64,000 nt of DNA. Origin: an uncultured Latescibacterota bacterium. Its GTDB lineage: Bacteria; Latescibacterota; UBA2968. The translations under genes were made by a program, and so were the position numbers. The stretch is taken from assembly GCA_958295785.1 (NCBI GenBank), contig OY282377.1, positions 4,094,896 to 4,158,895 of the forward strand, in the 5' to 3' direction. Below are positions 1 to 64,000 of the stretch, one piece after another. Numbering within the stretch: position 1 is the first letter of the stretch; the number at the start of each line of letters is the position of its first letter. The notes beneath the pieces were generated by a model, which saw nothing but the letters and a program-made list of their open reading frames with translations, ran no database searches and was not told the origin of the DNA.

Positions 1-5
1 TTGAC

Positions 6-399
6 GGTTCATCCCCACGCCTGTGGGGAACATAGGAGAAGGACATGACGTTGCGCTCTCATTACCGGTTCATCCCCACGCCTGTGGGGAACATCAATCA
101 TTTTTTCCCTCCTTGTGGGGTTAAAACGGTTCATCCCCACGCCTGTGGGGAACATCTTCTTTGGCGACCTGCTCAATCGCATGCACACGGTTCATCCCCA
201 CGCCTGTGGGGAACATCAGAAGCCGCGATGCGAAATTCCCCTTCGCCGAGGTTCATCCCCACGCCTGTGGGGAACATTCTCAAAAAGGCTTGGCGCATGC
301 GTATCAGAAGGGTTCATCCCCACGCCTGTGGGGAACATGGCCACACGGAGACGCCGCCGGTCAACTCTACCGGTTCATCCCCACGCCTGTGGGGAACAT
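6..399 (-). CRISPR. Type I-E CRISPR array, 7 repeats visible, continues past the left edge
   Basis: Seven identical 28-nt repeats start at 6, 67, 128, 189, 250, 311 and 372, an exact 61-nt period. Read on the minus strand the repeat begins ATGTTCCCC and ends GGGGATGAACC, the E. coli-type (I-E) pattern, with a hairpin CCCCACAGGCGTGGGG. The following base is G in five of seven units (T at 249 and C at 310 on the minus strand). The geometry is therefore 29-nt repeat plus 32-nt spacer, the last repeat base being spacer/PAM-derived as known for I-E. Six complete spacers are visible and all differ. The AT-rich leader lies on the cas2 side (400-494), so 372-399 is the leader-proximal, newest repeat. 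The perfect repeats suggest an active array. Confidence 0.98.
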
Positions 400-494
400 A
401 CCAATATCTTCGAAAAAAAAAATCACTCACCACAATATCTTGTAGATTTGGAAATCCGAAAATCCGCCAACTTTATGTAGAAACTATTTCATTA
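400..494 (-). promoter_or_regulatory. CRISPR leader
   Basis: This AT-rich 95-nt stretch lies between the cas2 stop codon and the first repeat, where a I-E leader is expected. It holds a long A-run (T-run on the transcribed strand) and a 9-nt direct repeat, CAATATCTT, at 402-410 and 433-441, 31 nt apart. The copy nearer the array abuts the first repeat. Leader motifs of this kind guide Cas1-Cas2 integration in other I-E systems; that role here is inference. Confidence 0.7.
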
Positions 495-785
495 TTATTC
501 CGATGGTTCATCCCAATCTTCAGCAATGAGCAATAGCCCCGATTCTTGAACCACTCTGCGTTTGGTTTCACCAAAAGTTTGAATGTGAAACCCTTGTGTG
601 CTGTTGTCGGATGCTATGATCAAAAGACCCAAATCGGGTGCATTGCGCCGAACATACTCAATGGTTTTTTCTCGTGTTCTCCTGTTGACAGTGCCGACAA
701 AAACATTTGGACGTGGTTCAACAAACCATCGTTTTAGTAGCCCGCGAATCGCAGGTGGCGTATCATTGGCAACAATTACAGTCAT
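495..785 (-). CDS. cas2: CRISPR-associated endonuclease Cas2, type I-E
   Basis: A 96-residue protein of the I-E (CT1978-like) Cas2 family, starting MTVIVANDTPPAIRGLLKRW, with the family features ..VFVGTVNRRTRE and GLLIIASDNSTQGF. Cas2 dimers form the core of the Cas1-Cas2 integrase that inserts new spacers at the leader. The ATG overlaps the cas1 stop by 4 nt (ATGA), so the two are translationally coupled. It is the last gene of the cas operon, next to the leader. The final codons (505-514 on plus) contain GGTTCATCCC, identical to ten bases of the CRISPR repeat. Confidence 0.96.
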   Translation of the reverse strand: MTVIVANDTPPAIRGLLKRWFVEPRPNVFVGTVNRRTREKTIEYVRRNAPDLGLLIIASDNSTQGFHIQTFGETKRRVVQESGLLLIAEDWDEPSE

Positions 786-1615
786 GCCAAAAGTTCCTCT
801 ATATCTTCTGGAATTTTTTGTAAAAGTTTCTGTTTTTCAATGCAATTTTTGAGATGTGCCAAGACTTGTTTTCCACTGGACTCGGGATTGATGCTCAAAG
901 TTTGAAAGGCCGCAACAAGCGTTGTCTTGGGCTTGTAAATGTCGGCAATATCAAATACAAAAGGCAATGTGCCGCTGCTGTGTATAAACCCCAATTGCGG
1001 CAAATATCCCATAGAACAAATAGTGGCTGTACACAAAGCATAGAGCGAAGCATTTGCGGCAGAAATGGCGCGATTGATATTGTCTGCCAAAGACCAATTT
1101 CTTGGATTATAGTTGCGACCTTTCCATGTTACACCGTATTTGTGTCCCATGTCTGCATACAAGTTCCGGACGCGCACGCCTTCCATCCCGCGCAGTTCTT
1201 TAATGGCCTTTGACTTTACATCTACATTTGGAAATCGCCTTGCAAACATTCGGCGGGCAATTTCGGTTCGTTTCTTTCGAGACGCATGTGCCGCTGCTTG
1301 CTTTCTTGCGCGGGCATTATCATGAGTTGGCGTTACCCCAAACGCATAAAACCGCATCCCTTCTTCACCAATCCAACAAATTGGCGTATTGGAATCGCTA
1401 CACACTTTTATAGCTGCATGTGTAACCGATGTTCCCGGGCCGAGCATAAGCGTACTCAACGTTGCCACTGGAATACGCATAATTGTTCGGTCAGCACCAA
1501 TCCATTTCACGCTCGAATCATCGACTTCCAAACGGCCGTGCTCCAGATAGAGAGGTGTCCAGCGGTCTTTTGCTAGCGCGAGGGTTTCAAGTGGGGGTTT
1601 CTCAAAAACAGGCAT
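782..1615 (-). CDS. cas1: CRISPR-associated integrase Cas1, type I-E
   Basis: A 277-residue Cas1 and the catalytic subunit of spacer integration. The metal-binding residues expected from E. coli Cas1 are visible: E145 (GMEGVRVR), H212 (IHSSGTLPF) and D222/D225 (FDIADIYKP), with the same H-to-D spacing as E. coli H208/D218/D221. The ATG at 1615 follows the cas5 stop after 2 nt and has AAGGAG upstream. It overlaps cas2 by 4 nt. Length is normal for a I-E Cas1, slightly shorter than the roughly 300 residues of E. coli. Nothing suggests inactivation. Confidence 0.97.
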   Translation of the reverse strand: MPVFEKPPLETLALAKDRWTPLYLEHGRLEVDDSSVKWIGADRTIMRIPVATLSTLMLGPGTSVTHAAIKVCSDSNTPICWIGEEGMRFYAFGVTPTHDNARARKQAAAHASRKKRTEIARRMFARRFPNVDVKSKAIKELRGMEGVRVRNLYADMGHKYGVTWKGRNYNPRNWSLADNINRAISAANASLYALCTATICSMGYLPQLGFIHSSGTLPFVFDIADIYKPKTTLVAAFQTLSINPESSGKQVLAHLKNCIEKQKLLQKIPEDIEELLA

Positions 1616-1617
1616 AT

Positions 1618-2316
1618 CTAAAAATCTCCTTCAGGCGAATCCTCTACACAAACCCGTCGTACTGAAAATTCGCGTGTGGCAAAACTGATCGGGCAATCGG
1701 GCAACGTATCCGTACCGGACGCAAAATTCTCGACATCCGTTATACGCCGCTGAATCTCACCTTTGGAAATCTGCTTGAGATGGTTGACAGCATCTTCCCG
1801 CGTATCAAAAATGCCCTGTGCAATCGGTGATGCGGGAATGCAAGCTTTGCGTCCAAGCCATAAGCCCCACTTTGGATTTCGCAAAGCCAAATCACATCGT
1901 TTCAACAACTCATTATCTCCCATCAACAATACGCCAAATTTTGCATCGGCTAAATATTCGCGATAGGTAATGGCTGCATTCTTGGCCCGTGATCCAGACG
2001 CAAGGCGTGGAATATTTGGCGAACCGGGTTCGTAACCACCGCCAACTGTGTGGTAATCAACCCACCGACTGCTCAGTTGAAGTGACAACACTTCCATATT
2101 CAACGTTGCCAATTCTCTCAATGTGCCAACATCGGACTTAGGTACACCCAATGCCGCACACAAGATGCCCAGCACCCCACTCTTGGTCGGATAAGACAAT
2201 GAGGTTCGCCGACTAAATCGGCTTTGATAACCCCAGGCCTGCATGGGACCATCGAGATACAAAACCAGCACGGGATTGCACACGCTGGAACGATCAATTT
2301 CAGGGCTAGACGACAT
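1618..2316 (-). CDS. cas5e: Cascade backbone subunit Cas5e
   Basis: About 232 residues. The start is placed at the ATG at 2316 (MSSSPEIDRS) because AAGGAG sits 8-9 nt upstream; a longer reading frame to 2388 would run deep into cas7. It shows the Cas5 signature LYLDGPMQAWGYQSRFSRR followed by TKSGVLGILCAALG. Cas5e caps the 5' handle of the crRNA in Cascade. It overlaps the cas7 3' end by 11 nt and is followed 2 nt later by cas1, so it is expressed in the same operon. Confidence 0.95.
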   Translation of the reverse strand: MSSSPEIDRSSVCNPVLVLYLDGPMQAWGYQSRFSRRTSLSYPTKSGVLGILCAALGVPKSDVGTLRELATLNMEVLSLQLSSRWVDYHTVGGGYEPGSPNIPRLASGSRAKNAAITYREYLADAKFGVLLMGDNELLKRCDLALRNPKWGLWLGRKACIPASPIAQGIFDTREDAVNHLKQISKGEIQRRITDVENFASGTDTLPDCPISFATREFSVRRVCVEDSPEGDF

Positions 2317-3361
2317 CTTTGAGCATCTCCTTACAGAAAGTATCCAAATTCGCATCGGGAATAACGACCTTTTTCGCGGCAATACCATAAACCTGCTTCA
2401 AGTGTTCATAGTGTTTGGTTAAAGCGTCCTTCGAAGGTTCGATATAACCATTGCGAGATTTGATACCGCTTTCAAACGCATTGGCGAGGGACAGAGGTTG
2501 CCCTTCTCGGCTAAGACCAAGCACAAAAGCAGGCGGATTGTGACCAAACATGGAATTTCTGCGCGCATTGGGAACAGATAAAATTGACGCACGGATAAAT
2601 GTATCGACCACTGCTTTTCGATCTTCAACTGAGAGGTGCTTCAGATGGTCTTCATCCGCCAACAAATCCAAATTCAGACCGACATACCGATAATAGCACG
2701 CGGAGTTAAACTCTAATGTACCAATATGTCCTGCCCCCTCCGAAATCTCAGGTTGCAAGTCATCAATCGCCGAAAAGAAATCAATATCGTTGCTCACGCC
2801 ATGCGTGGATAGGGCATGGCTGAACAAACCCGCCCCCTCTATCATCAGGGTGTGATCTGCCGCGATCATGCGACCAAAAATTGCAATATCAGCCATGTCG
2901 CATGGCGCAATTTTCAACAGGGCCTTCTTGAGGGCACCTGTTTTCAAATTTACTTCGCCCTTTTCGCGGATTTGTTCTGCGCTCACCTTTGCAATTCCCG
3001 CCACTTCTTGTGGTGTCAGGTACAAAGCGACAGATGTTTTGTGTCCCTCTTTGTATTTGCTGTCGCGTTTGCCGATAAATTGTGCGATCTTTTCTCCATT
3101 TTTCACGCTCTTTGCTGAATCGATCCCTTCATCTTCAAGCGCACATTTAATTTTTTCGGCAAAATAATGGCTGCGATTGCCAGCAAAAAGAGCAGGTTGA
3201 ATTTTCGACGCCATTTCCCGAATGGCGCGTTTCCATGACTGGCTACTCACACGGGCACGTTGCACACCGCCAAAAAAGGCGGCTTTGGGCGCATTGAGAT
3301 CATCCCGATTGAGACAAGTCACGGGAAAAGATTGAAGGATGTGAAGTTCAACGAGTTTCAT
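2306..3361 (-). CDS. cas7e: Cascade backbone subunit Cas7e (Cse4/CasC)
   Basis: A 351-residue RAMP protein beginning MKLVELHILQSFPVTCLNRD, followed by GGVQRARVSSQSWKRAIR, which is diagnostic of Cas7e/Cse4. Six copies normally form the helical backbone that holds the crRNA spacer in Cascade. The ribosome binding site AAGGAG overlaps the stop codon of the upstream cas6e. Length agrees with the family (about 350-370). The gene sits between cas6e and cas5e, whereas E. coli has cas6e after cas5e. Confidence 0.96.
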   Translation of the reverse strand: MKLVELHILQSFPVTCLNRDDLNAPKAAFFGGVQRARVSSQSWKRAIREMASKIQPALFAGNRSHYFAEKIKCALEDEGIDSAKSVKNGEKIAQFIGKRDSKYKEGHKTSVALYLTPQEVAGIAKVSAEQIREKGEVNLKTGALKKALLKIAPCDMADIAIFGRMIAADHTLMIEGAGLFSHALSTHGVSNDIDFFSAIDDLQPEISEGAGHIGTLEFNSACYYRYVGLNLDLLADEDHLKHLSVEDRKAVVDTFIRASILSVPNARRNSMFGHNPPAFVLGLSREGQPLSLANAFESGIKSRNGYIEPSKDALTKHYEHLKQVYGIAAKKVVIPDANLDTFCKEMLKDVV

Positions 3362-3373
3362 AAGGTACTCTCC

Positions 3374-3982
3374 TTATCCGAGTGGTTGTAAAACGATCAT
3401 GCCAAAACCAAAGGCTTTGGCTGGGCCGATGCCTGTTTGAAAGGCGTCTTTGAAGCGGTCCCGATTCTGAACTTGCAATGTCCCGCGAAAATCGACGCAC
3501 ACATGCTTTCCATGTTTGTTTTTGCGTCGAAAATGCTGTGTTACGGGCCCACCGATTTCGACATTGAGGAGTGTAAAGCCGTGTTGCCGGGCTTTGTTTT
3601 GCAACCATTCATTGAGTTGGTCAGGCTTGTAAATGGCCGTGCGTCGCCCATTTTTTTTTCGCTCGCCAACTTCGTTGCGAACAACGCGCTTGACAGTGGG
3701 GTTGGCACGCAGTTCAAAGCGATAATGCACATACTCGAGAAAGTTGGGGACAATTTCACGGGTGGCCCATTCCCCCCAAGGTTGCACGGCCGGGATGCGA
3801 TCAGACAAGAGGTAAGCACGGCACATTTGACCATCATCATCCACGCGGCTCAAAAAAGGCCGCGGGGTTCCAGGGGGAGCGGGAAACGCCTTCCAAAATG
3901 CCTGGTGCCACCGATAGCCGTCTGTCAACTGGTGTCGCAACGCGTCGCGCTTGTCAATCGAGACTTGGGTCAGATAGGTCAT
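3374..3982 (-). CDS. cas6e: CRISPR RNA endoribonuclease Cas6e
   Basis: 202 residues from the ATG at 3982. That start forms an ATGA overlap with the cse2 stop and has GGAGGAGG upstream, which is why it is preferred over the upstream start at 4051. The N-terminus MTYLTQVSID is followed by DGYRWHQAFWKAFP, placing a histidine at position 26 as in characterised Cas6e nucleases. The C-terminus carries the glycine-rich GIGPAKAFGFGM loop. Cas6e cuts pre-crRNA in the repeat hairpin and remains bound to the 3' handle. Its position between cse2 and cas7 differs from the E. coli order. Confidence 0.95.
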   Translation of the reverse strand: MTYLTQVSIDKRDALRHQLTDGYRWHQAFWKAFPAPPGTPRPFLSRVDDDGQMCRAYLLSDRIPAVQPWGEWATREIVPNFLEYVHYRFELRANPTVKRVVRNEVGERKKNGRRTAIYKPDQLNEWLQNKARQHGFTLLNVEIGGPVTQHFRRKNKHGKHVCVDFRGTLQVQNRDRFKDAFQTGIGPAKAFGFGMIVLQPLG

Positions 3983-4482
3983 GGCCCCTCCTCCTTTTGC
4001 ACATCGCTCCAATAGGCATGTGCCCAGCGCACTTTCACCTTGTCTCCCCAATAGTGCAAGTCTTTGAACAACTCTTCATGGTTAATGGCAACCCCCTTTG
4101 CTCGTGTGGTGCGAATGACTGTTGGCAACCGCTCGCACACCTCAGAAAATGTGTCACAAGATAGAAAACGTCGAAATCGCGCCTCAAATGTCTTCAAACC
4201 ATCGGCCTCGCGCCCGTCGCCTGTTGCCAACTGGCGCATCGTCGTGCCCATATTTCCCTCTGATGTGGTATTGGGATTAAACGCAAAACTCGCTGCCACT
4301 GTTTGAAAGATCGTGCGCTGACGATCATTTTTCAGGTTGCACCATTGGGCGATATAGGGCCAACTTCGGCTGGCCGTGGCCTTGCTCAGCCCCCGCCTCA
4401 AGTCCGCCATCAGCCCTCGGTCTTCTCGCCGGGCCTGTAGATCAGCCACAAAGGCGGTTGCCCGTTCATTCAGATTCGCCAT
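3979..4482 (-). CDS. cse2: Cascade small subunit Cse2 (CasB)
   Basis: A 167-residue, mostly helical protein (MANLNERATAFVADLQARRE...) in the position and size range of Cse2/CasB, the dimeric belly subunit that stabilises the R-loop in Cascade. The ATG at 4482 has AGGAGGG upstream and overlaps the end of cse1 by 17 nt; its stop overlaps the cas6e start. Motifs such as SWPYIAQWCNLKND and ASFAFNP match the family. The call rests partly on operon position. Confidence 0.92.
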   Translation of the reverse strand: MANLNERATAFVADLQARREDRGLMADLRRGLSKATASRSWPYIAQWCNLKNDRQRTIFQTVAASFAFNPNTTSEGNMGTTMRQLATGDGREADGLKTFEARFRRFLSCDTFSEVCERLPTVIRTTRAKGVAINHEELFKDLHYWGDKVKVRWAHAYWSDVQKEEGP

Positions 4483-5956
4483 TCTTCCCTCCTTTCGCTC
4501 TCAATTCGTGTAACCTCAAACGCTTTCGCCCGGCAACAAATGCTTGAATTTGTCTGGGCGTTTCATGAATACACGATAGACCATAACCCTTTTCCAACGC
4601 CTTCCGAACAATAAATTTCCAGTCGTCATCGATTGGCCGATCTTTCAATAGCAATCTATGACGCTGATCGAGTTCTTGCCAGAATATAGAGGTAGCACGC
4701 TTGACAATACCCTTTCGTACGTCTTTATAGGCATTCATTTCATCGAGATATGCCCGCACTGCGGATGACAGATATCCGGCGAATTTATCAGCAAGAACGA
4801 CATTGGTTTGATAACTTTTGAGTTCTACTTCTCCCAAAATACCAACGGGCAATGACAAATTCCATTCCACAGCATCATCTACAATCGCAGATTTGCCCGG
4901 AACCGGAATCAAACCCCCAATCCAAACATCAAACTGACCATCTTGGTCAGCAATCTGGTACAAATTTTTGAGTGTCCTTGCGCCAGCACCGGCATCGGAC
5001 TCGTTTTCTTGCAGAGCAAGAACGGCACCGAGATCGCGCCAGATGTGCTTCTCTGTAGAGACACAAAGCGGTTGATGCTCCTTTTTCGCCTTGTTCCACA
5101 CAACCGTCTCCGACGGTTCCCGATAGCTTGGGAGGCCTTCAAATTTCAATGCCTTAGAGGCTGGGCCAATGATGCAAGATGGCGACACCATGCCCCCTTC
5201 ACTTTCCAGCTTAACAAAGCGAGCAAGGGGCACCAGCCGGCCCAGATAAGTTTGCGTTGCATTTTCAACACATGCTCGATCATCGGGAGATTTGGGAAAA
5301 GCGTCCCAGATCGGTTTTCCCCAGGTGCCATTTGGCATGGTGTCCACATCATCCTTGGCGAGCAAATTGCGCCAAATTGTTTTGGACAGGTCTCCGCCGC
5401 GCAAAAACAAATGTGCTGCTTTCAATGCAGGTGCTGCGGTGGTGGAGCCACTAAATTTCCGACCCCAATTTGCCTGACCTACTATCCCTGATGTTGAAAA
5501 GTTGAGAAATGTCAGAAGGTGCAAACTTGCCCATCCTGCGGCGTGGGTGCGACCTTCTGGCACAGAGGATTGGTCAAAGAGGGTTTTATTATCGCCAGAT
5601 GCCAGCCCAAAGTCGAGCTTGTCCAGCGAGGCATACTTGTCTGCTTTCAAATCTCTGATCTGCATAAAGGGCGTATTGCCAAACAGATCGAACTTTGCCT
5701 GGCGGGCATCTAAATAGGCCAAGCTCTCAGGTGCAATCCGAGGCTTGCAGGCAAGCCATTCATCTCTGTCTTTTGGCCCATCAAGCGCGGCCTGTGTCAT
5801 GCAGATCAGCAACCGCATCACAGCAATGCGCTGCGGTGGCGCAAGGGCGAGGTCCCGAATTTCTTCGGCCCGCTCATAGAGGCCGCGCAATCCAACTGTG
5901 CCATTTTGCCCATCTTGAAACACAACGGGTATCCAAGGATCACCAATCAAATTCAT
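4466..5956 (-). CDS. cse1: Cascade large subunit Cse1 (CasA/Cas8e)
   Basis: 496 residues from the second of two adjacent ATGs (5956), which is 6 nt from AGGAGG and gives the family N-terminus MNLIGDPWIPV. The open frame to 6061 would run 122 nt into cas3 and lacks a binding site. Cse1 recognises the PAM and recruits Cas3. Visible family features include AVMRLLICMTQAALDGP and FDLFGNTPFMQ. It overlaps cas3 by 17 nt and cse2 by 17 nt, so it is clearly in the same operon. Confidence 0.95.
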   Translation of the reverse strand: MNLIGDPWIPVVFQDGQNGTVGLRGLYERAEEIRDLALAPPQRIAVMRLLICMTQAALDGPKDRDEWLACKPRIAPESLAYLDARQAKFDLFGNTPFMQIRDLKADKYASLDKLDFGLASGDNKTLFDQSSVPEGRTHAAGWASLHLLTFLNFSTSGIVGQANWGRKFSGSTTAAPALKAAHLFLRGGDLSKTIWRNLLAKDDVDTMPNGTWGKPIWDAFPKSPDDRACVENATQTYLGRLVPLARFVKLESEGGMVSPSCIIGPASKALKFEGLPSYREPSETVVWNKAKKEHQPLCVSTEKHIWRDLGAVLALQENESDAGAGARTLKNLYQIADQDGQFDVWIGGLIPVPGKSAIVDDAVEWNLSLPVGILGEVELKSYQTNVVLADKFAGYLSSAVRAYLDEMNAYKDVRKGIVKRATSIFWQELDQRHRLLLKDRPIDDDWKFIVRKALEKGYGLSCIHETPRQIQAFVAGRKRLRLHELRAKGGKNGESE

Positions 5957-8471
5957 CATTAACCTCCTCCCATTCGGGTGCATCTTCAATTTTGTAAATG
6001 CCTTTTTGTCCATCGTAACCCAAAGGCATGTTTGATTCATCCAGACGGCCATCTGAGCCAATTGTCAACACAGCGACATCGCCGTACACATGTGCCCTTA
6101 GATATTCAGGCGTTTTCAACCCGCTGCCAATCCAATAACGCGGCACATTCACCAGATTTTTGTGCAGTGCAACTGCGGTACGAAAATTTTTCACACCGGT
6201 TTCAGCGACAACTTGTGTACCATCTGCAAGCATCAGCGTTGCTTTTTGACCTATTGAATCACGCGATTTGATGAGCAGGGCGGGCACTTGTTCATAAGTG
6301 CCGTATCGCGTCACAACGCGTTCATCATCTTCGAGAATAGGCATCGCTTCCGCTGTGCTACCTAGTGCTTTACTGCGAAGTTTTTCCCGTTTAATTTTGA
6401 GTTCCTCATATAGCGGTAAAACCCATTGGGGTGTTTCACTGGGTTGCACATAAGTGGCCTCGAGCAAACCGCGAATATCATGGGGCAGTCTCACGCATTT
6501 TCTTTTTCTCCATACCCGATAACTTTGCCACAGCACATAAGGCGCATATACTTTTGCAGATTTGTCCAAGGCGTCATTCAACACAACGGCATCTTTTATC
6601 TCTGCAAGATCAGGGCATACAATATACAGTTCTGCATATTCACATGGGCGTTTGCGTTCGCTGTGTCGCCACAACCTCCCTGCACGTTGCAACATCATAT
6701 CTGTTGGCGCGAGATCGGTAATCATAAAGTCGGCGTCTATATCCACGCTCTGTTCTACCACCTGTGTTGCAACCAATACGCACCCGTTTGGCCGAGTTCC
6801 ATTTTTCCCCAATTTTTCCATCCACTCATCTTCGAGTTCTTCTCGCCGATATGCGGGAAAACGCGAATGCAACAATCCCACATCGCCCTCTCCTTCAGCC
6901 CGTTCAGCAAGCACGGCGCGATAGCTTTCTTGTGCGCCATCAACTGTGTTATTGATCCACAACACACACTGCCCTTGTTGCGCCCGTTCTACGGCAAGCG
7001 CGGCCAATGCGCGGCGGTCTTGTGATGTCATCCGTGTATAAACGGTTTGCCCTTCTGGTGGTGCAACTGCTTTGACCTCTGTGTGTTTGTGTGCAAAGGT
7101 AATCAGTGGATAAGCGTTTTCTTTTGCAATTGATTTATTTGCGAAAAATGAAGCGCGACGTTCATGGGTCAATGTGGCTGAAAGTATCATCACGGTGCAA
7201 CCCAACTTCAGAAGCGTCTGAACCAGCTTGTCCAAAAGCGTCCCAGTATAGACGTCATAACTATGCACCTCGTCGAGAATCACGACCTTGCCTGCAAGAC
7301 CAAAAGCACGCATAAAATAATGTTTGACTCTCAATACACTCATCAACGCTTGATCAATTGTGCCAACGCCAAAAGGACAAAGCAAAGATCGCTTCGACGG
7401 ATGGAACCATGCATGGCCTGCACGCAGTTCTTCACCACCCGCTTGCATCCGAAGCCATGCTGTACTGTGAATGAGACGGGCGTCTTGATTATCCTCTACA
7501 ACTTTATCCAGAAATTGATTGACGCGCTCATGAATGCGGTTGCTCGTCAAGCGGGTGGGAAGCGCGAAATAAAGACCATGATGGTATCCTTTTGTCATCA
7601 ACTGATAAGCCGCATAAAGTGCCGCTTCTGTCTTGCCCTGTCCCATAGGTGCTTCCAGCACATAAAGCCCTGGTTGCGTCGCCACGTCGGCAAACTCAAC
7701 TTGTACTCGATAGGGAGAATTTCCAAAAACATCTTCAAATGAAAGGTGGGGCTTTAACTTTGGGAAAACCCAACCACATGCATCTAAAGCCTCACCTGCT
7801 TTAGAAAACACATCCGTATCTGTTGCAAGCCCTTCTGCTGGAAAAAATGTTGTATCTGAACCAATCCAGTCTGAAATGCATGTCATACCACTAAGCAAAT
7901 CAACCTGTTCATTTGTTGGTGGCTCAGATGGCAAATCTCCAAAAACTTCCAACAATTGCTCCAATAATTTTCGCCGCTCTTCAGCCCATGGTTTTCCTCC
8001 ATACGTACCGCCTGTATCTCCCGTTAGAATGTCTTGCTGTTTGCCATGATGATTGCCCAATACCTTACCCCATGCGTCCCTATTTTTTTTGTATCCGAGT
8101 CGCGCTTTGCAATAGGACAAAAAGGCCGCTTCGCTTATCGCCGCATGGTCAGTCTCAAAACGACTAATATCCATTTGGGACAAACCCGACGCACGTCTTT
8201 CCAATTCTTCACGCGAAAGAATTTTCTTTTGAAATCCCGGTGCGACCTTGCCAACATCGTGCAAGGCTATTAACGCCGGGGATTCCTGGGGAATTTGTTT
8301 CTGCATATTGGAAGGCAATCGCTTCAGCAACTCTCGTGCTACCGCCCCCACATAGGTACAATGCGACTCAACACTCAAACCCGGTGCCCCATTTTCCGTT
8401 GTTTTGGCAACACACTGATCAAATCGGATGACCGGAATATCGCGTTTTTTTTTGAATCGAAATTTGCCCAT
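5940..8471 (-). CDS. cas3: CRISPR-associated nuclease-helicase Cas3 (HD plus DEVH helicase)
   Basis: 843 residues from the ATG at 8471, which has GAGGAAGG upstream; the TTG at 8486 lacks a site. An N-terminal HD nuclease domain shows H37, the H71-D72 pair (ALHDVGK), ETDHAAIS and GNHHGK. The SF2 helicase follows, with Walker A MGQGKTEAAL (near 274), DEVH (near 399), SATL and motif VI QRAGRLWRH. Cas3 is recruited by Cascade to nick and degrade target DNA. All catalytic motifs look intact. It is the first gene of the cas operon, starting 27 nt after the uvrA stop on the same strand, with little room for a separate promoter. Confidence 0.97.
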   Translation of the reverse strand: MGKFRFKKKRDIPVIRFDQCVAKTTENGAPGLSVESHCTYVGAVARELLKRLPSNMQKQIPQESPALIALHDVGKVAPGFQKKILSREELERRASGLSQMDISRFETDHAAISEAAFLSYCKARLGYKKNRDAWGKVLGNHHGKQQDILTGDTGGTYGGKPWAEERRKLLEQLLEVFGDLPSEPPTNEQVDLLSGMTCISDWIGSDTTFFPAEGLATDTDVFSKAGEALDACGWVFPKLKPHLSFEDVFGNSPYRVQVEFADVATQPGLYVLEAPMGQGKTEAALYAAYQLMTKGYHHGLYFALPTRLTSNRIHERVNQFLDKVVEDNQDARLIHSTAWLRMQAGGEELRAGHAWFHPSKRSLLCPFGVGTIDQALMSVLRVKHYFMRAFGLAGKVVILDEVHSYDVYTGTLLDKLVQTLLKLGCTVMILSATLTHERRASFFANKSIAKENAYPLITFAHKHTEVKAVAPPEGQTVYTRMTSQDRRALAALAVERAQQGQCVLWINNTVDGAQESYRAVLAERAEGEGDVGLLHSRFPAYRREELEDEWMEKLGKNGTRPNGCVLVATQVVEQSVDIDADFMITDLAPTDMMLQRAGRLWRHSERKRPCEYAELYIVCPDLAEIKDAVVLNDALDKSAKVYAPYVLWQSYRVWRKRKCVRLPHDIRGLLEATYVQPSETPQWVLPLYEELKIKREKLRSKALGSTAEAMPILEDDERVVTRYGTYEQVPALLIKSRDSIGQKATLMLADGTQVVAETGVKNFRTAVALHKNLVNVPRYWIGSGLKTPEYLRAHVYGDVAVLTIGSDGRLDESNMPLGYDGQKGIYKIEDAPEWEEVNDEFDW

Positions 8472-8498
8472 ATCAACCTTCCTCAAAACAGCGGTGCG

Positions 8499-11400
8499 TT
8501 ACCCCATTTCACCGCCCGCCAATACCTCTTTCAAAAACCGCCCGGTGTGCGAGGCGGTGACAGCGGCCACATCCTCGGGCGTGCCGCACGCGATCAGGTC
8601 TCCGCCCGCATCTCCGCCTTCAGGCCCCAGGTCGATCACCCAATCCGCGGTCTTGATCACATCCAAATTGTGCTCGACCACGATTGCTGTATTGCCCGCG
8701 TCAACGAGGCGATTGAGCACGTCGAGCAGCTTTTGAATATCGGCAAAATGCAAGCCCGTGGTCGGTTCGTCCAAAATATAAACCGTCTGTCCGGTATTCG
8801 GTCGGGCCAACTCGCGGGCGAGTTTCACGCGCTGCGCCTCGCCGCCCGAAAGCGTGGTCGAAGCCTGCCCCATTTTGATATAGCCCAAGCCCACGTCAAA
8901 AAGCGTTTGCAGCGACCGTGCAATGCCGGGCACGGGCGCGAAATGCCCGAGGGCCTCTGCCACGCGCATCGCCAGCACATCGGCGATAGACGCGCCCTTA
9001 TAGGTCACAGCGAGCACATCGCGGTTGTAGCGTTTGCCACCGCAGCTTTCGCACTGCACCCACACATCGGGCAAGAAGTGCATCTCAATGCAGCGCGCGC
9101 CCAACCCCGCGCACGCATCGCACCGCCCGCGCTTGTGGTTAAAACTAAAATGCCCGGCCAAAAACCCGCGCACTTGGGCATCGGGCAGGCTGGCGTACAA
9201 CTGGCGAATCTTGTCGAACACCTTGACATAAGTCGCCGGGTTGCTGCGCGGCGAATGCCCTATCGGCGTCTGGTCGATGTTGATCACCTTATCCACCAAC
9301 TCCAACCCCATTACATCGTCGTGTTCTCCCCACGCCTGTCGCGCCTTGTTCACGCGGGCCGCGAGCGCGCCGAACAGCACGTCATTGACGAGCGAACTCT
9401 TGCCCGAACCCGACACCCCGGTCACGCACGTCAACGTGCCCAAGGGGAACGACACATCCACATGTTTCAAATTGTTGTGCCGCGCGCCCCGGATGCACAA
9501 CGCGCCATTCCCGGCATCGCGCCGCACGTCGGGCACCGCGATCTGCAACGCGCCCGATAAATAACGCGCTGTCAATGACCCATTGTCGCTGTGCAACGCC
9601 TGTGGATGACCAGCCGCCACAACGCGCCCGCCCTCACCCCCTGCGCCCGGTCCAAAATCCAAAATGTGATCCGCCTCATTCAAGGTCTCGCGGTCGTGTT
9701 CCACAACGAGCAGGGAATTGCCCAAATCGCGCAACCGCGCCAGCGCGCCCAACAACCGCCGGTTGTCGCGCTGGTGCAACCCAATGGTCGGCTCGTCGAG
9801 CACGTAGAGCACGCCGGTCAGCCCAGAGCCGATTTGACTGGCCAGGCGAATGCGCTGCGCCTCGCCCCCTGAAAGCGTGGGCGCGCGCCGCCCCAAATTC
9901 AAATAGCCCAGGCCCACCTCGTGGAGAAAGCGCAACCGACTCTGGATCTCGGTCAACACTTCTCCGGCGGCCGCGCGCGCCTGCCCGGTCAACGCCATCG
10001 CGTCGAACCACGCACGCACTTCGGCTATCGGCATCGCCGCCACCTGCGGCATGGTTTTGCCAAAGAGCCTAACCGCCGCGCTTTCGGGCCTCAGCCGCGA
10101 TCCCTTGCAGGACGGGCACGGCACATCTTGGATAAATTCCCCCATCAGCCGGCGAAAACGCGGCGCCTGGCGCACCAGCGCGTCAATTGTGGGAAACAAC
10201 CCCTTAAACTGGAACGCGATCGGGCCAGGGCCTTTTAACCACTGCTCGCCCAACCCGTATAAAATCGCGTGTTGCCCCGCTTTTGAAATGCGCGCAAAAG
10301 GCGTGAAAAGATCAAAGCCCGCGGCGTTGCCCACCGCAGACAGCATGCGGCCCATGGGCGTGGTCGCCCCCACCTTTCCCCACGCGAGCACCGCGCCCTC
10401 GGCCAAAGACTTGTGAACATCGGGAATCAGCGTGTGGATGCCCATGCCGCGCTGCGTTCCGTGCCCTTCGCACGACAAACACCACCCCTCATAACTGTTG
10501 AATGACAACCGCTGCGGCGTGATCGCCTCGAAACTCCGCCCGCATGACGGGCAAGACAAGTGCTGGCTGAACCGCGTCTCCGCCTCGTCATCGGGCGAGG
10601 CAACGATCAAAACGCCCCCGGAAATCTCCAACGCGCGCGCGGCCGATTCCGCGATGCGCTTGCGATTCTTCTCGTCTGCAATCACGCGATCCACCAAAAT
10701 CTCGACTCGGTGAGACTGCCGGTAATCGATCTCGGGAGGGGCAGCCAAGTTGAAAACTTTGCCATCGAGCCTGCCGCGCAAATACCCATCCCGGCGGAAG
10801 CGGTTGAGCAAGCTGGCGTAATCTTCTCCCTTGCCGAGTTCCACGGGCGCGAGCAGGTACAAGTGCCGCCCCATTTTCAGCACGCGATCTACAATCTCCG
10901 CCACCGCCTGACTGCCCGCCATCGCGTCGCAATCTGGGCAATACACCTCGCCCAACAGCGCGTACAATGCCCGCAGATAATCCTGCACCTCGGTCACAGT
11001 GCCCACGGTCGAGCGCGGGTTTTTGCTCGCGGCCTTTTGTTCAATGGCGATAGCGGGCGACAAGCCCAAAACGCGATCCACCTTGGGCTTGGGCATTTGC
11101 CCCAAAAACTGCCGCGCATAAGCCGACAGGGATTCCACGTATCGCCGTTGCCCCTCGGCGTAAATCGTATCGAGTGCCAGCGATGATTTGCCCGAACCGG
11201 ACACCCCGGAAATCGCGGTCATTTTTTCGCGTGGGATGGACACATCCACACCTTGCAAATTGTTCTCCCGCGCGCCCCAAACGTCAATGGTGCGAACCCG
11301 CCCATGCACACGCGCTTTGCCGGGGGGTTTCGAGACCGCAGGCGTGCGCGCCCATGCGTCGCCGAGGGCGCGCCCAGTGTGGGACTCGGGGGATTCGGTC

Positions 11401-14159
11401 AATTGTTCGGGCGTGCCCACGGCCAGCACTTGCCCGCCTGCCTCGCCGCCTTCAGGCCCCAGGTCGATCACCCAATCCGCGGTTTTGATCACATCCAAAT
11501 TGTGTTCGATAACCACCACCGAATTGCCCATATCCACGAGCCGGTGCAACACGTTCAAAAGATTTTGAATATCGGCAAAATGCAAGCCCGTGGTCGGCTC
11601 GTCCAAAATGTACAGGGTTTTGCCCGTGCTCCTGCGGCACAGTTCCCTCGACAACTTGACCCGTTGGGCCTCGCCGCCGGACAAGGTGGGCGCGGGCTGG
11701 CCCAATTTGACGTAGCCCATCCCCACATCGACCAGGGTTTGGAGCACGCGGTGAATGCCGGGGATCGCGTCGAAAAACGCATGGGCTTCCGCCACTTCCA
11801 TCGCCAGCACATCGGCAATGGACTTGCCCCTGTAAGTCACATCTAGGGTCTCGCGGTTAAAACGCCGCCCCTCGCACACCGGGCACGTCACCCACACATC
11901 GGCCAAAAAATCCATCTCGACCAAATTCGCGCCATTGCCCTTGCACGCTTCGCACCGCCCGCCCTTCACATTAAAACTGAAACGCCCGGGTTTATGGCCT
12001 CGGACCTTGGACTCGGGCAATTCGGCAAACAATTTGCGAATGGGGTCAAAGGCACCCGTATAGGTCGCCGCATTGCTGCGCGGCGTGCGCCCGATGGGCT
12101 GTTGGTCGATCTCGATGACCTTGTCCATCAGGTCGATGCCCTCGATGCAACGGTGCGCGCCAATCTCCATCTCTGCGCGATTCAACGCACACGCCAGGGC
12201 CGGATAGAGAATATCCGCGACCAGCGATGATTTGCCCGACCCCGATACCCCGGTGACACAGGTGAACGCGCCGAGCGGGATTTTTACGTCGATATCTTTG
12301 AGGTTGTTTTGACGCGCGCCCCGAATCCATATCCCGCGATCTGATACCGCCCGCCTTTGCGGGATGTCAATTTTCTTTTTCCCCGAAAGATACGCCCCTG
12401 TCACCGAATGCTTTCGCCGCGCCACCTGTTTCCACGATCCCTCGGCGACCACCTGCCCGCCCGTGTGCCCCGCGCCGGGGCCAAAATCCACCACCCGATC
12501 CGCGCGGCGCATCGCGTCTTCATCGTGTTCAACCACAATCACCGCATTGCCCACATCCCGCAAGCGGCACAGGGCGTCGAGCAGGCGCCGGTTGTCGCGG
12601 TGGTGCAGGCCAATCGACGGTTCGTCCAACACATACGTCACCCCGACCAACCCGGAGCCGATCTGACCGGCCAGGCGAATGCGCTGCGCCTCGCCGCCGG
12701 AAAGCGTGGGCGCCGTGCGATCTAGCGCGAGATAATCCAACCCCACATCCAACAGAAATTGCAACCGCCCGATAATTTCCTTCAAAGCGTCTTCGGCAAT
12801 GCGCGCCTGCACCTCGGTCAATTTGAGCGAGAAAAAAAAAGCGTGCGCGTCTGCGACCGTCATCGCCGCGACATCGGGCAGGGTTTTGCCTTCGATCTCG
12901 ACCGAGAGGGCTTCGGGCTTCAACCGCACGCCGCGGCATTCGGGGCACTCGCCCACGCGCATAAACGGCGCCAGCCGCTTGCGGATCAAGGGACTGCGCC
13001 CCTCGGCAAATTGCCGCTCCATCGGTGGCAAAATGCCTTCGAACCTATCGCGGTGGCGTTTCACACTGCCGTTGCTCCGCCGCCATTCAAACGCCATCTC
13101 GCCTTTGATGCCGTATAACAACGCCCGTTGCCCCTCGGGTGAAATGCGCTTCCACAGCGTTTGCAAAGTCGCGCCATAACGCTTCAACACGCCCGCATAG
13201 AAGTGGTTTTTCCACCGATTTTTGGGGATGCCCAGCGGCGCGATAGCGCCTTTGATCACAGACAACGCGGGATCGGGCACGACCTTTTTGAGATCCATCG
13301 CAACGCGCGTGCCCAAACCGCGACAGCCGGGGCACATGCCCTGTGGACTGTTGAACGAAAACAATTGCGGCACGGGCTCCTGCGCGCTACGCCCGCATTT
13401 GGGACACGAAAAATGCGTGCTAAACAGAATATCATCCCCAGCTTCGAGGCTGACAATGACCGCGCCCTTGCCCATCGCAAGACCGGCATCTACGGCCTCG
13501 CCAACGCGCCCTCTCGCGTCCTCCTTGACGACAATCCGGTCGATCACCACCTCGATATCGTGCCTGATATAGCGTTCCAATTTCGGGGTCTCGGTCAGCA
13601 CCACCACCTGTCCGTCCACGCGCACGCGGATATATCCCTCTTTTTGCAAATTCTCAAACAGATCGCGGTATTCCCCTTTGCGGCCCTGCACCAGCGACGC
13701 CAAGATGTGAATGCGCGCGCCCGCGCCCAATGCCATAATGCGATCCACAATGCCATCGCGCGTTTGCGCCCCTATCGGCGTGTGGTCGTAGATGCAATGC
13801 GGCGTGCCCACCCGCGCAAACAGCACGCGCAAATAGTCGTAGATTTCGGTGATTGTGCCCACCGTTGACCGGGGATTGCGTCCCGCGGTTTTTTGCTCAA
13901 TGGAAATCGTCGGCGACAATCCCGTGATCTGATCGACTTCGGGCTTTTCCATCTGCCCCAAAAATTGCCGCGCATAAGCCGATAGGGACTCGACATACCG
14001 CCGCTGCCCCTCGGCGTAAATCGTATCAAAAGCCATTGAAGACTTGCCCGAACCCGAAACACCCGTAAAACAGATCAACGCATGTCGGGGCAATACCAGA
14101 TCCACATTTTGCAAATTGTGAACCCGCGCGCCCTTCACGACAATATTTTTCGTCTCCAT
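8499..14159 (-). CDS. uvrA: Tandem-duplicated excinuclease subunit UvrA (single-chain double UvrA)
   Basis: 1886 residues, about twice the usual 940. Start at METKNIVVKGARV (ATG 14159); a longer frame only translates an intergenic repeat. Two complete UvrA units follow each other, giving four Walker A motifs (GVSGSGKSS near residues 35, 636, 986 and 1583), four LSGGEAQR signatures and two full sets of CxxC zinc pairs (for example CPKCG...CPGCRG and CPSCG...CLSCEG). UvrA normally dimerises for damage recognition in nucleotide excision repair, so this chain equals a covalent dimer. Similar double UvrAs are known, for example in Chlamydia. The two halves have diverged in sequence, so the duplication is old. 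The cas operon follows directly. Confidence 0.97.
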   Translation of the reverse strand: METKNIVVKGARVHNLQNVDLVLPRHALICFTGVSGSGKSSMAFDTIYAEGQRRYVESLSAYARQFLGQMEKPEVDQITGLSPTISIEQKTAGRNPRSTVGTITEIYDYLRVLFARVGTPHCIYDHTPIGAQTRDGIVDRIMALGAGARIHILASLVQGRKGEYRDLFENLQKEGYIRVRVDGQVVVLTETPKLERYIRHDIEVVIDRIVVKEDARGRVGEAVDAGLAMGKGAVIVSLEAGDDILFSTHFSCPKCGRSAQEPVPQLFSFNSPQGMCPGCRGLGTRVAMDLKKVVPDPALSVIKGAIAPLGIPKNRWKNHFYAGVLKRYGATLQTLWKRISPEGQRALLYGIKGEMAFEWRRSNGSVKRHRDRFEGILPPMERQFAEGRSPLIRKRLAPFMRVGECPECRGVRLKPEALSVEIEGKTLPDVAAMTVADAHAFFFSLKLTEVQARIAEDALKEIIGRLQFLLDVGLDYLALDRTAPTLSGGEAQRIRLAGQIGSGLVGVTYVLDEPSIGLHHRDNRRLLDALCRLRDVGNAVIVVEHDEDAMRRADRVVDFGPGAGHTGGQVVAEGSWKQVARRKHSVTGAYLSGKKKIDIPQRRAVSDRGIWIRGARQNNLKDIDVKIPLGAFTCVTGVSGSGKSSLVADILYPALACALNRAEMEIGAHRCIEGIDLMDKVIEIDQQPIGRTPRSNAATYTGAFDPIRKLFAELPESKVRGHKPGRFSFNVKGGRCEACKGNGANLVEMDFLADVWVTCPVCEGRRFNRETLDVTYRGKSIADVLAMEVAEAHAFFDAIPGIHRVLQTLVDVGMGYVKLGQPAPTLSGGEAQRVKLSRELCRRSTGKTLYILDEPTTGLHFADIQNLLNVLHRLVDMGNSVVVIEHNLDVIKTADWVIDLGPEGGEAGGQVLAVGTPEQLTESPESHTGRALGDAWARTPAVSKPPGKARVHGRVRTIDVWGARENNLQGVDVSIPREKMTAISGVSGSGKSSLALDTIYAEGQRRYVESLSAYARQFLGQMPKPKVDRVLGLSPAIAIEQKAASKNPRSTVGTVTEVQDYLRALYALLGEVYCPDCDAMAGSQAVAEIVDRVLKMGRHLYLLAPVELGKGEDYASLLNRFRRDGYLRGRLDGKVFNLAAPPEIDYRQSHRVEILVDRVIADEKNRKRIAESAARALEISGGVLIVASPDDEAETRFSQHLSCPSCGRSFEAITPQRLSFNSYEGWCLSCEGHGTQRGMGIHTLIPDVHKSLAEGAVLAWGKVGATTPMGRMLSAVGNAAGFDLFTPFARISKAGQHAILYGLGEQWLKGPGPIAFQFKGLFPTIDALVRQAPRFRRLMGEFIQDVPCPSCKGSRLRPESAAVRLFGKTMPQVAAMPIAEVRAWFDAMALTGQARAAAGEVLTEIQSRLRFLHEVGLGYLNLGRRAPTLSGGEAQRIRLASQIGSGLTGVLYVLDEPTIGLHQRDNRRLLGALARLRDLGNSLLVVEHDRETLNEADHILDFGPGAGGEGGRVVAAGHPQALHSDNGSLTARYLSGALQIAVPDVRRDAGNGALCIRGARHNNLKHVDVSFPLGTLTCVTGVSGSGKSSLVNDVLFGALAARVNKARQAWGEHDDVMGLELVDKVINIDQTPIGHSPRSNPATYVKVFDKIRQLYASLPDAQVRGFLAGHFSFNHKRGRCDACAGLGARCIEMHFLPDVWVQCESCGGKRYNRDVLAVTYKGASIADVLAMRVAEALGHFAPVPGIARSLQTLFDVGLGYIKMGQASTTLSGGEAQRVKLARELARPNTGQTVYILDEPTTGLHFADIQKLLDVLNRLVDAGNTAIVVEHNLDVIKTADWVIDLGPEGGDAGGDLIACGTPEDVAAVTASHTGRFLKEVLAGGEMG

Positions 14160-14244
14160 AAAAACCTTTATATTTTGGTAAGGGGTAAGATGCGGATCGC
14201 GGATTGAGCAGATTGCGCGGATGACACGGATGAAAGGCAAAGGC

Positions 14245-14301
14245 AAGATGCGAGGATAGAAACGTAGGGGCGGCGCCCCCGTGCCCGCCCGAAAATGCAA
14301 G
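14245..14301 (+). repeat. Dispersed palindromic repeat, copy A
   Basis: An intergenic copy of a repeat with core GTAGGGGCGGCGCCCCCGTG, preceded by GATGCGAGGATAGAAAC and followed by CCCGCCC. It folds into a GGGCG/CGCCC hairpin. Other copies lie at 26009-26040 (inverted), 28871-28900, 47378-47453 and 61890-61953. It sits in the uvrA upstream region (14160-14350), which otherwise shows no gene. Confidence 0.8.
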
Positions 14302-14350
14302 GTAAGAGGGCGATCCAACCCATCTCCCATCTTTCGCCTTTAACCACACC

Positions 14351-16492
14351 CTAAAAGCTGACCGCTGATGCCTGATGGCTCATCGTAAAATGCGCCCAGC
14401 CTTTCCAGCGATCAATCCCTGTTAGGCGCAGGTCAATTTCATCGCCAACCGCTACGGGATACCCCGGATAGATGACGGTTTTGAAGGGATGGTCGAGCAG
14501 TTCCACGAGGACGCCGCGCGTTTTGAGGTGCAGAACAACGGCGCGAAATTCCCGACCGAGTTGATTTTCCCACGATTGGAGCACGAGGTTGCGGGTGTGG
14601 CGATAAACCAACCCGTCAATCATGCCCTGCGTTTCCCACATGCGATAGCGAAGGGTGTCGAGGTCGTCAACCGAGTAGAGCACTTGCTCGGTTTGCAGAT
14701 GGTGATCGATCTGGCGTTGCATGACCAGATCGGCGTATCGCGTGAGGGGTTGCGCGATGGGGCAATAATGCGAGATGCCATAGCCGCGATGTCGGTCTGG
14801 CATTGTGCTCAGGCCGATATTGGGGGTGTGGCGATGCAATTCGTGGCGGCGGACAACCGGATGTGAAATTTGGCGGATGGCATCGGCATTTTCGATGGGA
14901 TCGCGGGTTTCGTAAATCGCGGGAATCCCCTTGTTATCGCACCACCGGCCAACAGCCACGCCCGCGAGCAGGCGCGATTCCCGCGCGATGCGATAGGCAG
15001 CGTTTTGGGGTTCGTCTTTCTCAAGGTCTCGAAGGGCTATTTGTCGTTTTTCGCGGAGGCGTGCGGTCAATTGTGAGAAAAATTGGATGGCGCGGTGCTG
15101 CGGATGCGCCGGATCGCCGAGGGCCTGATCGACGCTTTCGGGCGAAAGGTCGGCTTTGCTGATGGCGGTTGTCTGCGCGATGCAAAAATCTTTGAGCCGG
15201 CCCTCCCGATTCGCGCGCCAGAAAATGCTGAGTGCTGGACGCGCCTGTTGAAAGTCGCCCAAGTCGTGGACAATGCGCGGGGGAAGCATGGGGATGGGGT
15301 GATCCGGAAAGGGAATGCGCGCCCCACGCTCGGCAGCATCGCGGTCAATGGCCGAATCTTTGGGGATGAGGGCGGCGATATCCGGGATGTGTACGCCAAA
15401 TTCCGGGCCTCGAAAAAGCGTGCGGCGGAACGAGAGGGCAATGTCTGTATCGGGCAGGTGGATCACAAAGACCTTTTGTTTTTTGCGATAGCCAACTGCG
15501 GGCGCGAGGGTTTCGGCTTGGCGGAGGGCGTCCTCTGAAAATGCAATGGGGACTTCGGCGCGGAGCAGATCGAGATTTTCATTGCGATCCCACACCTTTT
15601 TTTTGATGAGCAATTCAACCGCAGATTTTTGGCGGTTTTTTTTGTTTTCGCATATTTCGGCGAGCAATGCCTGCGCCTGGCGCGCGTGTTGGGACTCGCG
15701 GCCCCACAGGGCGTATTGTCGAATCTGTTCCAAATAGGTTTGCTGGCGCGGGGTCAGGGTGTGTACTGCAATGGATTCGGCCTCATTCTGCATGGCGTGG
15801 ATCACTTCCTCGCGCTCTTCATCCCGGTCTTTTCTGCGGCTGTCGCGGCGGCGGCGGAAGCTCACTTGATCGACCGCGTAGGGCGAATACACATTGGAGG
15901 CGCGGGGCCGAAAATACGCACAGGCGTGGTGCAAATGCAGATAGAGGGCCATCCACTGCGTCGCATCGGCATCGCCATTGTAAAAGAGATCGGCGATTTC
16001 TGGCAGGGAAAGGGCCGTATCGGATTCAACGGCGAGTTCCCACACGTCTTTGAGGTCAATTTCCCGGCTCAACGCATGCACGGTCGCGGCATGTGCCTTA
16101 AGCGGCACATCGCGCGATGAGATGCCGCTGAGATAGACGAGATTTGTGCGGTGAAAGCGGAGGCGGCGATCATCTTCGGATAAAACGGCGATCTCGGAAA
16201 TATTGCGGGGCAAAACCCCTTGGCAAGTGCCGAGCAACAAACGCTTGCGAAAGCGAAACAAGACGATCTCATCGCGGACAGGCGTGCCGGGCAACCGGGC
16301 CGCCATGTCCTTTGGCGGGATCATCTCCGCGGGCAGGGGACTCAGCACCGGGGCTTCGTCCAAACGGCCCGTATAGCGTTCGTCATTGCCGCGTTCATTG
16401 CGGATGACGAATCCGTAGATGCGCTTGAGCAAGTTGGCATAGTAGTAGAGATAGCGGTTGGAAATTGCGATTTCGCGTTTGGAATTTTGCAT
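14351..16492 (-). CDS. RNB-domain (RNase II/R-like) protein with degraded catalytic loop
   Basis: 713 residues; ATG at 16492 with AGGAG 7 nt upstream. The C-terminal half is an RNB fold: SHYCPIAQPLTRYADLVMQRQ (about 573-593) matches the conserved S-P-I-R-R-Y-A-D segment, followed by an S1-like tail (FRAVVLHLKTRGVLVELLD). The catalytic loop, normally D-x-x-D-A-x-D-F-D-D, reads IHLPDTDIALSF (about 344-355), so most metal-binding aspartates are missing. It may bind RNA without 3'-5' exonuclease activity, or be a divergent paralogue. A long middle region (200-330) is charged and helical. It lies downstream of a terminator on the same strand as DUF1501, so it probably has its own promoter. Confidence 0.8.
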   Translation of the reverse strand: MQNSKREIAISNRYLYYYANLLKRIYGFVIRNERGNDERYTGRLDEAPVLSPLPAEMIPPKDMAARLPGTPVRDEIVLFRFRKRLLLGTCQGVLPRNISEIAVLSEDDRRLRFHRTNLVYLSGISSRDVPLKAHAATVHALSREIDLKDVWELAVESDTALSLPEIADLFYNGDADATQWMALYLHLHHACAYFRPRASNVYSPYAVDQVSFRRRRDSRRKDRDEEREEVIHAMQNEAESIAVHTLTPRQQTYLEQIRQYALWGRESQHARQAQALLAEICENKKNRQKSAVELLIKKKVWDRNENLDLLRAEVPIAFSEDALRQAETLAPAVGYRKKQKVFVIHLPDTDIALSFRRTLFRGPEFGVHIPDIAALIPKDSAIDRDAAERGARIPFPDHPIPMLPPRIVHDLGDFQQARPALSIFWRANREGRLKDFCIAQTTAISKADLSPESVDQALGDPAHPQHRAIQFFSQLTARLREKRQIALRDLEKDEPQNAAYRIARESRLLAGVAVGRWCDNKGIPAIYETRDPIENADAIRQISHPVVRRHELHRHTPNIGLSTMPDRHRGYGISHYCPIAQPLTRYADLVMQRQIDHHLQTEQVLYSVDDLDTLRYRMWETQGMIDGLVYRHTRNLVLQSWENQLGREFRAVVLHLKTRGVLVELLDHPFKTVIYPGYPVAVGDEIDLRLTGIDRWKGWAHFTMSHQASAVSF

Positions 16493-16510
16493 GGTTTTGC
16501 TCCTATTGCA

Positions 16511-16539
16511 AAAAGCCCCGGCGCGTGACCGGGGCTTTT
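16511..16539. terminator. Bidirectional intrinsic terminator
   Basis: A perfect 11-bp inverted repeat AAAAGCCCCGG...CCGGGGCTTTT around a 7-nt loop, with T-runs on both sides. It lies between the DUF1501 stop (16564) and the RNB gene start (16492). It should end the DUF1800-DUF1501 transcript on the minus strand. Confidence 0.9.
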
Positions 16540-16563
16540 GTGATTTCAGGCGATGCGGCGCCT

Positions 16564-17982
16564 TTAGCGGTTTCGGTACGCCTCAACAAATTGCAAGAAA
16601 TCGCCAAACCCAACGCTGCCATCGCCGTCCAAGTCGTATTGGGCTTCGGTGCCGCCATAAGCGCGGGCGAACTGGAGAAAGTCGGCAAAATCGACGTTGC
16701 CATCGGCATTGAAATCGGCTTTGGCGAGTTCGGGTGTTGAACTGAGAAGGGGAATGAGCGCGGGAGTGGACGAGAAAATATTTGAGAGCACATTTCCCGA
16801 CACGTCAAACCACTGGTTGAGCACAGACGCATAGACTTGGCGGAAGTCATAGTCGAAGAAAAAGTCCCCGCGTCTGTCAACCCGTTCAAAATCGGGATCT
16901 GCCCCTACAACGCCCGCATTGATGGAAGGACCAAAGAAGAACATAGGCGCCGATGTGCCGTGGTCCGTGCCCGCGCTGCCGTTTTCTTTCACGCGCCGAC
17001 CAAATTCTGAAATGCTCATGCCCAAAACGCGATCTTGCAACTGGTGTTGCCGCAGGTCTTGCACAAAAGCCGCGACCGAGGTGTTGAGATCGCGCATCAG
17101 AACGTCGTGGCGGTTGAGTTGATTGGCGTGCGTGTCGTATCCGCCTTGGGAAACGAGATACACTTTGGCTTTCAAGCCGCCCGCGATCAACCGCGTGACC
17201 AAACTGAGTTTATCCGCGAGCGAAGAATTGGGATATTCCACGCGGTTCTCGCTCCTGCTTGCGGCATCTCTGACTTGTGAGGAGTAGCGCAGGGATTCAA
17301 AATTGATGCGGCGGATAAAGTCGAGCTCATACCCAGCCGGCGTGGGAATTTTGTTGTCCTCGATGATTTTGTTGCCCCGCTCCACGAGATAGAAAAATTG
17401 CCTGGGGTTGCGAAGCGCGATGCCCATCGCGCCGTTTTTGCCCAACAGCGCGAGCGATAGCACGGGGCCAATATCCACGGCCAAGGGATGTTCGGGCATG
17501 GCGTCTGGCGATCCCGAAAGCTGGGTTTCGAGATAGCGACCCAGCCAGCCGTGCGTCAAAAATTCGTCGGCGTCCGATGCGGTCATCCAGATATCGGTCG
17601 AGCGAAAATGCGAGCGGTTGGGATTGGGATAGCCCACGCCCTGCACGATCATCAACTGGCCTTCGTCATAGAGTTCTTTGAACCCCGTCAGTTGCGGATG
17701 CAGGCCCTGCGCGTCCGTGAGTTTGAGGGCGTCTCCCTTTTTGATGTGGATGGCGGGCCGCGCCTGATAATAGGCATCGTTTTCAAAATTGATCAGGGTG
17801 TTGAGGCCATCATTGCCGCCGTTGAGGCGAATGATAACGAGCACGCGGTCGGTCTGGCTGAGTGCGGCGGCGGCCATGGGGCCAACGGCTTCGGCGCGGC
17901 CATAAGCGCGCGTCATAAAACCGCCCAGCGCAAACCCGGCACCGCCTCGGCTTGCATTTTTGATAAAGTCGCGTCTGTTCAT
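16564..17982 (-). CDS. DUF1501 family exported protein with dockerin-like C-terminus
   Basis: 472 residues from the ATG at 17982 (AGGAG 7 nt upstream). The N-terminus MNRRDFIKNASRGGAGFALGG is a Tat-type signal (RR motif). The body matches DUF1501, a family related to sulfatase/alkaline-phosphatase folds (VLVIIRLNGGNDGLNTL, GWLGRYLETQ, GTDHGTSAPMFFFG). The last 50 residues contain two EF-hand-like loops, DFNADGNVDFADF and DLDGDGSVGFGDF, each followed by LQF..AY, as in dockerin type I pairs. Its partner DUF1800 gene lies 35 nt upstream; such pairs are common in Planctomycetes and related phyla. The biochemical function is unknown. Confidence 0.92.
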   Translation of the reverse strand: MNRRDFIKNASRGGAGFALGGFMTRAYGRAEAVGPMAAAALSQTDRVLVIIRLNGGNDGLNTLINFENDAYYQARPAIHIKKGDALKLTDAQGLHPQLTGFKELYDEGQLMIVQGVGYPNPNRSHFRSTDIWMTASDADEFLTHGWLGRYLETQLSGSPDAMPEHPLAVDIGPVLSLALLGKNGAMGIALRNPRQFFYLVERGNKIIEDNKIPTPAGYELDFIRRINFESLRYSSQVRDAASRSENRVEYPNSSLADKLSLVTRLIAGGLKAKVYLVSQGGYDTHANQLNRHDVLMRDLNTSVAAFVQDLRQHQLQDRVLGMSISEFGRRVKENGSAGTDHGTSAPMFFFGPSINAGVVGADPDFERVDRRGDFFFDYDFRQVYASVLNQWFDVSGNVLSNIFSSTPALIPLLSSTPELAKADFNADGNVDFADFLQFARAYGGTEAQYDLDGDGSVGFGDFLQFVEAYRNR

Positions 17983-18017
17983 AACGAACTCCTGTGGCAA
18001 AAGACGGATGCCGCGTT

Positions 18018-19490
18018 CTAATTGAGTTGATAGTCCGGCAACTCAAAGATGAGTTTGAGAATATTCTTGATGCGGCGAGGGGCCGCCAAGTCGTCGGGAT
18101 TCCAGTCATAGACGTCGGCGCCCTCGAGGAGGACGTCCAAAAACATTTCGCGGCGGTGTTCGTCAACCGGGAACGGCGTCAAACACTCGCCCATTGCGCG
18201 GACGAGTTTTTCCGCGTCGTAGGGGGCGGGAAATGCTTTGACGAATCCCACGACATTCGGATTGACGATGGTATAGCGGTTGGGATTGCGCGGTTTGGCA
18301 TCGACCATTTCGTCGGTCATTTTGTGGCGTTCGGGCAATGTCGAGGTGCTGATCCACAGCCGATACCCGGGCCAGCCCGCCACATTGGGCGGGTCGAGCA
18401 ATTTTTGACCGAGCACATTGGCGATGTACACGAGGTACTCCGCGCTGATGCTCTGGCGACTGCCCGCACGAAAACCGAGACTGCGCGCCGTGCCGGCGAC
18501 GAGCTCGACCGGGCTTTTGATTTTCGCGCCGATGAGGGCGGGATCGAAAAAATGCACGCTCTGGAGCAGTGCCTTGAGCACCGGCTTGATTTCGTAATCG
18601 TTGTCGCGCATGATTTGCGCGAGTTCGGCGATGACATTTGGGTCGGGATATTCATAGACAAATTCGCGGTAGAGCTTGCCGCAGATAAATTCCGCCGTGA
18701 CGGGTTGTTGAAAAATGATGTCGATAATGTCCCGATCATTGAAATTGCCGCGTTGTCCCAAAAACATCTTCTCGCCCTTGTCGAACCGATTTGTTCTAAA
18801 GACGGGGCGCTTGCCCACCACGACCCACCCCGTGAGCGCGCGCGCGGCTTCCCCAATGTCGCGCTCCGCGTACGCGTTGCCCTCGCCCATGGTGAACAAT
18901 TCCATCAGTTCTCGGGCGTAGTTTTCATTGGGTTTGCCCACTTGGTTCGAATTGCTGTCGAGGTAGTAGATCATGGCCGGATCGCGCGTGACTTCTTGCA
19001 CGAGGGTTTTGAAATTTCCCACGGCGTGTTTGCGGAACAGGAAATTTTGGAGATACATCCACTGCGGGCGTCTGACATCTTTGGCCTGCGTGGCAAAGTG
19101 ATCGTGCCAGAAGAGCACCATGCGCTCCTGAATTGAAAACCCCTGATTGACGATGAGTGACATCCACCACGCGCGGGTTTGATCGACGCGCTCGCGCTCG
19201 ATTTTGCGTTGCGCTGGGCTGGGTTTTTGAAAGGGATCGTCATTGACCCAAGCGGCGGGGGGGTTGGGGGGCAAAAAGGGCATTTCCAGAAGGCGGTCGA
19301 CCACGGCTTCCGGCGTGCTTTGCGCGGCTTCTGCGATTTCATTTGGCGTTGGGCCAATCAGGGTGCGCCGCAAGAGGTGGGCCGCACGGTGCTCGTCCCA
19401 GGGCTGTTCTGCCGAGGGGATATACGGTTCGAGTCCCGTGGAGGCATACGCGAGTTTGGGCGCGGCTGGTAAATTGTGGCGATTGGACAC
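18018..19490 (-). CDS. DUF1800 family protein
   Basis: 490 residues from a GTG at 19490 with GGAGG 7 nt upstream. It shows typical DUF1800 segments: HLLRRTLIGPTPNEI, VLFWHDHFATQ, NENYARELMELFTMGEGNAY, EAARALTGWVV, and PPNVAGWPGYRLWI. No signal peptide is obvious. DUF1800 genes almost always precede DUF1501 genes, as here, and the pair is thought to act together at the cell envelope, although no activity has been established. The transcript is read into DUF1501 and ends at the terminator near 16525. Confidence 0.93.
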   Translation of the reverse strand: MSNRHNLPAAPKLAYASTGLEPYIPSAEQPWDEHRAAHLLRRTLIGPTPNEIAEAAQSTPEAVVDRLLEMPFLPPNPPAAWVNDDPFQKPSPAQRKIERERVDQTRAWWMSLIVNQGFSIQERMVLFWHDHFATQAKDVRRPQWMYLQNFLFRKHAVGNFKTLVQEVTRDPAMIYYLDSNSNQVGKPNENYARELMELFTMGEGNAYAERDIGEAARALTGWVVVGKRPVFRTNRFDKGEKMFLGQRGNFNDRDIIDIIFQQPVTAEFICGKLYREFVYEYPDPNVIAELAQIMRDNDYEIKPVLKALLQSVHFFDPALIGAKIKSPVELVAGTARSLGFRAGSRQSISAEYLVYIANVLGQKLLDPPNVAGWPGYRLWISTSTLPERHKMTDEMVDAKPRNPNRYTIVNPNVVGFVKAFPAPYDAEKLVRAMGECLTPFPVDEHRREMFLDVLLEGADVYDWNPDDLAAPRRIKNILKLIFELPDYQLN

Positions 19491-19710
19491 GGATGAGCCT
19501 CCTCTGGTTTGTCAATGAAAAAAAGCGCGAATAGACGAATCCCGCCCCTCAACCACTGCGTGCTTTGATGAACTGATGAACTGCTATCGCAGTTGTGCCC
19601 CGCTCCACAGATTCGCAATTCGCTTGTTGTAGGCTGTGTCTGTGCATTTTGTCGCGTGCGGTGCAATAATATAACAAATTGGCGACATGAGAAAAGTTGA
19701 AAGTTGCGGC

Positions 19711-20028
19711 TTACGGATGGTATTTTGCGAGCGAATCGAGCAAAGCGCGCTGCGCCGCCAAATTCTTTTCCGACGCCGCGACAAGGGCTTCCTGAACTTC
19801 AATGCGGGCGCGTTCGATGTTCTCGGCGCGTTCTTTTGGGATACCCAATGCGATGTTGCGGCGGATTTCACTGTTCAGGCTGTCGCGCAGGGTTTGCAGG
19901 CGGACGCGCTCTTCTCGGCGCGTCTGTTGGGCGTGTGCGACTTTTGCCTTTTGACGTTCCAGTTCGGGGTTGGTTCCGGCCGAACAGGCGACGAGCAGGG
20001 CGATGGCGAAGAGAAAAAAACGAGGCAT
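19711..20028 (-). CDS. Small coiled-coil lipoprotein
   Basis: 105 residues starting MPRFFLFAIALLVACSAG, a short signal peptide with a lipobox (LVAC) that predicts lipidation of Cys15. The remainder is one long charged helix (ELERQKAKVAHAQQTRREERVRL and so on) that probably forms a coiled coil. No known family is recognised. It stands alone between the DUF1800 upstream region and the rel-like gene. It could be an envelope spacer or a partner of a membrane complex. Confidence 0.7.
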   Translation of the reverse strand: MPRFFLFAIALLVACSAGTNPELERQKAKVAHAQQTRREERVRLQTLRDSLNSEIRRNIALGIPKERAENIERARIEVQEALVAASEKNLAAQRALLDSLAKYHP

Positions 20029-20082
20029 GAGATGTAAGACGGGAGAGGGAAAAACCGTCGGGGGCTGTGCTGCTTGAAGATA

Positions 20083-21501
20083 CTATTGACTATTGAGATA
20101 GTGCTGGATGAGGCGGCGGGCGCGGTAGGTTTTCACGCGCCTGACCCAGGTTTTTTTTGGATATTGGGCCGGGTCCGTGTCTATTTCCACGGTGTCGCCC
20201 CAGGTCAGTTTGGAAAACGGATAGGCCCGTGTGCCATTGATGCGCCCGCCTTTGCACTGCATGCCGAGGTCGTTGTGTACGGCAAACGCGAAATCGACCA
20301 CCGTTGCATCTTCGGGCAAAATAAAGGGATCGCCCATGGGCGTGAACGCGACAATTTCCCGAGTAAAAAGAATGCGTTTGAGTTCGGACATCAAGTAGCG
20401 CGTGTGGGCGGTTTGGTCGTGCCAGTCGGCAAAATCGTGGAGCCAGCGCGTGCGGCGTTTTTCGTGCTGCGCGTCTCCGCGCAAGGCCGCGATGCCAAAT
20501 TCGCCCAAGCGGTGCATGGCAGGGGTTTGAATGTGGAGTTCGTAGCGGCGGTCCCGATGGTGGATGCAGGTGTGCAGGGCCTGATACCCATTGCGTTTGG
20601 GCAGGGCGATAAATTCTTTGAACCGCGCCATCACCGGCAAAAAGCGTTCGTGCAAAATGCCCAAAGCCAAATAGCACAACGGGCGACGCGAAACAATGAC
20701 TTCGATGGCATAGCGGTCGCGGATTTGATCGAGTGGCCGATGTTGCATTTTGCGATAAATGCTGCTCAAACTTTTCTGTTGCACGCGCACACTTGTCCGC
20801 ACGCCATTTTTCAGGAGCAAGTTGCGAATGGTGTCTCGAAATTGTTGGAGGTGCTCGGGCGGTTCGGTTTCAAACTCGGCCTGTATCTGATTTGCAATCT
20901 GCGGTTTGAGGCAGCAAAGGCTGCGGTCTTCGAGCTCGCGGCGGATGCGCGCCATGCCCAATAAGTGCGAGAGGGGCGCGTATATATCCACGGTTTCTCG
21001 CGCAATGCGTTTCCGCCTGCTTTGTTCTGCAATGCCGTCGAGGCTGCGTATGTTGTACATGCGGTCGGCCAATTTGAGAATGAGCACGCGCGGGTCTTGC
21101 CTGGCATAGGTGAACAGATGTTGCAAGGTGGCAATGCGCTGCGCGGTGCGGCTCGCTCGTGATTTGGGCACTTTTGTCACGCCGCTGACCAGGGTGGCAA
21201 TGGTTTTGCCAAAGGTGGGTTCGATGTCTTTGAGTTCTAGGGCAGAATCTTCAACCGCGTCGTGCAACAGGGCCGCGGCCATCATTTCCGCATCGCCTGC
21301 AAAGCCCAGTTCAGAAGCCAAGATGAGGGCCACGCCAATGGGATGCGTGATATAGGGTTGCCCGGCATCGCGGTTTTGGCCCTCGTGGCTGGCATTGGCA
21401 AAGTGATAGGCTTGCCCCACGAGCGGGCGGTTGTGCGGGGCAATTTGCACCATCAATTTTTGCAGGGGTTCGCGTATGGCAATTTGGCGTTCCGCATTCA
21501 T
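20083..21501 (-). CDS. Short RelA/SpoT-like (p)ppGpp enzyme (HD, synthetase, TGS)
   Basis: 472 residues, against about 700-750 for full Rel/SpoT. The HD hydrolase domain shows H53 (YITHPIGVA), H80-D81 (LLHDAVED) and LKLADRMYNIR. The synthetase domain has IRDRYAIEVIV, ALPKRNGYQALHTC and YELHIQTPAMHRLGEFG. A TGS domain follows (IVAFTPMGDPFILPEDATVVDFAFAVH..). The C-terminal helical, zinc-finger and ACT regions are absent, so normal ribosome-dependent regulation is unlikely. AIE replaces the common AIR after the catalytic aspartate, so synthetase activity is uncertain; the HD side looks intact. The ATG overlaps the dinG stop by 4 nt, so the two are coupled. Confidence 0.88.
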   Translation of the reverse strand: MNAERQIAIREPLQKLMVQIAPHNRPLVGQAYHFANASHEGQNRDAGQPYITHPIGVALILASELGFAGDAEMMAAALLHDAVEDSALELKDIEPTFGKTIATLVSGVTKVPKSRASRTAQRIATLQHLFTYARQDPRVLILKLADRMYNIRSLDGIAEQSRRKRIARETVDIYAPLSHLLGMARIRRELEDRSLCCLKPQIANQIQAEFETEPPEHLQQFRDTIRNLLLKNGVRTSVRVQQKSLSSIYRKMQHRPLDQIRDRYAIEVIVSRRPLCYLALGILHERFLPVMARFKEFIALPKRNGYQALHTCIHHRDRRYELHIQTPAMHRLGEFGIAALRGDAQHEKRRTRWLHDFADWHDQTAHTRYLMSELKRILFTREIVAFTPMGDPFILPEDATVVDFAFAVHNDLGMQCKGGRINGTRAYPFSKLTWGDTVEIDTDPAQYPKKTWVRRVKTYRARRLIQHYLNSQ

Positions 21502-24338
21502 GAACCGCTTCTCTCTTCGGCTTGGTCAAACCAGTGTTTGATGGTTTGCAACAAATTTTCCGGCGCGTGAAACGCCCGGTGTTGCACTGGCAGGGCTTCG
21601 AGAAAGGCCCGCCCATAGCGCGTGGACAACACCCGACTGTCAAAGACAATGACAACCCCTCGGTCGGATTTGTTGCGGATCAAGCGGCCAAACCCCTGGC
21701 GAAATTTGAGAATGGCCTCGGGCACAGAGTAGTGCAAAAACGAGTCTTTGCCCTGTTTTTCGAGCTCTTCCAAATGGGCCGCGATAAGGGGCTCTGAAGG
21801 CACGGCAAAGGGCAGGCGCACAATGCCCAATATTTCCAGGGCTTCGCCGGGGATATCCACGCCTTCCCAAAAACTGCTCGTGCCCAAAAGCACGGCGCGG
21901 CGGTGGGTCTTAAAGCGGTCCGTAATGCTGCCGCGCGCGCCGTCTATCCCCTGCCCCAAAAGCGTGATGCCGTCGGATGTGAGATCGGGTTTGAGCGCGC
22001 GATACGACTGGTTGAGCATGCTATAGGACGTGAACAATGCCAGCGTTCCCCGCCCGACTTTGCGCACGAGGTCGCGCAACAAATCATCGACAGCCCGTTG
22101 AAAATCGGGCGATTTGGGCGATGGCATAAATTGCGGCACGCAGACCATGGCTTGCAAATCGTAATCGAAGGGCGAACCGAGGCAGCGCGTTTGCACGCGA
22201 TCCTCCGGCAGGGCGTCGAGGCCCATGCGGCGGAGAAAATAGATGAGTTTGCCGCGAATGCCGAGCGTGGCCGAGGTGAAGACGATGGTCCGCATCTTGT
22301 CGTACAGGGCACCGCGCAAGACCTCGGCCACGTACAGGGGCGCGGAAAACAGGCGCGTGTCGCTGCTGTTGTCTCGGTTCGGCAATTCAAACCAGTACAC
22401 GCATTTTTCGTCTTCCGGATGCGTCAAGTGATCCAGGGTTTCGATGAGGTCGTCGCAGGTCTCTGCGCGCCCGTCGAGTTCGTTGGCGAGTTCGTCTCGA
22501 TTGGGAAACGCGTCGTCGGGCACATTTTTGAGCCAGTCGCACAGATTTTTGAGGCTCGCTTGGAGTTCGGCTGCGGCATGAAAAAAGTCCTCCAGGCTTT
22601 CGCCAACGCCCTTAAACGCATTTTCGCCCGGGCCATAGCGCACTTTTTGGGTGTAGGAAAATTTGCGATAGCCCTGTTTGCCGCGAAGCGAGTCCGTGAG
22701 GTTTTGAAAAAAAGCCTGCGCTTTGAGATAGGCGTCTTCAGCGGCATGTGTGGCCCGCCCAATGCCTTTGTCGAAGGCGGAAAAAATATTGTCTTTGAGA
22801 TTGGCCACGCCTATCCAATGGCGCAACGCGGGCAGGGTTCCCGTGCTGTTGAAGCCGGGGCTGCACAATTGGTCGGAAAAATTTTTGACGTGCCAGATGG
22901 TGAGTTCGCGGCCCAAATAGTGCGCCGCGACTTTTTCGATGTTGTGGGCTTCGTCCAAAATTAGATCTTCGTATTCCCCGAGCACGGCGTTTTCCGAGAC
23001 GATATCGGCAAAGAGCAAGGCGTGATTGACCACTACGACATGCGCTTTTTGGGCATAGCGGCGCACGTTGTTGGCAAAACACCGCCCATTGGTGCGGCAC
23101 CGTTGCGACCTGCAATATCCCGAATCGGAACATACTTTTGCCCACAGCCCGGCACAGCGGCGCGTGTCAAAGCCGTTGTTTTCCGAAATGTCGCCGGTTT
23201 GCGTTTGCTCGGCCCACACCGCGAGGGACAGCGCGCCTTCGCGCTCGTCTTCGCTGAAGAACGCATCGACATTGGCGAGGGCCGCCTGCCATCGGTTGAG
23301 GCAGATATAATTGCCGCGACCCTTGAGCAACACGTAGCTGAAGGGCATGTCGAGGACGCGCTCGAGGTGGGGCAGGTCTTTGAAAAACAATTGTTCCTGG
23401 AGATTTTTGGTATTGGTGGAGACAACCACGCGGCAACCGTTTTGGGCCGCGTGGTGAATGGCCGGGGCCAGATAGGCCATAGATTTGCCCACGCCCGTTC
23501 CTGCTTCGGCAACGAGCAACTCGCCGTCGTTGAAGGCCCCAGCAACGGCGCGTGCCATTTCGATTTGTTCGGCGCGGACTTCATAGCCATCCGTTTGGCG
23601 GTCAAACGCGCCGCCCGATTCAAACAGGGCGTAGAGCATGTCGATGTCCAGAGGTGCAAATTCCTCTGCCTCCGCGCGCGGTTCGTCGCCACCCACATTG
23701 GACAGGGGCAAATCGTCTGCGCCGCCGCCGCGCATGCGCCGCATAAACTCGCCTTTGACCGCTTCGTTGCCCAAATCGACAAAAATATTGAGCAATGGGC
23801 TGTTTGTGCCTTGCACGAGGCGGAGAATACTCTGTTTGGTGCTTAACGATGTGTCTCGCAAAACATCGAGAACGCCCGCGTAAATGCCCGATAGTCGTTC
23901 GGCATCGCAATCCGATTCAACGCCCAAAAAATCCGCGAGGGTGCTCGCCCGATGATCGGACAACCGGGGCAGGGCAATCCTCGCGAGGTCGCGCAAGCTG
24001 TGGATGTTGTTGCCAAAGGGCAAGCCGGATGCTTCCGATAAAAAGCGCGCTTCAAACCGCCCGCGGTGCGCGATGATCGGCAGGTCGCCTGCAAAGGTCA
24101 TAAACTTTTCGAGGGCCGCGCCGATGCGGGGCGCGTTTCGCACGTCTTTGAACGCACTGCCGGTCAGGCGCGTGATTTCTTTGGGCACGCCCATGCGCGG
24201 GCGCACATAAGTCTCAAACCGGTCGATCATTTCGCCATCTTTGACTTTGACGCAATCGATGGCGATAATTTCCGCTTCTTTGGGATCCAGCCCCGTGGTG
24301 TCGAGGTCGAGGGTTATGAAGGTATGGAGAATGGACAT
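21498..24338 (-). CDS. DinG-like Fe-S helicase with N-terminal exonuclease-like domain
   Basis: 946 residues from the ATG at 24338. Residues 1-170 are a DEDDh/DnaQ-like domain with altered residues (LDLDTTGL, AHRGRFEARFL). The XPD/DinG helicase follows: AEAGTGVGKSMAYL (near 278), four Fe-S cysteines (CAGLWAKVC...C...C, about 393-415), LILDEAHNIEK (about 460), SFWEGVDIPGE and motif VI QGFGRLIRNKSDRG. It probably unwinds DNA with 5'-3' polarity in repair or R-loop removal. The fused layout resembles Gram-positive DinG. It starts just downstream of possible transposon-end hairpins and shows no strong ribosome binding site. Confidence 0.92.
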   Translation of the reverse strand: MSILHTFITLDLDTTGLDPKEAEIIAIDCVKVKDGEMIDRFETYVRPRMGVPKEITRLTGSAFKDVRNAPRIGAALEKFMTFAGDLPIIAHRGRFEARFLSEASGLPFGNNIHSLRDLARIALPRLSDHRASTLADFLGVESDCDAERLSGIYAGVLDVLRDTSLSTKQSILRLVQGTNSPLLNIFVDLGNEAVKGEFMRRMRGGGADDLPLSNVGGDEPRAEAEEFAPLDIDMLYALFESGGAFDRQTDGYEVRAEQIEMARAVAGAFNDGELLVAEAGTGVGKSMAYLAPAIHHAAQNGCRVVVSTNTKNLQEQLFFKDLPHLERVLDMPFSYVLLKGRGNYICLNRWQAALANVDAFFSEDEREGALSLAVWAEQTQTGDISENNGFDTRRCAGLWAKVCSDSGYCRSQRCRTNGRCFANNVRRYAQKAHVVVVNHALLFADIVSENAVLGEYEDLILDEAHNIEKVAAHYLGRELTIWHVKNFSDQLCSPGFNSTGTLPALRHWIGVANLKDNIFSAFDKGIGRATHAAEDAYLKAQAFFQNLTDSLRGKQGYRKFSYTQKVRYGPGENAFKGVGESLEDFFHAAAELQASLKNLCDWLKNVPDDAFPNRDELANELDGRAETCDDLIETLDHLTHPEDEKCVYWFELPNRDNSSDTRLFSAPLYVAEVLRGALYDKMRTIVFTSATLGIRGKLIYFLRRMGLDALPEDRVQTRCLGSPFDYDLQAMVCVPQFMPSPKSPDFQRAVDDLLRDLVRKVGRGTLALFTSYSMLNQSYRALKPDLTSDGITLLGQGIDGARGSITDRFKTHRRAVLLGTSSFWEGVDIPGEALEILGIVRLPFAVPSEPLIAAHLEELEKQGKDSFLHYSVPEAILKFRQGFGRLIRNKSDRGVVIVFDSRVLSTRYGRAFLEALPVQHRAFHAPENLLQTIKHWFDQAEERSGS

Positions 24339-24829
24339 GTTGGCTTTGGGTTTTGTTGGGTATCGCGACGTACTCCCCACTGTAAGGAGATGGGGCTTTT
24401 AACCCCCGTCTGTTAGAATAGAGATTGTGCCATCAATAAGGTTGCAGTCGCCTATACAAGCACCGTCTTATTGCCTCTCGTGACAAAGGTCAATATCCTG
24501 ACCTCGGTCCAAAGAGCCTTTGCATTGAACAGAGACTTCAAACCAGTGGACGCTCTTTTATTGCGTCTTTACAGCAAAGAAAATCTCATTGTGAGAACGA
24601 CAATGCCCATGAGTTTTTACGCTAAAGCCAAGAAACCGCCCTGCGTTGACTACGAAAACCACCTAAGTCATTTTCACGCAGAGCGATAAAAAAAAGAGGG
24701 TTGTCGTAGCCAACACCAATTTAAGACTTACAGCAGCGTTTGTCAAAGGCGAAAGCCCAAACAGAAAGCCCTTATATCCACCCTCTAAAGAGACGTGGTT
24801 TTAAGGGCTGGGTTAGATAAATCGCCAAA
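24339..24829 (-). other. Gene-free region with hairpins resembling IS200/IS605 ends
   Basis: No convincing coding sequence. On the minus strand two similar hairpins follow TTAAAA: GCCCCAT...GTGGGGAGTA at 24369-24401 and CCACGTCTC...GAGGGTGG at 24782-24802. In IS200/IS605 elements the end of tnpB is followed by just such a hairpin, which is also the tail of the TnpB guide RNA. No tnpB or tnpA reading frame is recognisable between them, so at most this is a decayed remnant. Seen: hairpins. Inferred: transposon origin. Confidence 0.3.
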
Positions 24830-24937
24830 TGCCAAGCGTTGAGTAGCCATCCATCAATATCGCATGGGGGCATTGATGGCGTGTGGAATAGACTGCGCCG
24901 TCACTGAGTTGCTCCCACCCTGGGACGCGCCAGCAGA

Positions 24938-24972
24938 GAAAAAAAAAGGGCCAGAGACACTGTCCCCGGCCC
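24938..24972 (-). terminator. Intrinsic terminator of a short transcript
   Basis: On the minus strand GGGCC...GGCCC forms the base of a hairpin whose inner arms GGGACA/TGTCTC also pair (one wobble). It is followed by a run of nine T. It lies about 30 nt after a 10-codon ORF with a strong ribosome binding site and would end that transcript about 600 nt before dinG. Confidence 0.8.
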
Positions 24973-24999
24973 AACGTCTGAAGGGTTAGAGCCAAAAAA

Positions 25000-25032
25000 T
25001 TAGGCGATTCCCTCCGGGTAAATATGCAACAT
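25000..25032 (-). CDS. Candidate 10-residue micro-ORF (MLHIYPEGIA)
   Basis: The ATG at 25032 is preceded by AAAGGAGG with 6-nt spacing, one of the best ribosome binding sites in the window. The reading frame encodes MLHIYPEGIA and stops at TAA. Two hairpins precede it (around 25062-25075 and 25109-25129) and an intrinsic terminator follows. It could be a leader peptide of an attenuator, a standalone micropeptide, or the translated part of a small regulatory RNA. No family is recognised. Confidence 0.4.
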   Translation of the reverse strand: MLHIYPEGIA

Positions 25033-25165
25033 ATTGAACCTCCTTTCGATGTGCGCGAATCCGCTTCCGGAAAGCGTCTTGCGCGGTGAGTGCCGATATA
25101 CCAGCAAACCGACCAACCCGTTGGTTCGGCTATTTAACACAAATGTGGATGCAGTTTTTTGATTC

Positions 25166-25201
25166 AAAAAACGCCTGAGCTTATGGCCCAGGCGTTTTTT
25201 T
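25166..25201 (-). terminator. Intrinsic terminator after the HTH gene
   Basis: ACGCCTG...CAGGCGT inverted repeat around a short loop with A/T runs on both sides. It begins at the stop codon of the HTH gene and so ends that transcript; the symmetry makes it potentially bidirectional. Confidence 0.88.
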
Positions 25202-25574
25202 AGTTGGTGATGACAATACCGTGTTTGCGGCAGAGTTTGCGAAGTTTTTTCACGGCCCCGCCCACGGATTTTCCGTTTCGCGTAATGCCGAACAAGTGCT
25301 GGCTGACCACCCTGCGAGAAATGCCCATAATCTCGGAGATCTCCCGCTGGGTTTTGCCGTATTTGAAATACAAGACCGCGGCCTCAAATTGTTTTTGCGT
25401 CAGGGATCGATTCAAGAGGGTATCGATCTGCGGGATGAGACGTTTGACCCGGTCTTCCCGGTCGTAGCGTGCATTTTGTTCGTCGGGCGATTCGTACCAC
25501 AGGCCAACATCACCCGGCATCATTTCCAAGTCCGATTGATCGAATTGAACTTCCCAAAAATCAGGATTGTACAT
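25200..25574 (-). CDS. Sigma-70 region 4-like HTH DNA-binding protein
   Basis: 124 residues from the ATG at 25574 (GGAGGAG lies 12 nt upstream; a TTG at 25595 is the alternative). The N-terminus MYNPDFWEVQFDQSDLEMMP is acidic and aromatic and not recognised. Residues 66-100 form a helix-turn-helix like sigma region 4 (LTQKQFEAAVLYFKYGKTQREISEIMGISRRVVSQHL), followed by a basic tail. It lacks sigma region 2, so it is more likely a regulator than a complete sigma factor. It is read from a near-consensus promoter at 25807-25835 through an upstream micro-ORF and ends at its own terminator. Confidence 0.75.
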   Translation of the reverse strand: MYNPDFWEVQFDQSDLEMMPGDVGLWYESPDEQNARYDREDRVKRLIPQIDTLLNRSLTQKQFEAAVLYFKYGKTQREISEIMGISRRVVSQHLFGITRNGKSVGGAVKKLRKLCRKHGIVITN

Positions 25575-25703
25575 TTGTCCGCTCGTCTCCTCCAAGGGGA
25601 TGGATATGTTGGGCGAAAAAACTGTGCCTCACATACCAGACCCGCGGCTCCAGAGGAGCGATATGACGGACAGATTGTGAACGACCAAACCGCCGTCAGC
25701 ACC

Positions 25704-25760
25704 TCACCGGAGGCGAATCGGGTATGCTGTTTGCCAAAAGCGCGAGGACAAAAATTTCAT
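25704..25760 (-). CDS. Candidate 18-residue upstream ORF (MKFLSSRFWQTAYPIRLR)
   Basis: The ATG at 25760 has AAAGGAGG 4 nt upstream and encodes MKFLSSRFWQTAYPIRLR, a basic peptide, ending at TGA. It lies about 40 nt after the predicted transcription start and 130 nt before the HTH gene start. It may be a regulatory leader peptide for the HTH gene or a micropeptide in its own right. No homologue is recognised; the evidence is the promoter plus ribosome binding site. Confidence 0.4.
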   Translation of the reverse strand: MKFLSSRFWQTAYPIRLR

Positions 25761-25806
25761 GTTTCCTCCTTTCAAATAGGACATCCAATAAACGCAACAA
25801 TGCGGG

Positions 25807-25835
25807 ATACTACGGAACGATGAGAGCTTTGTCAA
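25807..25835 (-). promoter_or_regulatory. Sigma-70-type promoter of the HTH gene
   Basis: Minus strand: TTGACA (25835-25830), exactly 17 nt, then TAGTAT (25812-25807). This is close to consensus for both boxes. Transcription would start near 25800 and run through the 18-codon ORF into the HTH gene. Confidence 0.75.
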
Positions 25836-26081
25836 GACAGACCACGCTCGTTTTTACACCGGCATGGATGCACTTTTGGGCGTTATTTCCAAAAAATTCT
25901 AAAGCATGGGAAAGTGCTTGTGGTCTCGATTGGATTCGCTATTTTGTAAAGACGTGCGATGCAAGACAAAAGCTGTTGCGTTTCAATCCTGCCAATCCTC
26001 CAATCCTTTCATCTTTGGGCGGGCACGGGGGCTACATTTTCGCGTTTTTCTTTGCGTCGTGAACTGATGTGGAAAGGTAAT
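25836..26081. other. Intergenic stretch with inverted copy B of the dispersed repeat
   Basis: No gene is supported here. The inverted, partial copy of the GTAGGGGC repeat lies at 26009-26040 (GGGCGGGCACGGGGGCTAC on plus). Together with the HTH leader it makes a gene-poor 500-nt interval before the toxin-antitoxin pair. Confidence 0.6.
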
Positions 26082-26336
26082 ATGACACGCATTCTCGAAA
26101 AAACTCGTTCTCTCAAATGGGTATATGATGACGTGGGCGAGGTCATTGAGGTGATACTTGAATATGACGATTTCAAGATATTACTTCAAAAAGTCGCTCG
26201 GGAAACCGATTGGGAAACGCTACCTCGCCACTTGCAGGACGTCGTTGACGCCGTGTTGATGGAAGAAGCGAGTGGAGAAAACAGCGAAATTCTGCCTTTG
26301 AGAGATCTCCTCCGCGAGACCGGAGAAGCACCGTAG
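26082..26336 (+). CDS. Putative antitoxin of a ParE/RelE-type pair
   Basis: 84 residues from the ATG at 26082 (GGAAAGG upstream). The protein is acidic and helical (VYDDVGEVIEVILEYDDFKILLQKVARE) and ends at a TAG 2 nt before the toxin start. It is called an antitoxin only from its position and small size; no standard antitoxin fold (Phd, RelB, HTH) is recognised. The ATG at 26067 is an alternative start. Confidence 0.55.
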   Translation: MTRILEKTRSLKWVYDDVGEVIEVILEYDDFKILLQKVARETDWETLPRHLQDVVDAVLMEEASGENSEILPLRDLLRETGEAP

Positions 26337-26338
26337 CA

Positions 26339-26656
26339 ATGGCTTATGCTGTTCACATGCGTTCAGCGGCAGAAACGGAACGCCGTCGCCTACAAATCCA
26401 GATTCTCCAACACATTAACCAACGCCTTCTCCACTTGGAATCAGATCCCCGTCCGTCAGGCGTCGAGAAACGGGTTGGTCGGTCAAATTCACGGCGCGTT
26501 AGAGTGGGCGATTACCGCATTCTCTACGAAATTGACGACGCAAATCAGCGTGTGACGGTTTACCGCATCGCTCATCGCCGAGACGCATATCAACGCCGAC
26601 TGCCAGACGCACTTTTGACAACTGACTTCTTCTTGTATCTTGCCTTTCACTTATGA
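26339..26656 (+). CDS. ParE/RelE-family toxin
   Basis: 105 residues. The core matches RelE/ParE: INQRLLHLESDPRPSGVEKRVG, RRVRVGDYRILYEIDDANQRVTVYRIAHRRDAY. RelE toxins cleave mRNA on the ribosome and ParE toxins poison gyrase; the sequence alone does not decide which. The C-terminus is about 18 residues longer than usual (QRRLPDALLTTDFFLYLAFHL) and its stop overlaps the next gene by 4 nt, so the following DUF3604 gene may be translationally coupled. Two nt separate it from the upstream antitoxin. Confidence 0.8.
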   Translation: MAYAVHMRSAAETERRRLQIQILQHINQRLLHLESDPRPSGVEKRVGRSNSRRVRVGDYRILYEIDDANQRVTVYRIAHRRDAYQRRLPDALLTTDFFLYLAFHL

Positions 26657-28833
26657 TCGAAAAACACGACATGACCGAAGAACAGATCCGCGAATATTAC
26701 GGCTGGGCGGAAATCGATCCAGACCGCGCGGTTGTCGCGGGTGAAACGGGCACATGGCGCGTCATCTACCACGCGGGCAAATACGGAATCGACGATGGCG
26801 GGGTGATCAAAATCGCGTGGCGCGATGTGAGCGACTGGCAACATCCGCAATTTGACGATCCAGCCGCGCCGGCTTATGCCTCGGTCTCGACAACGGGACC
26901 GGCGACCTTAAAAGCGGTTTTTGACCGGCAACGATATATTCGACCGTGGCGATATTGCGTCACCATCGACGTATTCGACGACTCCCTGTCCGAAGGCGAC
27001 ACCATAACGCTCGTGTTGGGCGATACATCGGCCGGGAGCGCGGGCAGCCGCACGCAAACATTTTGTCAGGATGCGTTTGAATTTCGCGCAGCGGTCGATT
27101 GGTGCGGAACGTGGGTCTATACAGAAGTCCCGTCGCCGAAAGTGTCCATTGTGAGCGGCGCGCCCCATCGCCTCGTCGTGTTGGGGCCATCTGAAACAAC
27201 GCCTGGCGAAGCCGCATGGATCGGCATAAAAGCCGAAGATGCGTGGGGCAATCCGTGTGCGAAATATGCTGGCAAAATAAAAATTGACGCCGATGGCCTT
27301 GTGGGATTGCCCGAAACGCATGCGTTTGAACCCAACCAGCGCGGCGCAATGCGGTTTGAAGGCGTCAGGGCCCCCAAACCGGGGATTTACCGCGTGCGGG
27401 CGTGGGATGAAGCCCTGGGCTTTGGGGCAGAAGGCAATCCGCTCATAAGCCGTGAAACGCGCCCAGACCGGCGTCCATTTTGGGGCGATTTGCACGGGCA
27501 GAGCGAAGAAACCGTGGGCACCAACTCGGTGGCGTCGTATTTTCGCTTTGCACGCGAAAAGGCGTGGCTGGATTTCGCAGGGCATCAGGGAAATGATTTT
27601 CAGATTACAAAATCGGTCTGGCACGAGATCAAACACCGTGCCAATACCCAAAATGCCCCGGGCAAATTTGTGGCCTTTGTCGGCTGGGAATGGTCGGGCA
27701 ACACGCCCGTAGGCGGGGATCGCAATGTGTATTATCCAGGAGACGACGGCCCGTTGCACCGCTCCAGCCATGTGTTGATCGAAGACAAGTCAGATGTGAC
27801 TACAGATTGCCAGCATGTCGCGGACCTCTACCGCGGCCTCAAGGGCGTGGACGCGCTGTTGATACCGCATGTGGGCGGGCGTTATGCCAATCTAACGTGG
27901 CACGATCCAAACTTAGAGGCCGTGATCGAGGTCTTGTCCGAGTGGGGCGAATTTGAGTGGTTCTTGAAAGAAGCCCTCGAGAAGGGCTATCGCGTGGGGT
28001 TCACCTGCGGCAGCGACGACCACAAAGGCCGCCCGGGCGCCGCGCATCCGGGCAGCGGCGCGTTTGGCGTTTACGGCGGGATAACCTGTGTTTATGCCAA
28101 AGAATTGACGCGGGAAAGCGTGTGGGAAGCACTCAAAGCGCGGCGGTGCTATGGCACCAACGGACAGCGCGTGTTGGTGGAAATGACCGTGGGCGGGCAA
28201 CCGATGGGATCGGACCTGACAACACAGACGCCGCCCGAAATCGCCATCGAAGTTTGGGGCACAGCACCGATAGAAAAAGTGGATATCTTCCGCGGAACAG
28301 ACATCATTTACACGCACCCACAGACCATTCCGCGGCAACAAAATCGCGTGCGGATCGCGTGGTCCGGGCAGCGCATCAGGGCGCGCAATCGCCTCGTGCG
28401 CTGGGATGGCGCGGTCAAGCTCGACAAAGGGCGCATCGCAGAGGCCATTGGTTTTGCATTTGATTCGGCGTCCGAAGGCATTCAATCAGCCGATGATCAC
28501 TCGGTGACATGGACATCTGTAACCACAGGCGACACAGATGGCATCATTTTGACGCTCGACGCCCCCAGTGATGCGACACTCGATTTTGAAACCCCTGTGG
28601 TGTCGCATTCGCTGCGCCTTTCAGAAATCGCAACAGGGCCCGTTGTGATCGATGCCGGCGGCATTGATATGCAGGTGGTCTTTGAACACGCCCCCGTGGG
28701 CATTGGCCGCGAAGTCGCATTGACATACCGCGAAAATGAGTTGCTCACCGGTTGCCATCCCTATTGGGCACGCATCACGCAAATTGACGGCGGAAAGGCG
28801 TGGGTGAGTCCGGTTTATGTGGAGAGGCAGTAG
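26653..28833 (+). CDS. DUF3604 family PHP-like protein
   Basis: 726 residues. The C-terminal two thirds match DUF3604: PFWGDLHGQSEETVGTN, VAFVGWEWSGNT, RNVYYPGDDGPLHRSS, LLIPHVGGRYANL, GFTCGSDDHKGRPGA. These His/Asp motifs resemble PHP-fold metal-dependent hydrolases. Its substrate is unknown. The N-terminal 250 residues are beta-rich. The start at 26653 overlaps the toxin stop by 4 nt; the ATG at 26671 is an alternative, and neither has a clear ribosome binding site. The product may act with the dehydrogenase downstream on an organic acid or sugar derivative; this is inference. Confidence 0.88.
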   Translation: MIEKHDMTEEQIREYYGWAEIDPDRAVVAGETGTWRVIYHAGKYGIDDGGVIKIAWRDVSDWQHPQFDDPAAPAYASVSTTGPATLKAVFDRQRYIRPWRYCVTIDVFDDSLSEGDTITLVLGDTSAGSAGSRTQTFCQDAFEFRAAVDWCGTWVYTEVPSPKVSIVSGAPHRLVVLGPSETTPGEAAWIGIKAEDAWGNPCAKYAGKIKIDADGLVGLPETHAFEPNQRGAMRFEGVRAPKPGIYRVRAWDEALGFGAEGNPLISRETRPDRRPFWGDLHGQSEETVGTNSVASYFRFAREKAWLDFAGHQGNDFQITKSVWHEIKHRANTQNAPGKFVAFVGWEWSGNTPVGGDRNVYYPGDDGPLHRSSHVLIEDKSDVTTDCQHVADLYRGLKGVDALLIPHVGGRYANLTWHDPNLEAVIEVLSEWGEFEWFLKEALEKGYRVGFTCGSDDHKGRPGAAHPGSGAFGVYGGITCVYAKELTRESVWEALKARRCYGTNGQRVLVEMTVGGQPMGSDLTTQTPPEIAIEVWGTAPIEKVDIFRGTDIIYTHPQTIPRQQNRVRIAWSGQRIRARNRLVRWDGAVKLDKGRIAEAIGFAFDSASEGIQSADDHSVTWTSVTTGDTDGIILTLDAPSDATLDFETPVVSHSLRLSEIATGPVVIDAGGIDMQVVFEHAPVGIGREVALTYRENELLTGCHPYWARITQIDGGKAWVSPVYVERQ

Positions 28834-28870
28834 CCAATGACCTGTGCTCAGTCCGCCCAGCCCCATCAAC

Positions 28871-28900
28871 CGTAGGGACAGGCCCCCGTGCCTGTCCTCG
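28871..28900 (+). repeat. Dispersed palindromic repeat, divergent copy
   Basis: CGTAGGGACAGG-CCCCCGTG-CCTGTCC follows the same layout as the GTAGGGGC repeat, with compensating arm changes (GGGACAGG/CCTGTCC), so the hairpin is kept although the sequence differs. It lies between DUF3604 and the next dehydrogenase. Confidence 0.6.
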
Positions 28901-28923
28901 CACCTTCCAACAAGGAGATCGCA

Positions 28924-29796
28924 ATGACAATCGGTTTGCTGAGTCCCGGCGACATGGGACACGTCGTTGGGCAAGTGGCGATAGCCAACGGCGCTCGCGT
29001 GATAACCTGCTTGAATGACCGCAGCGCGCGCACGCGGAAACTCGCGGAAACAGCGGGGATTGAAGATGTACCCACATATACGGATTTGGTGCGCGAGGCG
29101 TCGCTCTTGGTGTGTATTCTCGTGCCCGCCGCGGCCGAAGATGTGGCAACCCGCGTGGCGGACGCGCTGCGAACAACGGATGAACAAATCGCATACACCG
29201 ATTGCAATGCCATCGCCCCGGCAACGGCTGCGCGCATTGGCGAGGTGATCGAAAAGGCGGGCAGTGTGTTCATCGACGCGGGCATTATCGGCGGCCCGCC
29301 GCGCAAACCGGGGGGCACGCGGTTTTACTGTTCGGGGCCAGACACATCGGCCTTTGAAAAATTGAATGATCACGGCTTGGATGTGCGGAAAATCGGCGAC
29401 AAAATCGGGCAGGCATCGGGCCTCAAAATGTGCTATGCGGCCCAGACCAAAGGGACGACCGCGCTTCAAACAGAACTGCTCATTGCCGCGCGGGCGATGG
29501 GGTTGTACGAGGGCTTGATCGCCGAGTTGCAACTGAGTCAGGCGGATCGATTGGCGGGGATGGAACGCGGCTTGCCGGGCATGCCGACCAAAGCCAAGCG
29601 GTGGGTGGGCGAGATGGAAGAGATCGCCAAAACATTCGGCGATTTGGGTCTTACGCCAAAGATATACGAAGGGGCTGCGGACATGTATCGCCTCGTCAGC
29701 GAAACGCCCCTTGCAGATGAAACGCCCGAAACCCGGGATGCGAGCCGAACACTCGCGCAGACCATTGAGATTTTGGCGAAAAAGAAAAAGGGTTAG
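28924..29796 (+). CDS. NAD(P)-dependent 6PGDH-like oxidoreductase (DUF1932)
   Basis: 290 residues from the ATG at 28924, with AAGGAG 6 nt upstream. The N-terminal Rossmann domain reads MTIGLLSPGDMGHVVGQ, and the next conserved part (SLLVCILVPAAAEDVA, FIDAGIIGGPP) is typical of the beta-hydroxyacid dehydrogenase family. The C-terminal half (KMCYAAQTKGTTALQTELLIAARAMG) matches DUF1932. It probably oxidises a hydroxy acid. The substrate cannot be told from sequence. It stands on the plus strand after DUF3604. Confidence 0.85.
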   Translation: MTIGLLSPGDMGHVVGQVAIANGARVITCLNDRSARTRKLAETAGIEDVPTYTDLVREASLLVCILVPAAAEDVATRVADALRTTDEQIAYTDCNAIAPATAARIGEVIEKAGSVFIDAGIIGGPPRKPGGTRFYCSGPDTSAFEKLNDHGLDVRKIGDKIGQASGLKMCYAAQTKGTTALQTELLIAARAMGLYEGLIAELQLSQADRLAGMERGLPGMPTKAKRWVGEMEEIAKTFGDLGLTPKIYEGAADMYRLVSETPLADETPETRDASRTLAQTIEILAKKKKG

Positions 29797-29843
29797 ACTT
29801 ACGGGCTATGCCATTCTTCGTTCGATCTGAGTGAGCACTTTTC

Positions 29844-30698
29844 TCAGTTCTGGTTGCGTGAACTCGCTTTTCGAAAATAAATACCCGCTCCAATTTGCTC
29901 GGAAGCGTCATCGACCACGGCGCAACACGCGCGAAAGGAAGCCTGCAACAAGGCCGTGTTTTTCGCGCTCAATCGCGGGCCGTCCTGCTCTTCGCGCCGC
30001 GCTGTAAAGAACAATTGGTTCACAAAATCGCTGTTCTTGAGCCGTTGCAAGAGCCTCCTGCATCTCGCCCCGCGCAGTGTTCGGGCAATGAGTTTTCCAC
30101 AAGCAGAGAACAGCAGATTTCGCGCACGCACGGATTCATTGACCTTTTGCAACGCCACGCGGTCAAACACAGACGCGCCGCAAATATTGGATAAGCTATT
30201 CAAAAATGCCGTCGGGTTTTGGGTCAGCGCGTTGAAATAGACGGTCAAAACATCCACATCGAGTTGAAAAATATCCGACAGATGCGCGGGCGTCAACCTA
30301 TCGCGCACGACCGCTTCTTCCAAATGCCGCGCGCCAAAAAGCGCGGAAAATTCTCCTCGGCTCTTTCTGAATCGGATCATCGAAACGGCCCGCGCACAAT
30401 GCTCGCGCAACAGCGCGACAATGAGAATCCGATACCCGTTATTTCGCAACGCACGGACACCGCGCACCAGCAGGGGATCGCAATACGCGAGGTTTGAAAG
30501 GTCCGTCAAAATCATCTCTTTGCCCATCTTTTGCCGGATTTTTTCAAAACGCCTCGGCGTCCGGTAATTGTAGCCATCCTTGATTTCCCGACAGTCGAAC
30601 GCGGGATGTCGCTTCAAGTTTTCGTACAAAAACGTACTGCCAGATCGCCCCGGCCCCACGACGAGCAAATAATCGTACTTCGATTTTTCGCCTCCCAT
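29844..30698 (-). CDS. Sulfotransferase family protein
   Basis: 284 residues from the ATG at 30698 (MGGEKSKYDYLLVVGPGRSG). GPGRSGSTFLYENLKRHP is the 5'-phosphosulfate (PAPS) P-loop; the LREHCARAVSMIRFRKSRGEF segment fits the 3'-phosphate binding region. It should transfer sulfate from PAPS to a glycan, lipid or other hydroxyl acceptor, which is notable beside the sulfatase cluster. The frame upstream to 30752 is open but less likely. It is divergent from the MDR gene on its right. The acceptor is unknown. Confidence 0.85.
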   Translation of the reverse strand: MGGEKSKYDYLLVVGPGRSGSTFLYENLKRHPAFDCREIKDGYNYRTPRRFEKIRQKMGKEMILTDLSNLAYCDPLLVRGVRALRNNGYRILIVALLREHCARAVSMIRFRKSRGEFSALFGARHLEEAVVRDRLTPAHLSDIFQLDVDVLTVYFNALTQNPTAFLNSLSNICGASVFDRVALQKVNESVRARNLLFSACGKLIARTLRGARCRRLLQRLKNSDFVNQLFFTARREEQDGPRLSAKNTALLQASFRACCAVVDDASEQIGAGIYFRKASSRNQN

Positions 30699-30854
30699 TG
30701 CGCCCCCCCTACTTCTTGAAAGCCCTTGGAGCGATGGCAAAGAGACGCCCAAGGTATCGCTTGCAACTAAGGCACGAGCGGAGTATCACTGCGACAGCCG
30801 TTCATCTATCAGTTGCCTCAACACGACATGCCTTCCATACCACGGAGATGCGAT

Positions 30855-31826
30855 ATGAATGAATACGCCGTCACTTTTACCCAACGCGAGACCGCCCAAC
30901 TGCGCCCGATAGAAGTCAATACAAACGCGATTGGCGCGGACGAAATCGCGGGGCACACCACAGCGACCCTCATCAGCGCGGGCACGGAATTGAACAGCGG
31001 GTATCTCGGCGACAAATTCCCCAAACAGTCGGGCTATGCCGCGACCTTCAAAGTTGAAAAAGTGGGCGAAAATGTCGCGGGTATTGCCCCGGGCGATCAC
31101 GCCTTTTGCCTGGGCAACCACGCGACCTACCAGCGCAAGCCCGCCGCGCAAGTGATTCGCCTGCCCGAGGGCCTCGCGCCAGAAACAGCCATATTTGCCC
31201 GCATGATGAGCGTCTCCATGACCACGCTCACGACAACCACAGCGCGCCCGCCCGCCAAAGTGCTGATTGCCGGCCTCGGCCTGGTCGGCCATCTCGCGGC
31301 CAAAAATTTTCAGGCCTGCGGTTACGAAGTCTATGCCTGTGACCCGGTGGCGTCGCGGCGGCAAATTGCCTCGGAAACGGGCATCCACAATGTGCTTCCA
31401 GCGGTCCCATTGGACGACCCCGACCTCGCGGGGCAGTTCCAACTCGCCATTGAATGCTCGGGCCACGAACAAGCCTTGCTCGACGCCGCGGGCGCGGTGC
31501 GAAAACGCGCCGAAGTCGTTTGCATTGCCACCCCTTGGCGGCAATACACCCAGTTGCCCCTGCACGATTTGCACCGCCTCATCTTTTTTAACTACGTCGT
31601 CATTCGCAGCGGTTGGGAATGGGAGTTGCCGCGCCAGCCCGAAGACTTTCGCACCAACAGCATTTTTGAAAACCTCGCCGGTGCCCTCAAATGGTTGACC
31701 GAAGGCCGAGTCAATGTCGATGGCATCTACACAAAATACGATCCCGAAAAATGCCAGCGTGCCTATCAAGACCTGTTGCACAAAAAAACGCCGCGCCTCG
31801 CGGTGGTTTTTGACTGGGCGACATGA
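30855..31826 (+). CDS. MDR-family (zinc-type alcohol dehydrogenase-like) oxidoreductase
   Basis: 323 residues from the ATG at 30855 (GGAG 7 nt upstream). It has a GroES-like N-terminal part (ISAGTELNSGYLGDKFPKQSGYAATFKVEKVGENV) and a Rossmann domain with VLIAGLGLVGHLAAKNF. The catalytic and structural zinc cysteines of classical alcohol dehydrogenases are not evident, so it may be a zinc-free quinone-reductase-like member. It commonly accompanies PhyH enzymes in these genomes, and two of those occur in this window. Substrate unknown. Confidence 0.85.
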   Translation: MNEYAVTFTQRETAQLRPIEVNTNAIGADEIAGHTTATLISAGTELNSGYLGDKFPKQSGYAATFKVEKVGENVAGIAPGDHAFCLGNHATYQRKPAAQVIRLPEGLAPETAIFARMMSVSMTTLTTTTARPPAKVLIAGLGLVGHLAAKNFQACGYEVYACDPVASRRQIASETGIHNVLPAVPLDDPDLAGQFQLAIECSGHEQALLDAAGAVRKRAEVVCIATPWRQYTQLPLHDLHRLIFFNYVVIRSGWEWELPRQPEDFRTNSIFENLAGALKWLTEGRVNVDGIYTKYDPEKCQRAYQDLLHKKTPRLAVVFDWAT

Positions 31827-31950
31827 GATCGGCTATATAGTAACAAATAGATGAACTGCATGGTGCTTGGGACTGGGTGGCTTCTCGCTTCTTGCCTCCC
31901 ACTTTTTGGGCGGGTGGCAGGCCGGGGTAACTGACCACTAACCACTGACT

Positions 31951-32703
31951 TTAGATATGCATGCGAAGCATCGGGCAGCTAAACGAGACGGGCATGTATT
32001 GTTCGCGCTTTGTGCCGGGGATCATAAAGTGAATGGCAAAGGCGCGGCGTTGGCGCGGGGTGTGATTGGGCGAGGTGTGGTGCAGGGTTTGGCAATGGTG
32101 AAACATCGCGCCACCCGCGGGCAAGTAGATGATTTTGGCCGTGGAGGTGTCGATCTGATCTCCAATGTCGAACAGCGCGTCTGTTTGCGATGAGCGTTCA
32201 TGGGCCAGTGGGCGCAAGTGAGAGCCGGGAATGACGTGCATTGCGCCGTTTGCAGCATCGGCATCGTCTAAGGTGAGCCAGCACGAGACGAGATTGGCCG
32301 GCGTGCATTGCCAGTACCCATTGTCTTGATGCCAAAAGACCGCGTCCCCGTTGTGCGCGGGTTTGAAGAGGGCCTGATCGTGGTAGAGTTGAATATTGGG
32401 GCCGATGAGCGATTCTGCAATGTCGAGTATGGGCGCGTGATAGATGAGTTGCCGATAGTGCATGTTGCGCTCGCACATTTGCATAATTTGCAACATTTGT
32501 GCGGGCGCGTTGTTTTTTGCGGCGAGGTCGTCTGTATTGCTGATGGCGAGGTTGCGAAAGCGGTTGTTCTTTCGCGCGGCTTCAAATTCCCGGTCGTATT
32601 CCCGGCGCAGGATTTCGATGTGATCGTCTTCGAGCAATTTGCCAATGGCGATGTAGCCGTTTTGGTGAAAAAACGCAATTTGTTCTCGGGTCAATGCGGG
32701 CAT
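31951..32703 (-). CDS. Phytanoyl-CoA dioxygenase (PhyH) family enzyme
   Basis: 250 residues from the ATG at 32703 (GGAGG 6 nt upstream, MPALTREQIAFFHQNGYIAIG). The Fe(II)/2-oxoglutarate site is visible as FWHQDNGYW (His-x-Asp) and the distal HHTSPNHTPRQRRAFAIHF with the oxoglutarate-binding arginine. It should hydroxylate a small organic substrate using O2 and 2-oxoglutarate. It follows the desulfhydrase-like gene by 19 nt on the same strand and probably shares its mRNA. Confidence 0.9.
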   Translation of the reverse strand: MPALTREQIAFFHQNGYIAIGKLLEDDHIEILRREYDREFEAARKNNRFRNLAISNTDDLAAKNNAPAQMLQIMQMCERNMHYRQLIYHAPILDIAESLIGPNIQLYHDQALFKPAHNGDAVFWHQDNGYWQCTPANLVSCWLTLDDADAANGAMHVIPGSHLRPLAHERSSQTDALFDIGDQIDTSTAKIIYLPAGGAMFHHCQTLHHTSPNHTPRQRRAFAIHFMIPGTKREQYMPVSFSCPMLRMHI

Positions 32704-32722
32704 CGCATACCTCCCCAAAAAA

Positions 32723-33745
32723 TTAACGCAACAATTCCTCTGCATAAGCAAACAGCGCGGGCGTTCCGCCAGTGTGTAGCAGCACCGCGGTTTCATCTTT
32801 GCCAATCTCGCCTCGGTTGACCATATCGATCAAACCGGCGAGTGCCTTCGCGGTGTAAATCGGCTCGAGCAAAATCCCCTCGTGCCGCGCCATCAGCCGC
32901 AACGCCGCATTCCCCTCGGGCGTGCAATAACCGTATCCATCCTCTCCGACATACCGGTCGATATTTTCGATCCTCGCTTCGTCAAACGCGACATCCAACT
33001 CCAAAATTTTCGCCATTTGTCCCAACACGCCCAGAAACGCATCTTTGATATCGTAAGACCACAAAATGGGCCTGATGCCCACGATGCGTACATCCAGCCC
33101 CAAGGCGGTTTTCCCAAAGATGAGGCCGGGTTGCGTGCAACTGCCCGAACACAGGACGACGGTGGTGGGCGTCTCGCCAATCGCGTCGAATTGATCCATC
33201 ATCTCGGCCATGCACAGCGCGTAACCCATCGCGCCGAACGGGCGGTTGGCCGCCTGCATCACCACAAAGGGCTTTCGGCCCTCGCGCTCAAATTTTGCGA
33301 CCAGTGCGCGTTTGGCATCGTCCAACAACTCCTGCGTTGGAACATCCACCAATTCAACGCCCGCGCCCAACAAGTCGTCCAACAGCAAATTGCCCTGCAC
33401 GCTTCCGCTCTTGTGATCCCTCACCAAGACCAGCGCGCAATCCACCCCCAGCTTTGCCGATGCAGCCGCCAACTGCCTGCTGTGATTGGACTGCGACCCG
33501 GCCCCGCCGATCAAGACATCCGCCCCCTGCGCCAAGCCCTGCGCGATAGTGAACTCCAACTGCCGCGTCTTGTTGCCGCCAAATGCCAGCCCCGTGCAAT
33601 CATCGCGCTTGACGTAAATTTTCGGGCCGCCAACCGCCTCTGTCAACCGCCCACAAAAATCGACCGGCGTGGGCAAATGCCCGAGCAACACGCGCGGCAC
33701 CTCGCCAATGCGCGCCCTCAGTTCGTCTCGAGAAACCACAGGCAT
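32723..33745 (-). CDS. PLP-dependent D-cysteine desulfhydrase / ACC deaminase-like enzyme
   Basis: 340 residues from the ATG at 33745 (GGAGG 8 nt upstream). The PLP lysine lies in LAFGGNKTRQLEF, followed by IGGAGSQSNHSRQ and VLCSGSCTQPGLIFG. These are typical of the D-cysteine desulfhydrase/ACC deaminase branch of fold type II PLP enzymes. It probably converts D-cysteine to pyruvate, ammonia and sulfide, or acts on a related amino acid. The unconstrained reading frame goes to 33844, but the MPVVSRDEL start has the better signal. Confidence 0.87.
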   Translation of the reverse strand: MPVVSRDELRARIGEVPRVLLGHLPTPVDFCGRLTEAVGGPKIYVKRDDCTGLAFGGNKTRQLEFTIAQGLAQGADVLIGGAGSQSNHSRQLAAASAKLGVDCALVLVRDHKSGSVQGNLLLDDLLGAGVELVDVPTQELLDDAKRALVAKFEREGRKPFVVMQAANRPFGAMGYALCMAEMMDQFDAIGETPTTVVLCSGSCTQPGLIFGKTALGLDVRIVGIRPILWSYDIKDAFLGVLGQMAKILELDVAFDEARIENIDRYVGEDGYGYCTPEGNAALRLMARHEGILLEPIYTAKALAGLIDMVNRGEIGKDETAVLLHTGGTPALFAYAEELLR

Positions 33746-33908
33746 AGCTGAAACCTCCGAAAAAGCAACCGCAGATGAACACAAGCGCATGAAAAGAAAT
33801 ATCCACGAGCAAAGCAAGCAAAAATGCCATTGACTTTTTTTCAATTAGGGGATTATTTGGCAAGTGATAGCAGAATTTATAGAGAACGATTATTCAGATG
33901 AGGGCGAA

Positions 33909-34886
33909 ATGAAAATTCTCATCACAGGCATCACCGGGCGCATTGGCGGCAACTTGGCCGCTCGGCTCGTCGAACAGGGGCATCGGGTTCGCGGGCTTGT
34001 TTGGCCCAAAGACCCGCGCATTGAAAAGTTCAAGGGCATTGACCTCGAACTCATCGAAGGCAACCTGACCGAATTTGAAGACGTGCAAAAAGTCGTCGAA
34101 GGCGTGGATGTGATCTATCACTTGGGCGCGGCGTTTCAAGGGGGAGGCCCGTTCACGGACAACGACTATTTCGAGATCAACTTGCGCGGCTCATTCCACA
34201 TGCTCAAAGCCGCAACCGCACAAGACAGCCTCAAACAGTTCATCTTTGCCAGCACAGACGCGCTGTACGCCAAATACCCGCCCGAGGGGATGGACACCCC
34301 CATTCGAGAAGACGCCATGCGCCGAGAGCCGCGCGGTTGGTATGCCCTGTCCAAATCCGTGGGCGAAGAAATGTGCTTTGGATACTGGCGCACCAGCGAT
34401 CTGCCCATCACCATCTTGCGCTTCAGCATGGTGGTTGGCGCGGGCGAAATCCTCGACTTCCCCCAATTTTACCTGAGCAAACTCAAAGCCCTGCCCGAAC
34501 TCAACGCCCTGTGGCGCGGCGAAGAACGCCTGCTGCTCCTCAAAGACATGAAAGGCCGTTCCTACAAAAAACACATTGCAGACGTGCGCGATATTGTACA
34601 CGGCTGCATTTGTGTGTTGAACCAACCAGAAGCGGCCGGTCACGTCATTCAACTCGGTGGCCCGCGTCCATTTACCTGGGACGAAGCCATCCCGTACCTG
34701 TCACAGCGTTTGGACATCCCGTATCAGGAAGCGGTCTTACACGGCGCGCCCACGCATTACGAATACGATTTGACCAATGCGCGCACCCTGATCGGCTTTG
34801 CGCCCCAATACGACATCATTCGCATGATCGAAGACGCCATCGCCTATCGGAATGGACAGACCATCGATGTTTTGCCCACCGAATAG
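33909..34886 (+). CDS. NAD-dependent epimerase/dehydratase (extended SDR)
   Basis: 325 residues from the ATG at 33909. MKILITGITGRIGGNLAARL is the NAD-binding motif, and the catalytic YxxxK reads YALSK within REPRGWYALSKSVGEEM. This class interconverts or dehydrates nucleotide sugars, and other members act on free sugars. It lies alone, divergent from the PLP gene and followed by a strong terminator. Substrate is not determined; the C-terminus matches no specific sugar-epimerase subfamily that I recognise. Confidence 0.85.
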   Translation: MKILITGITGRIGGNLAARLVEQGHRVRGLVWPKDPRIEKFKGIDLELIEGNLTEFEDVQKVVEGVDVIYHLGAAFQGGGPFTDNDYFEINLRGSFHMLKAATAQDSLKQFIFASTDALYAKYPPEGMDTPIREDAMRREPRGWYALSKSVGEEMCFGYWRTSDLPITILRFSMVVGAGEILDFPQFYLSKLKALPELNALWRGEERLLLLKDMKGRSYKKHIADVRDIVHGCICVLNQPEAAGHVIQLGGPRPFTWDEAIPYLSQRLDIPYQEAVLHGAPTHYEYDLTNARTLIGFAPQYDIIRMIEDAIAYRNGQTIDVLPTE

Positions 34887-34922
34887 GATCGGGATTTAAG
34901 GATTTGAAAAGAAAAAAATAAA

Positions 34923-34963
34923 CCCCTCCACCCGGCAGGTACTTGGGTGGAGGGGTCGTTTTT
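34923..34963 (+). terminator. Intrinsic terminator of the epimerase gene
   Basis: Eleven-base arms CCCCTCCACCC (34923-34933) and GGGTGGAGGGG (34945-34955), followed by TCGTTTTT. It is 37 nt after the epimerase stop codon. Confidence 0.92.
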
Positions 34964-34980
34964 GGCACCTCGAAAATCCT

Positions 34981-35210
34981 AAGAGTCCCTAACAAAAAGC
35001 GTTGACATGGATTTGTGAGAGGCCGACTTTGAGGCGTTCCTGCGGGTGTTCACTCATCTGTTTCAGACGCTTGATTTCTTTATGTTAGGGCTTCTAAGAG
35101 TCCCTAACAAAAAGCGTTGACATGGATTTGTGAGAGGCCGACTTTGAGGCGTTCCTGCGGGTGTTCACTCATCTGTTTCAGACACTTGCTTTCTTTATGT
35201 TAGGGCTTCT
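34981..35210 (-). repeat. Tandem 115-bp duplication with terminal inverted repeats
   Basis: Two adjacent 115-nt units, 34981-35095 and 35096-35210, are identical except at two positions near their right ends. Each begins with CCCTAACA and ends with TGTTAGGG, an 8-nt terminal inverted repeat. On the minus strand each unit holds a 22-codon reading frame (35057-34989 and 35172-35104) beginning MSEHPQERL and ending IHVNAFC, with no evident ribosome binding site. It may be a small mobile element, a peptide gene pair or a decayed gene end. The rest of 34887-35329 shows no gene. Confidence 0.75.
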
Positions 35211-35329
35211 AAGAAACTGTTTGTTGCCTTCTCGCATTTCCTCTGAGTTTATCCGCGTTTATCTGTGGTTGCATTCCCATCCTTTCCGCACTACTCCTCG
35301 CCAACCGAAAACGCCGCGTCCCGGCGGCA

Positions 35330-37666
35330 CTATCTCCCGAAGTGGAGCCGGGCGACGCCCGCCGTCGTCCGGCTATTCATCAAAGCGAATTCCCCTTCCC
35401 AAAGGGGTGTATAGGAGCCGTCCTCGTTGGCGAGGGACTGGCCGGTGCGGATGCGGGCGATGGCGTAGTCGGGAAGCTCTCGCACGGCTATGGGTCGCTC
35501 GGTTAGCGGAAGTTCGTAGTTGTTGAAGCGGAAGTCGAGGTTGTCGAAGCCGTGTTGCTTGCGATGGTCGGGGAGGTCGCCCACGTCAACCGGGATGAGG
35601 TGCAGGAAGAAGCGTATGTCGGTGACGCTACTGGGCTGCACAGGTAGGGAGGGCGCGGTCGTCGCCTTGACCCGATTGCCGCGGCTGTCGGTGTAGTACA
35701 CATAAGCCCGCAGGCTGTGGCCCTCATCCGAGTTAGTGGGCGTGTACACATAGGTGGGACTCAGAGGGGAGCCTGAGACATTGGTCCAGCCTTCGGCATC
35801 ACTGCCGTGCTCCCACTGCCAGCGACTTCGGTCTGTGAAGCCCGCACGGCGCGTGGCAGGGGACAACGCGACGTATAAGGGCTTACCCACTATCGGAATG
35901 TCCAGTCTGATGAATTGGGCGGGGCTATCCTTGCCTTGGTTCCCGACGTAAATCAGCCTGTTCCCGCTACGATACACGTCAAAATAGCCATCGCGACGGA
36001 TTACAAGTTCGGATTTCCTGATCATCTCGTCTATCTGCGCTGAATAGCCGCGCTGGCGGTAGAGAAAAATCTGCCGGTTGTCCGGCGTCAGCAGAGCGGG
36101 GACGGCGACTCGCTGGCGCAAGATAAGAAAATCAAACGCAGCACTATCGGTCAGATGTTCCCAGGTTCCAATCACTCTTCCTGCAAGATAATAATTCACC
36201 GCCTGAGCCGCCTCGGCAAACTGACGGTGGGCGGGTGCTCCTGATGCGGGGATAAAAACGCTCTGACCCGGCTCTACGATTGTCCTGATATGCTCGAAAT
36301 CGGACACCACCGCTTCCTGATATTCGGACGCCTGCGGATCGTGACCAACGCGCCCCATCTGGAAGCTGGAAAGAACGAAAACCAGCAACGCGGCCGCGGA
36401 GAGACCGACAAAAAGACGGTCGCCGAATAACCGCGGCAGGCACGACAGCCCGATTGAGAAGAGGACCAACGGAACGCCGACATAAAAGACGCTCTCAAAA
36501 TCATGGAAGGCGGTATTATGGCGCATCGGCAATGCCCAGCAGAAGCCGGCGCTCACCAAGGTTGCCAGCAGCATCTTCTGGCGGAAAAACAGCAACCCGA
36601 TGACGGCGACGCCGGACGCCAACGCGCCGATCATCACGCCGCGGTAGTCCTTGTCTTCATTGATGGTGTAGTTGTAAAATGGACTGACATAGAACGGCAA
36701 CGTCGCTCTGGCGATGCGGTAGAATTGATTTTGCAGGAAGTTCCCCCATTCCAGATGCTCGGCGTAGCGCTCATTGAACGCATCAGCCGCTCCGAAGCGT
36801 TTCGTCATGGACTTCACCGTAGGCAGTTCCGTCAGCTGAACCTCCCCGTCTAACGCCCGGTATTCGTTGCCCAGGTTGAAGGACAGCACCGCCATGCCGA
36901 AAAGCAGGGTGACGACGCCCAGCCTCAGGTGGCGGCTGAACAACAGCGCGGCTACGCAACTCTTGATTTGACCTGCCAAACTCGGGGGGGGGGGGCAACA
37001 GCAGATGCGCGCCCGGTTCAGTTCGCGCAGCAGGCCAAGAACGATAAACGGCAGCAGGAACGCATAGACGTGCCAGCCCAACAGCAGAGCCGCGCACGCC
37101 TTGATGAGCAACTGCCGGAAGCGGGCCTCCTGGACAAAAAGAACCATGCCGTGGAAGGTCAACAGCACGCCGAAAAGGGAGAGGCCATTTTCGGTAGCTA
37201 TCATGTCGTTGTAATACAGCAAATAGAACGACGAGAACGCCAGCAGAGTGGCAGTCAAGGCAATCCAGCGGTTGGCGGTCAGCCGGCAGAGGGACAGGTA
37301 GGCCAGCACCGCGCTACCGGAAAAAAAGAGCAGAAGCACCATGCGGGCGGCGTAGATTTGCGCCGAAAAGTCGTTCCCGAATGGCAGGATGGCCAGTTTG
37401 ATGAGCGCGTAGCCGCCAATCGGAAAGCGATTGTATGGAACATAAGAAGGAGTACCGTCTTTATCCAAGGTTTGATTATAGAACAACAGGAAGTTGTGTT
37501 CGGGGGATAAATTCGCGGCTACCGACAAGTGGTTCGCCGATATCTCCCCGGGCCGGTAGAACTGTCCCCGATCGTTGCCGAACAGGAACACCGTGGACAG
37601 CGCCGCCAGGAGTAGCAACAGCGGCAACGCTGGAAGCAAGGAGGGTTTGAGCTTGTTGAAGATCAT
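35330..37666 (-). CDS. Multi-span membrane protein (PMT/GT-C-like), C12 tract in the gene
   Basis: 778 residues. An N-terminal membrane anchor and about ten hydrophobic helices occupy residues 10-470 (LLPALPLLLLLAALSTVFLF, LGVVTLLFGMAVL and others). The layout of polyprenyl-phosphate-dependent GT-C glycosyltransferases fits, but no specific family motif is recognised. A soluble C-terminal part (about 560-778) carries an Ig-like stretch (RWQWEHGSDAEGWTNVSG). The coding strand has 12 consecutive C (plus 36984-36995) near codon 224, read as ICCCPPPPS. The frame is currently open across it, but slippage would switch the gene off. It ends a minus-strand run of glycan genes. Confidence 0.7.
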   Translation of the reverse strand: MIFNKLKPSLLPALPLLLLLAALSTVFLFGNDRGQFYRPGEISANHLSVAANLSPEHNFLLFYNQTLDKDGTPSYVPYNRFPIGGYALIKLAILPFGNDFSAQIYAARMVLLLFFSGSAVLAYLSLCRLTANRWIALTATLLAFSSFYLLYYNDMIATENGLSLFGVLLTFHGMVLFVQEARFRQLLIKACAALLLGWHVYAFLLPFIVLGLLRELNRARICCCPPPPSLAGQIKSCVAALLFSRHLRLGVVTLLFGMAVLSFNLGNEYRALDGEVQLTELPTVKSMTKRFGAADAFNERYAEHLEWGNFLQNQFYRIARATLPFYVSPFYNYTINEDKDYRGVMIGALASGVAVIGLLFFRQKMLLATLVSAGFCWALPMRHNTAFHDFESVFYVGVPLVLFSIGLSCLPRLFGDRLFVGLSAAALLVFVLSSFQMGRVGHDPQASEYQEAVVSDFEHIRTIVEPGQSVFIPASGAPAHRQFAEAAQAVNYYLAGRVIGTWEHLTDSAAFDFLILRQRVAVPALLTPDNRQIFLYRQRGYSAQIDEMIRKSELVIRRDGYFDVYRSGNRLIYVGNQGKDSPAQFIRLDIPIVGKPLYVALSPATRRAGFTDRSRWQWEHGSDAEGWTNVSGSPLSPTYVYTPTNSDEGHSLRAYVYYTDSRGNRVKATTAPSLPVQPSSVTDIRFFLHLIPVDVGDLPDHRKQHGFDNLDFRFNNYELPLTERPIAVRELPDYAIARIRTGQSLANEDGSYTPLWEGEFALMNSRTTAGVARLHFGR
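36984..36995. repeat. Homopolymeric G12/C12 tract inside a coding region
   Basis: Twelve consecutive G on the plus strand (C on the coding strand of the membrane protein gene). Long C/G tracts of this kind in surface-modification genes are known phase-variation switches. It is the longest G/C mononucleotide run in the window. It could also be an assembly length error. Confidence 0.85.
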
Positions 37667-37940
37667 GTTGCAGAAACCTTCGGGCGGCGCGATACGGACG
37701 CATTTTGCGGTCGCGGCCGAAATCGGCGATGCGCCGGAGCGTAGCGCGCATCCCTATCGCTCGCATTGGGATTGCCCCGAGGCTCTCGCCCGGATCGTTG
37801 TCGCCCCAGAAGTTCCTCTTCGTGCAGGTAGGCGACGTTACCGGCACTTACGAGTCCCTGACGAGTGTTGAAAACCCGGCGTTGCTTTGCCGTGTAATGG
37901 GCAAATTAGCGCGGGTCTTGCGGCCTTGGCCCAACCAAGC

Positions 37941-38912
37941 TCATCTCGAATCGCGGCCCGTGGGCGCAAACCCCAGCCGCTCCTTGACCAAGTAGAGCGG
38001 GCGTCGCTTCACTTCGCCGTAGATGCGCCCCAAGTATTCGCCCATAATGCCGATGAGCACGAGTTGCACGCCGCCGAAAAATACGATGGCGATGAACAGC
38101 AAGGTCCAGCCGGTGATCCAGATGTCGGTCAAAATGCGAAGGGCGAGCGCGTACACAATACCCGACAGAGCCAGTATAGAAGCGAAAAAGCCGACATAAG
38201 TCGCCAAGCGCAGGGGCACCAGGGAAAACGACAAAATACCGTCAATGGCGAAGCGCAGCATCTTTCTGAACGGGTATTTGGTCTCGCCCGCGATCCGAGC
38301 CGCCCGCCGATAGGGCACGGGTTCTTGGCGAAAACCGGTCCAAGCCACCATGCCGCGCACAAACCGGTCGCGTTCTGGCATGGCGAGGAAGGCATCGACC
38401 ACCTTGCGATCCATCAGCCGAAAATCGCCCGTATCGAGCGGGATAGCGACATCGGCGATGCGATTGATGAGGCGATAAAACGCGCTGGCGGTCCAGCGTT
38501 TGAAGGCCGTCTCGCCCTCGCGTTGGGTGCGGATGCCATAAGCGACATCCGCCCCGTCGCGCCAGCGGTCGATCATTTCGAGAATGACGTCGGGCGGGTC
38601 TTGCAGGTCCGCGTCAATAATGACCACGGCATCGCCTGCGGCACTTTGCAGGCCGGCGGTCACGGCGATCTGGTGGCCGAAATTGCGGGACAGGGCGAGC
38701 ACGCGCACGCGCTCATCCATGCGTTGCAAACCCCGCAAGTGTTTGAGCGTGGCATCGCGGCTGCCGTCATCGACATAGACGAGTTCAAAGTCGAGATGGG
38801 GGACTTTCTCAAGCGCGGCAACGAGATGGCGATGCGTCTCGCGGATAACCGCCTCTTCGTTAAAACAGGGCACGACAACGGATAGGCGCGCGTGGGTCTG
38901 AGTCTCAGTCAT
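37941..38912 (-). CDS. GT2 glycosyltransferase, DPM1/ArnC-like, with membrane helices
   Basis: 323 residues. The GT-A fold is seen in LSVVVPCFNEEAVIRET, VYVDDGSRDATL and VIIDADLQDPPDVI (DxD), followed by GIRTQREGET and TGDFRLMDRKVVDAF. Two C-terminal hydrophobic helices are present (VGFFASILALSGIVYALALRI, WTLLFIAIVFFGGVQLVLIG), as in DPM1/GtrB-type polyprenyl-phosphate glycosyltransferases. It likely transfers a sugar from a nucleotide donor to a polyprenyl phosphate for surface glycan modification. Its start overlaps the end of the FAD gene by 8 nt. Confidence 0.92.
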   Translation of the reverse strand: MTETQTHARLSVVVPCFNEEAVIRETHRHLVAALEKVPHLDFELVYVDDGSRDATLKHLRGLQRMDERVRVLALSRNFGHQIAVTAGLQSAAGDAVVIIDADLQDPPDVILEMIDRWRDGADVAYGIRTQREGETAFKRWTASAFYRLINRIADVAIPLDTGDFRLMDRKVVDAFLAMPERDRFVRGMVAWTGFRQEPVPYRRAARIAGETKYPFRKMLRFAIDGILSFSLVPLRLATYVGFFASILALSGIVYALALRILTDIWITGWTLLFIAIVFFGGVQLVLIGIMGEYLGRIYGEVKRRPLYLVKERLGFAPTGRDSR

Positions 38913-40263
38913 TTCGCGTTGTCTCCCCGTTCAACATCGCCGCAAAGGCCCGGGCCGCTTCCCGCCCTTGTTGAATCGCGTAATTCGTACCTCGGTCTTG
39001 CGGATAGATTTGCGCCATCGTCGCCAGCAAAAGGTTTGATAAGGGCGTCTGCCTGTCGGGAATCAGCCGGCGGTAGCCGCACTCAACAACGGGTTGCGCG
39101 TAGCGGGCGCGCCAAACATGGGCGGCGAGGACGCGCTCATCCGCCAAATCCGGGAACATCCGGCGCAGGTGTTCGAGCGTGAACGCGACCACATCCGCGT
39201 CCGGCATGCCATAGACGGCGTCTGTCGCGGGCAAGTACTTGGACAAATAGACGATGTGCCGCCCCGCATAAGTCGAGGCCGGCTCGAAGTTCGTGTGCTC
39301 GATAACCGCCACAAATGGGAAACTGGGATCGTTGACATTCAGCCAATAAATGTCCGAAAGACTCCTATCCAGTTCCAACACCACGCAGATATTGGCGAGA
39401 TAGCGGATGCGCCGCATAAGGGCGACGTACTCGCCCGGCACATGCGGTGCCACCAACTCGGCGACTATCGGCAGCGCGGGCGTGGCGATCACCCCATCGC
39501 AGGCGACGGTCGCATCGGCGGTGACGATGTCCGTCACCCGCCCGGCATCCACCTGCAACCCACGCACCGCAACCCCCGTCCTGATCGCGCCGCCTTGGGC
39601 GCGAATCGCATCGGCCAGGGCGTCCGCCAGCGCGGCGAACCCGCCCCGGTAGTAGGCGAGTTGCTCTGCGCCACCCTTGCCGCGGCTGCTACCCCGCAAC
39701 TTGAGTTTGTTCCAAAACCACACCGCCGCCACTTCTTCTGCCAAGTCCCCAAATTTCCCCCGCAGGAGCGGTTCCCACACCACCTCGTACACCCGTTCAC
39801 CGCCCAATTCCCGCAACCAGTCCGCGGCCGTGCGATCTTCCAAACCGCGCCAATCCCGCACTCGGCGCGCCCGCAACGCCAACAGCCCGAGCCGCAGGCG
39901 GCTCCAGAACGGCAGGGGCGAGAAGCGCAGGAGATCGAGGGGCGTGGAGAGCTTGAAAAATTGATGGGCGTAGTACGCACCCGCCCGCGAAGGCCGCGAC
40001 AAAATGCGATCCGATTGGCCCAACTCCTCGACGAGCCGCATGATATGGACATCGTGCGTGAACCAGTGGTGATAGAATTTCTCGAGTTGCGCGCCGCCCG
40101 CGTTGAAACTCCCGGCCAGGCCGCCGATCTCGCCATCCCGCTCCAGCACTGTGGCGCGAATGCCGCGCACGCCGAGTTCGTAGGCCGCTGCAAGGCCGCA
40201 AAAGCCCGCGCCAATGACTGCGATGTGGGGCGAGGAGGTCGGAGTCATCTGCACAGTTCCCAT
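38905..40263 (-). CDS. FAD-dependent amine-oxidase/protoporphyrinogen-oxidase-like protein
   Basis: 452 residues (start at 40263; ATG 40248 is an alternative). The Rossmann FAD motif IAVIGAGFCGLAAAYELG is followed by TVLERDGEIGGLAG, and the C-terminus has PLSNLLLATMAQIYPQDRGTNYAIQQGREAARAFAA. The family includes UDP-galactopyranose-mutase-like and phytoene-desaturase-like oxidoreductases often found in glycan clusters. Position between two GT2 genes with 3-nt and overlapping junctions suggests a role in the same pathway. The substrate is unknown. Confidence 0.85.
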   Translation of the reverse strand: MGTVQMTPTSSPHIAVIGAGFCGLAAAYELGVRGIRATVLERDGEIGGLAGSFNAGGAQLEKFYHHWFTHDVHIMRLVEELGQSDRILSRPSRAGAYYAHQFFKLSTPLDLLRFSPLPFWSRLRLGLLALRARRVRDWRGLEDRTAADWLRELGGERVYEVVWEPLLRGKFGDLAEEVAAVWFWNKLKLRGSSRGKGGAEQLAYYRGGFAALADALADAIRAQGGAIRTGVAVRGLQVDAGRVTDIVTADATVACDGVIATPALPIVAELVAPHVPGEYVALMRRIRYLANICVVLELDRSLSDIYWLNVNDPSFPFVAVIEHTNFEPASTYAGRHIVYLSKYLPATDAVYGMPDADVVAFTLEHLRRMFPDLADERVLAAHVWRARYAQPVVECGYRRLIPDRQTPLSNLLLATMAQIYPQDRGTNYAIQQGREAARAFAAMLNGETTRND

Positions 40264-40266
40264 GGG

Positions 40267-41253
40267 CTACTTCAGTTGCGATTTCTTCTTAAAAATCGAA
40301 AATAAGAATCCCATTCCCCAACCCAGATGAATTGTCGCCAACACCAAAGGGACGAGGAATCCGGCAAAGTCAAGATGGCGAAGGCCCGTTATCAGCCCGC
40401 CGAGGATGATGGTCAGAAAGTAGATGGATGGCAACGCGGACGACCACACCGTGTCGGCCAAAATCAGCACATCAGAGATGGCCAGGCCCAGCACCAGCAA
40501 CGGCGCGGCGAGTTGCCGGACGCGCAGAGATGAGGGATGGATTTTCAGCACGGCGACCTTCTGATAACCGCAAGTGAAGTACTGCTGAAACAACGCCCCC
40601 AAATTGCCGCGTGGCCGATAGACAACCTCCAACTCGGGGTCGAACCACACGGTCTCTCCGCGCTGCCGCAACCGATAGTTGAGTTCATAATCCTCACTTG
40701 CGGTCAAAGCGGTATTGAACCCCCCTATGGCTTCGAGCTTCTCGCGAGGCCACGCGCCCAAATACACGGTGTCGGTGGGGCCTTCAGCCCCTCCCATGCG
40801 ATAGCGCGCACCGCCCGTTCCCAGAAATGAGGTGGCCGCCATCGCCACTGCCCGTTCAAACACAGTCGTTCCAACCGGGCGCTGCAGGCCCCCAACATTG
40901 GCCGCGCCCGTTCTGCACAGCGTGGCGACAGCCCGCTTTATATAGCCCTGCGGCAGCACGGCATGGGCATCGCAACGCACGATAATATCCCCCGCGGCCA
41001 CCCGCAGCGCGTGGTTGAGGCCAGCCGGCGTGATTTGCTCTGGGTTGGACACGGCGCGCACGCTTGGATAACGCCGCCAAAGCATATCCACAGTCGCCAT
41101 CGTGTCTGAACCATCGGCTACGATCACCTCGATGAGGCCGCAGTCGTCCTGCGACAACACCGAATCGAGGGTGGTGGGAAGTGTCGCGTCCGCATTGCGC
41201 GCCGGGATAATGACGGATACGGAAGGGATATGTTTGGGTTCTGACGCTCGCAT
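40267..41253 (-). CDS. GT2 family glycosyltransferase (cellulose synthase/exopolysaccharide type)
   Basis: 328 residues beginning MRASEPKHIPSVSVIIPARN. GT2 motifs are visible: VIVADGSDTMAT, ITPAGLNHALRVAAGDIIVRCDAHA (DxD-like), GGFNTALTASEDYELNYRLRQRGE (ED..Y), then RPRGNLGALFQQYF. Three hydrophobic helices follow at 250-315. It is the first gene of the minus-strand glycan run, followed by the FAD gene after 3 nt. No strong ribosome binding site is seen upstream. Confidence 0.9.
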   Translation of the reverse strand: MRASEPKHIPSVSVIIPARNADATLPTTLDSVLSQDDCGLIEVIVADGSDTMATVDMLWRRYPSVRAVSNPEQITPAGLNHALRVAAGDIIVRCDAHAVLPQGYIKRAVATLCRTGAANVGGLQRPVGTTVFERAVAMAATSFLGTGGARYRMGGAEGPTDTVYLGAWPREKLEAIGGFNTALTASEDYELNYRLRQRGETVWFDPELEVVYRPRGNLGALFQQYFTCGYQKVAVLKIHPSSLRVRQLAAPLLVLGLAISDVLILADTVWSSALPSIYFLTIILGGLITGLRHLDFAGFLVPLVLATIHLGWGMGFLFSIFKKKSQLK

Positions 41254-41645
41254 GGGTGATAAATCTCGCGGAGAGATGAGACCAAAAACGCATTGTTGTC
41301 AATATATTCAACCGAGACGCGCTCGGGCGCCGAGAGGCTTGCACAGCGCGAGCGGGGTACACTCGACATTCAATAAAGGGGAAAAAAAATCAGAACACTT
41401 TGATTGCGGAATCGGTTGAATATGGTCAAAAGAAAAATAATTGTAAATCTAAATTTTGTTTTTGGCGCGACCTCGGGTTTTGGCAAAACAACTTGTTTTC
41501 GTATTGACACACGCAATTTCTGTCTGTAAGTATACTGGGAAAAACAGCGTTCAGCCATCAGCATTTAGCCCCTGCCACGCCCCTCGACCGCTTGGGGCCG
41601 GAAGGGCGGGGACTGATCACCAACCACTGCCTTCAGGAGCTTTTT
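41254..41645. other. Divergent intergenic region, 392 nt, with weak promoter-like sites
   Basis: AT-rich region between the divergent GT2 and sulfatase genes. A TTGACA (41504-41509) and TATACT (41531-41536) on plus are 21 nt apart, longer than the usual 17, so promoter activity is only a possibility. The stretch 41555-41635 shows short motifs (GACTGATCACCAACCACTG) that recur, in similar form, at 31927-31950. No gene is seen. Confidence 0.4.
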
Positions 41646-42959
41646 TTGCCAAAAACAGATACGCGCCCCAATATCCTCTTCTTTTTTCCCGACCAACTGC
41701 GCTTTGATTGGACGGGCAGCAACCCCGACCTGCCGTTGCGAACGCCCCATCTGGATCGCGTTCAAAAAAACGGCGTGAATTTTTCCAAAACCGTCTGCCC
41801 CGCGCCCGTGTGCGCGCCGAGTCGGGCGTGCGTTGCCGCAGGCACGGAATACGACCCGTGTCCAGTCAGGGGAAATAGCGACGATTACCCCACGGACCGC
41901 GCCACGCTTTACAGCATGCTCCGCGACAGCGGCTACCACGCGATGGGGTGTGGCAAATTCGACCTCAACAAAGGCACTTGCACAGCCAACCTGCCCGCCT
42001 GGGGCTTGGATGGCAAGCGACATCTGCGCGAATGGGGATTTTCAGACGGCATCAACAACGAGGGCAAAATCGACGGCGCCAACAGCGGGCGCGACAACCC
42101 CCAAGGCCCCTATTTGCAATTCCTCGAAGAGCGCGGCCTGCGCCAAATCCACCTCCGCGACTTTGCCAACCGCAGGGGCAAACAAGCCACCTTTGCCACT
42201 CCCTTGCCCGACGATGCGTATTGCGACAACTGGATCGGGCAAAATGGTCTGGATCTCATCCGTGCAGCACCTGCGGACAAACCCTGGTTTCTTCAGATCA
42301 ATTTCAATGGCCCGCACGCGCCGTGGGACATCACGGAAACCATGGAAAAGCTCTACGCAGGGGTCGTTTTCCCGCAACCGAATCGCAACGACCAACTCGC
42401 GCCCGATGAACACGTCGCAATCCGCCGCAATTACGCCGCGATGATCGAAAACATCGACCGCTGGGTCGGTCGCTATTTAGACCTGCTCAAAGCGCGGGGC
42501 GAGTTGGACAACACCCTCATCGTCTTTTCGTCTGATCACGGCGAAATGCTCGGCGACCACAACGCCTGGGGCAAGGGCAAACCCCTGCATCCGTCTGCCA
42601 GCGTGCCCCTCGTCATCGCGGGTCCGGGCGTGCAACAGGGGATCACCTGCGACCTGCCTATGACCAATTTGGACTTGACCGCCACTTTTCTCGACTACGC
42701 CAATGTGGATATTCCAAACGATATGGACAGCCGCTCCCTCCGCAACCTCCTCGAAGGCACGGCCCGCGCGCATCGGGAAATCGTCCTGTCGGGCCTGGGC
42801 AACTGGCGCATGGCGTATGACGGTCGCTACAAATACATCGAGGGATTCGGCGACACACCGATGCTTTTTGACCTCGACGCGGACCCGCTCGAAAACCACA
42901 ATCGCATCGCGGATGCGCGCGTCTCGGATCGCGTCGCGCGGCTAAAGGCGGCATTGTGA
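41646..42959 (+). CDS. Type I sulfatase, CxPSR active site
   Basis: 437 residues. The start is a TTG at 41646, 5 nt after AGGAG, giving LPKTDTRPNILFFFPDQLR. The active-site sequence is CAPSRAC, in which the first cysteine is expected to be converted to formylglycine. Other features are HAPWDIT, FSSDHGEMLGDHNAW (metal-binding DH) and the closing GRYKYIEG...LFDLDADPLE. It should hydrolyse a sulfate ester, probably of a glycan. No signal peptide is obvious, so location is uncertain. It opens a plus-strand group of three sulfatases and one ASST-like gene. Confidence 0.93.
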   Translation: MPKTDTRPNILFFFPDQLRFDWTGSNPDLPLRTPHLDRVQKNGVNFSKTVCPAPVCAPSRACVAAGTEYDPCPVRGNSDDYPTDRATLYSMLRDSGYHAMGCGKFDLNKGTCTANLPAWGLDGKRHLREWGFSDGINNEGKIDGANSGRDNPQGPYLQFLEERGLRQIHLRDFANRRGKQATFATPLPDDAYCDNWIGQNGLDLIRAAPADKPWFLQINFNGPHAPWDITETMEKLYAGVVFPQPNRNDQLAPDEHVAIRRNYAAMIENIDRWVGRYLDLLKARGELDNTLIVFSSDHGEMLGDHNAWGKGKPLHPSASVPLVIAGPGVQQGITCDLPMTNLDLTATFLDYANVDIPNDMDSRSLRNLLEGTARAHREIVLSGLGNWRMAYDGRYKYIEGFGDTPMLFDLDADPLENHNRIADARVSDRVARLKAAL

Positions 42960-43014
42960 AGTGCAACGTACAAAATGCCCTCGGCCCCCATTCCCACTAC
43001 CAAATTGATAGACA

Positions 43015-44361
43015 ATGACCCATCAGCGTCCCAATATCCTGTTTTTGTGCTCTGACCAGCACCAAGCCGCCGCGTCCGGGTGTTATGGTCACGCGGAAGT
43101 GCAAACCCCGAATATCGACCGCATCGCCGCATCTGGGATTCGCTTTACCAGGGCCTACTGTCAGTCTCCGGTCTGCGTGCCCGCGCGCGGTTCGATCATC
43201 ACCGCGCAATATCCCCACGCGCACGGCGCCCGCATTTTGCAAGACGCGCTCCCGGCGGATGCGCGCACCATTGCCCATCACTTTGCCGAACACGGGTATC
43301 AAACCGGCGCTATCGGCAAAATGCACTTTGTGGATGAAACGCAAAAGCACGGATTTGATTACCGCCTAGAGATGGCGGATTTCAAAAAAACACTGACCGA
43401 TGAGGAATGGCGAGAACTGCGGCGCGATCAAGGCGGCAATGGTGGCACGTCCGGGCGGCCCTCCAACTTGTCTGCGCGCTATTTTCAAGACGCGTACTAC
43501 GCCGACGAAACCGTGCGGTATCTGCGGGAAAAGAGATCGCCCGACAAACCCTTTGTCCTCTGGTCGTCCTACTTCATGCCGCATACGCCCCTCGTGCCCA
43601 TGCGGGACTACTTCGACCGCTACGACCCCGACACCCTCGCTTTGCCCAAACGCAGCCCAAACGCGCTCGAAACCGGCTTTGAAGGCCACCTCATTCGCGC
43701 CAAACAGCGCGGTTGGTACGCGCAAACAGATGCCGAACTCGGACGCGCACTCGCGGGATACTACGGCAACATCAGCCAGATGGATGCGTGCATCGGTCAT
43801 GTGCTCGACGCGCTCTACGACCTCGGCCTCGACGAAAACACCATCATCGTCTATACCTCTGACCACGGCGAGATGGCCGGCGCGCATCGCATGTGGACGA
43901 AGCACAACATGTATGAGCAATCCGTGCGCGTGCCCCTCATCATTCGCCTGCCCGGAGATGTGGACCGCAACGCCGCGTGCGATCACCTCATCGAACACGT
44001 CGATCTCTATCCCACGCTCGCCGAATTGTGCGGCCTGCCCCTCCCGGAAAACATCCACGGGCGCAGTTTTGCCCCTCTGCTTTGCAACCGCCCGTACCAG
44101 CCGCGGGAATACGCGTACTCGGAATACGACTTTTGCCGCGGCGTTTTCACGCGAGACAATCGGTACGTGGGCAAGCCGCCGATTCTCATGGTGCGAACCG
44201 ACCGCTGGAAACTCAATTATTTAAGCTGGGGACGCTCTGAACTCTTCGATCTGCAAAACGACCCGCACGAGTTTCGCAATGCCATTGACGATCCCGCCAA
44301 TGACAGCATCACCCGCGAACTCACCGCGATAGCACAGTTCCCACAAAATTCATTTCGTTAA
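43015..44361 (+). CDS. Type I sulfatase, CxPAR active site
   Basis: 448 residues: MTHQRPNILFLCSDQHQAAA. The active site CVPARGS has the modifiable cysteine. Metal-binding and catalytic segments are visible: IGKMHFVDE, PFVLWSSYFMPHTP, YTSDHGEMAGAHRMWTKHNMYE and DRWKLNYL. It differs clearly in sequence from the neighbouring sulfatases, so the three probably act on different linkages. It starts 55 nt after the first sulfatase and is probably co-transcribed. Confidence 0.94.
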   Translation: MTHQRPNILFLCSDQHQAAASGCYGHAEVQTPNIDRIAASGIRFTRAYCQSPVCVPARGSIITAQYPHAHGARILQDALPADARTIAHHFAEHGYQTGAIGKMHFVDETQKHGFDYRLEMADFKKTLTDEEWRELRRDQGGNGGTSGRPSNLSARYFQDAYYADETVRYLREKRSPDKPFVLWSSYFMPHTPLVPMRDYFDRYDPDTLALPKRSPNALETGFEGHLIRAKQRGWYAQTDAELGRALAGYYGNISQMDACIGHVLDALYDLGLDENTIIVYTSDHGEMAGAHRMWTKHNMYEQSVRVPLIIRLPGDVDRNAACDHLIEHVDLYPTLAELCGLPLPENIHGRSFAPLLCNRPYQPREYAYSEYDFCRGVFTRDNRYVGKPPILMVRTDRWKLNYLSWGRSELFDLQNDPHEFRNAIDDPANDSITRELTAIAQFPQNSFR

Positions 44362-44522
44362 ACGCTTGTGGAGGCGATGTAAGACTTTCCGTTTAGGGAA
44401 GCAAAAGCCCAGAAAAAAAAAACACTGTTGGTCAACAATAGATAGGTTTTTTTTGTCGGGTGACGCATCATCTTACCGCTCGCCTTTTACGCCTTACATC
44501 CCACCGACCGGAGACCTGAAAA

Positions 44523-45605
44523 ATGTCACGCATCACACAGCACAATCCCGACAAAGCATATCGAGGATACACCCTGTTTTCGGAGACTTTTTCGGAACCC
44601 AACTGGGAGATCGGCAAAGAAGCGGTGGTGTACCTCATTGACATGGATGGCGAACCCGCACATACGTGGCACCTCGCGCAACACACGGTGCAGTCGCACT
44701 GCCGATTGTTGCCCAACGGCCATCTCTTGGTGCCAACCCACGACCGCTCGGGCGTCACGCAGTGCAGCAATGTCGGGATTTTTGAATACGACCCCGAAGG
44801 CGCGTTGGTCTGGCGCGTGCGTTGTCGCACGGATCACGACTATCAGGTGCGCGACAACGGCAATCTGCTCATCCACACGCTCAACGAAACCATGTGTCCA
44901 GCTCTGGGGTCTGAACTCAAGCGTCATCCGTATATGATCGAGATCACGCGCGACAAAGACCTGGTTTGGGAATGGAAAGGCGAGGAACATCTCGAAGACT
45001 TGGCAGCCTGTTTGTCGCCCGAAGCGTGGCAACACGTCTTGGATCGCGCCACCGGGCAATTTGCCTTTGACTGGGCGCACAACAACACGCTCCAACTCAT
45101 TCCCCCCAATCAAACGTGGGAAGACCACGGCGACGCGCGGTTCAAGCCCGGCAACATTTTCTTTTCGTACCGCAGCAACGACGTCATCGGCGTCATTGAC
45201 TACGACACGGGCGACATTGTGTGGGCATGGGGGCCGGGCATCATCGACGGGCAACACAAGCCTCACATGCTCGCAAACGGCAATGTCCTGATCTTCGACA
45301 ACGGCACCCTGCGCGGCTATTCTCGCGTAATCGAACTCAACCCCATCACCGAAACCATTGATTGGGAATATGTCGCCGACCCCAAAGAAGCGTTTTTCAG
45401 CCGGGCCATTTCCGGCGCCCAACGCCTGCCCAACGGCAACACCCTGATATGCGAAGGCGGGCGTGCCCGTCTCTTTGAAGTCGCGCCCGACAAAGAAATC
45501 GTCTGGGAATTTATCAATCCCTACCGCCATCCAAACGGACGCCCGGTCATATACCGCTGCTTGCGATATGCCCCCGAATACGTCGCGCCGGTTTTGAAAA
45601 AATAA
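44523..45605 (+). CDS. ASST-like (arylsulfotransferase family) beta-propeller protein
   Basis: 360 residues with GGAG upstream of the ATG. Repeated blades such as AVVYLIDMDGEPAHTW, RLLPNGHLLVPTHD, NVGIFEYDPEGALVW, IFFSYRSNDVIGVIDYDTGDIVW, HMLANGNVLIFDNGT and RLPNGNTLICEGG form a propeller. The family is ASST-like, but the canonical aryl-sulfotransferase catalytic residues cannot be confirmed from sequence reading, so transferase activity is unproven. It lies between two sulfatases, and could take part in sulfate transfer or sensing. No signal peptide is seen. Confidence 0.7.
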   Translation: MSRITQHNPDKAYRGYTLFSETFSEPNWEIGKEAVVYLIDMDGEPAHTWHLAQHTVQSHCRLLPNGHLLVPTHDRSGVTQCSNVGIFEYDPEGALVWRVRCRTDHDYQVRDNGNLLIHTLNETMCPALGSELKRHPYMIEITRDKDLVWEWKGEEHLEDLAACLSPEAWQHVLDRATGQFAFDWAHNNTLQLIPPNQTWEDHGDARFKPGNIFFSYRSNDVIGVIDYDTGDIVWAWGPGIIDGQHKPHMLANGNVLIFDNGTLRGYSRVIELNPITETIDWEYVADPKEAFFSRAISGAQRLPNGNTLICEGGRARLFEVAPDKEIVWEFINPYRHPNGRPVIYRCLRYAPEYVAPVLKK

Positions 45606-45616
45606 AAGGAGTTCCT

Positions 45617-47326
45617 ATGTCTTCTCCCAATGTGGTCTTTGTAATCACCGATGATCAAGGATACGGCGATCTGGGCTGTCATGGCAATGACATCATCCAA
45701 ACGCCCAACCTCGACAAATTGCACGCCGAAAGTGTGCGTTTTACCAATTACCATGTCGGCCCCACCTGCGCGCCCACGCGGGCGGGCCTGATGACGGGAC
45801 GCTATTGCAACTGCACGGGCGTGTGGCACACCATTGCCGGACGCTCCCTGTTGCGCCGAGACGAAACCACTATCGCCGACTTTTTCAAAGCCGCGGGGTA
45901 TCGCACCGGCATGTTTGGCAAATGGCACTTGGGCGACAATTACCCGTTTCACCCCCACGACCGGGGCTTTGACACGGTCGTCTACCACGGCGGCGGCGGC
46001 GTCCACCAAACCCCCGACTACTGGGGCAACACCTATTTCAACGACACGTACTTCCGCAACGGCATACCCGAAAAATTCAGGGGCTATTGCACGGACATCT
46101 GGTTTGACGAAGCCAAAAAATTTATCGCAGACAGCGGCGACAATCCCTTTTTCTGCTACATCCCAACCAATGCGCCGCACGGGCCGTTCAACGTGGCCGA
46201 TCACTACCGAGAACTCTACAACGGCGACCTTATGCCCGGCCAACGCGACCGGTTTTACGGCATGATCACCAACATCGACGAAAACGTGGGGCTTATGCGC
46301 GATTTTCTCCGCGAAAGGGGCTTGGAGGAAAACACCATTTTCATCTTCATGACCGACAATGGCACGGCCAATGGCTGCAATCTCGACGGCGATGGCTTTC
46401 TCAAAGATGGCTTCAACGCGGGCATGCGCGGAAAAAAAGGCTCGGAATACGACGGGGGGCATCGCGTGCCCTTCTTCATGCACTGGCCTGCTGGGGGATA
46501 CACCACCAAACGCGACATCGACACCCTCATCGCCAACATCGACTTTTTGCCCACCCTGTGCGACCTGTGCGGCGTTCCCATCTCGGACGACGCGATGGCG
46601 CGCATCAACGGCACGAGCGTCAAACCGCTCCTCGAAGGCGCGGACAACTGGCCCGACCGCGTCCTCGTCACGGACTCGCAGCGCGTTGAAACCCCGATCA
46701 AATGGCGAAAATGCGCGACCATGACCCAGCGTTGGCGGCTCGTCAACGGCGAAGAACTCTACGACATGGACGCGGACCCCGAACAACGGCACAGTGTCGC
46801 GGATCAGCATCCCGAGGTCGTCGCCGAGTTGCGCCAACACTACGAAGACTGGTGGACACTCGTTTCTGAACGCTTTGGCGAAGATGTGCCCATCGTCATC
46901 GGGTCTGAACGCGAACCCTTCTCGGTGATTACCACGCACGACTGGCACAATGAAAACAGCGAAACGGCTTGGAATCAGGCGATGATCCGCAAGGGCATGG
47001 CGTGCAATGGTCGCTGGGCAATCGACGTTGCCGAGCCTGGGGACTACACCTTTGAATTGCGCCGCTGGCCTCGGGAAGAAAACCGCGCCATCACCGAGGG
47101 CATCCCGGGAAAACTCACGCCCTATTACGGCGGCAACGCCATTGCCGTGAACACCGCGCGCATCCGCGTTGACGGCAAAGAAAAAACGCAATCCATCGGC
47201 CCAAAAGACAAAGGGATCGCGTTTACCTACACCCTCGACGCCGGCGAAACCAGCCTCGAAACCGAACTCACCGACGGCAACGGCATCGCACTCGGCGCGT
47301 ATTATGTATATGTGGAAAAGCAGTAA
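45617..47326 (+). CDS. Type I sulfatase, CxPTR active site
   Basis: 569 residues; AAAGGAG precedes the ATG by 6 nt and the start lies 11 nt after the ASST-like stop. NVVFVITDDQGYGDLGCHG begins the sulfatase core, with the canonical CAPTRAG site and FGKWHLGDNYPFHPHDRG. The C-terminal about 180 residues (FSVITTHDWHNENSETAW... to the end) form a beta-rich extra domain. It is a large arylsulfatase A/B-like enzyme likely acting on polymeric sulfated substrates. The very long minus-strand frame opposite it is an artefact of codon bias. Confidence 0.94.
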   Translation: MSSPNVVFVITDDQGYGDLGCHGNDIIQTPNLDKLHAESVRFTNYHVGPTCAPTRAGLMTGRYCNCTGVWHTIAGRSLLRRDETTIADFFKAAGYRTGMFGKWHLGDNYPFHPHDRGFDTVVYHGGGGVHQTPDYWGNTYFNDTYFRNGIPEKFRGYCTDIWFDEAKKFIADSGDNPFFCYIPTNAPHGPFNVADHYRELYNGDLMPGQRDRFYGMITNIDENVGLMRDFLRERGLEENTIFIFMTDNGTANGCNLDGDGFLKDGFNAGMRGKKGSEYDGGHRVPFFMHWPAGGYTTKRDIDTLIANIDFLPTLCDLCGVPISDDAMARINGTSVKPLLEGADNWPDRVLVTDSQRVETPIKWRKCATMTQRWRLVNGEELYDMDADPEQRHSVADQHPEVVAELRQHYEDWWTLVSERFGEDVPIVIGSEREPFSVITTHDWHNENSETAWNQAMIRKGMACNGRWAIDVAEPGDYTFELRRWPREENRAITEGIPGKLTPYYGGNAIAVNTARIRVDGKEKTQSIGPKDKGIAFTYTLDAGETSLETELTDGNGIALGAYYVYVEKQ

Positions 47327-47377
47327 GACGCAAGAGGGGAGAGGGCGACCGTCCAGCCACCGCAAAATCGAGACATG

Positions 47378-47453
47378 AAAACGTAGGGGCGATGCCCCCG
47401 TGCTCGCCCAAAGATACAAGATACAAGATGAGAGGATAGAAATGTAGGGGCGG
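47378..47453 (+). repeat. Dispersed palindromic repeat, one full and one partial copy
   Basis: CGTAGGGGCGATGCCCCCGT with the GGGCGA/TCGCCC hairpin, followed by CAAAGATACAAGATACAAGA and then a second start of the repeat (AGGATAGAAATGTAGGGGCGG). It lies between the last sulfatase and the surA-like gene. The same block, including the CAAGATACAAG tail, occurs at 61890-61953. Confidence 0.85.
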
Positions 47454-47485
47454 TGACTAACCACTCACAACAGGAGTTTCTCGAC

Positions 47486-48727
47486 ATGAAAATCGCATTT
47501 TTCAACCTCCTAATCGGCATATTCACACTCGTAAGCACAGCGCGTGCAGAGCCTGTGTTGTTGGATAAAATTGTGGCGGTGGTGGATGACGAGATCGTGT
47601 TGCAGTCGGATGTGGAGAACAAGTTGCGAATGACGCTGATCGGGCGTGGAATTGATGTGCGTACCCTGCCACAGGCCGAACTCGAGGATATGTTCAACAA
47701 AGTGCTGGAGAATGAAATTCAGCGCAAATTATTGCTGGCCAAGGCGCGGGAAGACAGCATTGAGGTGGATGAGGATCGCGTGGAAGAAATGGTGCGGGCG
47801 CAGATTCGCCAGTTCAAGGAGGAGTTTGGCGCGGCGGCTTTTGCCGAAGAATTGAAAAAGCAGGGATTGACCGAACGGCAAGTGCGGGACGAATTTAGGG
47901 AGCAATTTCGCAATCAGTATTTGGAACGCAGCATGAATGAGATGCTCGCGCAGCAGGTAAGCGTGTCGCCTCGGGATGTGAAGGCGTTTCAAGAAAAATA
48001 CCGGCGCGGCGAATCAGACGTCGTGTCCCTGAGTCATATTTTTCTCGAACCGGCTGCATCCGTTGAACAGCAGGACAAAATTCGACCGCAGGCAGAAGCG
48101 GTTTTGGAACGCATTCGGGCGGGTGAAAATTTTGCCGCACTGGCAAAAGAATATTCACAAGATCCGGGTAGCGCGTCTCAAGGTGGAGATCTGGGCTTTT
48201 TTGGGCGCGGCACTATGGTGACGGCATTTGAGGAGGTTGCATTTGGTCTCAAAGTGGGCGAGGTGAGCGACCTCGTGCAATCGAAGTTTGGCTTTCACAT
48301 CATCCGCGTAGAGGAAATCGCGGGCGATCAGGTGCGGGCGCGTCACATCTTGTTTTTGTTGCCGGCAGACGAAGAAGCCGCACAACGCAGGGCCATGGCT
48401 TTGTACCAACAGATTCAAGAGGGGGCGGCTTTTGCCGAACTCGCACGCGCAGAATCCGATTTTGAACAGACCGCGTCTCGCGGCGGATTTTTGGGGAGTT
48501 TTCCCAAGGCCAATCTGCCCCCCGAATACGCAGATGTGGTGCGCGCACTCAAACCGGGCGAGGTGAGTTTGCCCGTGAAAATGGAAGGCGGGTGGAATTT
48601 ATTTCGGATCAATGACGATGCCAGCGCGTTAGAAGAGATTGCCAAACAAGAGCGTTTGCAGGCGTTGTTCCGCGAAAAGTTGGCGGAAACCCGAAAAAAG
48701 TTGTACGTGGATGTGAGGTTGGAATAG
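47486..48727 (+). CDS. surA: SurA-type periplasmic peptidyl-prolyl isomerase/chaperone
   Basis: 413 residues from the ATG at 47486 (AGGAG upstream). The signal peptide ends near STARA-EP. The N-terminal chaperone part ([25 protein letters not shown]) is typical of SurA. Two parvulin (PpiC) domains follow: about 180-280 ([11 protein letters not shown]...[25 protein letters not shown]) and about 285-385 ([11 protein letters not shown]...[16 protein letters not shown]). SurA escorts outer-membrane proteins through the periplasm, which points to a two-membrane cell envelope. It precedes an S4 protein and the FtsEX-like genes on the plus strand. Confidence 0.92.
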
Positions 48728-48807
48728 ACCCCTGTCCCAAATCGCCCGAGCGCGTGATCGCAATGGGGCAGGGCCTGTGTCCGCCCAAATTGGATGCGAG
48801 GTTTGAA

Positions 48808-49080
48808 ATGAGATTGGATGTCTATTTGAATGCGTGTTGTCTGGTGCGGCGGCGGTCAGAGGCCAAGCGGGCGTGCGACAATGGGATTGTGACGGTGGAA
48901 GGGCAAAAGGCCAAGCCGAGTCGCGTTTTACACGTTGGGCAACGGGTGTGCATTGCGTTTTCCGACCACCTGTTGGAGTTTGAGGTGATCGCGATGCCAC
49001 GGGGCAATGTGTCGCGCAAGCAGGCGCCGAATTTTTATCGCATTGTTCGAGATGAAGCGCGTGCGCCCGAGTTTTTTTGA
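48808..49080 (+). CDS. S4-domain RNA-binding protein (Hsp15/RqcP-like)
   Basis: 90 residues from the ATG at 48808 (GAGG 6 nt upstream). The S4 fold is visible: MRLDVYLNACCLVRRRSEAKRAC then DNGIVTVEGQKAKPSRVLHVGQRVCI. This matches the Hsp15/RqcP group, which binds the 50S subunit carrying stalled peptidyl-tRNA. No other domain is present. Ribosome rescue by tmRNA is encoded elsewhere in this window. Confidence 0.85.
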   Translation: MRLDVYLNACCLVRRRSEAKRACDNGIVTVEGQKAKPSRVLHVGQRVCIAFSDHLLEFEVIAMPRGNVSRKQAPNFYRIVRDEARAPEFF

Positions 49081-49139
49081 GCAAGACAGCATCCAAAACA
49101 GAAAGGCGATGGCCGGCAGAGGCTGGTCGTTTTTCATTT

Positions 49140-49904
49140 ATGTCAAATTCCAATACCACAGCGACGCCTTATACCCGCTTGGCGACCATTTACGATTATG
49201 CGATGCGACACGTGGATTACGTGCATTGGGCGCGCTATGTGTTGTCGTTGCTCGCACGGCACCATGCGGTGCCCAGTCGCGTGTTGGATTTGGCCTGCGG
49301 CACGGGCAGTTTGGCGCTGGAGCTCCACCGCCGAGGGGTTGATGTTTTGGGCGCGGATGGGTGCAAAGAGATGATGAGCGTGGCTGTGGAAAAGGCGCGC
49401 AAGTTGAATTATCCCATCCCATTTTATCATCGCAATTTGCTCAATTTGGACGATCTGCCCGCCTGTGATGCGGTGTTGTGTTTGTACGATAGCATTAACT
49501 ATTTGATGTCTCCCGAGATGGTGTTGCAGGCATTTGAAGAAGTGCATCGCGTCGTCACCCGCAACGGTGTTTTTGTGGTGGATATTTGCACAGAGAACAA
49601 CTCGAGGCAATACTTTAGCAATATGCAGTCCACAGAGGCAGGGGATGGATTTTCGTATCTGCGGCACAGTTATTACAAGAAGCGGGAGGGGGTTCAGTAC
49701 AACAAATTTGAGATTCATTTTGAAGACACAGATGAAATGGTGACGGAGTTGCATCAACAGCGCGTTTATTCTTTGGCGATGATCGAGAAAATTGTAGCGG
49801 CCTCGCCTTTTGAGATGGTGGGGGCTTACGGGGGGTTTGGGTACGCGCCGCCGACAGAATTGTCGGACCGCGTGCATTTTGTGCTGAAAAAACGGAATAC
49901 ATAA
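49140..49904 (+). CDS. SAM-dependent class I methyltransferase
   Basis: 254 residues from the ATG at 49140 (MSNSNTTATPYTRLATIYD). Motif I, VLDLACGTGSLALELHRRG, binds SAM, and later segments (DAVLCLYDSINYL, NGVFVVDICTEN) fit class I methyltransferases. The target is unknown; the fold alone does not decide between small molecules, proteins and RNA. No strong ribosome binding site is seen, so the start is less certain (a TTG at 49077 is open). Confidence 0.88.
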   Translation: MSNSNTTATPYTRLATIYDYAMRHVDYVHWARYVLSLLARHHAVPSRVLDLACGTGSLALELHRRGVDVLGADGCKEMMSVAVEKARKLNYPIPFYHRNLLNLDDLPACDAVLCLYDSINYLMSPEMVLQAFEEVHRVVTRNGVFVVDICTENNSRQYFSNMQSTEAGDGFSYLRHSYYKKREGVQYNKFEIHFEDTDEMVTELHQQRVYSLAMIEKIVAASPFEMVGAYGGFGYAPPTELSDRVHFVLKKRNT

Positions 49905-49994
49905 CAAAAAGCGCGCAGACGTGGCCTACAACGCAACCGGGTATCATTGGTCGTTGAACGGGCCCGAGAGGCAGTCCGTGCGAAAAAACAAAAC

Positions 49995-50657
49995 ATGAGC
50001 GTCATCAAATTTCAACATGTGCAAGTTGAGCGGCAGGGCCAACCGATATTGATCAATGTGGATTTCGAGATCGATCATGGCGAGTTCGCCTATTTGATCG
50101 GGCAGACCAGCGCGGAAACAAGCGCGGTATTTGGGCTCATTATTTTTCGGGAACTGCCCAGTTCGGGCGTGGTATTTGTCGGGAAATACGATTCGCAGCA
50201 GATTCGCAGGGCGGATGTGCCGAAGGCGCGCCGAGGCGTGGGCGCGGTGTTTCGAGATTTCAACTTGTTGCGCGACCGCACGGTGTATGAAAATGTGGCG
50301 TTCGCGCTCGAAGTGACAGGGGTTGCGCGGCGACGGGTAAAGCGCAAAACACTCGCGGCGTTGTCGGATGTGGATTTGTTGCACAAACGCGATGCGTATC
50401 CAGACGTGTTGTCGGGCCGCGAGCGGCAACGAGTGGCGATAGCGCGCGCCCTGGCGAATGATCCCGCGGTTTTGTTGATCGATGATCCGACCACCAACGC
50501 GGATGCCGAGGCAGCCGATGATCTGATGGCGATTTTTGCGAAAATGCACGCGCGAGGCATGGCCGCGATCATGGCGACCGGCGATGCGGAATTGGTGGCG
50601 CGATATCCGCGGCGAATATTGCGGTTGGTAGATGGGGTCTTATACCAAATTGAATAG
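49995..50657 (+). CDS. ftsE: FtsE-like protein with degraded ATPase motifs
   Basis: 220 residues from the ATG at 49995 (MSVIKFQHVQVERQGQPIL). Overall alignment to FtsE is clear (RDRTVYENVAFALEVTG, LSGRERQRVAIARAL). However, every key ATP site is altered. Walker A, normally GxSGAGKST, reads GQTSAETSAV, so the lysine is gone. The Q-loop is VFRDFNLL, so glutamine is arginine. Walker B is LLIDDP, with aspartate in place of the catalytic glutamate. The H-loop is MATGD, so histidine is glycine. It cannot be a normal ATPase, but may still scaffold FtsX. FtsX follows, separated by a 448-bp insert. The last codons lie within the inverted repeat that bounds that insert. Confidence 0.9.
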   Translation: MSVIKFQHVQVERQGQPILINVDFEIDHGEFAYLIGQTSAETSAVFGLIIFRELPSSGVVFVGKYDSQQIRRADVPKARRGVGAVFRDFNLLRDRTVYENVAFALEVTGVARRRVKRKTLAALSDVDLLHKRDAYPDVLSGRERQRVAIARALANDPAVLLIDDPTTNADAEAADDLMAIFAKMHARGMAAIMATGDAELVARYPRRILRLVDGVLYQIE

Positions 50658-51089
50658 CTGTTGTCCTCATGTGATGCGCTATGTTGCCCGCAAGCGATCC
50701 CCTTGACCTTACGCAATCATTCAGAGAAGCCATGGCAACAAGGCCATCCCAAAAGACCATCAGATAAAACCATCACGCACAGCGCACAAGGCCGTCTCGC
50801 AACCCACAGCGATTATGTAGCCAACTTTGCAGGCCAACGCATGTGGTGTGTGCAACGAAGCGCTTTGCGCTGTGCCAGTCCCTCGGCGCATGAGAGCGGC
50901 ATTTTTTGCCTCCTTTTTTTGCTGTTGAAAAAAAGTAGGTCGCCGCACGCCGTAGGCACAGGCGTAGCCAACGCATCAAAGGCAACCCACATGGAGGCAG
51001 AACCAAACGCTTTACGTAAGTCTTTTCCCCATTCCTCATTCCTCCCTGATGGGAGGCAGGATACGGACAACTTAAAAGCAATTTGGTAT
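50642..51089. mobile_element. 448-bp insert bounded by inverted repeats, between ftsE and ftsX
   Basis: ATACCAAATTG at 50642-50652 and its inverse CAATTTGGTAT at 51079-51089 bound a 448-bp stretch with no credible protein gene. The left repeat also supplies the last five FtsE codons. A block starting ATACCAAAATTGAATTGCTGTTGTCC-like occurs again at 61799-61825 in single form. The layout fits a MITE-like element inserted into the ftsE-ftsX junction. A long frame reaching FtsX across it is an artefact. Confidence 0.55.
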
Positions 51090-51116
51090 TACACATTGAG
51101 CAGGCGGAAACGTGAA

Positions 51117-51962
51117 ATGGATTTTTTACTGGTGTTGCGCGAGACATTGCGGGGCGTTGCGCGCACGGGAATCGCGGGCGTGATTTCTGTGGCGACTATC
51201 GGGGTCTCCCTGCTGGTGTTGGGCTGGTTTGGGCAGGTGATTGTGGGCGCGCACGCGCTGGTTGACCACTTGCGCGAACATGTGGAGATAGATATTTACT
51301 TTGTGGAAGGCGTTTCACAACAGCGCGTGTTTGCGCTGGAGCGCACGTTGAAAGGCATGCCCGAGGTGGCCGAGGTCGCGTATGTGGATCAAGACACAGC
51401 GGCCAAAGAATTTCGCGCCTTATTTGGTCCGAGCATGGTTGACGCGCTCTCGCGCAATCCCTTGCCCGCTTCGCTCAGGGTTCGCATTGCGCCCGGTGCG
51501 GATATGCCGCGCCGAACTCGGGCCGTTGCAATGGCTGTAAGCGGTCACGAAACTGTAGAAGGGGTGAATGTGGGCGATGTGTGGGTGGATGCGTTGGCGC
51601 GATTTGTGCAAGTGATCATCGGGGTTGGGCTCGTGCTGGGCAGTGCGCTGTGTTTGGCGTGTGCGTTTGCAGTGGGCAATACGACCAAGTCGATGGTGCT
51701 CGCGCAGCGCGATGCCATTGAGATTATGCGGTTGGTCGGCGCGACAGAGGCGACTGTGCGGATGCCCTTGTGGATCGGTGGCGCGATCCAAGGTGTTGCC
51801 GGCGGGTTGTTGGCATCTGCGATGTTGTCTTATGTCGCGTCTTGGTGGACGGTTCGCGTGCCGGATTTGGCGGTCCGACCGTCGGTTGAGATGGGATTCG
51901 GGCTGGTGGTGATAGGCGCGGCGCTGGGGGTGATAGGGAGTTGGGGCTCGTTAAAAAAGTAA
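51117..51962 (+). CDS. ftsX: FtsX-like cell-division membrane protein
   Basis: 281 residues from the ATG at 51117, which gives a clean N-terminus (MDFLLVLRETLRGVARTG). Four membrane helices are predicted by eye: about 18-42, 165-190, 210-240 and 258-278. The periplasmic loop between the first two (VEIDIYFVEGVSQQRVFALERTLKGMPEVAEVAYVDQDTAA) is typical of FtsX. FtsX normally couples FtsE ATP hydrolysis to peptidoglycan hydrolase activation. Here the neighbouring FtsE is degraded, so coupling may be altered. It is followed by an EnvC-like coiled coil. Confidence 0.92.
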   Translation: MDFLLVLRETLRGVARTGIAGVISVATIGVSLLVLGWFGQVIVGAHALVDHLREHVEIDIYFVEGVSQQRVFALERTLKGMPEVAEVAYVDQDTAAKEFRALFGPSMVDALSRNPLPASLRVRIAPGADMPRRTRAVAMAVSGHETVEGVNVGDVWVDALARFVQVIIGVGLVLGSALCLACAFAVGNTTKSMVLAQRDAIEIMRLVGATEATVRMPLWIGGAIQGVAGGLLASAMLSYVASWWTVRVPDLAVRPSVEMGFGLVVIGAALGVIGSWGSLKK

Positions 51963-52004
51963 AGGACAGAGTTCCCTCCAAAAAAACAAAGTGCGGGGTG
52001 CAAA

Positions 52005-52664
52005 GTGCAAAGTGTAGCGCGTACAATATGTGCGATGGCCTTTTTGATCGCGGTATCGGTCAATGCGATGGCGCAGACGACCCCTGAATTGGAAGCGCGA
52101 TTGAAGGCAGAGCGAGCCGCGCTGGACAGTTTGAAAGCGCGCATAGCGGCTGAGGACAGGCATTTGCAACGGGCGCGCCCTGCGTCGGAAGAGGAGATGC
52201 TGGCGCGACTCGAGCGCGATATGACGCAGGTTGAGGAGGCATTGCGCGTGGTGCAGAGCACATCTCGGGAATTGGCGCAGCAGATCGGGATCACGGAACA
52301 ACAACTTCGGCAGGCCCAAGGCCAACTCAAAACGCGCGAGCAGAATATGGCGCGGCGCGTGCGCGAAAGATATAAAATGGAGCATCGGGGAATCCTGGCG
52401 GTGTTGTTTTCAGCGCGGTCATTTGGCAATGCAGCGCAGCGCGTGCGGTATTTGTCTCAACTGGCGGATCGGGATCAGCGAGATTTTCAGGCATTGCAAG
52501 CCGCGCGCAAACGGGTGAGCCTTTTTTACGCCATCCACAGTTCTCAGCAGCGGCGACAGCAAATTTTGATGCAACGCGAACTTGCAAATGAGCAGGGCTT
52601 AAAACGTTGGGCAACCGATAAGTCGCAGATTTTGAAGCAACGCAGAATATCACAAAACAAATGA
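52005..52664 (+). CDS. EnvC-like coiled-coil protein lacking the LytM domain
   Basis: 219 residues from a GTG at 52005; the ATG at 52035 also works. An N-terminal signal peptide (AMAFLIAVSVNAMAQ) is followed by coiled coil from about 25 to 130 (ELEARLKAERAALDSLKARIAAED; LRVVQSTSRELAQQIG), then MARRVRERYKMEHRGILAVLFSARSFGNAAQRVRYLSQLADRDQ, a hallmark of EnvC. EnvC usually ends with a LytM (M23-like) domain that activates amidases; that domain is absent. The context (ftsE, ftsX, envC) supports the identity. Its stop overlaps the next gene by 4 nt. Confidence 0.85.
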   Translation: MQSVARTICAMAFLIAVSVNAMAQTTPELEARLKAERAALDSLKARIAAEDRHLQRARPASEEEMLARLERDMTQVEEALRVVQSTSRELAQQIGITEQQLRQAQGQLKTREQNMARRVRERYKMEHRGILAVLFSARSFGNAAQRVRYLSQLADRDQRDFQALQAARKRVSLFYAIHSSQQRRQQILMQRELANEQGLKRWATDKSQILKQRRISQNK

Positions 52665-53623
52665 AAATGAACTTTCAATCGGCTCTAAATTTTTTGTTGT
52701 CGGGTGATGAACTGGTGTTGACAACCCATGTGCATGCAGATGGCGATGGCCTGGGCGCGGTTTTGGGGTTGAGCCATTGGTTGGCGCAGCAGGGGCGGGA
52801 GCACCGGATTTTGGTGGCGGATGAGACGCTGGATCGCAAGTTTCGGTTTTTGCCGGGCTATGACCGCATTGCGTTGCGCGGCGCGTGGGACACTGGCTCG
52901 CCCGTGCAGCGCCTCGTGGTGGTAGACGCGCCCACCCTGTCCAAAGAGCGCGTGGGCGATGTGGCGGATCTGATTGGGCCTGCAACCCAAACGCTGGTGA
53001 TCGATCATCACTTGGGCGAAGACGAGGCGGGCGATGTGCAGGTGATCGATCCAGACGCCAGCGCGGCGAGCGAGTTGATCTATTTGCTCATCCGCGCATC
53101 GAATACGGGGTTCACGCCCGAGATCGCCACTTGTTTGTACGCCGGGATTGCGTTTGACACGAAGTTATTCAAGCATTCGCATCCAGAACGCGCGATCTGC
53201 GTGGCCGCCCAACTCGTCGACCACGGCGCGGACCCGCAACAGGTCGCCGAGGATTTGTTTTCGCATCAGACCTACGAGACAGTGAAAACCCTGGGGTTCG
53301 CGCTGTCGAACATGACCTTGCACGAAAAAGGACGGGTCAGCGCGTTGTACGTGGATCACCAGACTATGATGATGGATGGCGACTTGGACGGAGTGGTGGA
53401 TCACGCGATGGCGATTGACGGCGTTGAAGTCGCGTTGTTTTTCAAGGAATACGATCCGGGACAACAGCGGGTGAGTTTGCGGTCGCGGGGAAACGTGGAT
53501 GTCAACCGCATCGCCCGACAATTCGATGGCGGGGGTCACATGCGCGCCTCGGGATGTCTCATCGAGGGCACTGTCGATGAGGCGCGAGCGCGGTTGCTCT
53601 TTGTTGTGCGCGAGCAATTGTGA
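52661..53623 (+). CDS. nrnA: DHH-family phosphoesterase (NrnA-like)
   Basis: 320 residues. DHH phosphoesterase motifs: THVHADGDGLGAVLG (motif I), VVVDAPT, LVIDHHLGEDEAG (DHH) and GIAFDTKLFKHSHPERA; the DHHA1 domain ends with FDGGGHMRASGC. It probably degrades nanoRNAs to mononucleotides and dephosphorylates pAp, as NrnA does. The start ATGA overlaps the envC-like stop, so the genes are coupled. Length matches the family. Confidence 0.93.
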   Translation: MKMNFQSALNFLLSGDELVLTTHVHADGDGLGAVLGLSHWLAQQGREHRILVADETLDRKFRFLPGYDRIALRGAWDTGSPVQRLVVVDAPTLSKERVGDVADLIGPATQTLVIDHHLGEDEAGDVQVIDPDASAASELIYLLIRASNTGFTPEIATCLYAGIAFDTKLFKHSHPERAICVAAQLVDHGADPQQVAEDLFSHQTYETVKTLGFALSNMTLHEKGRVSALYVDHQTMMMDGDLDGVVDHAMAIDGVEVALFFKEYDPGQQRVSLRSRGNVDVNRIARQFDGGGHMRASGCLIEGTVDEARARLLFVVREQL

Positions 53624-53637
53624 CAAAGAGATGCGAC

Positions 53638-53745
53638 ATGACAAATCGACGGAACGGGGGACAACTGTGGCAGCAGTTCACCAACGAATTGGCGAATCGA
53701 AGCGCGCAGTGGTTGAGGGGTGGGGGCCCTCTCACTTCTAGATGA
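53638..53745 (+). CDS. Candidate 35-residue small ORF upstream of argF
   Basis: MTNRRNGGQLWQQFTNELA... is 35 residues, glutamine-rich and amphipathic, ending at TGA just before argF. AAGAG precedes the ATG at short distance. It fills the whole gap between nrnA and argF. No family is recognised, and it could be a chance frame. Confidence 0.25.
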   Translation: MTNRRNGGQLWQQFTNELANRSAQWLRGGGPLTSR

Positions 53746-53756
53746 AAGGAAAGGCT

Positions 53757-54671
53757 ATGGATCTTTTGACGTTGAAGACGTGGTCGGCAGATGATATTTT
53801 GAGCACAGTGGAATTGGGCTTGGCGGTGAAAAAAAATCCCCAACACTATGCGGGGCGGCTGAACGGACAAACGCTGGCGATGTTGTTTCAGAAAACCTCC
53901 ACGCGCACCCGAATGTCTTTTGAAGTGGGCATGCGCCAACTGGGCGGTCAGGCGGTGGTTCTGAATTGGATGGAGACCCAGTTTGCCCTGGCGGATTTGC
54001 GCGACGAAGCGCAGGTGTTGTCCCGATATGCCGATGTGATTATGGCGCGCATGCTCAAGCACGAAGATTTGCTTTGCCTGAGTGCGGGTTCTGAAGTGCC
54101 CGTGATCAACGGCTGTTGCGACCGGTATCATCCCTGTCAAGCGTTGGGCGATCTGATGTCGATCTTGGAAGTGCGCGGCGCGTTCGAGGGAGTACACATG
54201 GTTTATGTGGGCATGTGGAACAATATGTGCAATTCGCTGGTGGTGGCGTGTACAAAAGCCGGGGTGCGGATAACCGCAGTGACGCCGGAGGTCAACGAGC
54301 CGTCTGAAGACCCCGAACTCGTCGCAGCGGCACGCGCAACCGGGCTGTTTGATCAGACGTGCGATCTCGACGTTACAGACGCGGATTTTATTTATACCGA
54401 TACGTGGGTCGATATGGAATTTTTAGACAACCCGGAATTTGCAACCGAGAAAGAGCGGCGCGTGCAGGTATTAGCACCCTATCAGATCAACGGCGATTTG
54501 CTGAAAAAAACCGACGCTTATGTGATGCACTGTTTGCCCGCCCACAAGGGCTATGAGGTGACGGATGAGGTGATGGCGAGTGATCGTTGCATTGCCGTGG
54601 ATCAAGCGGAAAATCGCCTGCACATTCAAAAGGCGGTGTTGATGCGGATGATCGCGCCGGAGAGCGTGTAA
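53757..54671 (+). CDS. argF: Ornithine carbamoyltransferase
   Basis: 304 residues from the ATG at 53757 (AAAGG upstream). STRTRMSFEVGMRQLGGQ is the carbamoyl phosphate binding site, DRYHPCQALGDLM the HPCQ motif, and MHCLPAHKGYEVTDEVM the ornithine-binding HCLP loop. It converts ornithine and carbamoyl phosphate to citrulline in arginine synthesis. Length is normal. Other arginine genes are not visible in the window. Its stop overlaps the next ATG by one base (TAATG). Confidence 0.95.
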   Translation: MDLLTLKTWSADDILSTVELGLAVKKNPQHYAGRLNGQTLAMLFQKTSTRTRMSFEVGMRQLGGQAVVLNWMETQFALADLRDEAQVLSRYADVIMARMLKHEDLLCLSAGSEVPVINGCCDRYHPCQALGDLMSILEVRGAFEGVHMVYVGMWNNMCNSLVVACTKAGVRITAVTPEVNEPSEDPELVAAARATGLFDQTCDLDVTDADFIYTDTWVDMEFLDNPEFATEKERRVQVLAPYQINGDLLKKTDAYVMHCLPAHKGYEVTDEVMASDRCIAVDQAENRLHIQKAVLMRMIAPESV

Positions 54672-56032
54672 TGGCAAAAGAGAAAAAGTCTGTGGTGGCG
54701 GGAGATTCAACTCCTGAACGCGCCCATTTGCAGGTGCTGAAAGAGAAAATCTCGACGCACGACGCGCGCGTGGCGGTGATGGGGTTGGGATATGTGGGGT
54801 TGTCTCTGGCCGTGGCATTGGGCAAGGCGGGGTTTTCCGTGACCGGGATCGATACATCGGCGCGCAAAGTGGCGTTGGTGGCGTCTGGCCTGTCGGATGT
54901 GCCGGGGGTGTCGGAGTACGAGGTGGCGGGGCTTACAGCGGTGGGCAAATTAACCGCGACGCAGGCCTGCGATGCGATTGGCGAGGTCGACGTGGTGGTG
55001 GTGTGCGTGCCTACGCCGTTGGACAAAACGCGCGATCCGGATGTCTCATTTATCGCCCAAGCGTGCGATGCGATCAAAGGCCGGTTGCGCTGCGGGCAAC
55101 TGGTGATTTTGGAGAGTACGACCTACCCGGGCACAACCCGCGAACTGGTCTTGCCATTGCTCGAAGAGAGCGAGTTGACGGTGGGAAAGGACTTTTTTCT
55201 CGTGTTTTCCCCTGAGCGCGTCGATCCGGGCAATCGGCTTTACACCATCACCAACACGCCCAAAGTGGTGGGGGGGATTACGCCAGCGTGCAAAAAAATA
55301 GGCACGCATTTTTACCGGCAATTGATCAGCGAAGTGGTGCCGGTGTCCTCAACTCAAGCCGCGGAAATGACCAAGTTGCTGGAAAATACGTTTCGCAGTG
55401 TGAATATCGGTTTGGTCAACGAAGTGGCGTTGATGTGTGGCCGGTTGGGGGTGGATGTTTGGGAGGTGGTCGATGCTGCCGCGACCAAGCCATTTGGGTT
55501 TATGCCGTTTTATCCCGGTCCCGGGCTCGGCGGGCATTGTATCCCGGTCGATCCGCATTTCTTGGCGTGGAAACTCAAGACCTTGAATTACAATGCGCGC
55601 TTTATCGAATTGGCGAGCGAAGTGACGCGCAGCATGCCGGGCTATGTGGTGAATAAGATCGCCGATGTGCTCAACGCACAGGAACGCAGTTTGAAAGGGT
55701 CGAACATCCTGATCTTGGGCGTAACGTACAAACCCGATGTGGGGGATATCCGCGAATCGCCCGCGTTGGATATTTTGGAAATGCTTCAGGAAAAGGGCGC
55801 GCGGGTTGCGTATCACGATCCGTTTGTGGATCACCTGAACTTGGAAAACCTAAATTTGAAGTGCGTGGATTTGGATGAGAACAGGCTCAAAAATGCCCAT
55901 TGCGTGGTCATCGCCACGCATCACAGCGATTGCGATTACGCCTGGATCGTTCAACACGCGCGCTGCATTGTGGATACGCGCAATGCCACGCAAGCCGTGG
56001 CTGGAAACAAGGATCACGTCGTTAAATTGTAA
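54671..56032 (+). CDS. UDP-sugar dehydrogenase (UDP-ManNAc/GlcNAc dehydrogenase type)
   Basis: 453 residues from the ATG at 54671. [18 protein letters not shown] is the NAD motif, [12 protein letters not shown] and SPERVDPGN typical of the family, and [19 protein letters not shown] contains the catalytic cysteine. It oxidises a nucleotide sugar to its uronic acid for envelope glycan synthesis. The next gene, a UXS-like decarboxylase, uses UDP-glucuronate, so the two are likely linked. The WecC-like family cannot be refined to one sugar from sequence alone. Confidence 0.93.
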
Positions 56033-56047
56033 GGGGCAGGGGACGAT

Positions 56048-56983
56048 ATGCGTATTTTACTCACAGGTGGCGCGGGGTTTTTGGGGTCGCATTTGTGCGA
56101 CCGGTTGTTGGACGAAGGGCACGAAGTGATTGTGATGGACAATTTGCTGACCGGGCGCGGGGAAAATCTCGCCCACCTGTTTGGCCGCGATGGGTTTGCG
56201 TTTGTCGAGCACGACGTGACCCATTACATCTACGTGAAAGGGCCATTGGATTACGTGCTGCATTTTGCCAGCCCGGCCAGCCCTGACGATTTTTCGCGCT
56301 ATCCCATTCGCATTTTGAAAGTGGGCGCGCACGGCACGCACAACGCGCTCGGTGTGGCGCGGGCGAAAAAGGCAAAGTTTTTTTTGGCCTCAACATCCGA
56401 GATTTACGGCGACCCGCAAGAGCATCCGCAACGGGAATCGTATTGGGGCAATGTCAATACCCTGGGCACGCGCGGGGTGTATGACGAGGCCAAGCGTTTT
56501 GCCGAGGCGATGACGATGGCCTATCACCGCGAGCGCGGAATCGATACGCGGATCGTGCGAATTTTTAATACGTACGGGCCGCGCATGCGTAAAAACGACG
56601 GGCGCGCCATTCCCAATTTTATCAATCGGGCGCTCTCAGGTGAACCTTTGGAAGTGTATGGCACGGGCCGTCAAACGCGCAGTATTTGTTATGTTTCCGA
56701 TCTGATTGAAGGGATTTACCGGTTGATGCACGCGGATTATCACGAGCCGGTGAACATCGGCGATCCGTCGAGCGAGACCACGATGCTCGATCTCGCCAAA
56801 ACAATTGTCGAACTGACCGAGAGCAAAAGCGAGATCGCGCTGAGGCCCAACGCGCAAATCGGCGATGACCCCCATAAGCGGCGCCCCGATATCGCGCTGG
56901 CGAAAAAACTCTTGGGATGGGAACCCCAAGTGACGCCAGAACAGGGCTTGCGACAGACGATTGAATGGTTTCGAGAGCATTAG
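56048..56983 (+). CDS. UDP-glucuronate decarboxylase-like SDR (UXS)
   Basis: 311 residues: [27 protein letters not shown] with the NAD site, then [36 protein letters not shown], and the catalytic [11 protein letters not shown] (YxxxK). These are typical of UXS, which makes UDP-xylose from UDP-glucuronate. It directly follows the UDP-sugar dehydrogenase (15-nt gap), so the pair probably forms a short pathway to a nucleotide pentose or a related sugar. Its own gene is intact. Confidence 0.9.
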
Positions 56984-57113
56984 CATCCCACCCATTCACC
57001 CATCCGCCCGTCCATCTTTGGACTTTGAGATTCTTGGAAAAATTACGCAAATCGAACCCACTGCCAAAGGAGGGGAATCACAGGCTTGATATTCATGGGG
57101 TTGTTTTTCCGCC

Positions 57114-57142
57114 TTGACCGAGGAGATGAACTTGGATATATT
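57114..57142 (+). promoter_or_regulatory. Sigma-70 promoter of tmRNA
   Basis: TTGACC (57114-57119), a 17-nt spacer, then TATATT (57137-57142). The mature tmRNA 5' end (57155) lies 12 nt downstream. Confidence 0.75.
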
Positions 57143-57154
57143 TGCACACGTATT

Positions 57155-57521
57155 GGGGGCGACATGGATTCGACGGGGGTGGAGAGATGATGGCTGCGTG
57201 TCGAGGTGCCCAATCACCTCGTAAAACAATTGGGAAAAACGCAACTGCGGACGATAACACGTACGCAATGGCTGCCTAACCAACCGTTACGCAGTCCGTT
57301 CTGTCAGACCTCGCCTGCGTGGTCTGATCAGGGCGCCGACGAGAGCAGGCTGGTTCGGGGGTTTCCGCTCGAGGGCCTCCGTGCGAGATAAAATCGAGCT
57401 GGCATCTCAGCGACCCTGTCTGTTGGGGCGCGAGGTGCGAGATTCGATAAATAGACTACACACGTAGATGCCGTTGTCAAACCGCTTTCGGACGCGGGTT
57501 CGATTCCCGCCGCCTCCACCA
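57155..57521 (+). ncRNA. ssrA: Transfer-messenger RNA (tmRNA)
   Basis: The 5' end GGGGGCGACATGGATTCGAC and the 3' end GGGTTCGATTCCCGCCGCCTCCACCA-like sequence form the tRNA-like acceptor and T arm, with the G3-U pair in the acceptor that alanyl-tRNA synthetase recognises and an encoded CCA. The tag frame at 57232-57279 reads GKNATADDNTYAMAA, then TAA; the resume codon is probably GGG at 57232. tmRNA frees stalled ribosomes and tags proteins for proteolysis. The tag ends AMAA instead of the usual ALAA. It has its own promoter and terminator. Confidence 0.97.
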
Positions 57522-57528
57522 ATAATGA

Positions 57529-57567
57529 AATCGCAACTTCTAACCCATGGAAGTTGCGATTTTTTTC
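57529..57567 (+). terminator. Intrinsic terminator after tmRNA
   Basis: AATCGCAACTTC/GAAGTTGCGATT arms (57529-57540 and 57550-57561) around a 9-nt loop, followed by a T-run. It begins 8 nt after the CCA end. Confidence 0.93.
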
Positions 57568-57618
57568 TGTACTTCGCTTCGATTTACCCTTTTGTGGCAA
57601 ATGGCCTATATGCACCGC

Positions 57619-58056
57619 TCAAAAAGGTTTCAACACAGCCAGCGCGACAATGAGGATTGCGATGAGCGTCGCGACACAACTGACCGTGCGAAAGTAGGCC
57701 GCGCTTTTGGTATTCTCGCCGCGTTGAAACTTTTTGCGCTGGCGAGACATCATGCCGTGCAACCCGGCGAACACGAGCACCAGCAACAGTTTGGCGTGTA
57801 GCCAACCGGCCATTTTGCCGCCGATAGCGATGATCAAGAGGATGCCCGTGATAAAGACCGCGATCACACACGGGAGGAGCAAAAGGCGCAAGAGGTTGCG
57901 TTCCATGCGTTGAAATGTCGCGTCCGTATCGGACCCCACAGCGGCGGCGTGGTACGCGAATAGGCGCGGCAAATACAAAAGGCCGATCAGCCAGCCGATG
58001 AGGGCGATGAGGTGAACGGTTTTGAGCCAGAGATAATATTCCGTGAAAAAATTCAT
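57619..58056 (-). CDS. hemJ: HemJ-like protoporphyrinogen IX oxidase (CopD family)
   Basis: 145 residues with four hydrophobic helices (YYLWLKTVHLIALIGWLIGLLYLPRLFAYH, ..PCVIAVFITGILLII, HAKLLLVLVFAGLHG, ..LIAILIVALAVLKPF). H15 in KTVHLIA and H of HAKLLL are conserved in HemJ, which oxidises protoporphyrinogen in haem synthesis. The ATG has GAGG 8 nt upstream, overlapping the stop of the preceding PhyH gene. It is the last gene of a five-gene minus operon that also has a glutamate-1-semialdehyde aminotransferase-like gene. Confidence 0.88.
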   Translation of the reverse strand: MNFFTEYYLWLKTVHLIALIGWLIGLLYLPRLFAYHAAAVGSDTDATFQRMERNLLRLLLLPCVIAVFITGILLIIAIGGKMAGWLHAKLLLVLVFAGLHGMMSRQRKKFQRGENTKSAAYFRTVSCVATLIAILIVALAVLKPF

Positions 58057-58066
58057 CGCGTGATCC

Positions 58067-58867
58067 TCAATCGTAGTTGCTGCTTTTGTGATCGCCCATC
58101 AGGCGGCGTTGGCGCGGGGTGGCGCGGGCGAGAATTTTGGGGGCAAATTGAAATCGGTTGAGATAGGGCGGGTATTTTTGCGCGATCATGCGTTTGGCAT
58201 AGTGGACTTGAAGCAGATAGCGCGTTTGGTCACTGGTGTTGGCTGTGCCGCGATGCCAAACTTCGCTGCGAAAGATGACCACGTCACCTGCGTTGCACAT
58301 AATGGATTTTTCGGTCTGACCTTTCCACATGGTGTCGGCATTGGGGCTTTTGCCCGACAGGTGGCTGCCGGGGATGAAGTTGGTGGGGCCAATGGCCTCG
58401 GTGATGTCGTCCAAATAAAAATGGGCGGTGGTGATAAAAATGGGGAGGCGCACCCGAGGGTCCGCGAGGATGTCTTCGGGCAGGCTGAGGGGCAACCAGT
58501 CCGTGTGGAGTTTCTGATCCGGGCGCCCGGGGCCGGTCATCCACGCGGTCATGCCAATGCAGTGGCAATCGTTGCCGTGTATGGCTTCTGCGATTTCGAT
58601 AACGCCGGAGCAGTCGAGAAATTGGAGGAAGTGCGGGTGGCGGTTGAAGGCATTGTTGATGTGTTTGTTGACGTAGCCGAGGTCTTCTGGCTGTCCGTTT
58701 TTGTCAAAACTTTCCGGTATGGGCATCAGGGCGTCCATGTGATCGCGGAGTTTCGCAACCTGTTGGGGCGTCAAGACATTGGGCAAATAGGCATAGCCAT
58801 CGCGATAGAGGGCTTCGGTTTGATCTGCGAGGGTATCGCAGGCGATGAGCGGCAGAGGAGCAGCCAT
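58067..58867 (-). CDS. Phytanoyl-CoA dioxygenase (PhyH) family enzyme
   Basis: 266 residues. The iron site reads LHTDWLPL (His-x-Asp) and the distal VWHRGTANTSDQTRYLLQVHYAKR supplies the second histidine and the oxoglutarate arginine. It resembles the PhyH at 31951 only in the core, so it is not a recent copy. AGGAG precedes the ATG by 7 nt. It begins one base after the stop of the deacetylase gene. The substrate is unknown. Confidence 0.9.
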   Translation of the reverse strand: MAAPLPLIACDTLADQTEALYRDGYAYLPNVLTPQQVAKLRDHMDALMPIPESFDKNGQPEDLGYVNKHINNAFNRHPHFLQFLDCSGVIEIAEAIHGNDCHCIGMTAWMTGPGRPDQKLHTDWLPLSLPEDILADPRVRLPIFITTAHFYLDDITEAIGPTNFIPGSHLSGKSPNADTMWKGQTEKSIMCNAGDVVIFRSEVWHRGTANTSDQTRYLLQVHYAKRMIAQKYPPYLNRFQFAPKILARATPRQRRLMGDHKSSNYD

Positions 58868-58868
58868 A

Positions 58869-59591
58869 TCAGGACTCCTGAGTGATATAGTTTGTGAGTT
58901 CGCACAGGGCGATTACGCGGTGTCCATTGTCAGCGAGATGCTGCATACAGCGTTCAAAGAATGCGGGTTCGGTATGCACCCATGGGTGATCGAGGTCGGG
59001 TATTCCGTGGAAAGTGAGGACCGCGGCGCGTCCCTGTTGGGCCTGGTCGAGCGACCACGCAAAATCGTCGAAGTTCCAGCGCGGCCCCGACGCGCCGGTG
59101 GTTGGAACGAGGAGGGGATCGTGCTGGTTGGGATGGTAGGCCGGGCCGCGGCCGCCTTCTCTGTGATAGGGATATTCGGGGGCGGTACCCCGTCGGGCAA
59201 ATGTGAAGCCGCGTTTTTTCAGTGCGGCAACGGCTTCGGGGGTATGGATGTAGCCGGGGTAACAAAAGGTGGTGGGAAGCGGGATGCCGGAGTGGTTGCA
59301 TTGGTGATCGATGTGATGGATATCCGATAGAAGTTCCTCCGGTGATTGGTCGGCAACGCTTTTGTGCTGCCGGGTGTGATTGCCAATTTCAAAGCCGCAT
59401 TCGCGCAATTCGCGCACCTCTTCCCATGTGAGGTAGCGCGTTTTGTCTGTGAGGAAGTTCAAGCCTTCGGTGATGTAGAAGGTGGCGTTGAAGCCGCATT
59501 CGCGCAAGATGGGTGCGGCAAAGGTCTTTTGTGATTTGACGCCGTCATCGAAAGTGAGGATAACGAGGCCATCGGGTATGGAGACAGACAT
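58869..59591 (-). CDS. Polysaccharide deacetylase (NodB-type)
   Basis: 240 residues. VILTFDDGVKSQ (TFDDG, catalytic Asp and metal Asp), FEIGNHTRQHKSV (metal histidines) and TTFCYPGY (catalytic arginine replaced by cysteine-proline context) show the NodB fold. It removes acetyl or formyl groups from a sugar polymer. No signal peptide is visible, which is unusual for a cell-wall enzyme. It is part of the five-gene minus operon. Confidence 0.88.
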   Translation of the reverse strand: MSVSIPDGLVILTFDDGVKSQKTFAAPILRECGFNATFYITEGLNFLTDKTRYLTWEEVRELRECGFEIGNHTRQHKSVADQSPEELLSDIHHIDHQCNHSGIPLPTTFCYPGYIHTPEAVAALKKRGFTFARRGTAPEYPYHREGGRGPAYHPNQHDPLLVPTTGASGPRWNFDDFAWSLDQAQQGRAAVLTFHGIPDLDHPWVHTEPAFFERCMQHLADNGHRVIALCELTNYITQES

Positions 59592-59603
59592 TTTTTTTCC
59601 AAA

Positions 59604-60935
59604 TCAATAAGGCCAAACGCGCAAGCCCTCGCGCAAGCCTTCGATCAGCCTGTCGGCGTGGTCGGTCGTCATGGGCAGCGAGACGCAACCGCCTTGCCGA
59701 ATGGCGATGCCATAGTTCAAAAGATAGAAATAGAGCCAGCGGTGTTTTTCGCTGCTGTCTCGCGCGGCCTGGCGATAGTTGGCGGGGGCGTGGTCGAGAA
59801 AGTAGATGCGAAAAAGCGAACCCGCGACGACGATGCTGCCCGGGGTGTCGGCACTTTTGAAAGCGTCATTGAGGCCCGCGGCAATGTAGCGCGTGAGATC
59901 GTGGATGTGGCGATATGCGTCTGCGGTCATCGCTTTGAGGGTGGCGAGACCCGCGACAGCCGCGAGCGGGTTGCCGTTGTACGTGCCAGATTGTGGAATC
60001 GCGGGCGACCCGTCTGTGGGATCGTACAGGGCCATCGCGTCTTTGCGACCGCCAAACGCGCCTGCCGGGGTGCCGCCGGCAATGACTTTGCCCAAACAGG
60101 TGAGGTCTGGGGCGATATTGTACGCGGCTTGTGTGCCGCCAGAGGCCATGCGAAAACTGACGATTTCGTCGAAGATGAGGAGAATATCGAGTTCCCGCGT
60201 GACAGCGCGCAAGGTGGCGAGAAATTCGGGATCGGGCAGTGCCATGCCAGCCGCCGTAGAGAGCGGGTCGATAATGACGCAGGCGAGTTCTTCGGCATTA
60301 TGGCGAATGAGGCGTTCACAAGCGCGGGCGTTGTTGAACGGCAAGACGAGGACATTTTCAGCCGTTGCAGGGGCGAGACCGGCGCACGAGAGAACGGCGT
60401 TGGGCGCGTCTTCGGGGCCAAGCGCGGGGGTGACGGGCGGGACATAGCTGATGAGGGCCGGGTCGTCAATGCCGTGGTACGCGCCTTCAAATTTGGCGAT
60501 TTTGGGGCGACCCGTAAAGGCGCGGGCCACGCGCAGGGCATTGCCCACGGCCTCGGTGCCCGAACTGCAAAAGCGCAGGTGTTCGAGAGAGGGGACGCGG
60601 GCGCTCAAAAGTTCTGCCCATTCGATTTCGAGCGGGGTGGGCGAAAAAAAGGCGGTGCCGCTGACGACGCGTTGGCACAGGGCCTTGCTCACCGCGGGAT
60701 GGGCATGCCCCAGGATGAGGGCCGTGGCGTTGTTGACAAAGTCGAGGCGGCGGTTGCCGTCCACGTCATGGATGTCAACGCCCTCACCTCGGTCAATGTA
60801 GATCGGGAAAGGGTTGACAAAAACCCCGGTGCGCGTATTGCCGCCGGGCAAAACTTCTCGCGCGCGTTTGAAGAGGCGTTGCGAGTGCGGGTTTTGATCG
60901 CCGTAGTCCGCGATGAGTTGGTCGAGAGAGAGCAT
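59604..60935 (-). CDS. Glutamate-1-semialdehyde aminotransferase-like PLP enzyme
   Basis: 443 residues from the ATG at 60935. Class III aminotransferase features: LPGGNTRTGVF, LDFVNNATALILGHAHPAV, CSSGTEAVGNALRVARAFTGRPKIAKFEGAYHG, IFDEIVSFR, and the PLP lysine in LGKVIAGGTPAGAFGG. It is closest in layout to HemL, which makes 5-aminolevulinate. The occurrence of hemJ in the same operon supports a tetrapyrrole role, although related mutases act on other substrates. Its ribosome binding site is weak. Confidence 0.85.
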   Translation of the reverse strand: MLSLDQLIADYGDQNPHSQRLFKRAREVLPGGNTRTGVFVNPFPIYIDRGEGVDIHDVDGNRRLDFVNNATALILGHAHPAVSKALCQRVVSGTAFFSPTPLEIEWAELLSARVPSLEHLRFCSSGTEAVGNALRVARAFTGRPKIAKFEGAYHGIDDPALISYVPPVTPALGPEDAPNAVLSCAGLAPATAENVLVLPFNNARACERLIRHNAEELACVIIDPLSTAAGMALPDPEFLATLRAVTRELDILLIFDEIVSFRMASGGTQAAYNIAPDLTCLGKVIAGGTPAGAFGGRKDAMALYDPTDGSPAIPQSGTYNGNPLAAVAGLATLKAMTADAYRHIHDLTRYIAAGLNDAFKSADTPGSIVVAGSLFRIYFLDHAPANYRQAARDSSEKHRWLYFYLLNYGIAIRQGGCVSLPMTTDHADRLIEGLREGLRVWPY

Positions 60936-60946
60936 AATCAATTCTT

Positions 60947-61648
60947 TCAAAGTGAATGAGAGACGGGCCGATAGACCGCCGGGTCTTTTATTTTATTTTG
61001 TGCAAACCCCTTTAAGCGCAACGAGCAGGCGTCGCACTGCCCGCACGCTCGGCCTTCTATGTCCGGGTCGTAACAGGTGCAGGTCATGGCGTAGTCGATG
61101 CCGAGTTCCAAGCCGCGTTTGATGATAGCGGCTTTTTGCAGGTTGATGAGCGGGGTGTAAATGGTGAAGGGATCGCCTTCAACACCGGCTTTGGTGGCGA
61201 GGTTGGCCATGGTTTGAAAGGCGGCGATGTATTCCGGGCGGCAATCGGGATAGCCGCTGTAGTCGATGGCGTTGACGCCGATGAAGATGTCGCGGATGCC
61301 GAGGGATTCGGCCATGGCAAGCGCGAAGGATAGGAAGATGGTGTTGCGGGCCGGGACGTACGTGACGGGGATGCCATCGGACATTTCATCGGCATTGCGA
61401 TTTTTGGGCACATCCATGTCGCCGGTCAATGCCGAGCCGCCAAAGGCACGCAGGTCAATATTGGCGATGACGTGATCCCGCACGCCAAAATGCGCGGCGA
61501 TTTTTTTTGCACACGCGAGTTCGGTTTCGTGCCGCTGACCGTAGCGAAAGGTGAGGGCATAACAATCGTACCCCTCGTTTGCGGCAATGCCCAAAGTCGT
61601 AGTGGAATCCAGCCCCCCACTGAGCAAGACAATGGCTTTCCTTTTCAT
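60947..61648 (-). CDS. queC: 7-cyano-7-deazaguanine synthase QueC
   Basis: 233 residues. [16 protein letters not shown] is the PP-loop, followed by [12 protein letters not shown] and the zinc cysteines [19 protein letters not shown]. QueC makes preQ0 from CDG in queuosine biosynthesis. It is the first gene of the five-gene minus operon; its stop overlaps a possible TTG start of the next. A 17-nt perfect hairpin (61693-61709) lies in its upstream region, but no preQ1 riboswitch is recognised. Confidence 0.95.
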
Positions 61649-62046
61649 AATCTATCCGTTTGGTCGAAATTTTTAGGAGGGAAGGTCGGAAATTGAACGA
61701 TCTGTTCAACACCTCACCCAAAAATGCGGAAATTTTAGCTTTTCGCAAGGGTACGAAAATTGCACGAGATTCATCGCAAACGAGTTGATTGACACCTAAT
61801 ACCAAAATTGAATTGCTGTTGTCCTACTGAGCACGGTATTCGGAGGGGCTAACGAAGACCTATCCCCCCGGCCCCCTTTACTGCAAGGAAAGATGCGAGG
61901 ATAGAAACGTAGGGGCGATGCCTCCGTGCTCGCCCAAAGATACAAGATACAAGGGGGATCATGCCTTGCTTTTTGTGTTTTTTGTGCCCTGTATAGAATC
62001 ATTACAGGGCATACTTTTGTGGCGAAACCCACCTCGCGCGCTTTGA
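61649..62046. other. Gene-free 398-nt region with three repeat families
   Basis: It holds the single block related to the ftsE-ftsX insert end (ATACCAAAATTGAATTGC at 61799-61816), a copy of the GTAGGGGC palindromic repeat (61890-61953) and hairpins TTGAAC/GTTCAA (61693-61709) and TGCCCTGTA/TTACAGGGCA (61985-62011). The second is near the DUF5615 remnant and could end its transcript. No gene is seen. Confidence 0.65.
61890..61953 (+). repeat. Dispersed palindromic repeat, copy D
   Basis: AAGATGCGAGGATAGAAACG followed by TAGGGGCGATGCCTCCGTGC and TCGCCCAAAGATACAAGAT. It matches copies A and C in order and hairpin, which shows that the family is about 60 nt long. Confidence 0.88.
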
Positions 62047-62375
62047 TTACTCGGGCGGATAGATCCGCACGGCTCGGCCGGGCTGAAGAACTGAGAGTGT
62101 TCGCTCAAGTTCGGGCATTAACTTGAGCAAATCCTCAAGTTGTTTGCTCGGCGCACGCAGGATCGCCACGCCAGATCGAACCGTTGCAGAGGTTGCTGAT
62201 CGGGAAGGTGATTATCCATCGTCACGAGCACATCGAAATGCGCTTGGGCAGCGTGCAGTAAGGCACCGTTTTTGAGACCCTTCCATCCCCGGTATTCGAC
62301 TGTTTCGACATTCACCTCTGTCTGAAAATGAAGTCTGAGCCGAATGGGAATATCCTCGTCAAGCAGTACGCGCAC
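62047..62375 (-). pseudogene. DUF5615 PIN-like toxin, frameshifted
   Basis: The first 70 codons read MRVLLDEDIPIRLRLHFQ... through MDNHLPDQQPLQRFDLA, typical of DUF5615 PIN-like proteins. After a one-base loss near 62164 the expected continuation VAILRAPSKQLEDLLKLMPE...AVRIYPPE lies in the next frame and ends at TAA (62049-62047). The intact frame would be 109 residues, a normal length. The open frame as it stands ends at 62118. It is a pseudogene, a recent mutation or a sequencing error. It overlaps the DUF433 gene by 17 nt. Confidence 0.85.
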
Positions 62376-62616
62376 TTTGAACTCGCAGGTGATCCAGTCC
62401 TTTGGACGAAACTTCGAGGTATAATTCGACTTGCCAACGTGCGACAGTGGGGAAATCCTTTAGAAATTCTCCAATGGCATGCCCCCCTTTGAGATAATCT
62501 ATGAGCGTATCAACGGGCACCCGAGTGCCCGAGAAGACCAAATCTCCGCTGTGGATTTCAGGATCGCGTGAAACAACGCGCCCCAGTTCCGCTGTCTTGT
62601 ATTTCATCTTTGCCAT
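62359..62616 (-). CDS. DUF433 antitoxin-like protein
   Basis: 85 residues from the ATG at 62616 (GGAG 8 nt upstream). MAKMKYKTAELGRVVSRDPE followed by FSGTRVPVDTLIDYLKGGHAIGEFLKDFPTV matches DUF433, the antitoxin-like partner of DUF5615 PIN-like toxins. The toxin overlap is 17 nt. The pair probably works as a toxin-antitoxin module, but in this genome the toxin frame is broken. Confidence 0.88.
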   Translation of the reverse strand: MAKMKYKTAELGRVVSRDPEIHSGDLVFSGTRVPVDTLIDYLKGGHAIGEFLKDFPTVARWQVELYLEVSSKGLDHLRVQSARTA

Positions 62617-62683
62617 CGCATGCACTCCGTTGTTACATTTTTTTCTCTGAGTCAACAAGTAGCCAGGGAATCACAAAACCAAA

Positions 62684-63634
62684 TTATTTTCCAACGTGCT
62701 TTGCCGCGAGTCCCGTCTGCCACGCGCCATCTTTCAGCCCCGCGTAGAGCATAAAATAGCGGTTGTCGATCTCGAATACTTGGGGCGTGAGCAACCCGTC
62801 GCAGTCCCACGCATTGGGATCGGGCGAAGGCGTGAAGATGGGATTGTGCGGGTTGGGTTCAAAGGTGCGGAAATCGCGTGTTCGCACATGTCCGATCCGC
62901 CAGACCTCGCCATCGCTCCCACCGTAAAAAATGTGGAAATACTGCGGGCCGATGAAAATTTCCGCCTCGCGGACGCCCCAACTGTCCCACGCTTGCCCGC
63001 TGCCTGTGAAGACGGGATTGGCGGGGTCTTTGATGACGGTTGCGGGATCGCCTGTCCGTGCGGTTGCGCGGCATATCGTCGGTGGCTCTGCCGATTCGCC
63101 CGTATAAATGATGTGTATGGTATCGCCTGCGATAGCAACAGAGGGATGAGACGAGCCTTGCCGCTCGTATGCGTTGGCGGCGGCGATCACGGGCGCGTGG
63201 CAAACCCGCGTCCACATGCCAAAATCTCCGTCCCCCACCAAAAGGCCCGTCTGTTTCGGCAACTTTTGGCGGCGTCCCAAATAATAGACGTAAAACCTGC
63301 GGTCCGCGGGGTTCCAAAATGGAAAGGGATATTCAACCGTGTAATCGTCAAACCCTTCGCTCGAAGGCAAGAGGATCGGGTTGCGCGGGTCGTGCGCGAT
63401 CTGTGCGGGATCGCCCACCGGCGCCGTGCTGTGCATTAAGGTCCAATAGTTGTCTTTTCTTCGCCTGCCCCACAGATAGTGAACCGTATCGTCCATGACA
63501 AACGCATGCGCTGCGGCGGCCCATTCGGGCGGCTCACAAGCAATGATCGGGTTGATGCGCTCGAGCCGCTCGAAGCCCGCAAACGCCTCAAAGGGAATGG
63601 GGACGTTTTTTTTCAATTTGATTGACGCGCTCAT
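62684..63634 (-). CDS. Five-bladed beta-propeller glycosidase-like protein (GH43/GH32/GH130-like)
   Basis: 316 residues. Repeating Asp/Asn-Pro blades such as RINPIIACEPPEWAAAAHAFV, NPILLPSSEGFDDYTVEYPFPFWNPADRRFYVYYLG, ANPVFTGSGQAWDSWGVREAEIFI and HNPIFTPSPDPNAWDCDGLLTPQVF match the five-bladed propeller of glycan-acting hydrolases/phosphorylases. Acidic residues in the centre (WDSWGVREAEIF, WDCDGLLTP) could be catalytic. No signal peptide is seen. It is next to a sulfatase, which fits joint glycan degradation. The specific activity is not determined. Confidence 0.75.
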   Translation of the reverse strand: MSASIKLKKNVPIPFEAFAGFERLERINPIIACEPPEWAAAAHAFVMDDTVHYLWGRRRKDNYWTLMHSTAPVGDPAQIAHDPRNPILLPSSEGFDDYTVEYPFPFWNPADRRFYVYYLGRRQKLPKQTGLLVGDGDFGMWTRVCHAPVIAAANAYERQGSSHPSVAIAGDTIHIIYTGESAEPPTICRATARTGDPATVIKDPANPVFTGSGQAWDSWGVREAEIFIGPQYFHIFYGGSDGEVWRIGHVRTRDFRTFEPNPHNPIFTPSPDPNAWDCDGLLTPQVFEIDNRYFMLYAGLKDGAWQTGLAAKHVGK

Positions 63635-63676
63635 TTTGCCAGTCCTCCAATTTAATATAAGATATGCGTTTCGCCC

Positions 63677-64000
63677 TTACACGTCCAAACACCACTCGTA
63701 GGGGCTAGGGCCTGTATGGCAAATCATCTCGGCGATTTGCCGGCGCATGGTCGCAATGTGCGGTTGGTGTTCGGGAAGTTGCGCGAGGTTTTGCATTTCG
63801 CCCGGGTCGGTTTGCAGATCGTACAACTCGTCGATGTCAAAGCGATTGCGGATATACTTCCAGCGTCCGTCTCGGTTCATCACATGCGCGGCAAATTGCG
63901 CCCTTTCTTCCGAGCCGCAATAAATGGCTTTTTGACTGGCGATCTCGGCGAAGATGGGCTGCGGTTCGGGTTGTCGCCCGTTCAGGATGGCGTCTGCAAC
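63677..64000 (-). CDS. Sulfatase C-terminus, cut by window edge
   Basis: The frame is open from the right edge of the window: VADAILNGRQPEPQPIFAEIASQ then MNRDGRWKYIRNRFDIDELYDLQTDPGEMQNLA and PYEWCLDV. The RWKYI...ELYDLQTDPGE pattern is the closing strand pair of type I sulfatases. The 5' part, including the active-site cysteine, lies outside the window, so activity cannot be judged. Confidence 0.85.
   Translation of the reverse strand, partial: VADAILNGRQPEPQPIFAEIASQKAIYCGSEERAQFAAHVMNRDGRWKYIRNRFDIDELYDLQTDPGEMQNLAQLPEHQPHIATMRRQIAEMICHTGPSPYEWCLDV

Follow-up and report, generated by a model that had tools for sequence, protein, structure and literature searches.

Throughout one bacterial genus, the ATP site of the cell division protein FtsE is degenerate, and the genes ftsE, ftsX and envC are held by purifying selection despite this loss. 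FtsEX is thought to have an ATP-independent role in recruitment as well as an ATP-dependent role in cell wall synthesis and hydrolysis. In E. coli the two roles are difficult to tease apart, since division is blocked in mutants of the ATPase. In the genus addressed here evolution seems to have separated them: the amidase arm, the activator domain and the ATP site are gone on one branch, while the scaffold appears to be still under selection. Judging from sequence, we consider it reasonably likely that a catalytically dead FtsEX-EnvC stub was retained as an ATP-independent scaffold of the divisome after loss of the amidase arm. We give about even chances to the wider claim that this would be a natural and genus-wide ATP-independent FtsEX, which lost its motor, activator domain and amidase jointly and is selected purely as a structural link between FtsZ/FtsA and the periplasm. 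A naturally inactive FtsE was not found reported before in the literature searched, the coverage of which was partial.

All ATP-site motifs are altered in an FtsE ortholog

The window, i.e. the whole stretch of 64,000 nucleotides that was analysed, carries the following ftsE features. Motif changes were read by alignment to E. coli FtsE.

49995..50657, + strand: ftsE, 220 aa, all ATP-site motifs altered
50100..50126, + strand: Walker A codons, GQTSAETSA for GxxGxGKST; degenerate in 11/11 genus genomes
50253..50255, + strand: Q-loop Gln codon, now Arg (Q86 to R); Arg also in congeners G008 and G009, Gln in the remaining congeners
50409..50429, + strand: ABC signature, LSGRERQ for LSGGEQQ; second Gly lost in all congeners
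50472..50489, + strand: Walker B, LLIDDP, catalytic Glu to Asp (E163 to D, DE to DD); congeners retain Glu
50580..50582, + strand: H-loop His codon, now Gly (H195 to G); in the congeners Arg (4), His (5) or uncovered (1)

The product has an intact frame and both the overall FtsE sequence and the fold of an ABC nucleotide-binding domain (NBD). Its best curated family is TIGR02673 (FtsE; E=3e-59), where it scores 200 bits and thus stays under the cut-off of 264.85 bits, a shortfall for which the ATP-site losses plausibly account in part. The solved chains nearest to it in a sequence search of solved structures are all FtsE, and the gene occupies the orthologous position, adjoining an ftsX that encodes the FtsX extracellular domain. 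The predicted structure is a canonical FtsE NBD fold (pLDDT 91; TM-score of 0.97 to pneumococcal FtsE, 6Z4W), which is weak evidence when taken alone since the underlying alignment combined the window protein with intact FtsEs of other phyla and biases the result.

In Walker A, the E. coli sequence GHSGAGKST is replaced by GQTSAETSA, corresponding to the exchanges K41 to T, G38 to S and G40 to E, and the D-loop NLD reads NAD. The set of motifs that makes up a catalytic ABC ATPase (Walker A, Q-loop, signature, Walker B Glu and H-loop His) is thus missing from the window protein. The sequence-only reading had reported replacement of the Walker A Lys, the Q-loop Gln, the Walker B Glu and the H-loop His; these residues are indeed T, R, D and G, respectively, but it had overlooked the P-loop glycines, the signature glycine and the Leu of the D-loop. 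Among positions conserved in the intact FtsEs of the phylum, 8/17 are changed at the ATP site of the window protein as compared to 3/41 elsewhere (Fisher p=0.0012), and this excess indicates that the pattern is not chance drift. With these replacements, the window FtsE should neither bind nor hydrolyse ATP, the loss of binding being what we infer from the motifs.

Walker A and signature were lost on the stem of the genus

The protein was compared across 64 species genomes of the phylum including 10 congeners, with a single assembly per species, which for two genus members consists of one contig. Walker A is broken in 10/10 congeners, with the consensus GxTEAEKRA, in which the Lys is kept, the P-loop glycines are lost and Ser is replaced by Arg. 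The second Gly of the signature is likewise absent in 10/10. The remaining motifs were lost piecemeal across the genus: the Q-loop as listed above, the H-loop His in the window and in G001, G003, G004 and G007 (the G009 protein is cut at residue 172), and the Walker B Glu, within the genus, in the window only. All motifs are intact in the aligned FtsEs from sister genera g2-g5 and from further out in the order, class and phylum, the alignment covering all but two distant phylum matches. The Q, DE, H and the P-loop Lys are also kept in all of 80 FtsE-like matches from other phyla, one row of which is misaligned by one residue and a few of which have Ala for the first P-loop Gly. In a tree built from four neighbouring proteins, the window branches off as the sister of the remaining congeners (support 100), and the sister of the genus as a whole is the intact g5 genome (100); therefore the shared losses in Walker A and signature fall on the genus stem.

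The sequence-only reading had proposed to look for the same substitutions in relatives, and a broken Walker A and signature are in fact common to all 10 congeners. It had also taken intact motifs in close relatives along with pseudogene decay as evidence that would overturn it; the sister genera are intact, but the congeners are broken alike and pseudogene decay was not seen.

It is very improbable that the gene results from errors in sequencing or assembly, or that it was misidentified while a functional second FtsE exists elsewhere. Isolated errors are possible, since the genome contains another ABC gene with a disrupted frame (at L139), and several other ABC ATPases match the FtsE profile as strongly as the window protein does. 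However, Walker A was lost alike in ten independent congener genomes, which rules out a mutation or artefact confined to the window. Each genome moreover has a single FtsX with extracellular domain, and ftsE adjoins it in conserved synteny. The idea that a different ATPase has taken over found no support, as there is one FtsX with extracellular domain and the second-best match to the window FtsE is a MacB-type ATPase. This closest other match, C1:3139333, was considered as a second functional FtsE and rejected, being frameshifted and located beside a MacB-like permease.

EnvC is reduced to a coiled coil and the AmiC-type amidase is absent

Downstream of ftsE, the window carries the following features.

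50658..51116, no strand: ftsE-ftsX gap, 459 bp, with an inserted dispersed repeat; a few tens of bp in congeners
51117..51962, + strand: ftsX, 281 aa, with FtsX extracellular domain; omega of 0.39 within the genus
51699..51746, + strand: cytosolic FtsX segment LAQRDAIEIMRLVGAT, conserved in the alignment; presumed FtsE-contacting coupling helix (role from PMC7468199)
52005..52664, + strand: envC-like gene reduced to the coiled coil, 219 aa, lacking the restraining arm and the LytM domain
52314..52517, + strand: coiled-coil tip of the EnvC-like protein, CC_PcsB match, expected FtsX-binding part (binding sites from PMC7668044)

The repeat in the ftsE-ftsX gap comprises ~350-430 bp, has a copy of 85-88% identity at L242:2437-2807 and looks dispersed and non-coding. 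A search of the insert for promoters and terminators yielded nothing above chance.

In the window's genome, ftsX with the extracellular domain is present in one copy. That ftsX and an envC-like gene lie next to ftsE had been recognized from the sequence alone; overlooked was that the latter lacks its LytM domain. This amidase-activating domain of the FtsEX-EnvC system is lost in 10/10 readable EnvC copies of the genus, i.e. those of the window and nine congeners (the G009 envC runs into a contig edge and is unreadable), whereas the seven family and order relatives having the gene encode proteins of ~380-400 aa with a LytM domain at the end (7/7). The domain scan was run on one truncated and one full-length copy, and a search of solved structures with the stub gave no meaningful match.

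Absence of genes was called by profile searches. An AmiC-type amidase (Amidase_3, E<1e-45) is absent from 11/11 genus genomes, as compared to its presence in 8/8 genomes of the same class with intact FtsE and in most other genomes of the phylum. The genus genomes have no AmiC/AmiB-type enzyme and keep a single divergent Amidase_3 protein (E~1e-19); in the window's genome this is an amidase with three LysM domains and without the AmiC-type insert. FtsZ and FtsA are present in 22/22 genomes tested; their loss as a cause of FtsE decay was accordingly rejected.

The sequence-only reading had also suggested ATP-independent FtsX signalling. With an amidase as its target this is unlikely, since neither the LytM domain nor the AmiC-type amidase is left; what remains looks more like a scaffold than like a signalling path. 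We also considered that FtsEX and the EnvC stub were repurposed as a static tether for another periplasmic partner such as the LysM amidase or an M23 peptidase. Retention of the FtsX-binding tip of EnvC despite the missing effector domain would agree with such a role, and so would the presence of the LysM amidase and of several M23 proteins. However, relatives that lack FtsEX likewise have a divergent Amidase_3 match with a comparable score, showing that this amidase does not depend on FtsEX, and the locus contains no partner gene, making this explanation quite doubtful.

Purifying selection acts on all three genes

Codon models were fitted to sequences from the genus, so that all branches covered are younger than the loss of Walker A. 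Omega was 0.32 for FtsE, 0.39 for FtsX and 0.38 for EnvC, and omega=1 was rejected for each of them (2dlnL of 131 for FtsE, p~1e-30; 96 for FtsX; 83 for EnvC). The neighbours OTC, DHH, methyltransferase and SurA yielded values of 0.12-0.23 in the genus, and FtsE of intact relatives 0.065 in a set that is deeper and in which synonymous sites are partly saturated. As FtsE exceeds both its neighbours and the intact relatives, constraint on it is relaxed, though not gone. Ten genomes, which lie at a dS of ~0.85 from the window, contained neither a stop codon nor a frameshift, and in a neutral simulation the probability of seeing no stop was 0.0045 on one lineage. Stops, frameshifts and a neutral omega, by which a pseudogene would be recognized, are thus lacking in ftsE. 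The non-catalytic FtsE proposed by the sequence-only reading gains support from the genus-wide loss of the ATP site together with this selection on the frame.

Constraint within FtsE has also been redistributed, the pattern of the intact relatives being inverted. Relative to intact relatives, diversity of the genus FtsE is 2.06x at the ATP site, 0.36x in the groove facing FtsX and 0.51x in the rest of the protein, the groove regions facing the FtsX coupling helix being defined from PMC7468199. The likely coupling helix of FtsX and the EnvC tip are conserved.

The main rival, and a serious alternative to a scaffold, is slow decay: ftsE, ftsX and envC would be remnants heading for deletion after loss of the amidase and the LytM domain, with the ATP site having gone first. 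We regard it as possible, albeit rather unlikely. Omega values of FtsE, FtsX and EnvC above those of the neighbours speak for it, as does the sequence that has been inserted between the first two genes in the window species; the relaxed constraint on FtsE and this split of ftsE and ftsX by a repeat element both count against a scaffold. Against slow decay stand the rejection of omega=1 for all three genes and the ten uninterrupted genomes, and undirected decay would not cluster changes at the ATP site while sparing the FtsX groove.

The block was cleanly deleted in related lineages

The pattern of presence and absence was set against a tree of four linked genes. In G015, G016, G019 and G022, which have no AmiC-type amidase, ftsE-ftsX-envC is missing between the methyltransferase and DHH genes in an otherwise identical gene order, and no FtsX_ECD match occurs in the 24 remaining genomes of family f4. 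These clean losses likewise favor slow decay. As class sisters without the amidase dropped the whole block, the module is dispensable in the class, which counts against a scaffold. The genus is the sole group in the set having FtsX without an AmiC-type amidase. The association is imperfect in the outer phylum, where G056 and G057 possess the amidase and have no FtsX match; moreover, the losses in the genus represent one evolutionary event, so that the association must not be read as a tally of independent events. As a separate observation, joint loss of ftsE-ftsX-envC and the AmiC-type amidase seems to have happened repeatedly in the class, namely in G015/G016 (L238, L237), in G019 (L236) and in f4 (L239).

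Discussion

We read the remaining genes as a scaffold because the losses on the stem branch came with intact frames, the genes are under purifying selection, the FtsX groove is spared, and FtsZ and FtsA are kept. According to this scenario, a true ftsE ortholog would have turned into a pseudo-ATPase on the genus stem as the septal-hydrolysis pathway FtsEX-EnvC-AmiC lost its output, i.e. the LytM domain of EnvC and the AmiC-type amidase. With the amidase arm gone, an ATP-driven switch would no longer be needed and the recruitment scaffold would be kept. FtsE, FtsX and the EnvC coiled coil could then form an ATP-independent membrane scaffold at the FtsZ/FtsA ring, in which FtsE would hold FtsX at the groove for the coupling helix and might also link it to FtsZ, and FtsX would contact FtsA on the inside and the EnvC stub on the outside. 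Septal wall splitting would probably be carried out by other hydrolases, e.g. the LysM amidase. We infer this role from the conserved interfaces and the presence of FtsZ and FtsA.

E. coli FtsEX is brought to the ring by interaction of FtsE with FtsZ, contacts FtsA and recruits EnvC without ATP hydrolysis, while ATP has to be hydrolysed to lift a block on septal wall synthesis and to activate the amidases fully (PMC7343993); EnvC binds FtsX with its tip (PMC7668044). When its ATPase is dead, E. coli FtsEX acts via FtsA to block the synthesis of septal wall (PMC7343993), and the genus would need to have escaped an FtsA-dependent block of the E. coli type. The closest engineered counterparts are ATPase mutants of E. 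coli FtsE such as D162N (PMC7343993): in both cases FtsEX is present and, for the genus as predicted from sequence, incapable of hydrolysis, and the E. coli mutant still binds the ring and EnvC. Mutants of this type block septation (PMC7343993). The case described here, by contrast, arose in nature and holds across the genus; it involves damage to both halves of the composite ATP site, and there is no amidase arm.

With the known FtsEX-EnvC/PcsB/RipC complexes (type VII ABC; 6Z4W, 8HD0, 8W6J, 8JIA), the window system shares the orthologous FtsE sequence and predicted fold, the ftsX and envC-like neighbours and the conserved FtsX groove; it differs by loss of the P-loop, signature, Q-loop, Walker B Glu and H-loop His. 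Like EnvC (PDB 6TPI, 4BH5), the stub has a coiled coil with an FtsX-binding tip and is encoded after ftsX, but lacking the restraining arm and LytM domain it should not activate amidases. The maintained skeleton of the FtsE machinery suggests a job that needs no ATP, and the sister genera with intact systems together with the clean-deletion lineages provide a ready comparative series.

Two side observations deserve mention. The MacB-type ATPase at L139:5189-5876 (G000:C1:3139188-3139875) is split between two frames near Walker A, by a frameshift mutation or an assembly error. Within the window, an ORF of 1943 aa on the - strand (8499-14330) consists of two UvrA copies fused head to tail, as judged from two UvrA-length matches; a model for fused UvrA exists in NCBIfam.
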